Virus record (IMG/VR): IMGVR_UViG_3300043397_000074
Coordinates: 1-21,018 of that record
Direction: 5' to 3' (one strand)
Source: a virus
Length of the DNA stretch: 21,018 nt
Made by a program: the position numbers and the translations under genes. This document shows, one piece after another, positions 1 to 21,018 of this stretch. Every line of letters starts with the position of its first letter. Position 1 is the first letter of the stretch. Under the pieces are notes generated by a model. The model saw only the letters and a list, made by a program, of their open reading frames with translations. It was not told the DNA's origin and did no database searches.

Positions 1-341
1 TTCTGCACGGCGTTCTGGCGGGCGATGCGGCTGCCGATCACGGCGTCGAAGTTCTCTGGGCTGGCGCAGGCGCTCTCGCCGGTGACGGTGAAGCCGTTGC
101 GCAGGATCAGCACACAGAAGGTGAGCAGGCCCAGCGCAGCAGGCATGTTCTCGATAACGTCGGGATGCGCCCAGTCTTCCCGGCCGGTGTATTCCATTGC
201 CGTGATGGCGCCGTGGACGCCATGGCGTGCGGTGAAGTAGTGCTCGGCAACGATGTTCGCCTCAATGTCGTCCGGCGTGATGCGCGGCGCGGTGAGGCCT
301 TTGGTCTGAATCTCTTGCTCGATCTGTTCGTCGGTTGCCAT
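1..341 (-). CDS. N4 gp49 / Sf6 gp66 family phage protein, C-terminus cut by window edge
   Basis: Reading leftward from an ATG at 341, 113 codons are open to the window edge, so the C-terminus is missing. The translation begins MATDEQIEQEIQTKGLTAPR. It later carries a hydrophobic LLTFCVLILRNGF stretch followed by TVTGESACASPENFD and a basic IGSRIARQNAV end. That LKNGF-x-V-x-GESAC-x-FD-x-IG pattern is what I know from the Phage_gp49_66 family, found in N4 and Sf6 and of unknown function. The start has only a weak purine-rich leader (GAAAG) but follows the preceding gene in the same leftward operon. An attC-like hairpin ends 38 bases upstream. The family call is from memory of the motif, not a search. 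Confidence 0.8.
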   Translation of the reverse strand, partial: MATDEQIEQEIQTKGLTAPRITPDDIEANIVAEHYFTARHGVHGAITAMEYTGREDWAHPDVIENMPAALGLLTFCVLILRNGFTVTGESACASPENFDAVIGSRIARQNAVQ

Positions 342-378
342 ATTCACTTTCAAGGTTGTGCCGGTTTTCCACGAGGCC

Positions 379-436
379 GGCTAACTCGTCAACCAACCGG
401 ACAGCCTGCGGCTGCCGGTTATTTCAGCAGTTAGGC
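379..436 (+). repeat. attC-like imperfect inverted repeat (site a)
   Basis: A 58-base imperfect palindrome bounded by GGCTAAC (379-385) and GTTAGGC (430-436). The right word fits the integron R' core GTTRRRY. The left word is one base off RYYYAAC. The inner arms pair as AACCGG-(A)-CAGCC with GGCTG-CCGGTT around a TGC loop, leaving one A (401) unpaired in the left arm. Integron attC sites have such an extrahelical base in the first arm, which would make the plus strand the top strand. The stop codon of the 92-aa gene on the minus strand lies inside the right core word. The inner hairpin closely matches site d at 4837-4890. Confidence 0.55.
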
Positions 437-709
437 CTCTTCGTTCAGCGCCCAGTCGGCCGGGTCAAAGTCAAGCAGATCTTCGGCGTGCTCTTCAGCG
501 CCGTGCTCCCACTCGCAAACTTGTGCGAATATCGTGCCTTGCGGCATTCCCCACCGCTCTCGCAATCCAGGGTTGGCGTCCAGATATTGGTTCATTTCCT
601 CGTTGTGCTTGAAAGCCATTTGCTCTGCAACCTCCTTGCTTGGGGCTGCATGCAGGTCGTCTTGGCCCAGTACGTGGATGCACCAAAGTTTGTCGGTTGT
701 TCTGGTCAT
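431..709 (-). CDS. Small phage protein of unknown function (92 aa)
   Basis: I do not recognise a function. The ATG at 709 was chosen because GGAGAGC lies just upstream; an upstream ATG at 754 has no such site. The product begins MTRTTDKLWCIHVLGQDDLH, has a helical middle (PSKEVAEQMAFKHNEEMNQY) and an acidic tail rich in E and D. It looks soluble and cytoplasmic. The TAA stop lies inside an attC-like core word. A matching lone core word sits upstream at 805-811, so the gene has the size and boundaries of an integron-type cassette of about 430 bases. Upstream is the truncated gene at 807-884. Confidence 0.75.
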   Translation of the reverse strand: MTRTTDKLWCIHVLGQDDLHAAPSKEVAEQMAFKHNEEMNQYLDANPGLRERWGMPQGTIFAQVCEWEHGAEEHAEDLLDFDPADWALNEEA

Positions 710-804
710 CGTTGCTCTCCGCGCCCCTGCGGGCCGCTCGTTGAAAATGCCCATGCCTTCGGCATCGGCTTGTGACTGGGTCAGGCTCAGGTGCTTGCCA
801 CCAG

Positions 805-811
805 GCCTAAC
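805..811. other. Lone attC core word GCCTAAC / GTTAGGC
   Basis: A perfect 7-base match to the integron R'/R'' core, here without a convincing partner hairpin on either side. On the minus strand it reads GTTAGGC and contains the TAG that ends the truncated 25-codon gene. It may be one boundary of a cassette whose other end is site a at 379-436, or a chance match. Confidence 0.3.
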
Positions 812-884
812 CGGGCGTCACCGCGCCGCGCCACCGAATAAACGCCCATCCGTCGCAGTCGTCGCTGTATCCGCTCCTGCTCAT
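807..884 (-). pseudogene. N-terminal remnant of a conserved phage protein (25 aa)
   Basis: The ATG at 884 overlaps the stop of the upstream gene as ATGA, so the start looks genuine. The peptide begins MSRSGYSDDCDGWAFIRWRG, then AVTPG and a TAG stop. I recall the SGYSDDCDGW..IRWRGAV opening from phage proteins of roughly 130 residues that continue with a basic helix. Nothing in the following bases, in any leftward frame, resumes that pattern. The homologous part stops about four codons before the TAG, which is itself part of a GTTAGGC word. I read this as a gene truncated by rearrangement or insertion. A true 25-aa protein cannot be excluded. Confidence 0.55.
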
Positions 885-1153
885 CGCTTGTTTCCTTTCG
901 CGCCTTCAGGGCCGGCTTGGCGTTGGGAGCCATGAACAGCATCGCGCCCCTTGTCGGTTGCGCGGTACAGGTAGCCGCTACCGCCCGGGTTGTCTCGCAC
1001 GAATACGTAGCCGCTCGCCAGCAATTCGTTGAGCACTGGCATATCTGTGTGTCCCTCGCCGGCCACAAAGCAGTTGCGGTACGGTGTCCCGCCACCAGCC
1101 TTAATGCCCAGCATGTGCCGCAGCAATGCCTTGTGTCGCTCGCTCAGTTCCAT
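881..1153 (-). CDS. Small phage protein, winged-helix-like (90 aa), unknown function
   Basis: The product starts MELSERHKALLRHMLGIKAG and contains GGTPYRNCFVAGEGH, MPVLNELLASGYVFV and GGSGYLYRATDKGRDAV. The layout (an N-terminal helix, then a helix ending in ASGYV, then a hairpin ending in YRATDKG) resembles small winged-helix phage proteins in which a D/E-KG-R-A-V end closes the wing. That fold call is inference. The leader has a GGCGGG purine run before the ATG. Its TGA overlaps the ATG of the truncated gene downstream, and it follows the 52-aa gene after 24 bases. Confidence 0.75.
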   Translation of the reverse strand: MELSERHKALLRHMLGIKAGGGTPYRNCFVAGEGHTDMPVLNELLASGYVFVRDNPGGSGYLYRATDKGRDAVHGSQRQAGPEGAKGNKR

Positions 1154-1177
1154 AATACCGCCCGCCTATCTCAACCG

Positions 1178-1336
1178 TTAGTCGTCCATCGGGTTGCTGC
1201 CGTCGCCCTGCATCCACCGGATGGCGGCCTCGATGCCTTGCTCGTAGCTCATTCCCGGGAACTTGCTTTCTCCGGAGTCTGCTGCTTCGCAGCATTGGTT
1301 CAGCACATCATCCACTTCGTTGTTGCTCGGGGTCAT
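1178..1336 (-). CDS. Small acidic protein (52 aa), unknown function
   Basis: The ATG at 1336 overlaps the TGA of the 229-aa gene as ATGA, which decides the start over an in-frame ATG nine codons upstream. The product opens MTPSNNEVDDVLNQCCEAAD and ends EQGIEAAIRWMQGDGSNPMDD. It is acidic, probably helical, and has two adjacent Cys. No family recognised. The stop TAA lies in GACTAAC, a weaker relative of the core words seen elsewhere in this arm. Confidence 0.65.
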   Translation of the reverse strand: MTPSNNEVDDVLNQCCEAADSGESKFPGMSYEQGIEAAIRWMQGDGSNPMDD

Positions 1337-2022
1337 GGTTTGATCCAGTTGTTTTGCCGGCATCCGGCCGGCGCGGTTTGTTCGAGTCTGGCGGCCGGAT
1401 TTTGTAATCGCTCATGCAGCGGTTGCGCCACCGGATTGGCAGACTGCGCGGGCGCCACCACCGTCGACCCATTGACGTGCATCAGGGTCCACAGGCTATC
1501 GTTTGTCAGCCACCGGACAGCAGCGCAGTGCATCACAGCGTGCCGCTCGCCGGGCTTGCTGAGTACCCAGCCGGTGACCGTGTAGCCATTGGCCAGCAGG
1601 CCATCGCGCTTGCGGCGGGCGATGCCGACAGGGCCTGCATCAGCTTGTGCAGCGGGCACAGCCTGCGGTGCGTCCAGCGCCTGCGATGCCGTCTCGAATG
1701 CATACGCGTCCGTGGTATTCGCGGAGATGTCGCGCAGGGCCTGGCGCAGTGCGTCGCGCTCGGCTACTACATCCCGCACAAGCTCTGCGGCATCATGACT
1801 CGACCAGCTGGTGTTTTCTGGCGGGGCGCCGCGCACAGCGACAACCACAGCGCGCAAAATCTCCCCTTGCCGGATGACAGTGGATGTCAGGCCTTCGATT
1901 TCAGCTTCCAGTTCGGGGATGGTGCGCAGCATGGCGGCAGCATCCGCGCAGTCGTCAAACTCGGGGTCGTCCGATTCCAGGCGGTCGGCCAGCACTTCGG
2001 CCAGGTGCTTGCCGGTGCTCAT
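1333..2022 (-). CDS. Coiled-coil phage protein downstream of the recombination genes (229 aa)
   Basis: The ATG at 2022 overlaps the preceding stop as ATGA. Residues 1-110 are heptad-like and charged (LAEVLADRLES, IPELEAEIEGL, LVRDVVAERDALRQALRDI), so a coiled coil is likely. Residues 110-140 are an Ala/Pro/Gln-rich linker. The last 90 residues hold a small domain with GYTVTGWVLSKPGERHAVMH and VRWLTNDSLWTLMHV. The shape recalls Ea22-type accessory proteins of lambdoid early operons, but I cannot make a firm match. It is probably co-translated with the DUF1351-like gene upstream and the 52-aa gene downstream. Confidence 0.75.
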   Translation of the reverse strand: MSTGKHLAEVLADRLESDDPEFDDCADAAAMLRTIPELEAEIEGLTSTVIRQGEILRAVVVAVRGAPPENTSWSSHDAAELVRDVVAERDALRQALRDISANTTDAYAFETASQALDAPQAVPAAQADAGPVGIARRKRDGLLANGYTVTGWVLSKPGERHAVMHCAAVRWLTNDSLWTLMHVNGSTVVAPAQSANPVAQPLHERLQNPAARLEQTAPAGCRQNNWIKP

Positions 2023-3203
2023 GCCGACACCCTTTCGACGTGCTTGACCAGCGCCGCGCAGATGCGCTGGAAGTCGCTCTGGCGGTACAGCTTCGCGGCC
2101 TTGTCGGTTGCGCTGTGCACGATTCCCAGCGTGTCGGCGATGAATGCGGCCTGCAGCGTGAACCCCAGGCGCTCGCAGATGGCGCCGAGCTTGAGCGTGG
2201 CGGGCTCGTCATCGGCGGTCGGAACGGGCTGCATGGGGATCGGCGTCGGCGCCACCTGGGCCTGCTCTGCCAGCCACAGCGCGCGGCGGCGGGCATCGTC
2301 GGCATCCTGGGCGTCCTTCGCGCGCTGCTGCTCGGCGGCTGCGGCCTCTGCCTGCTGCCGCTCGAACGCAGCCCGCTCGTCTGCCAGCGCCTGGGCGGCG
2401 CGGCGCTGATCGGCCTCCAGCGCCGCAACACGCTCGCGGTCGGCCTGCGCCGCTGCCTCGATCTGCCGGCGCTCCTCGGCCAGCCGAGCGCGCTCGGCGC
2501 GCTGCTCTGCCTCGATTCGCTCTCGCTCGGCCCTGGCCGCCTCGGCTGCGACCCGCTCGCGCTCCAGCTGCTCGGCGCGCAGGCGGGCCAGTTCGGCGCG
2601 TTCGGCGGCGATGCGGGCCTGCTCGGCCTCGTGCTCGACGGCGGCGGCGTGCAGCGCCTGCAGCTTGGCCAGCACCTCGCTACGGGCGCGCTCGGCGGCG
2701 GGCAGCTGCTCCTCAAAGTCGGCATCGAACAACTCCAGCCCCTCGGCATGCTCGATGCCGGCGGCGATGTCGGCCGCCTTCGTGCCGGCCGGCAGCACAG
2801 CCAGCGCGCGGATGGCATTGATCCGGTCGGCGATGGCCTGCACGCGGCGGGCCTCGGCCTGGCGCTTGGCCTCGCGCTCGGCCTCACGGCGGGCTTCGTC
2901 GGCCTTGATCTGCTCATCAATGGGCTTCTCCAGCGCGACGATCTCGCTCGTGATGCGCGCGGCCTCGGCGTCGATCAGGCGCGAGCGCTCCAGCGCCGGG
3001 GCCTTCAGCTCCTTGCGCTTGGCCTCCAGGCCGGTGCGCAGTTTCACGAGTTCGAGCCGGGCTGCGCGCGCATCGGCGTTTCCCTTGGTTGTGGTCACAT
3101 CCCACACCACGCCAGCAAAGCGCCGGCGCAGATCGGCCAGGGCGGCGGCGGTGGGGCTGTACTCGGCCAGGGCGCTGGTCGGCGCTTCGGTGGTGGTGGT
3201 CAT
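2019..3203 (-). CDS. DUF1351-like coiled-coil protein of phage recombination operon (394 aa)
   Basis: The start is the ATG at 3203, overlapping the exonuclease stop as ATGA. Longer open frames upstream run antisense-like through that gene and are ignored. Residues 20-110 carry the pattern FAGVVWDVTTTKGNADARAA, ELVKLRTGLEAKRKELKAPA and EIVALEKPIDEQIKADE. I associate it with DUF1351-type proteins next to RecT/Exo genes. Residues 110-320 are an extended Ala/Glu/Arg coiled coil. The C-terminal 70 residues form a separate small domain (LKLGAICERLGFT, KLYRQSDFQRICAALVKH). Its function is unknown, but constant placement beside annealing and nuclease genes suggests a recombination or replication accessory role. 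Confidence 0.82.
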   Translation of the reverse strand: MTTTTEAPTSALAEYSPTAAALADLRRRFAGVVWDVTTTKGNADARAARLELVKLRTGLEAKRKELKAPALERSRLIDAEAARITSEIVALEKPIDEQIKADEARREAEREAKRQAEARRVQAIADRINAIRALAVLPAGTKAADIAAGIEHAEGLELFDADFEEQLPAAERARSEVLAKLQALHAAAVEHEAEQARIAAERAELARLRAEQLERERVAAEAARAERERIEAEQRAERARLAEERRQIEAAAQADRERVAALEADQRRAAQALADERAAFERQQAEAAAAEQQRAKDAQDADDARRRALWLAEQAQVAPTPIPMQPVPTADDEPATLKLGAICERLGFTLQAAFIADTLGIVHSATDKAAKLYRQSDFQRICAALVKHVERVSA

Positions 3204-3826
3204 GCGGCTTGCTCCAGTTGCTTGCGGTAGCCCTCGACCACGCGGTCGAAGGCCAAGAGGTCGGATTCGAGGGCGTCGATGGCGTTGTCGTCGCGGTCGA
3301 TGCGGATGATCGTGATGTGCCGGCCGATGGCCTCCAGATCGGGTGCCCACAAGATCAGGTCGCACCACTTGCGGCCGAGCAGCCACAGCGCCATGTTGAT
3401 TTGGTCGATGTAGGCGCTGAGGTCGCGCTGCACGACGGCGGTGAACAGGGTGTCGCTGCTCACCATCGTCTTGATCTCGACCATGCCGTGCGTGTCGACC
3501 AGGCCATCCACGCTCACGCCGAACCTGCCGTCGTCGGTGGTGATGAACCCAGCTTCGATGGCGACGCGGCCCGTCTCGGTCTCGTAGGCAGCGCGTGCCA
3601 GCGGCTCCTGCTCGGTCCCCATGCGCATAGCGGCATTGGCGTAGGTCGGCAGCACCCGGCCGCCGCAGCGCTCACGCGCCGTGTCCATGGCGTAGAGCGT
3701 GCTGGCTTTGCTGGGCTGGCCGTTCTTGAGCTTGTCGCGAGCGTCCCTGCAGCGGCTGCCGGTGATAACGCCCCGGCGCGCTTCGAGCCACGCGTCGGCG
3801 CCCTGGGGGTCGGTGTACACGATCAC
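3200..3826 (-). CDS. YqaJ / lambda-Exo-type phage recombination exonuclease (208 aa)
   Basis: This is predicted to be a 5'-3' double-strand DNA exonuclease that makes single-strand tails for the annealing protein encoded just upstream. The start is GTG at 3826, overlapping the RecT stop as GTGA. Visible family motifs are RRGVITGSR (18-25), MGTEQEPLARAAYE (69-82, with the conserved Glu), the active-site block GVSVDGLVD (103-111, Asp107) and VEIKT (116-120, Glu117 and Lys119), then YIDQINMALWLLGRKWCDL. The D..EIK arrangement is the PD-(D/E)XK core. Length is normal for the family. The pairing with RecT and a DUF1351-like gene is the usual phage recombination set. Confidence 0.93.
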   Translation of the reverse strand: MIVYTDPQGADAWLEARRGVITGSRCRDARDKLKNGQPSKASTLYAMDTARERCGGRVLPTYANAAMRMGTEQEPLARAAYETETGRVAIEAGFITTDDGRFGVSVDGLVDTHGMVEIKTMVSSDTLFTAVVQRDLSAYIDQINMALWLLGRKWCDLILWAPDLEAIGRHITIIRIDRDDNAIDALESDLLAFDRVVEGYRKQLEQAA

Positions 3827-4671
3827 GGAGCCGCCTCGTCAGCAACAGCCGGCGCCGTCTCCGCGTCCACCTCGGCGGCGGCCTGCTTGCATGCCTTGTG
3901 GTGCCCGTGCGCGTCCAGCTGCTTGCGCTCGTCCTTCGTGATGCCGGAGAACCACGCGGCATAGGCGGCCACACCTTGCAGGCTGGCGTCCTGTGCGGCC
4001 GTGACGAGGTCTTCAGTCGGCGGCGAGATGGCCGGCGGCGATACCTGCTCGACGGCGCCCATGTGCTTGAGTGCGGCCGGTGCATCCTCGAACTGCAGCG
4101 CTCGGCCCTCCATCTCGTCGGCGGTCGGCATTGAGCCGAGTTCCGGGAAGGCCTTGCGCAGAGCCTGGGCCTCAGCACACTTGGCGATCTGCCCGCGCGG
4201 CCGTCGCGCCCACATCGCATTGGGGGCAACGGATTTCTCCTTGCCGCCCTTCACGGCATAGTTCTCCATCCAGAACTCGACGGCCGTGAACTCGGCGACG
4301 ATGCCGGACGGCAGGGCGCGTCGGACAGTGATGCGGCACCAGTCCGGGAACGTGACAGACACCCCGCCGACGTTCTGCGTGACGTCGGGGCCGAACTCGG
4401 GAGCGCCCATCCCGGCGAACTGGCCGGTGCGGCTGGCCTGCGTGCGGTACAGGCCAATACCGGGCATCACCACGTCACGCATTGCGCCTTGCTTGCCGTC
4501 CCACATCGGCACGATGTGCACGGGCTTCAGCATGGGGTCGAGTCCAGCGGCCTTGCAATAGCCCAGCACGAGGCCGATGCTCTGCGGCTTGGCGCCAGGG
4601 TAGAGGCTGGATTCGAGGACTTCGATCAGCTCACGTTGAGACTGGTCGGCGGTGGTACGCGCGTTTCTCAT
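3823..4671 (-). CDS. RecT/Bet-family single-strand DNA annealing protein (282 aa)
   Basis: It anneals complementary single strands during phage recombination, working with the exonuclease encoded directly downstream. The ATG at 4671 is preceded by a good GAGAGGGA site; the longer open frame to 4929 has no family sequence and is rejected. Residues 31-95 hold the core pattern: YCKAAGLDPMLKPVHIVPM, VVMPGIGLYRTQASRTGQF and GAPEFGP. An RGQIAKCAEAQALRKAFPEL block follows near 180-200, which is typical of the lambda Bet-like branch. The C-terminal 80 residues are Ala/Asp/Glu-rich and poorly conserved. Length fits the family (250-300 residues). Confidence 0.93.
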   Translation of the reverse strand: MRNARTTADQSQRELIEVLESSLYPGAKPQSIGLVLGYCKAAGLDPMLKPVHIVPMWDGKQGAMRDVVMPGIGLYRTQASRTGQFAGMGAPEFGPDVTQNVGGVSVTFPDWCRITVRRALPSGIVAEFTAVEFWMENYAVKGGKEKSVAPNAMWARRPRGQIAKCAEAQALRKAFPELGSMPTADEMEGRALQFEDAPAALKHMGAVEQVSPPAISPPTEDLVTAAQDASLQGVAAYAAWFSGITKDERKQLDAHGHHKACKQAAAEVDAETAPAVADEAAP

Positions 4672-4721
4672 GTCGTCCCTCTCGGGTAGTTGATGGGCTG
4701 GCCGGTCTGCGCATTCGTCAC
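4668..4721 (-). CDS. Possible 17-codon leader peptide overlapping recT start
   Basis: A GTG at 4721 opens a frame reading VTNAQTGQPINYPRGTT, whose TGA overlaps the recT ATG as ATGA, the junction used throughout this genome. The sequence looks protein-like, but no ribosome site precedes the GTG. It could be the end of a decayed gene: the same frame continues upstream through a TGA at 4740-4742 and a 32-codon open stretch to the TAG of the 106-aa gene. Confidence 0.3.
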   Translation of the reverse strand: MTNAQTGQPINYPRGTT

Positions 4722-4836
4722 CGCGCCGGCCGCGCGATTTCAGGGAGCCCCCGCAGGGCCACTGCCGCCACCCCTGGCGCCGATGCGCTTGCCGGCGATT
4801 CGTGGGTGCTCTGTGCAGCAGTGCTTCGCAATCTCT

Positions 4837-4890
4837 GCCTAACGTCCGATCGACCGGACGCCTGCGGCGCCGGCCATCTTGTGGTTGGGC
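4837..4890 (+). repeat. attC-like imperfect inverted repeat (site d)
   Basis: A 54-base element bounded by GCCTAAC (4837-4843) and GTTGGGC (4884-4890). Both words fit the integron core consensus (RYYYAAC and GTTRRRY). The inner arms CCGG-(A)-CGCC and GGCG-CCGG flank a TGC loop, leaving one unpaired A in the left arm exactly as in site a. It overlaps the last 17 or so codons of the 106-aa gene on the minus strand, whose TAG is inside the left core word. By the position of the unpaired A, the plus strand is the canonical top strand, so the site is inverted relative to that gene. Confidence 0.55.
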
Positions 4891-5159
4891 GTCTCGTGGC
4901 GGTGCGTGACAGGGAAGAACATCTCGCACCCGCAGGCGCTGCAGTGCATCCAGTCTTCCCAGCCACCGATGCCCTTGTCATCGCCCGTGTGCAAGCGCTC
5001 GCCGTTCGCCCACTCGGTGCCACATTCAGTGCAGTTGTCGGGTGCATCAGAAGTCCCCCATTGGCCGTCGAAGTGGTCGCGCTTCGGACACAGCCGCCCA
5101 ACAGGGCGCTCGAACGGAGAGCCCACGGCAGCGGTGGGTGCGTCTTCAGGCTTGGTCAT
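4839..5159 (-). CDS. Cys-rich, probably zinc-binding phage protein (106 aa)
   Basis: The ATG at 5159 has a GGGAG site eight bases upstream and lies 26 bases after the 55-aa membrane gene. Six Cys are arranged as C24, C43-x2-C46 (NCTECGTEW) and C73-x2-C76-x-C78 (HCSACGCEMFF), with His in PVTHRHET following, so one or two zinc-ribbon sites are likely. The N-terminus is disordered-looking. The last residues (HKMAGAAGVRSIGR) are encoded by the attC-like site d, suggesting the natural C-terminus was extended or replaced when that element arrived. No function recognised. Confidence 0.75.
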   Translation of the reverse strand: MTKPEDAPTAAVGSPFERPVGRLCPKRDHFDGQWGTSDAPDNCTECGTEWANGERLHTGDDKGIGGWEDWMHCSACGCEMFFPVTHRHETPNHKMAGAAGVRSIGR

Positions 5160-5185
5160 GCGTGGGCTCCCGTTCAGCTTCGTCG

Positions 5186-5353
5186 TTACGGCTTACTGCG
5201 CATCAGGTAGCGCACGCAGTGCCAGGCTTGGCCAAGCACGTATCCGGCCAGCACGCACACGCACAACAGCAGGTCAGGCAACAGGCCGATGCGGCGTGTT
5301 GGCTGGCGGTCGCCGCCGGCCACGGGGTCGAAATTGGTGTCGAGCCATCTCAT
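5186..5353 (-). CDS. Small membrane protein (55 aa)
   Basis: The ATG at 5353 overlaps the stop of the 27-aa gene as ATGA. The product begins MRWLDTNFDPVAGGDRQPTR and then has one membrane segment (LLPDLLLCVCVLAGYVLGQAW, about residues 25-45), ending in a basic tail, YLMRSKP. The basic residues just before and after the segment leave the topology open. It is the third of three consecutive coupled genes with a membrane segment. Unknown function; lysis-type, exclusion-type or host-takeover roles are all possible and none is shown. Confidence 0.7.
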   Translation of the reverse strand: MRWLDTNFDPVAGGDRQPTRRIGLLPDLLLCVCVLAGYVLGQAWHCVRYLMRSKP

Positions 5354-5433
5354 GACAGGCACCACACAAGGACGGAGGCCCAGAACGCCACCACCAGCAG
5401 CAGCACCAGGATGCGCAGGTGAATGGCGCTCAT
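5350..5433 (-). CDS. Membrane microprotein (27 aa)
   Basis: A 27-codon gene held between two ATGA overlaps: its ATG overlaps the stop of the 118-aa gene and its TGA overlaps the start of the 55-aa gene. The product is almost entirely one membrane helix (LRILVLLLVVAFWASVLVW) with a short MSAIH start. The double coupling and clean hydrophobic sequence make a real gene likely despite the size. Confidence 0.65.
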   Translation of the reverse strand: MSAIHLRILVLLLVVAFWASVLVWCLS

Positions 5434-5786
5434 TGCGGCACCACCGGCAGGCTGGCAACGTGCCAGGCGAAAAGAAAGATCGCCGTGGCGATGACGGCGC
5501 ATGCCAGCAGCAGCCAGCGCAGGCCGGTGTCCTCGTCCAGCTCATCGAGCGTGCGGCTGCGCAACACCTCGTCTGTCGGGTGGCTCAGCACCTCGATCAC
5601 GCGGTGCAGCCGTGTGCCAGTGCGGCAGACATGCGGCGTCTTGCAGGGCTGGCGGCCTTGGTTGCACCAGCCACGGCAGGCGTGGGCGTGATCAATGTCC
5701 AGCGACTCGGTGAGCACAGGCAGGCCCGTCTCAGGGTCGACGATCACGGTATCGGCGGCCGGCGGCCACTGGCGGGCGGCGCTCAT
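5430..5786 (-). CDS. Cys-rich protein with C-terminal membrane anchor (118 aa)
   Basis: The ATG at 5786 overlaps the preceding stop as ATGA. Near residues 37-53 is a Cys/His cluster, HAHACRGWCNQGRQPCKTPH followed by VC, with four Cys. It resembles the CNQGR-type clusters of small early phage proteins and could bind zinc. The C-terminal 25 residues form a hydrophobic helix (LRWLLLACAVIATAIFLF, then AWHVASL), so the protein is probably tail-anchored with the Cys domain in the cytoplasm. Function unknown. It heads a run of three coupled membrane-segment genes. Confidence 0.75.
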   Translation of the reverse strand: MSAARQWPPAADTVIVDPETGLPVLTESLDIDHAHACRGWCNQGRQPCKTPHVCRTGTRLHRVIEVLSHPTDEVLRSRTLDELDEDTGLRWLLLACAVIATAIFLFAWHVASLPVVPQ

Positions 5787-6169
5787 GCCATCACCTCGCC
5801 GGCCAGGTCCAGACGCTCGCACACGTCGTCGGCGTGACGATGCGCCACGGCGCTGATGATGGTCTCTGCAGCCGCGCCAGCCCCGGCGATGTCACCAAGC
5901 GCGGCGCAGCTCAGCAGCTGCAACAGGGGCCCGTCCTGGTCGTGCATGTGGTCGTTGAGCACCTCAGTCAGCATCGCGTGGATGCGCTTGCCCGAGATGC
6001 TTATGTGCGGGACGACGGCCGCCGCGTCTCCGGCCAGGATGGCGCCGCGCACCTCCTGCTGCAGGCGGGCGGACTCCTCTTCGAGCGCCCGGTCGATGAT
6101 CTGGGCTGCGTCGTCGGCTGCGTCGTGGTAGCGCTCGGCGTCTGCGAGCGGGTTGGCTGTCATCAGCAT
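5783..6169 (-). CDS. First gene of leftward early operon, unknown function (128 aa)
   Basis: The ATG at 6169 has a GGGGA site five bases upstream and lies about 37 bases from the predicted leftward start of transcription. An upstream ATG at 6214 would fall inside the promoter and is rejected. The protein is acidic and all-helical in appearance: AERYHDAADDAAQIIDRALE, EESARLQQEVRGAILAGD, then HISISGKRIHAMLTEVLNDH and a His-containing helix (VAHRHADDVCERLDL). No family recognised. As the first leftward gene it would be expressed early; an N-like antiterminator is positionally possible but it lacks the Arg-rich motif. Confidence 0.72.
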   Translation of the reverse strand: MLMTANPLADAERYHDAADDAAQIIDRALEEESARLQQEVRGAILAGDAAAVVPHISISGKRIHAMLTEVLNDHMHDQDGPLLQLLSCAALGDIAGAGAAAETIISAVAHRHADDVCERLDLAGEVMA

Positions 6170-6205
6170 GTTGGTCCCCGGTGTGCGCTGCGGTGTGCGG
6201 CGCGT

Positions 6206-6241
6206 TGGATGCATTGTTAGCTATCTTGATTGCGTTGTCAA
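6206..6241 (-). promoter_or_regulatory. Leftward early promoter
   Basis: On the minus strand a perfect -35 TTGACA (6241-6236), a 17-base spacer and a -10 AACAAT (6218-6213, 4 of 6) predict a start near 6206. The 128-aa gene begins 37 bases further on. The -35 lies within the repeat pair described as operators. Confidence 0.6.
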
Positions 6242-6250
6242 GCTATCTAA
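6217..6250. promoter_or_regulatory. Candidate operator repeats in the divergent control region
   Basis: AGCTATCT occurs twice, at 6219-6226 and 6241-6248, 22 bases apart (about two helical turns). The flanks also make a 13-base imperfect dyad of TTAGCTATCTTGA with TCAAGCTATCTAA. They bracket the -35 and reach the -10 of the leftward promoter, where a repressor would act. The cognate protein is not identified; the Cro-like protein at 7102 is a candidate. Confidence 0.45.
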
Positions 6251-6402
6251 TGCACAATGCGATGGTGGGCGGGAAGAACAAGACCGCGGTCAGGAACGCC
6301 ACGCCGCCCGAGTTCCGCGACGTGCTGCTTTCGATAGCGCGCATGACGCACAACGTTGCCGATAAGCGGCGCGGCACGGTACTCCGTGACGGGTCCGCTT
6401 GA
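6250..6402 (+). CDS. Small basic protein at start of rightward arm (50 aa)
   Basis: An open frame from the ATG at 6250, with an alternative ATG at 6262, gives a basic product containing MVGGKNKTAVRNATPPEFRD, VLLSIARMTHNVADKRR and GTVLRDGSA. No ribosome site precedes either ATG. The first lies within the operator region, so a leaderless or shorter version is possible. The C-terminal 18 or so codons are encoded by the attC-like element at 6348-6417. It could be the remnant of a control gene disrupted when the downstream insert arrived. No repressor motif is visible. Confidence 0.45.
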   Translation: MHNAMVGGKNKTAVRNATPPEFRDVLLSIARMTHNVADKRRGTVLRDGSA

Positions 6403-6417
6403 TTGGCTGGGTTAGGC
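6348..6417 (-). repeat. attC-like imperfect inverted repeat (site e)
   Basis: A 70-base imperfect palindrome. On the minus strand it begins with GCCTAAC (perfect RYYYAAC) and ends with GTTGTGC (one base off GTTRRRY). The arms pair through AAGCGG/CCGCTT and CACGG/CCGTG, with an unpaired A directly after AAGCGG in the first arm. AAGCGGAC is a sequence I associate with the first arm of many attC sites. It overlaps the end of the 50-aa gene and is followed on the plus strand by the lower-G+C two-gene insert, which ends at another GCCTAAC word (7064-7070). Confidence 0.45.
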
Positions 6418-6442
6418 GTGTGGTGGAAAACTGAGAGGAACT

Positions 6443-6721
6443 ATGAGCGAAGACAAGATTGCGACCGCGCTATTGGACGAACTATGGGACGCTGGCTTCA
6501 AGCTAAACGGCCCGGAGTGCGACAAGGTAGACGAGATTGGGCGCCGCATTGAAGGCGAACGCGCCGTTTTGGTTGAATTGCTTGGCGAGTGCTACAACAT
6601 AATTGCCAGCATTGAACCTGAAGACGGCGACGAGGCAGAACAATTGCGCGCCGTGCTTGATGCAATTGAGCGCACGCAACCTGGGAACGCGCAAGGCTGC
6701 GCGCAAGGGGAGCTGCTGTGA
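6443..6721 (+). CDS. Acidic helical protein on lower-G+C insert (92 aa)
   Basis: The ATG at 6443 has a strong GAGAGGA site. The product begins MSEDKIATALLDELWDAGF and continues through two helices (EIGRRIEGERAVLVELLGE, CYNIIASIEPEDGDEAEQL). It is acidic and soluble with no recognised family. Codon use is visibly more AT-rich than its neighbours (TTG, ATT and AAT codons are common), marking recent acquisition together with the next gene, to which it is coupled by a GTGA overlap. The pair is framed by GTTAGGC upstream and GCCTAAC downstream. Confidence 0.75.
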   Translation: MSEDKIATALLDELWDAGFKLNGPECDKVDEIGRRIEGERAVLVELLGECYNIIASIEPEDGDEAEQLRAVLDAIERTQPGNAQGCAQGELL

Positions 6722-7059
6722 CCTACCGACCGACAGAGTTTCAAGTGAACAACAGCGGCGGAGTTGAGTGCGACATTTTTATTGACCCGGAGACGCTTAA
6801 GCCTGGAGACGTGGCGTTTTTTGTAATCCAGCAGGACGCGGAGCGGATCACGGTTTCGCTGGAATGTTTAGAGCATTTGCTGGCGTGTGCCAATGAGTTG
6901 CTGCAAGCGCGACGCGAAACAAGAAACGACGCACACAGCATGGCGGATTTAAGCGAGCGCACAAACCAGCTCAAGCGCTGCACCAAAAAACTGCAAGCGC
7001 AAGGTATGGCCTACCCGCGCACATGCGCTGAGTGCGGCCTTGGTCCGTGCCGCGCCTGA
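6718..7059 (+). CDS. Protein with C-terminal Cys knuckle on lower-G+C insert (113 aa)
   Basis: The start is GTG at 6718, overlapping the previous stop as GTGA, with AGGGGAG upstream. The N-terminus begins MTYRPTEFQVNNSGGVECDI and reads as a beta-rich domain (FIDPETLKPGDVAFFVIQQD). A helix (LLACANELLQARRETRNDA) and a C-terminal YPRTCAECGLGPCRA with three Cys follow. I recall RTC-x-x-CGLGPC ends on small accessory phage proteins of unknown role; metal binding is plausible. Base composition is clearly lower in G+C than the flanking genes, so it was probably acquired as a unit with the 92-aa gene. Confidence 0.75.
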   Translation: MTYRPTEFQVNNSGGVECDIFIDPETLKPGDVAFFVIQQDAERITVSLECLEHLLACANELLQARRETRNDAHSMADLSERTNQLKRCTKKLQAQGMAYPRTCAECGLGPCRA

Positions 7060-7062
7060 ACA

Positions 7063-7082
7063 CGCCTAACGTGTTTTAGGCG
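7063..7082 (+). repeat. Perfect hairpin with attC core words
   Basis: CGCCTAA (7063-7069) and TTAGGCG (7076-7082) pair perfectly around a six-base loop, four bases after the 113-aa gene. It starts with the perfect core word GCCTAAC (7064-7070). It has no strong T run, so termination would be weak. It may be a collapsed attC-like site or an unrelated attenuator. Confidence 0.4.
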
Positions 7083-7101
7083 ACATTGTTACAAATAACC
7101 T

Positions 7102-7305
7102 ATGGACAAAAAAACCGCAATCCTACTACTCGGCGGCACCGTATCTGCGGCCGCCCGCGCCATTGGGACGACTGCGTCGGCTGTGTCGCAATGGCCAACA
7201 ATCCTGTCGAGCCGATTGGAGGACCGCGTGCAGGCGGCCCTTTGGCGCCAGCAGCAGGCGGCCGATAGCCCCCCACCACGCCCGAGGAAACCATGCCATG
7301 AGTAG
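7102..7305 (+). CDS. Cro/YdaS-like DNA-binding regulator (67 aa)
   Basis: The product opens MDKKTAILLLGGTVSAAARA and continues IGTTASAVSQWPTILSSRLE, DRVQAALW. This is the YdaS/Cro pattern: a helix-turn-helix at about residues 11-32 (G-T-x2-AAARAIG-x2-xSAVSQW) followed by a dimer helix ending RVQAAL. Length is typical (60-75 residues). The ATG at 7102 has no clear ribosome site. Just upstream is a small dyad, GTTA-CAAA-TAAC (7088-7099), a candidate operator. It probably represses early promoters. No divergent CI-type gene accompanies it, which is unusual. Confidence 0.85.
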   Translation: MDKKTAILLLGGTVSAAARAIGTTASAVSQWPTILSSRLEDRVQAALWRQQQAADSPPPRPRKPCHE

Positions 7306-7495
7306 CAAACAAATCTCGATGCCGATCAGCGGCCACCTGCCGCCATTCGTCGCCCAGGCCCTGGCGCAGGCAGCACAGGCCAGCGATATCAAGGCCATCG
7401 ACGCCATCACCGACAAGCTGGCTGCCGAGGGGAAATGCCGCCCGCGCGGCGACTGCAGCATGTTGGGCGAGCTGCGAGCCGGGAGCGCGCCATGA
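7298..7495 (+). CDS. Small phage protein, unknown function (65 aa)
   Basis: The ATG at 7298 overlaps the end of the Cro-like gene by eight bases, with GAGGAAA about ten bases upstream. The in-frame region upstream of it is only the shadow of that gene. The product begins MSSKQISMPISGHLPPFVAQ, continues as an Ala-rich helix (ALAQAAQASDIKAIDAITDK) and ends in a short Arg/Cys segment (KCRPRGDCSMLGEL). Its TGA overlaps the next start as ATGA. No family recognised. Confidence 0.65.
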   Translation: MSSKQISMPISGHLPPFVAQALAQAAQASDIKAIDAITDKLAAEGKCRPRGDCSMLGELRAGSAP

Positions 7496-7815
7496 TGGGC
7501 GACGACATCAGCCACGACGGCAGCGCAGATGATGCGGAGGCCGTCCACAGGCGGCGCGAGGACATCATTCACGCCGCCGCCATCCGGGCCATGTTGTGCG
7601 CGTCTCGTGGGCTCACGCCGTCCCAGGCCTGCCATGTCGGCTGCCAGGTGTGCGGCGTGGTAGATGCCAGCCCGGCGCGGTGTGAGTTTTGCGCACATGG
7701 TGTCGGGTTTGCTCTGCCAGGCTGGTGCAAAAAATGCCCAGCCGGCAACCGCGAGACGTGCCGATGCGGGCCGGATGGCTGCAGCGACAGCGCGTGCCCG
7801 GGGAGGCCGGCATGA
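7492..7815 (+). CDS. Cys-rich protein with 12 cysteines (107 aa)
   Basis: The start at 7492 is set by the ATGA overlap with the 65-aa gene. Residues 1-35 are acidic then helical (EAVHRRREDIIHAAAIRAML). Residues 36-102 hold 12 Cys, mostly as C-x2-C or C-x-C pairs: C47/C51/C54, C64-x2-C67 (CEFC), C79-x2-C82 (CKKC), C90-x-C92 (CRC), C97 and C102. Several zinc sites or a disulphide-rich fold are possible. With no signal peptide, zinc binding is the better guess. Function unknown; the density of Cys pairs is unusual for a phage early protein. Confidence 0.65.
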   Translation: MMGDDISHDGSADDAEAVHRRREDIIHAAAIRAMLCASRGLTPSQACHVGCQVCGVVDASPARCEFCAHGVGFALPGWCKKCPAGNRETCRCGPDGCSDSACPGRPA

Positions 7816-8075
7816 CAAAGCTCGAAATAATTAATGTGAGCTATGACGACACCCTTGCGCTGATGAGCAAGGGCCACCATGCCCCCGCCGAATTCCTTGC
7901 TGCGTGCGAAACCGCCATGGGTTCGGCGCTGCCAGTCAGCAGCAACGGCCCGATGCACAAATGGGTGCGCTGTGTGCCGGCACGGCCGGGCAGTGATTGC
8001 ATGGGGTACTACTACCACACAGCCACGCCAGGCGCCAGGGGCGCGTTCCCCTGCACCGTAGCGGAGTGGGATTGA
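7812..8075 (+). CDS. Small phage protein, unknown function (87 aa)
   Basis: The start at 7812 overlaps the previous stop as ATGA. The product begins MTKLEIINVSYDDTLALMSK, has a helix (GHHAPAEFLAACETAMG), and ends with a Trp/Cys/Tyr-rich segment (HKWVRCVPARPGSDCMGYYY). The first codons are more AT-rich than the rest. No family recognised. Four bases separate it from the methyltransferase, so the two are probably co-transcribed. Confidence 0.65.
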   Translation: MTKLEIINVSYDDTLALMSKGHHAPAEFLAACETAMGSALPVSSNGPMHKWVRCVPARPGSDCMGYYYHTATPGARGAFPCTVAEWD

Positions 8076-8078
8076 ATC

Positions 8079-8876
8079 ATGAGTGCGCCCGAGAAAGTTG
8101 TGATCGGCAACGCCGAGCTGTGGCACGGGGACGCGTTGGAAGTGCTGCGCGAATGGCAGGAGCGCCGCTTTGACGCCGTGTTGACGGACCCGCCCTACAG
8201 CAGCGGCGGCATGGTGCGCGGCGACCGAAACGCAGCTACCAGCGACAAGTACCAGCACGGCGGCACTGTGAAGGTAATGCCCGAGTTCCTTGGAGACAGC
8301 CGGGACCAACGCGGCTGGGTGGAGTGGTGCGCGATCTGGCTGGCGAACTGCCGCCGCCTGACCCTGCAGGGTGGCGTGATTGGAACCTTCACGGACTGGA
8401 GGCAGCTACCAAGCTCAACCGATGCGTTACAGGTTGGCGGCTGGGTGTGGCGCGGCGTGGCTGTGTGGGACAAGGGCACGGCGATACCGCAGCCGAACGC
8501 CTTTCTTGCGCAGTGCGAGTACATGACCTGGGGCACCAACGGTCCGCGCGAGATTGACTTCAAGGGCGGCGCATACCTGCCTGGATGCTTTCGGATCAAC
8601 GCACCGAAGGACCGCGAGCACATCACACAGAAGCCGGTCGCGTTGATGGCCGAGCTGGTGCAGATCGTGCGGCCTGACGCGCTGGTGCTCGATCCATTCA
8701 TGGGCAGCGGGACCACAGGCGTTGCCTGCATGGAGCAGGGCCGCAGGTTTGTCGGGATCGAGATGGAACGCAAGTATTTCGACATCGCCTGCGAGCGCAT
8801 AGCCCGCGCCCAGGCTCAGGGATCGCTACTGCCACCTGAGCCAACGCAGCAGGCAAATCAGGAGATTCTGTTATGA
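8079..8876 (+). CDS. DNA adenine/cytosine-N4 methyltransferase, orphan (265 aa)
   Basis: This belongs to the N6/N4 DNA methyltransferase family (Pfam N6_N4_Mtase). The catalytic motif IV is TDPPYSSGG (DPPY at 37-40). The S-adenosylmethionine motif I is [13 protein letters not shown] (about 204-216), preceded by the [15 protein letters not shown] helix. Motif IV before motif I marks the beta class. The sequence after motif I ([20 protein letters not shown]) is also typical. No restriction endonuclease is nearby, so it is an orphan enzyme that may protect phage DNA or change its methylation. The target sequence cannot be read. Its stop overlaps the next start as ATGA. Confidence 0.95.
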
Positions 8877-9115
8877 CCACCCACACCCTACCCGCCGACG
8901 TTGCCCGCTGCCTGGGCGCTGGCAGTGACGCCGATGGCTGGCGCGATGGCTGCGATGTCTGCCTGCGCCGCCTGGCGCCGCCGGTCGACCAGGCGCATGT
9001 GCAATGGATCGAGCCACCTCCCATCATCGCGTTTTGGTGCGAGTACCTGATTGAGCCCGACTCCCGTGGCCACATCGAGCCCGAGACGATGGACACCGAG
9101 GGGGGCGAGGCGTGA
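8873..9115 (+). CDS. Small phage protein with Cys motif (80 aa)
   Basis: The start is set by ATGA overlap with the methyltransferase. The motif [18 protein letters not shown] (about residues 20-37) looks like the DGWR-x-GC-x2-C-x-RR pattern I recall from small phage proteins of unknown role. The rest includes [18 protein letters not shown] and an acidic tail. A third and fourth Cys (13 and 56) could complete a metal site. It ends in a GTGA overlap with the next gene. Confidence 0.68.
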
Positions 9116-9372
9116 CCCGCCCCCGCAGACCCCCGCGCCCAGGCCGCAAGCCGCTGCCGCAGTACGTGCTGCGCTGCACGTCGGGCTGGTTCGAAGGCGT
9201 GAACTACTGCGGCTGCTACTACGACGGCCGCAACCAGGCAACCGGCCTGCCGCGCTGGCTGCCGCCGGAATACAGCCCATGGTTTGCGTCGCGCATGGGC
9301 GGCGCCGGCTTGGCCAGTGCTGAGCGTGCGCTACGGCGCTGGGGCTACACCGTCGAAAGGATTCCCGCATGA
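9112..9372 (+). CDS. Small basic aromatic-rich protein (86 aa)
   Basis: GTG start at 9112, overlapping the previous stop as GTGA. The N-terminus is very basic and Pro-rich ([17 protein letters not shown]). A segment rich in Cys, Tyr and Trp follows (CTSGWFEGVNYCGCYYDGRN, RWLPPEYSPWF), then a C-terminal helix (ASAERALRRWGYTVERI). The basic start suggests nucleic-acid contact, which is inference only. Coupled to the next gene by ATGA. Confidence 0.65.
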   Translation: MTRPRRPPRPGRKPLPQYVLRCTSGWFEGVNYCGCYYDGRNQATGLPRWLPPEYSPWFASRMGGAGLASAERALRRWGYTVERIPA

Positions 9373-9647
9373 CCAGCCGCGAAACCGCCGCAGCCGCCCC
9401 GGCGCTGCCTCAGACCTTCGCCGCCGCGCTGCGCGCGCTGGCCGACCAGGCCGAGCTGGCCGAGCAGCAGGCAGCCGAGCTGCTCAGAGAGCACGCCTGG
9501 ATCTACAGGCGCGCCGGAGAGCGGAACTGGGTGGCGCACCAGGACCGCATCCAGCAGGGCGCGATGGAGCACCGCACGACCACGCTGGAGCGGCCGGACG
9601 GCGCCCCCGTGCAGTACCTGCCGGCTGAGGGTACCGATGGGGCATGA
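9369..9647 (+). CDS. Helical phage protein closing the second early block (92 aa)
   Basis: Starts in an ATGA overlap. The product is mostly one Ala/Glu/Gln helix (FAAALRALADQAELAEQQAA, ELLREHAWIYRR), then a polar end (ERNWVAHQDRIQQGAMEHRT). No family recognised. It is the last gene before the terminator at about 9675-9700, so the run from the Cro-like gene to here reads as one transcription unit. Confidence 0.68.
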   Translation: MTSRETAAAAPALPQTFAAALRALADQAELAEQQAAELLREHAWIYRRAGERNWVAHQDRIQQGAMEHRTTTLERPDGAPVQYLPAEGTDGA

Positions 9648-9674
9648 TCGGCCGCCGCAGGCCACCACGTCCGC

Positions 9675-9700
9675 AAGGCCCGCACCGCGCGGGCTTTTTT
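9675..9700 (+). terminator. Rho-independent terminator
   Basis: GCCCGC (9678-9683) pairs with GCGGGC (9689-9694) around a five-base loop and is followed directly by six T (9695-9700). A-T and G-T pairs at 9675-9677 extend the stem. It lies 28 bases after the 92-aa gene and separates the two rightward blocks. Confidence 0.8.
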
Positions 9701-9747
9701 GCGCCCGTCTGTTTGGCTCCGCACACAGCCGGCATATTTTCGCTGCG

Positions 9748-9780
9748 TGTGCTGGCGCACAGGCAAAACATCAATACAAT
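9748..9780 (+). promoter_or_regulatory. Promoter with overlapping dyad upstream of replication block
   Basis: A -10 TACAAT (9775-9780, 5 of 6) lies 24 bases before the ATG at 9804. No good -35 is present at the usual distance. Instead a perfect TGTGC-TGGC-GCACA dyad (9748-9761) covers that place, as an activator or autoregulator site would. The HTH protein encoded next is a candidate binder. Confidence 0.45.
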
Positions 9781-9803
9781 AGATCAACCAAACAAGGAGC
9801 AAC

Positions 9804-9995
9804 ATGGACCCCAAGACGAGACCCCATGGCAAGCGCGCGAAGGGCTGGACCTCGCCCCAGGTGCTCGAAGGCCTGCGCCTGGTCGAGCAGGCCGGCATGA
9901 GTTGGCGCAAGGCTGCCAAGCAGGCCGGGTGCAACCCGTCCTCGATGTGGGCCGCGCAGAAGCGCCTGGAGGGCCAAGCATGCCGAACCGAGTGA
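9804..9995 (+). CDS. Small helix-turn-helix protein (63 aa)
   Basis: The ATG at 9804 has an AAGGAG site with ideal spacing, one of the best in the window. The product is basic at the start (MDPKTRPHGKRAKGW). A resolvase-type helix-turn-helix follows at about residues 22-56: EGLRLVEQAGMSWRKAAKQA, GCNPSSMWAAQKRLEG. With only one DNA-binding motif it is probably a transcriptional regulator, perhaps of its own promoter at 9748-9780. It overlaps the replication gene by 16 bases, tying their expression together. Confidence 0.8.
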   Translation: MDPKTRPHGKRAKGWTSPQVLEGLRLVEQAGMSWRKAAKQAGCNPSSMWAAQKRLEGQACRTE

Positions 9996-10852
9996 TCAGA
10001 GATTCGGTGCTCGACTCGGATCGGTATGTCGGCTTGACTCACGACGCCGAGCGGCTGCTCTTTCTTGAGCTGCTGCTCATGGCTGACGATTTCGGTCTGG
10101 TCCCGCTCAACTTCGCCTTTCTGCGCAGACGCGCCAGCCCGTGTGCTGGTCGGTCGGAAAAGCAGGTGAACGAGATGGTGGAGCAGCTCGTCGAGCGTGA
10201 TCTTGTGCGCCTTTACCGGTCCGGCAGTGCGTCGCTGTTCGGCTACATCCCGCGATTCGGCAACGTGCCGCGAGCCAAAAAACCAAAGTGGCCGCTTCCT
10301 CCTGATCAGCCTGCGTTCAGTGAAATCAACAACTTAGCGCGTTCTTGCGCTGCAAATGTTCGCACATGCAATGCAAATGCACAGCATCTGCAGACAAATG
10401 AACCCGAAACCGAAACCGAAACCGAAACCGAAACCGAAACCGAAACCGAAACCGAAACCTATCCTACCAAGGGGGGAGAGTGTTTCAAGGGTAGTGGCGC
10501 TCAAGCGACTGGAGACACGCCGCGCAAGCGCAGCGCCAACACCACAGGGTCACGCCTGCCGTCTGACTGGGTTCTGAGCAGGGAACTCGGCGAGTGGGCG
10601 ATGCAGGACTGCGGCATGACCCGCGAAGCCGTCAAAGCAGAGGCTGAGAAGTTCGCCGACTACTGGCACGGGGTGGCCGGCGCCAAGGGCCGCAAGGCCG
10701 ATTGGGCGGCCACATGGCGCAACTGGTGCCGCAATGCCAAGCCGGCAACAACAACCGCAGGGCGCCAGCCCATGCGCAAGGCTGACGCGCTGACGGCCGG
10801 CAACGTCGAGGTGATTCGTCGATACATGGAGAGGGCCGGGACCAATGAGTAA
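9980..10852 (+). CDS. Phage replication initiator, O-like (290 aa)
   Basis: The start is ATG at 9980, preceded by GGAGGG; the longer open frame upstream belongs to noncoding DNA and the HTH gene. Residues 1-100 form a winged-helix initiator domain (RDSVLDSDRYVGLTHDAERL, LFLELLLMADDFGLVPL, EQLVERDLVRLY, YIPRFGNVPRAKKPKWP). A linker with (ET)9 at 143-160 follows. The last domain (residues 185-290) has LPSDWVLSRELGEWAMQD, KAEAEKFADYWHG and GRKADWAATWRNWCRN. I know this arrangement from phage replication proteins that bind the origin and recruit host helicase. The origin may lie inside this gene as in lambda O. The loader partner is probably the next gene. Confidence 0.85.
   Translation: MPNRVIRDSVLDSDRYVGLTHDAERLLFLELLLMADDFGLVPLNFAFLRRRASPCAGRSEKQVNEMVEQLVERDLVRLYRSGSASLFGYIPRFGNVPRAKKPKWPLPPDQPAFSEINNLARSCAANVRTCNANAQHLQTNEPETETETETETETETETETYPTKGGECFKGSGAQATGDTPRKRSANTTGSRLPSDWVLSRELGEWAMQDCGMTREAVKAEAEKFADYWHGVAGAKGRKADWAATWRNWCRNAKPATTTAGRQPMRKADALTAGNVEVIRRYMERAGTNE
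10351..10379 (+). repeat. Direct repeats TGCAAATG x2, candidate origin iterons
   Basis: TGCAAATG occurs at 10351-10358 and 10372-10379, 21 bases apart (two helical turns), in the less GC-rich linker region of the replication gene. A further ACAAATG follows at about 10394. Together with the adjacent hexamer array they could form the origin, by analogy with lambda. Confidence 0.35.
10405..10458 (+). repeat. Tandem hexamer repeat CGAAAC x9
   Basis: Nine exact copies of CGAAAC, encoding (ET)9 in the replication protein linker. Because the unit is two codons, copy-number changes keep the frame. No variation occurs between copies, so the array is young or homogenised. It may be an iteron array or simple slippage. 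Confidence 0.9.
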
Positions 10853-11459
10853 GCGACTCGCAACGACCCTCGCGGGGGTCTATGACTACTACGGCAAGGA
10901 GATGACGGAGTTCACGCTTGACGTGTGGATGCGCGCCATGAAGGGCCGCGATCCCGAGGAGGTCGAGAAGGCCATCACTGGCCACATCCAAGACCCGGCA
11001 GCAGGCCAGTTCCTCCCCAAAGTGGCCGACGTCATCAAGCGCCTGGACGGCACGCACGCCGACCGCAGCCTGATCGCCTGGGGCAAGGTGCTGGACGCGG
11101 CGCAGCGCGTGGGCGCATACCAGTCCGTGTGCTTCGACGAGTCGGCCATCCATGCCGCCATCACCGACATGGGCGGATGGGCGCAGCTGTGCCGCGCTAA
11201 GACCGAAGAACTGCCATTCGTGCAACGCCGGTTCTGCGATGCCTACAAGGCGTATACGGGGCGCGGCGTGGTGGCGTTCCCGGCTATGCTGGCTGGGGAG
11301 CACCAGATCACGAACGCGGCCACTGGCCGGCGCAGCGCGCCGCCGGTGCTGATCGGAAACCCCGAGAAGGCGCGCCAGGTGCTGCATAGCGGCGGCCAGG
11401 CTGCGCAGATCACATCGGCGGCCGACGTGGTGCGCAGCATCGCTGTGGGGGGCGCATGA
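10845..11459 (+). CDS. Replication-associated phage protein, DUF6475-like, possible helicase loader (204 aa)
   Basis: Starts at 10845 inside the end of the replication gene. The product begins MSKRLATTLAGVYDYYGKEM, then TEFTLDVWMRAMKGRDPEEV, FLPKVADVIKRLDG, SLIAWGKVLDAAQRVGAYQS, ITDMGGWAQLC and ELPFVQRRFCDAYKAYTG. This YGKE-x-TE-x2-LD-x-W, Q-F-x-PK-x-ADV and DMGGW pattern is what I know as DUF6475, found directly downstream of phage initiators. It is a small-angle relative in layout of helicase-loader genes (lambda P position). The loader role is inference from position. The C-terminus ends in an Ala-rich helix, and the stop overlaps the next start. Confidence 0.8.
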   Translation: MSKRLATTLAGVYDYYGKEMTEFTLDVWMRAMKGRDPEEVEKAITGHIQDPAAGQFLPKVADVIKRLDGTHADRSLIAWGKVLDAAQRVGAYQSVCFDESAIHAAITDMGGWAQLCRAKTEELPFVQRRFCDAYKAYTGRGVVAFPAMLAGEHQITNAATGRRSAPPVLIGNPEKARQVLHSGGQAAQITSAADVVRSIAVGGA

Positions 11460-11623
11460 CCCCCTGCAAGCCCAGCCAACCCCAGGCCATGTGCAGCCTG
11501 TGCATGCGCCACCGCCCAGACCTGCCCAGCGACCCGACCTGCCGCCCGCACACGGTGCTGCTCGACGTGTCGACTGTGGCCAAGCCTGGCGCGTGCCCGA
11601 TGGCAGTCCCATGCGCAACATGA
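11456..11623 (+). CDS. Small Cys-rich protein (55 aa)
   Basis: A short gene held between two ATGA overlaps (start at 11456, stop at 11621-11623). The product begins MTPCKPSQPQAMCSLCMRHR and contains six Cys (4, 13, 16, 29, 47, 53), including CSLC (13-16). A zinc-binding fold is likely. The end, VAKPGACPMAVPCAT, is unusually hydrophobic. The double overlap makes it likely to be real. Function not recognised. Confidence 0.65.
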   Translation: MTPCKPSQPQAMCSLCMRHRPDLPSDPTCRPHTVLLDVSTVAKPGACPMAVPCAT

Positions 11624-11853
11624 CATGCACCCGCTGTAACCGCCCGCTGCGCCTGCAGCCCGACACGCCGGTGCTGACTGTGCGCGGCGAGCTGGTTGCA
11701 TGGGGGCCGAAATGCGCCATGCTGGCCGGGCTCATGCAGCCAAAGCGACGGCGGCAGTTACGACTATTCTCCCCAGGCCGCGCGCGCGCGTTTGCCGGGC
11801 AGATCGATTGGATCAACGACGTGAACGTGAAAGCGGAAGGAATCGAAGCATGA
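11620..11853 (+). CDS. Small basic protein with CxxC start (77 aa)
   Basis: The start at 11620 is set by ATGA overlap; an ATG three codons upstream (11611) is also in frame. The product opens MTCTRCNRPLRLQPDTPVL and has GPKCAMLAGL. Cys 3, 6 and 32 could bind zinc. A basic stretch (QPKRRRQLRLFSPGRAR) suggests nucleic-acid contact. The start resembles a rubredoxin-like knuckle common in small phage proteins. Coupled to the HNH-like gene by ATGA. Confidence 0.65.
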   Translation: MTCTRCNRPLRLQPDTPVLTVRGELVAWGPKCAMLAGLMQPKRRRQLRLFSPGRARAFAGQIDWINDVNVKAEGIEA

Positions 11854-12371
11854 AGACCCTGGACGAGATGAGGGCGCGGTGCATCGTGGATGCCGTGACG
11901 CGCTGCTGGAACTGGCAAGGCGCGTGCAGCAAGCTCGGGCAGCCGCGCGTCTATGCCATCGACTACGAGCAGCGCACCATGCGCACGATGAACGGCCCCA
12001 AGGCGGCATGGATGCTGGCGCATGAACGGGCTCCGACGCCCGGGTATCTGGTGTTTCGCTCATGCCAGAACCCGAAATGCCTGAACCCGGTGCACCTGTC
12101 GCAGGCCAAGAACCTGCAGGAGATCGGGAAGCACATCCGGCGCTGCGGGGTGCGCAAGCCGCGCAGCGAGGCGCAGATTGCGTCGTCCAAGCTCATGGCG
12201 CGCATGTACTTGTGCAAGCACGTGAGCCCGACGCCGGATGACGTGGTGCAGGCCATCCGGGCATCTGATCCGGCGCTGTCGAATCACGCCGTTGCGGCGC
12301 TGCATGGCGTCAAGCACTGGACCGTGAGCCGAATCCGGCGCGGTGACCGCCACAGCGTGGGGGCTGCGTGA
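11850..12371 (+). CDS. HNH-like protein with C-terminal helix-turn-helix (173 aa)
   Basis: The core (residues 19-85) follows the HNH_3 / homing-endonuclease plan: CWNWQGACSKLGQPRVYAID, AAWMLAHERAPTPGY, then LVFRSCQNPKCLNPVHLSQA and a later helix NLQEIGKHIRR. The zinc/loop part C72-x4-C77-x-NP-x-HL is intact. The His expected two residues before the first Cys of that loop (H-x-C) is an Arg (FRSC), so nuclease activity may be lost or altered. Residues 125-165 form a helix-turn-helix (LSNHAVAALHGVKHWTVSRI) seen in homing-type enzymes. It could be a nicking/homing nuclease, a packaging-associated HNH or a pure DNA-binding derivative. Confidence 0.72.
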   Translation: MKTLDEMRARCIVDAVTRCWNWQGACSKLGQPRVYAIDYEQRTMRTMNGPKAAWMLAHERAPTPGYLVFRSCQNPKCLNPVHLSQAKNLQEIGKHIRRCGVRKPRSEAQIASSKLMARMYLCKHVSPTPDDVVQAIRASDPALSNHAVAALHGVKHWTVSRIRRGDRHSVGAA

Positions 12372-12847
12372 TGGGCGCCGCCAAGAAGCCGCGCAAGGCC
12401 TACAAGCCGCGCGCCGTGATGGTCAGCCCGCTGCCGTTCGGGTCCACGAACTACATGCTGCGCAGCATCGGCCTACGCATCCGCAGCGAGGTGGATGCAG
12501 TCATCAGCCATGATGCCAATCCGCAGCACATCGAGGCTCTATCCGCAGAGGTTGTTTCGCTGTATGCCGCCATCAGCATCGCACGCGAGCAGCCGCAACA
12601 CTGTCAGGTCGATGCCGCAGCGCTGGGCCAGGCTCATGATGAGGTGCAACGCATCGCCGCATCGCTGGCCAGCATCAAGCGGCGCCACGAGCAAACGGGC
12701 CGGATCGGCTGCAGCGGCGCAGAGCGCGCCGACATGCTGCAACTGGCGGATATCTACGAGCAGCTGCTGGTAGCGCTGCCGCGCCGCACATGGCACGATG
12801 CCTATGAGCGGGCCATCCGGCAGCCAAAAATGAGGGTCGCAGCATGA
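12371..12847 (+). CDS. Helical phage protein, unknown function (158 aa)
   Basis: The ATG at 12371 shares its A with the previous TGA (TGATG); a GTG at 12368 would add one residue. The N-terminus is basic (GAAKKPRKAYKPRAVMVSPL). The rest is mostly helical: IEALSAEVVSLYAAISIARE, AHDEVQRIAASLASIKRRHE and ADMLQLADIYEQLLVALPRR. The KPRKAYKPR opening is common in small phage proteins of the replication block. No function assigned. Confidence 0.75.
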   Translation: MGAAKKPRKAYKPRAVMVSPLPFGSTNYMLRSIGLRIRSEVDAVISHDANPQHIEALSAEVVSLYAAISIAREQPQHCQVDAAALGQAHDEVQRIAASLASIKRRHEQTGRIGCSGAERADMLQLADIYEQLLVALPRRTWHDAYERAIRQPKMRVAA

Positions 12848-13113
12848 GCGCCCCAGAAATCGTAACCCTCTCCAACGGCGACGCTGTGCCGGGCAATAGC
12901 CTGGTGTGGCTGGAGGAGTGCCGCGCCCGCCAGCGCCACGTCGACACGCTGATGCACATCGGCAACCGCCAGGCGCGGGCCGACTACATCACGCAGGTCG
13001 CCCACCGCGAGGGCCAGGAGAGCGCGCGCCGGCTGCGTGATCGGTTTGCGGCGGTGTGGGAGCAGCGGCGCGCTGCAGATGAGGCGCTGCGGCAAAAACA
13101 GGGGGCAGCATGA
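12844..13113 (+). CDS. Small helical phage protein (89 aa)
   Basis: Starts in an ATGA overlap. The N-terminus is polar (SAPEIVTLSNGDAVPGNS). Then comes an ECRARQRHVDTLMHIGNRQA segment with ARADYITQVAHREGQESARR and LRDRFAAVWEQRR, a long amphipathic helix rich in Arg. I recall the ECRAR-x-V-x-(2-3)-R-x-YI-x2-V-x2-R-G pattern from uncharacterised phage proteins. Probably cytoplasmic and perhaps DNA- or protein-binding. Coupled to the exported protein gene downstream. Confidence 0.72.
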   Translation: MSAPEIVTLSNGDAVPGNSLVWLEECRARQRHVDTLMHIGNRQARADYITQVAHREGQESARRLRDRFAAVWEQRRAADEALRQKQGAA

Positions 13114-13445
13114 TGCGCATGATCCAGATGATTGCCGCAGCATTGATAGCGGCGGCGCCGGGCGCCCAGGCTGCCGACTCATGGACAGGCGCCGACAAGG
13201 GCAAACACGCCGCTGCAGGCGCATGGGTTGCCGGCAGCGTGCTGCAGATGAGTGGTGATGCCCGCCTGGCCCTGTTTTCTGGCGCTGCTGCTGGCATCAG
13301 CAAGGAGCTGTCCGACATGGGCCAGCCCGGGCATGTGCCGTCGTACCGTGATGCAGCCGTGACTATTGCCGGTGCGCTCATCGCTGTGCATGCACCCGGC
13401 CTGATCATCACCCCCCTGTCGGTATCCTACCGGGTGGTTTGGTGA
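13110..13445 (+). CDS. Exported protein with signal peptide (111 aa)
   Basis: ATGA overlap sets the start at 13110 (a second ATG follows at once). Residues 1-22 are a signal peptide (MMRMIQMIAAALIAAAPGAQA, cleavage likely after AQA). The mature part begins ADSWTGADKGKHAAAGAWVA and has two further hydrophobic stretches (LALFSGAAAGISKEL, VTIAGALIAVHAPGLIITPL), so it may be an inner-membrane or periplasmic protein. The DKGKH-x-(4)-G pattern recalls YfiM-like small outer-envelope proteins, but this is weak. Its position among replication and recombination genes is odd for an envelope protein. Confidence 0.7.
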   Translation: MMRMIQMIAAALIAAAPGAQAADSWTGADKGKHAAAGAWVAGSVLQMSGDARLALFSGAAAGISKELSDMGQPGHVPSYRDAAVTIAGALIAVHAPGLIITPLSVSYRVVW

Positions 13446-13795
13446 TGGTTGTCCTGGTGCTGCCATACCCACCAACGGCCAATACCATCTGGCGCAGGGT
13501 GGGCGGCATGACGCTACTGAGTGCCAAGGCCCGCGCCTACCGGGCCAGTGTCGCATCAGCGTTGATCGGCCAAGGTGTGCCCGCCATGGCTGGCCGCCTG
13601 TCCGTGCGGATCGAGGTGCATGCGCCCGATAGGCGTGCTCGCGACCTGGACAACATCCCCAAAGCGGCGCTCGACGCCCTTACGCATGCCGGCATGTGGC
13701 GCGACGACAGCCAGATCGACGACCTACGGATCACACGGTGCAACACCATCACTGGTGGCGCGCTGCGGGTCTACGTGGAGGAGCTGCCGGGCTGA
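13445..13795 (+). CDS. rusA: RusA-family Holliday junction resolvase (116 aa)
   Basis: It cuts four-way DNA junctions during phage recombination or before packaging. The ATG at 13445 shares its A with the previous TGA; TTG/GTG codons a little upstream are less likely. The family start LPYPPTANTIWR (6-17) is present, then AKARAYRASV. The catalytic block is RDLDNIPKAALDAL with D67, D69 and K73, and later D88 in WRDDSQIDDL. The spacing of these four (0, 2, 6, 21) equals that of D70, D72, K76 and D91 in E. coli RusA. Length is normal. Confidence 0.95.
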   Translation: MVVLVLPYPPTANTIWRRVGGMTLLSAKARAYRASVASALIGQGVPAMAGRLSVRIEVHAPDRRARDLDNIPKAALDALTHAGMWRDDSQIDDLRITRCNTITGGALRVYVEELPG

Positions 13796-13921
13796 TTCGC
13801 CCATCGGCTGCTATGTTGCGATGTGTAAATGGCGCACAAATACCTTGACCTGGCAGAGTTAAAGGCGTGCATTTACACCCATGGACAGAGCGGTTCTGTT
13901 CAGCAACTAAAGGGGATCGAA
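13796..13921 (+). other. 126-base leader with possible promoter
   Basis: This is the only gap of more than 100 bases inside the 9804-16036 block. It holds a -35-like TTGACC (13845-13850), a 17-base spacer and a poor -10 TGCATT (13868-13873). The frame of the next gene is open through it from an ATG at 13829, which has no ribosome site. I cannot decide between a weak promoter and a longer N-terminus. Confidence 0.3.
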
Positions 13922-14353
13922 ATGGCCTGGAACACACTGACATACGCCTGCGGCCACACCGAGCAGGTGCAGCTCTACGGCCACCACTCTGGCCGTGAGC
14001 GCACCATCGCCGCCGCCCTGGGCCACGACTGCCCAGCGTGCCGCGCCGCCAAGGCGCAAGCTGCCGCCGCTGAATCCGGGCTGGTCGCCCTGACCGGCTC
14101 CGACAAGCAAATCGGCTGGGCCGGAGAAATCCGCGCCCGCCTGATCCTGGCGGTCGACGCCATGATCGCCAAGGCACATGCAAACTTCGCGGCCCTGCCG
14201 GCCGAAAAGCAGCCGGCCATGGCCGCGCAGCTTGCCGGCCTCGAAGCTGCGGCCAAGAAGGCCAAGAGCCAGGCCCGCGCCGGCTGGTGGATCGACCAAA
14301 AAAACCATGATGGCCGCACCCTACTGCTGGCCATCGTGGCTGGCCAAGCCTAA
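13922..14353 (+). CDS. Zinc-finger-like N-terminus, helical C-terminus protein (143 aa)
   Basis: The start at 13922 is preceded by GGGGA. The product opens MAWNTLTYACGHTEQVQLYG and HHSGRERTIAAALGHDCPAC, a C-x-H-x(n)-C-x2-C arrangement likely to bind one zinc. I know the TYACGHT-x(5)-YG-x(4)-RE..CP-x-C pattern from accessory proteins of phages and plasmids, function unknown. A segment ALTGSDKQIGWAGEIRARLI and an Ala/Lys-rich helix follow; the end is WWIDQKNHDGRTLLLAIV. The frame is open 31 codons further upstream (13829), so a longer form is possible. Confidence 0.75.
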   Translation: MAWNTLTYACGHTEQVQLYGHHSGRERTIAAALGHDCPACRAAKAQAAAAESGLVALTGSDKQIGWAGEIRARLILAVDAMIAKAHANFAALPAEKQPAMAAQLAGLEAAAKKAKSQARAGWWIDQKNHDGRTLLLAIVAGQA

Positions 14354-14366
14354 TCAGGAGGTGCGA

Positions 14367-14540
14367 GTGATAGCGCCGAAACAACCAAAGCGCCCGGCGG
14401 GCCGGCCACCACTCCCCGCAGACGCCAGGCGCACCGGGCGCCTGCCGTTCCGCGTGTTGCCGGATGTCGCGGAAAAGGCGAAGCGCCTGGGGCGCGCTTG
14501 GGTCGAGAAGATAATCAGAGAGGCGGCAGAAAATGGCTGA
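14367..14540 (+). CDS. Small ribbon-helix-helix-like regulator (57 aa)
   Basis: GTG start at 14367 with a near-perfect AGGAGG (14356-14361) five bases away. The product is basic: IAPKQPKRPAGRPPLPADAR, then RTGRLPFRVLPDVAEKAKRL and GRAWVEKIIREAAENG. A basic N-arm, a short beta-like strand (GRLPFRVL) and two helices fit an Arc/CopG-type DNA-binding protein. It is the first of three small DNA-binding candidates before the terminase genes. Function inferred only from shape. Confidence 0.65.
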   Translation: MIAPKQPKRPAGRPPLPADARRTGRLPFRVLPDVAEKAKRLGRAWVEKIIREAAENG

Positions 14541-14598
14541 CATCTTCAAGCCGCGCAACGTGGCAGGCGTGAAGCAGGCGCTGGAAGGGATATTGTGA
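14533..14598 (+). CDS. Microprotein coupled between two regulators (21 aa)
   Basis: The ATG at 14533 overlaps the end of the RHH-like gene by eight bases, and the TGA overlaps the GTG of the next gene as GTGA. The peptide reads MADIFKPRNVAGVKQALEGI plus L, amphipathic and protein-like. A GAGAGG run lies about ten bases upstream of the ATG. It could be a real microprotein or a translational relay that carries ribosomes to the next start. Confidence 0.45.
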   Translation: MADIFKPRNVAGVKQALEGIL

Positions 14599-14864
14599 AG
14601 TCCGGCAGCTTCGTCGTATTCAGCCGGCGCGTGGTGCTGGTGAATGAAAACGGCCATGTGATCGGCGAGGATCATCACCGGGCCAAGCTGAGCAATGCGC
14701 AGGTGGAGGATCTGCTGTCGATGCGTGACCAGGGCGTGAAGTACGTTGACATTGCGAAGGCCTTCGGCATCAGCAAGACGGCCGTGGCCTACATCGTGAC
14801 GTTCAGGCGCCGGGCGCAGACAGCAATGGGGCAGAAGACGTTGGTGAAGAAGGTGAGGGCCTGA
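14595..14864 (+). CDS. Helix-turn-helix phage protein (89 aa)
   Basis: GTG at 14595 with GAAGGGA upstream. Residues 1-30 form a beta-rich start (GSFVVFSRRVVLVNENGHV). Then comes EDHHRAKLSNAQVEDLLSM with a helix-turn-helix at about residues 46-70: RDQGVKYVDIAKAFGISKTA, VAYIVTFRRRAQT. HHRAKL-x-(5)-V-x2-LL-x-MR followed by such a helix pair is a pattern I recall in phage DNA-binding proteins of unknown target. Basic C-terminus. It may regulate the late-gene switch given its place just before the packaging genes. Confidence 0.75.
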   Translation: MKSGSFVVFSRRVVLVNENGHVIGEDHHRAKLSNAQVEDLLSMRDQGVKYVDIAKAFGISKTAVAYIVTFRRRAQTAMGQKTLVKKVRA

Positions 14865-15094
14865 TGATGGGGTGGGGAGATGAGCGAGGATTCACGCCTA
14901 TCCGCGTGAGACTGGAAATCCCGAAGGGCTGCGTAATGCCAGCCGGCGATTACGTTGGCTACGCAGGATGCGCCGGAGACTTGATTTGCCCAGCCGGGAC
15001 CGGCGGTGCATGGGTCGCCTTTGATGGTTGCGGAAAACATCAGTACATTGGCTGCCCGATCCATTTTCTGCAGCGTATCGATGGGGGTGGGTGA
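14864..15094 (+). CDS. Small Gly/Cys-rich protein (76 aa)
   Basis: The ATG at 14864 shares its A with the previous stop (TGATG); a second ATG follows directly. The product is rich in Gly and Cys with several beta-like stretches: GFTPIRVRLEIPKGCVMPAG, DYVGYAGCAGDLICPAG, AWVAFDGCGKHQYIGCPIHF. Five Cys suggest a metal site or disulphides. No family recognised. Its TGA shares the A of the next ATG. Confidence 0.6.
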   Translation: MMGWGDERGFTPIRVRLEIPKGCVMPAGDYVGYAGCAGDLICPAGTGGAWVAFDGCGKHQYIGCPIHFLQRIDGGG

Positions 15095-15648
15095 TGGCTC
15101 GGCCGGCTAAGCTCAGCCCGATGCAGCGCGAGGAGGTGTCGCGCCGGCTCGCAGCTGGGGAGGGCGTCCGCGCACTGGCGAGAGAGTACGGCGTCGGGCC
15201 GGCGACCATCATGCGGGTGAGTGTTGCGGAACAACCGGAACAAGTCCGCGCTGTTGCGAAACAGGTTGCGGACGCTCAGACAGCCCTGGCCGCCCTGCCG
15301 GTCCAGCAGCAGTACATGGCCGTCAGCCTGGCCGAGCGTTTGCGCAACATCAGCCAGAGCCTGGCCAGCGCGGCAGAACTGGGCAGCGCCACAGCGCACC
15401 GGCTGCATGCGCTCGCTAACAGTGAGGTGGCCAAGGTGGACGACGCTGAGCCCATGGCATCGCTCGACAGCCTGCGAAACGTCGGCGTGCTGACCAAGCT
15501 CGCCAACGAGTCCAGCCACATCGCGCTGAACCTGCTGGCGTCGAACAAGGAGCGCGTGAAAGCCATGGACGACCCCGGAGAGCAGGCGCTGAGCCTGGCC
15601 GTCTCTTTCGCAGCCCCAACAACCACGAGGAACACCACCGATGCGTGA
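15094..15648 (+). CDS. Putative small terminase subunit (184 aa)
   Basis: The ATG at 15094 shares its A with the preceding stop; the longer frame to 15028 overlaps another gene and is rejected. Residues 1-45 are a recombinase-type helix-turn-helix (LSPMQREEVSRRLAAGEGVR, ALAREYGVGPATIMRV). The rest is helical (AVAKQVADAQTALAALPVQQ, VSLAERLRNISQSLASAAEL, VLTKLANESSHIALNLLAS), suited to forming a ring. An HTH followed by an oligomerising helix bundle, one gene away from the large terminase, fits a small terminase that recognises the packaging site. No sequence family recognised with certainty. Confidence 0.65.
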   Translation: MARPAKLSPMQREEVSRRLAAGEGVRALAREYGVGPATIMRVSVAEQPEQVRAVAKQVADAQTALAALPVQQQYMAVSLAERLRNISQSLASAAELGSATAHRLHALANSEVAKVDDAEPMASLDSLRNVGVLTKLANESSHIALNLLASNKERVKAMDDPGEQALSLAVSFAAPTTTRNTTDA

Positions 15649-16036
15649 CGACACCCAGGCAGCAGTACATGCCGCCGCGCTGGATGACCTGCTGGCCCGC
15701 TGGCACACATGGCAGGCCGATTACACGCCTGTCAGGGGGCACAAGGGCCGCGCGCTGGTCTGCGGCGACTACAACGCCGGGCGGCACTACGACGCGGACA
15801 ACGGCGTGGAGGATGACGCCATCGAGCGGCGCACCATGCAGGCGGTCGACTACCACGTTGCCACCCTGCCCGATCAGGAGCGCATCGCCATCTGCATGGA
15901 GGCGCGCAACCTGGCCAGCGGCTGCGCGCTGTGGCGCTCGCCACGCCTGCCGGCCGACCCGGCGCAGCGCGCTGTGATCGTGGCGACCGCCCGCGCGTTG
16001 CTCACATGCAAGCTGTTGCAGGCCGGCGTGATGTAG
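15641..16036 (+). CDS. Q-like phage protein before the late genes (131 aa)
   Basis: Starts eight bases before the small terminase stop. Landmarks are ALDDLLARWHTWQADYTPVR, ALVCGDYNAGRHYDADNGVE, RTMQAVDYHVATLPDQERIA and ICMEARNLASGCALWRSPRL. The LL-x-RWH-x-W opening, a central D-x-D-N-G and an (ARNL...RLPADP) helix pair recur in phages at the end of the early-gene block. Layout resembles Phage_antitermQ proteins, and the promoter and hairpin just downstream copy lambda Q-pR'-tR'. I therefore suspect a late antiterminator, but sequence identity to Q is not evident. Confidence 0.6.
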   Translation: MRDDTQAAVHAAALDDLLARWHTWQADYTPVRGHKGRALVCGDYNAGRHYDADNGVEDDAIERRTMQAVDYHVATLPDQERIAICMEARNLASGCALWRSPRLPADPAQRAVIVATARALLTCKLLQAGVM

Positions 16037-16045
16037 GGGCATAAT
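16016..16045 (+). promoter_or_regulatory. Candidate late promoter (pR'-like)
   Basis: TTGCAG (16016-16021), an 18-base spacer and CATAAT (16040-16045, 5 of 6) end nine bases after the Q-like gene. Transcription would start near 16052, run 35-65 bases and meet the hairpin at 16087-16118. Confidence 0.5.
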
Positions 16046-16086
16046 CCTTCCGTCGCCCCCGGCGTGGGCGAAAGAAACACGCCAAA

Positions 16087-16118
16087 GAAGCCCGCCAGGC
16101 GCAAGCCGCGCGGGCTTC
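16087..16118 (+). terminator. Hairpin in late leader (tR'-like)
   Basis: GAAGCCCGC (16087-16095) pairs perfectly with GCGGGCTTC (16110-16118) around a 14-base loop. The following bases are only partly T-rich (GTCGTTT), so it would end transcription partly, as expected for a site overridden by an antiterminator. On the other strand the stem runs into CTTCTTTGG. Confidence 0.6.
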
Positions 16119-16130
16119 GTCGTTTCCGCG

Positions 16131-17420
16131 ATGCCTGAGCAGCAAGTAACCCTCCCGGCGGCCCTTCAGCCGCTGTTCGCTCCGGCCCGGTACAAGTTCG
16201 TGCGCGGTGGTCGGGGCTCTGGCAAGTCCTGGGGCGTCTCCCGCGCGCTGCTCGTGCAAGCCGCCAGCACCCCGCACCGCGTGCTGTGCGCGCGGGAGGT
16301 GCAGGTGAGCATCAAGCAATCGGTCTACCAACTGTTGTGCGACCAGATCGAGGCGCTTGGCCTGGGGGCGTTCTTCGAGGTCATGGCCAAAGAGATCCGG
16401 GGCCGCAACGGCTCGACGTTCTCGTTCCGCGGCTTGTCCGACCTGACGGCCGACAGCATCAAGTCCTTCGAGGGCTGCACCCGCGTGTGGCTGGAGGAGG
16501 CGCAGACGATCAGCGCCCGCTCATGGCACATCCTGGCGCCGACCATCCGCGCGCCCGGCTCTGAGATCTGGGCGACCTACAACCCAGAGCTGGAGACCGA
16601 CGAGACGCACCAGCGCGCCGTCGTGCGCCCGCACCCGGATACGATCAGCCTCATCTGCAACTGGCGCGACAACCCGTGGTTCCCGCCCGAGCTGGAGAGC
16701 GAGCGCCTGCACGCCCTGGCGACGATGCAGGCCGAGGAGTATCAGCATGTGTGGGGCGGCCAGTGCCGGCCCGCCGTCGAGGGCGCCATCTACGCGGGTG
16801 AGATCGCCAAGGTGGAGGCGGAGGGGCGCATCACGCGCGTGCCGCACGATGAGCTGCTCAAGACGCACGCCGTGTGGGATCTTGGGTGGAATGACGCGAT
16901 GTCCATTATCTGCGTGCAGCGCGCCGCGTCTGAGCTGCGGGTAATCGACTACATCGAGGATAGCCACCGCACGCTGCCCGACTACGTGCGCGAGCTGCAG
17001 GCCAAGCCCTACAACTGGGGTAACGACTACCTGCCACACGACGGCTACGCCAAGCGCCACCAGACAGGCAAGGCGGACAACGAGGTGATGGAGTCGCTGG
17101 GCCGCTCGCCGCTCATGACGCCGAACACCGAGGTAGAACAGGGCATACGCACCGCGCGCCTCGTTTTCCCGCGCGTGTGGTTCAACGACACGCCGGCTGT
17201 GCGCCGGCTGCTGGAGTGCCTCAAGCGATACCGGCGCAACGTCAGCAACAGCACCGGGGAGCCAGGCGCGCCGAGACACGACGAGTTCAGCCACGGCGCC
17301 GACGCATTTCGCTACTTGGCGCTCGTGGCCGACGAACTGACCAACACCGTGCGCAGCAGCGCACCCCGCCGGACTGCGCGCGAGATCGCCGCAGCCGGTG
17401 CAACCGCCTGGATGGGCTGA
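16131..17420 (+). CDS. Terminase large subunit (429 aa)
   Basis: This is the ATP-driven DNA packaging motor and headful/ends nuclease. The ATPase shows Walker A GGRGSGKS (26-33), Walker B RVWLEEA (118-124, Glu as catalytic carboxylate) and the coupling motif ATYNPE (148-153). The nuclease domain begins at HAVWDLGWNDAMS (246-258, with D250 and D255), continues at LPHDGYAKR (D304) and ends with the acidic cluster HDEFSHGADAFRYLAL (383-398), an RNase-H-like arrangement. The pattern fits the Terminase_3/PBSX-Sf6 group of large subunits. The ATG at 16131 lacks a clear ribosome site, but homology begins near it. Confidence 0.96.
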   Translation: MPEQQVTLPAALQPLFAPARYKFVRGGRGSGKSWGVSRALLVQAASTPHRVLCAREVQVSIKQSVYQLLCDQIEALGLGAFFEVMAKEIRGRNGSTFSFRGLSDLTADSIKSFEGCTRVWLEEAQTISARSWHILAPTIRAPGSEIWATYNPELETDETHQRAVVRPHPDTISLICNWRDNPWFPPELESERLHALATMQAEEYQHVWGGQCRPAVEGAIYAGEIAKVEAEGRITRVPHDELLKTHAVWDLGWNDAMSIICVQRAASELRVIDYIEDSHRTLPDYVRELQAKPYNWGNDYLPHDGYAKRHQTGKADNEVMESLGRSPLMTPNTEVEQGIRTARLVFPRVWFNDTPAVRRLLECLKRYRRNVSNSTGEPGAPRHDEFSHGADAFRYLALVADELTNTVRSSAPRRTAREIAAAGATAWMG

Positions 17421-17797
17421 TGGACACAGGACCCCGCACCTCCGGCCACGCCGCGTGCCGCGTGCGTCAGACCAATGCCGTTCCGGCCAGCATGCGCGCG
17501 GGCATCCGCGAGGTGTGCAGCGTCGAGGTGCCTGCCGAGCACCAGGGCCAGGGCCACGCCACTGCGCTGCTGCACAAGGTGTGCAGCGAGGCTGACAAGG
17601 CCGGCATCGTGCTGGTGCTGTGGCCGCAGCCCTGGGGCGACAACATCGCGCTGAGCCGGGAGCAGCTGGTCGACTGGTACGCGCGCCGCTTCGGCTTTCA
17701 GGCCATCCAGCCAGAGCCGCTGCTCATGGCGCGCATGCCGGGCGCCACGCCGCGCCTGCTGCGCCTGAATCCGACCATTGAGGCCTTGCACGCATGA
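17420..17797 (+). CDS. GNAT-family N-acetyltransferase (125 aa)
   Basis: The ATG shares its A with the terminase stop (TGATG), so the two are translated together. Motif A of the GNAT fold is CSVEVPAEHQGQGHATALLH (33-52), with the acetyl-CoA loop QGQGHA (42-47), then CSEADKAGIVLVLWPQP and a C-terminal motif B-like VDWYARRFGFQ. Typical GNATs are 140-160 residues; this is short by some N-terminal strands. It may modify a phage or host protein or a small molecule; the target is unknown. Small GNATs between terminase and portal are known from other phages. Confidence 0.85.
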   Translation: MDTGPRTSGHAACRVRQTNAVPASMRAGIREVCSVEVPAEHQGQGHATALLHKVCSEADKAGIVLVLWPQPWGDNIALSREQLVDWYARRFGFQAIQPEPLLMARMPGATPRLLRLNPTIEALHA

Positions 17798-18006
17798 GAA
17801 CGCTTACTCACGGGGAGATCATCCCGGTCGGCATATCGCGGCTGCCATGGAACATGGGAATAGCGGTTCGCGTTCCATGCTGGGTTTGGTACTCGACGCG
17901 CTATGACGTAATGCGCGCCGAGTATGTTCGCGGTTGGCATGTTTGGTGGGCTGTGATTAGGGTTGCAGTCGGGTGCACAGACCTTGGGGTTCAGGGGGTA
18001 AAATGA
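17794..18006 (+). CDS. Small aromatic-rich protein (70 aa)
   Basis: ATGA overlaps on both sides (GNAT stop and portal start) fix the ends. The product is RTLTHGEIIPVGISRLPWNM, then GIAVRVPCWVWYSTRYDVMR, AEYVRGWHVWWAVIRVAVG and CTDLGVQGVK: rich in Trp, Tyr and Val, with one moderately hydrophobic stretch (WHVWWAVIRVAVG). Codon use is less GC-rich than its neighbours, suggesting late insertion between terminase and portal. No function assigned. Confidence 0.65.
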   Translation: MRTLTHGEIIPVGISRLPWNMGIAVRVPCWVWYSTRYDVMRAEYVRGWHVWWAVIRVAVGCTDLGVQGVK

Positions 18007-20153
18007 GCGAGCGCGACGACAAGCCGGCGAAGGCGACCGACGACGCAGCCGTGATCGCCGAGTGCATCCACCGCATGCACATCAGCGTGACGGCGGACAG
18101 CGAGAACCGCGCCCAGGCGATGGATGACCTGCGCTTCAAGTCGGGCGAGCAGTGGGATCCGGCCGTGAAGGCGCAGCGCGTGCGCGACCAGCGCCCGTGC
18201 CTGACGATGAACAAGCTGCCGACGTTCGTGCATCAAGTGACGAACTCGCAGCGCCAGGCCGTGCCGAGCATCAACGTGCATCCGGTGGCTGACGGCGACA
18301 AGGAGGGCGCGGAGATCCGACAGGGCGTCATCCGGCACATCGAGTACGCCAGCAATGCCAGCGTCTGCTACGACACCTCCGTGAACAGCGCAGCAGAGAT
18401 CGGATTCGGCTACTTCCGCCTCGTTACCGACTACTGCCGGCCCGACAGCTTCGACCAGGAAATCAGGTTCGCGCGCATCCGCAACCCGTTCACGGTCTAC
18501 ATGGACCCGGCGCACGTCAACCCGGATGGGTCGGATCAGCAGTGGTGCGTGTTGTCCGTCAAGGTGCCAAAGGCAGATTTCGCGCTGGAGTACCCGGACG
18601 CCGACCCGGCCGACCTCAACGCCATCCGCGCCATGGGCGACGCGGCGCACGACTGGGCCGACGAGGACACGGTGCGCCTGGCCGAGTACTACCGGATCAA
18701 CAAGGCGCCGGCCAAGGTCGTGCTGCTGAGCAACGGGGAGAGTGGCTACAAGGACGACCTGCTGGAGTTGCCGCCCGGCGTGACCATCAAGCAGGAGCGC
18801 GACGGATACAGGCAAACGGTGCAGTGGTTCAAGCTGACCGCGACGCAGGTGCTCGACCGCGCCGACATCCCGTGTCGCTGGATTCCGGTCTTCCCGGTCT
18901 ACGGCGACGAGACCGACATCGACGGCAAGGTGTTCCGCTCGGGCCTGATCCGCAACGCCAAAGACCCGGCGCGCATGTACAACTTCTGGATGACGGCGGC
19001 GACCGAGGAGGTCGCGCTGCGCCCGAAGACCCCGTATATCGGCGCGGAAGGTCAGTTCGAGGGCCACGAGTCGGAGTGGGCTGCAGCGAACACCAGCAGC
19101 TTCCCGTTTTTGGAATACAAGCCCAAGAGCCTGGGCGGCATGCTCGCCCCGCCGCCGCAGCGCCAGCCCATGGCGGATCTGCCGTCCGGGGTGCTGGCCA
19201 TGGCGATGCACGCCAGCGACGACATCAAGGCCACGACGGGCATCTTCGACGCCAGCCTTGGGGCGCGCAGCAACGAGACCAGCGGCAAAGCCATCAACGC
19301 CCGGGACCGCCAGGGCGAGACGGCGACCTTCCACTACATCGACAACTTGCACACCACGTTGCGCCATGTCGGCCGGTGCATCCTGGACATGATGCCCAAG
19401 GTGTACGACGCCCGCCGGGTGCTGCAGATGATGGGTCGAGACGGCAAGGTGACAGGCGTCGAGGTCAACGTGCCACGCCATGGCGTGGATGAGCGCGGCC
19501 AGGCTGTGCAAGAGGTGCTCAACGACATGACGGCTGGCGAGTACACGTGCACCGTGTCTACTGGCCCGAGCTACGACACCATGCGGCAGGAGGCCGTGGA
19601 CGGGATGATCCAGACGGCGCAGTTCTGGCCGAAGCTGATGGAGATCGCGGGCGACAAGGTCGTGCGCTCGACGGATTGGCCGATGAGCCAAGAGATCGCC
19701 GACCGTATCGAAAAAACCATCCGGCCCGAGCTGCGCCAGGGCGAAGACGGCAGCGACGCCGAGCAGCAGAACATGGTACAGACGCCAGATGGCCCGGTGC
19801 CAGCGGAGCAGGCCGGCCAGATGCTGTCGCAGATGCAGCACGCCGTGCAGCAGATGCAGCAGGCATTGCAGGAAGCGCAGAGCGGCGTTGACCGCGAAAA
19901 GATCAAGGCGCAGGCGGCCATCGAGGTCGCGCGCATCAACGCAGAGGCCAAGGGCGACGCCGAAGAGCTGAAGGGCCTCATCGCCATGCTGCTGCAGAAG
20001 CTGCAACCGCCCCCGCCGCTGGCCGCTGATGTGGCCGGCGACCTGGCTGAAGACGACAACTCTCGCCCCGGTGCTGGCCCAGCATCGGAGTACGGCGCAC
20101 AGGGCGATGGCCTACCGATGGGCTCAAACACCGGGCCGGAGATCGCGCAATGA
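18003..20153 (+). CDS. P22-like portal protein (716 aa)
   Basis: This forms the dodecameric ring at the capsid vertex through which DNA enters. The ATG at 18003 overlaps the previous stop as ATGA. The N-terminal part shows the P22_portal landmarks DDLRFKSGEQWD, CLTMNKLPTFVHQVTNSQRQ, INVHPVADGD and SAAEIGFGYFRLVTDY, followed by RIRNPFTVYMDP. Later come RMYNFWMTAATEEVALRPKT, GARSNETSGKAINARDRQGE and TATFHYIDNLHTTLRHVGRC. The last 120 residues are a Gln/Ala-rich coiled coil like the P22 portal barrel and a disordered tail. Length (P22: 725) agrees well. Confidence 0.94.
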   Translation: MSERDDKPAKATDDAAVIAECIHRMHISVTADSENRAQAMDDLRFKSGEQWDPAVKAQRVRDQRPCLTMNKLPTFVHQVTNSQRQAVPSINVHPVADGDKEGAEIRQGVIRHIEYASNASVCYDTSVNSAAEIGFGYFRLVTDYCRPDSFDQEIRFARIRNPFTVYMDPAHVNPDGSDQQWCVLSVKVPKADFALEYPDADPADLNAIRAMGDAAHDWADEDTVRLAEYYRINKAPAKVVLLSNGESGYKDDLLELPPGVTIKQERDGYRQTVQWFKLTATQVLDRADIPCRWIPVFPVYGDETDIDGKVFRSGLIRNAKDPARMYNFWMTAATEEVALRPKTPYIGAEGQFEGHESEWAAANTSSFPFLEYKPKSLGGMLAPPPQRQPMADLPSGVLAMAMHASDDIKATTGIFDASLGARSNETSGKAINARDRQGETATFHYIDNLHTTLRHVGRCILDMMPKVYDARRVLQMMGRDGKVTGVEVNVPRHGVDERGQAVQEVLNDMTAGEYTCTVSTGPSYDTMRQEAVDGMIQTAQFWPKLMEIAGDKVVRSTDWPMSQEIADRIEKTIRPELRQGEDGSDAEQQNMVQTPDGPVPAEQAGQMLSQMQHAVQQMQQALQEAQSGVDREKIKAQAAIEVARINAEAKGDAEELKGLIAMLLQKLQPPPPLAADVAGDLAEDDNSRPGAGPASEYGAQGDGLPMGSNTGPEIAQ

Positions 20154-21018
20154 GCGTGCCTGAAGACACATTTGTTCCCGCGTCGGAGCAGGGGCAGACC
20201 CCCGAGACCAGCCAGGCGCCTGCACCCGCAGACGACAGCAAGACGCAACAGCAGGAGCCGCAGGCCAAGGATGGCCAGCAAGGCGAGGCCGAGACCGACG
20301 AACAGCGCCAGGAGCGCGACGAGCGGGGCCGCTACAAGGGCCTGCAGCCGCGCATCGACGAGCTGACCCGCAAGCGCCACGAGGCCGAGCGGGAAGCAGC
20401 CTACTGGCGCGGCGTGGCAACCCAGGGCAAGGCACCCCAATCGGCCGATCAGCACAGCGCTGCACCGGCTGCGCCCACCAAGCCGACCCCTGACCAGTTC
20501 GAGGATTACGCCTCATTCGTCGAGGCCCTGGCCGACTTCAAGGCCGACCAGAAAGTGGCCCAGGCCATGAGCCAGCAGCAGGCCGCAGCCGCGCGCCAGC
20601 AGCAGGCCAGCACATGGGAACAGCGCCAAGCCGCTGCCCGCACCGCCATGCCCGATTACGATGCCGTCGTGGGTGCGACCGATGCCCCCGTTGCGGCGCA
20701 CGTTGCCGAGGCACTGGTGGAGAGCGAGCACGGCCCGGCGCTGGCCTACCACCTGGCCAAGCACCCCGAGGTGCTCGCACGCCTGAACAGCCTGCCGCAG
20801 CGCCAAGCTGATCGCGAACTGGGGCGCATCGAAGCGACCTTGTCCGCGCCGGCCGACGTGCCTGCAGACCATCCCGCCCGCACCACCCAAGCACCGAAGC
20901 CCGCAGCCGTGAACCTGTCCCAGGGGCGCAGTGTGGCCGACGAACCGTCCAAGATGAGCATTGACGACTACGTGGCGCACCGCTCCAAGGGGCCAAACAA
21001 GGCGCGCTGGGCACGGTA
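20150..21018 (+). CDS. Scaffold protein, complete but for last codon(s) (289+ aa)
   Basis: The ATG overlaps the portal stop as ATGA. The first 110 residues are acidic, Gln/Pro/Asp-rich and disordered (TPETSQAPAPADDSKTQQQE), with RGRYKGLQPRIDELTRKRHE and AEREAAYWRG. The middle is helical with QAMSQQQAAAARQQQ. A conserved-looking MPDYDAVVG segment follows, then HLAKHPEVLARLNSLP. The end is MSIDDYVAHRSKGPNKARWA plus R, like the basic C-terminal end of P22-type scaffolds that grips the coat protein. The window ends two bases into the next codon (TA), which is a stop if G or A follows. It guides procapsid assembly. Confidence 0.82.
   Translation, partial: MSVPEDTFVPASEQGQTPETSQAPAPADDSKTQQQEPQAKDGQQGEAETDEQRQERDERGRYKGLQPRIDELTRKRHEAEREAAYWRGVATQGKAPQSADQHSAAPAAPTKPTPDQFEDYASFVEALADFKADQKVAQAMSQQQAAAARQQQASTWEQRQAAARTAMPDYDAVVGATDAPVAAHVAEALVESEHGPALAYHLAKHPEVLARLNSLPQRQADRELGRIEATLSAPADVPADHPARTTQAPKPAAVNLSQGRSVADEPSKMSIDDYVAHRSKGPNKARWAR

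Follow-up and report, generated by a model that had tools for sequence, protein, structure and literature searches.

The window analysed here is a whole 21,018-bp IMG/VR virus record, which is organised as two operons that diverge from a point near 6.2 kb. It encodes a terminase, the single-strand annealing protein RecT and YqaJ, together with a portal gene related to the portals of Manatee Spring phages. Four integron-type attC sites are predicted in the window, with E values ranging from 1e-14 to 2e-6 under two covariance models. The first model, R1, was built from 15 bacterial-genome sites only, and the second and broader one, R2, from 38 bacterial sites. The sites and genes that matter for what follows are listed below.

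3 to 341, minus strand: 5' part of a Phage_gp49_66 family gene (PF13876, E 4.6e-23), downstream of attC site 1 in transcription order and running off the contig end
379 to 436, plus strand (the attC top strand): predicted attC site 1 (R1 59 bits, E 1.1e-14; R2 57.9 bits; bottom-strand fold z -3.37)
431 to 709, minus strand: small phage gene whose TAA stop lies inside the box GCCTAA^C of attC site 1
3826 to 4671, minus strand: RecT single-strand annealing protein gene (PF03837, E 1.9e-24), between attC sites 1 and 2
4837 to 4890, plus strand: predicted attC site 2 (R1 34.7 bits, E 1.3e-7; R2 32.3 bits); the cassette content of a near relative, L067, changes just past its crossover
4839 to 5159, minus strand: cassette gene of 106 aa with two CxxC-type motifs, starting in attC site 3 and stopping in attC site 2
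4885 to 5185, no strand assigned: 301-bp predicted cassette between two crossovers, from the comparison with L067
5096 to 5192 (97 nt), plus strand: predicted attC site 3 (R2 37.4 bits, E 9.6e-8; bottom-strand z -3.39); L067 diverges here
6348 to 6417, minus strand: predicted attC site 4 (R2 32.2 bits, E 2.4e-6; bottom-strand z -4.64)
6443 to 6721, plus strand: small gene with no known family; its start is 26 nt past attC site 4 in transcription order, a spacing typical of phage cassettes

The original prediction had named two attC-like hairpins, at 379-436 and 4837-4890. Both are real and their coordinates were verified, while the sites at 5096-5192 (plus) and 6348-6417 (minus) had been missed. 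Site 1 reads GGCTAAC...AACCGG-A-CAGCC TGC GGCTGCCGGTT...GTTAGGC and site 2 reads GCCTAAC...CCGG-A-CGCC TGC GGCGCCGG...GTTGGGC. In each, boxes of the RYYYAAC and GTTRRRY kinds surround imperfect inverted repeats, and a lone A is left unpaired in the first arm of the plus strand, as had been described. The core words are likewise present at both sites, with the qualification that the first box of site 1, GGCTAAC, has one mismatch to RYYYAAC and is an imperfect example. It was also correct that each site lies at the 3' end of a small gene; what had been overlooked is that the polarity of the attC is opposite to that of those genes, site 1 opposing the minus-strand genes on its two sides. Site 4 sits in the rightward operon and is inverted relative to its plus-strand genes. 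The R' box departs from the consensus at sites 3 and 4. Sites 2 and 3, about 200 bp apart, form a CALIN, a group of at least two close attC with no integrase, and sites 1 and 4 are single.

The gene at 4839-5159 matched no Pfam or PHROG family. Its last codons (KMAGAAGVRSIGR) derive from attC site 2, and at its other end the loop and arm of site 3 supply the start codon and roughly the first 21 codons of this minus-strand frame, as well as a Shine-Dalgarno-like GGGAG. The crossovers that would delimit the unit are G^TTGGGC between 4884 and 4885 at site 2 and G^TTACGG between 5185 and 5186 at site 3. A relative of the gene at 431-709 (58% identical) at L008 has no adjoining attC; this shows only that the gene also occurs without attC.

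Two further features of the window were observed. Directly after the gene at 6718-7059, a perfect palindrome, GCCTAA-CGTGTT-TTAGGC (7064-7081), resembles a minimal remnant of both attC outer boxes from which the hairpin is absent. At 10400-10465, a GAAACC repeat lies in frame and encodes the (ET)n tract of the ORF at 9644-10852.

Assignment of the sites to a bacterial attC type

The original prediction had argued that core words, paired arms and an extra base were unlikely to coincide twice by chance. This argument is weak: when the window was dinucleotide-shuffled, a naive scan combining core words with paired arms and a bulge still returned 0.8 hits per shuffle, and it was dropped as a significance test. 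Because such a scan is not significant by itself, the statistical case rests on the covariance models used in its place. A scan of bacterial genomes for the hairpin and core words gave 17 stretches, all of which share the layout CYTAAC-spacer-TCATTCC-ACCGGAC-GCC-loop-GGC-GCCGGT-GAATT-spacer-ACGTTAGGC. In the source bacterial loci R1 found further sites in regular arrays, and an integron integrase scored above the curated cut-off in 5 of 16 of those bacterial genomes. Across the family of the Polaromonas locus, attC of this type are present in 78 of 101 genomes. Applied to viral sites, R1 gave 60-75 bits, with the boxes and the position of the extrahelical base as in bacterial attC.

Strand polarity is apparent in the R1 scores, which are 59 bits on the plus strand against 29.8 on the opposite strand for site 1, and 34.7 against 21.2 bits for site 2. 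This score gap, together with second-arm bulges in the folded bottom strands, places the extrahelical bases on the L'' side. The folding check that had been proposed gave good bottom-strand folds with single-base bulges in the second arm at sites 1, 3 and 4, two such bulges being seen at site 3; site 2 is unconvincing, folding weakly alone (z -0.87) and only slightly better with its flanks (z about -1.4). An Rfam scan matched no family to the hairpins, and a BLAST search of the attC consensus against phage isolates found no match. Judged by these sequence models, the hairpins are integron attC sites of a type found in Burkholderiales and other Proteobacteria.

The attC reading of sites 1 and 2 passed the proposed covariance-model check under both R1 and R2, and near-identical relatives lend it support, with recombination breakpoints at G^TT as predicted. 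The alternative once offered beside it, that the hairpins are a repeated family with no link to integrons, is unneeded, since the same hairpin and core spacing occur in bacterial cassette arrays, several of them in genomes with an integron integrase. The original prediction was also right that phage attC have been the subject of surveys: phage CALINs, that is, attC clusters without an integrase, are described in the text of Qi et al. 2023 (PMC9892861), and the present arrays are like them in this respect. According to the same text, IntI1 recombined 5 of 6 tested phage attC, with bottom strands preferred. The window RecT served as the query for related phage loci, and attC clusters lie near about 10 of the 69 loci so retrieved (L067-L135). 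Such clusters may therefore be located preferentially in the recombination region.

Orientation and anatomy of phage cassettes

In integron cassettes the gene usually, if not absolutely, runs in the direction of its attC. This usual direction is not found in viral cassettes. With a codon-usage model, the cassette gene was placed opposite to the attC top strand in 72 of 73 cases on viral contigs, and in all 67 of a second viral sample retrieved with another attC pattern, against 28 same and 3 opposite in bacterial arrays by the same method. Choosing simply the longest ORF gave 80 sense and 13 antisense genes in bacteria; in viruses it gave a weaker contrast (67 opposite and 20 same, and 51 versus 34 in the second sample), a consequence of the frequent antisense ORFs of GC-rich DNA. 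A homology control was run because GC-rich DNA holds long antisense ORFs. The viral ORFs antisense to attC matched 68 PHROG and 17 Pfam families and the viral sense ORFs matched no PHROG or Pfam family, whereas among bacterial ORFs compared with Pfam the sense frames matched 31 families and the antisense frames one. The genes of phage cassettes, as predicted from coding signal and homology, are opposite to the attC top strand almost without exception.

The window follows this rule in both of its operons, with sites 1 to 3 on the plus strand in the leftward operon and site 4 on the minus strand in the rightward one, and L002 and L134 have the same mirror arrangement. The exception is one viral cassette, at L117, which was called classical. 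Among published phages placed with the model, PH101 and MW202573 have attC that run opposite to the annotated genes, and TJE1 has attC in the classical direction. The coding model misread one bacterial locus (L263/L293). The apparently inverted bacterial array at L263 (genome G108) was considered as a prophage and rejected, as the coding model had chosen antisense-looking frames there and the region contains one element in repeated copies, with no phage genes recognised. L293 (G108:C1:400000-419999) is bacterial chromosome in which attC lie between three identical copies of an ORF-bearing repeat (390-codon frame), and its genome carries an intact IntI at C1:725460.

In transcription order the attC comes first and its gene follows. 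Of 71 cassettes, 28 have their stop codon at one fixed offset, supplied by the TAA of RYYTAA^C, and 32 have their start codon within their own attC. Because start codons fall inside attC, unrelated proteins have attC-encoded leaders in common, such as GPVERxVRP and KVRLTDGLG. Along the direction of transcription, a unit is made up of the crossover AA^C, the hairpin, a ribosome-binding site and start codon, the gene, and a stop at RYYTAA^C, from which the next unit starts. The start codon is often in the hairpin loop, and a shared leader peptide is then encoded by the attC. These units resemble integron cassettes with attC of the Xanthomonadales/Burkholderiales type in their hairpin, boxes, extrahelical bases, crossover and small single-gene make-up. 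They differ in that the phage gene and its attC are on opposite strands and that the gene begins next to or within that attC. The sampled arrays (L071, L005, L007, L094 and L051) contain many DNA methyltransferases, as well as Lar, Gp157, RNA ligase and Acb2/Tad1-like domains, contents that fit anti-defence or early functions.

Cassette swaps between related phages

One view of exchange is given by L067, which is 99.85% identical to the window over 2208-4896 and 100% identical over 5184-5573 and differs in between. At the left junction, in site 2, the two stay alike through GTTGGGC and for 6 more bases (GTCTCG). On the right the change is abrupt at G^TTACGG, to the left of which they are unrelated. 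In place of the 301-bp cassette of the window, L067 carries about 1.09 kb, with attC found by covariance model at 717-775 and 1029-1097 and a third, long attC read by eye near 389-489; by our reading this insert comprises three other cassettes. The L067 gene that replaces 4839-5159 carries the identical tail encoded by site 2. A second pair, L034 and L035, is near-identical apart from a 525-bp cassette that was either gained or lost. The junctions are exact at G^TTAGGC, that of L035 consisting of the first attC of L034 up to the G, joined to the sequence that follows the second. L149 and L162 are identical for 7,183 bp and then diverge at the crossover. Among the 179 interior breakpoints of all related viral contigs, 41 are no more than 15 nt from an attC crossover, whereas such positions account for 1.1% of the sequence; the count takes both contigs of each pair and so is not made of independent events. 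L127 and L125 were rejected as an empty-site pair, their divergence being too great for a clean junction.

By their sequence, both the 301-bp unit of the window and the 525-bp unit of L034 are small, circularisable units of one or a few genes with one attC, as cassettes are. These alignments show that cassettes are gained, lost and replaced at the predicted attC crossover G^TT between close phage relatives. Cassette-sized segments are also common to otherwise unrelated contigs, as in L003 and L196, whose sole common segment in the stretches compared is 327 bp long, 99.7% identical and bounded in L003 by two crossovers. Separately, L009, another phage locus, which has a relative of the gene at 4839-5159, carries at 2969-3064 the same 96-nt attC and leader (MTKPEDAPTAAVGSPFERPVGR) as the window at 5096-5192, followed by a different gene body.

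Three other explanations for these arrays were weighed. Host cassettes could have been brought in by illegitimate or homologous recombination and no longer recombine, a scenario in keeping with phages that lack an integrase, with the degenerate site 2 and with the illegitimate capture discussed in the text of Qi et al. We regard it as improbable, since near-identical phages are distinguished by whole cassettes that change exactly at the crossover, no sampled viral cassette is highly similar to a bacterial array (154 bp at 74% at best), and host cassettes are sense to their attC whereas phage cassettes are antisense. Slightly less probable still is a phage-specific hairpin system that has converged on attC and is served by a recombinase other than IntI (an HUH nuclease, XerCD or an unknown enzyme). 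The consistent inversion and the attC-encoded leader do suggest a separate lineage, but a bacterial attC model scores viral sites at 60-75 bits, their boxes and the position of their extrahelical bases agree, the crossover falls at G^TT as in integrons, and the PH101 attC, inverted by model placement, was recombined by IntI1 according to the text of Qi et al. 2023. That the hairpins are intergenic RNA hairpins or terminators, with swaps made by homologous recombination in conserved spacers, is very improbable: the hairpins are intergenic within operons and attC have been proposed elsewhere in the literature as weak terminators, but nothing common remains left of G^TT at the right junction of the window and L067, so that the exchange is not bracketed by homology, and hairpin loops that hold start codons, the absence of an Rfam match, and core boxes and an asymmetric bulge that a terminator does not need all argue against it.

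A proposed separate pool of cassettes and its likely recombinase

Integron attC with inverted cassettes, exchanged at the crossover, thus remain the preferred reading, and the question becomes which enzyme would act on them. The integron integrase model TIGR02249 had no match in the window record, which with no intI is not a complete integron, and none above cut-off in 32 other attC-bearing virus records, several of which are fragments; the model is loose and also picks up XerC-like proteins in all control genomes. A phage-encoded integrase was set aside, none having been found in the 33 virus records. As the phages are without IntI and 78 of the 101 family genomes carry this attC type, a host integrase is the simplest source, and the recombinase is likely host IntI acting in trans. 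Such an integrase would act on the folded bottom strand, and natural breakpoints are seen at G^TT.

How cassettes first reached the phages may be related to secondary insertion of the attG type (Loot et al. 2024, as cited in PMC11023631 and PMC12901181). The first cassettes may have entered through non-classical (attG-like, G^WT) sites. The likeness lies in the non-consensus right halves of some terminal phage sites (GTTACGG, GTTGTGC and GATGTGC), but the phage signal is a trend only, 12 of 30 terminal R' boxes having the consensus versus 53 of 89, and it was not retained as an attG signature. Once established, inversion may keep the phage cassette pool largely apart from the host pool, because host cassettes inserted in the operon of a phage would end up antisense, and phage cassettes inserted in an array of the host would lie antisense to its Pc promoter.

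That phages contain attC was already known; what appears to be new is that the cassettes are inverted, with the attC leading, and that they are naturally swapped. The text of Qi et al. 2023 reports no inversion rule, attC-encoded starts or natural cassette turnover. In the open-access literature we found neither systematic inversion nor natural turnover of cassettes described, and no further report on inverted or viral integron cassettes. Taking the sequence comparisons together, it is very probable that attC of the Burkholderiales and other Proteobacteria type bound inverted cassettes in the early operons of this phage and of many further environmental ones, and that these cassettes are swapped at G^TT, probably by host IntI. 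With less assurance, but as the more plausible view, we propose that phages keep a pool of their own, made up of inverted cassettes in which the attC is at once a recombination site and a translation start region with a leader peptide, and that this pool is shuffled by host integrases and separated from the host pool by orientation.

Early genes of phages turn over fast, and many of them counter host defence. Inverted cassettes offer a site-specific route by which such genes could be neatly exchanged. Among the cassette genes sampled here, DNA methyltransferases are numerous, and a Lar-type restriction-alleviation protein and an Acb2/Tad1-like domain also occur. The consistent inversion provides a simple signature by which arrays of this kind can be found, as well as a testable reason for the rare mixing of phage and bacterial cassettes. 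If a host integron integrase does the work, a machine of bacterial adaptation would be exploited by the parasites of bacteria.
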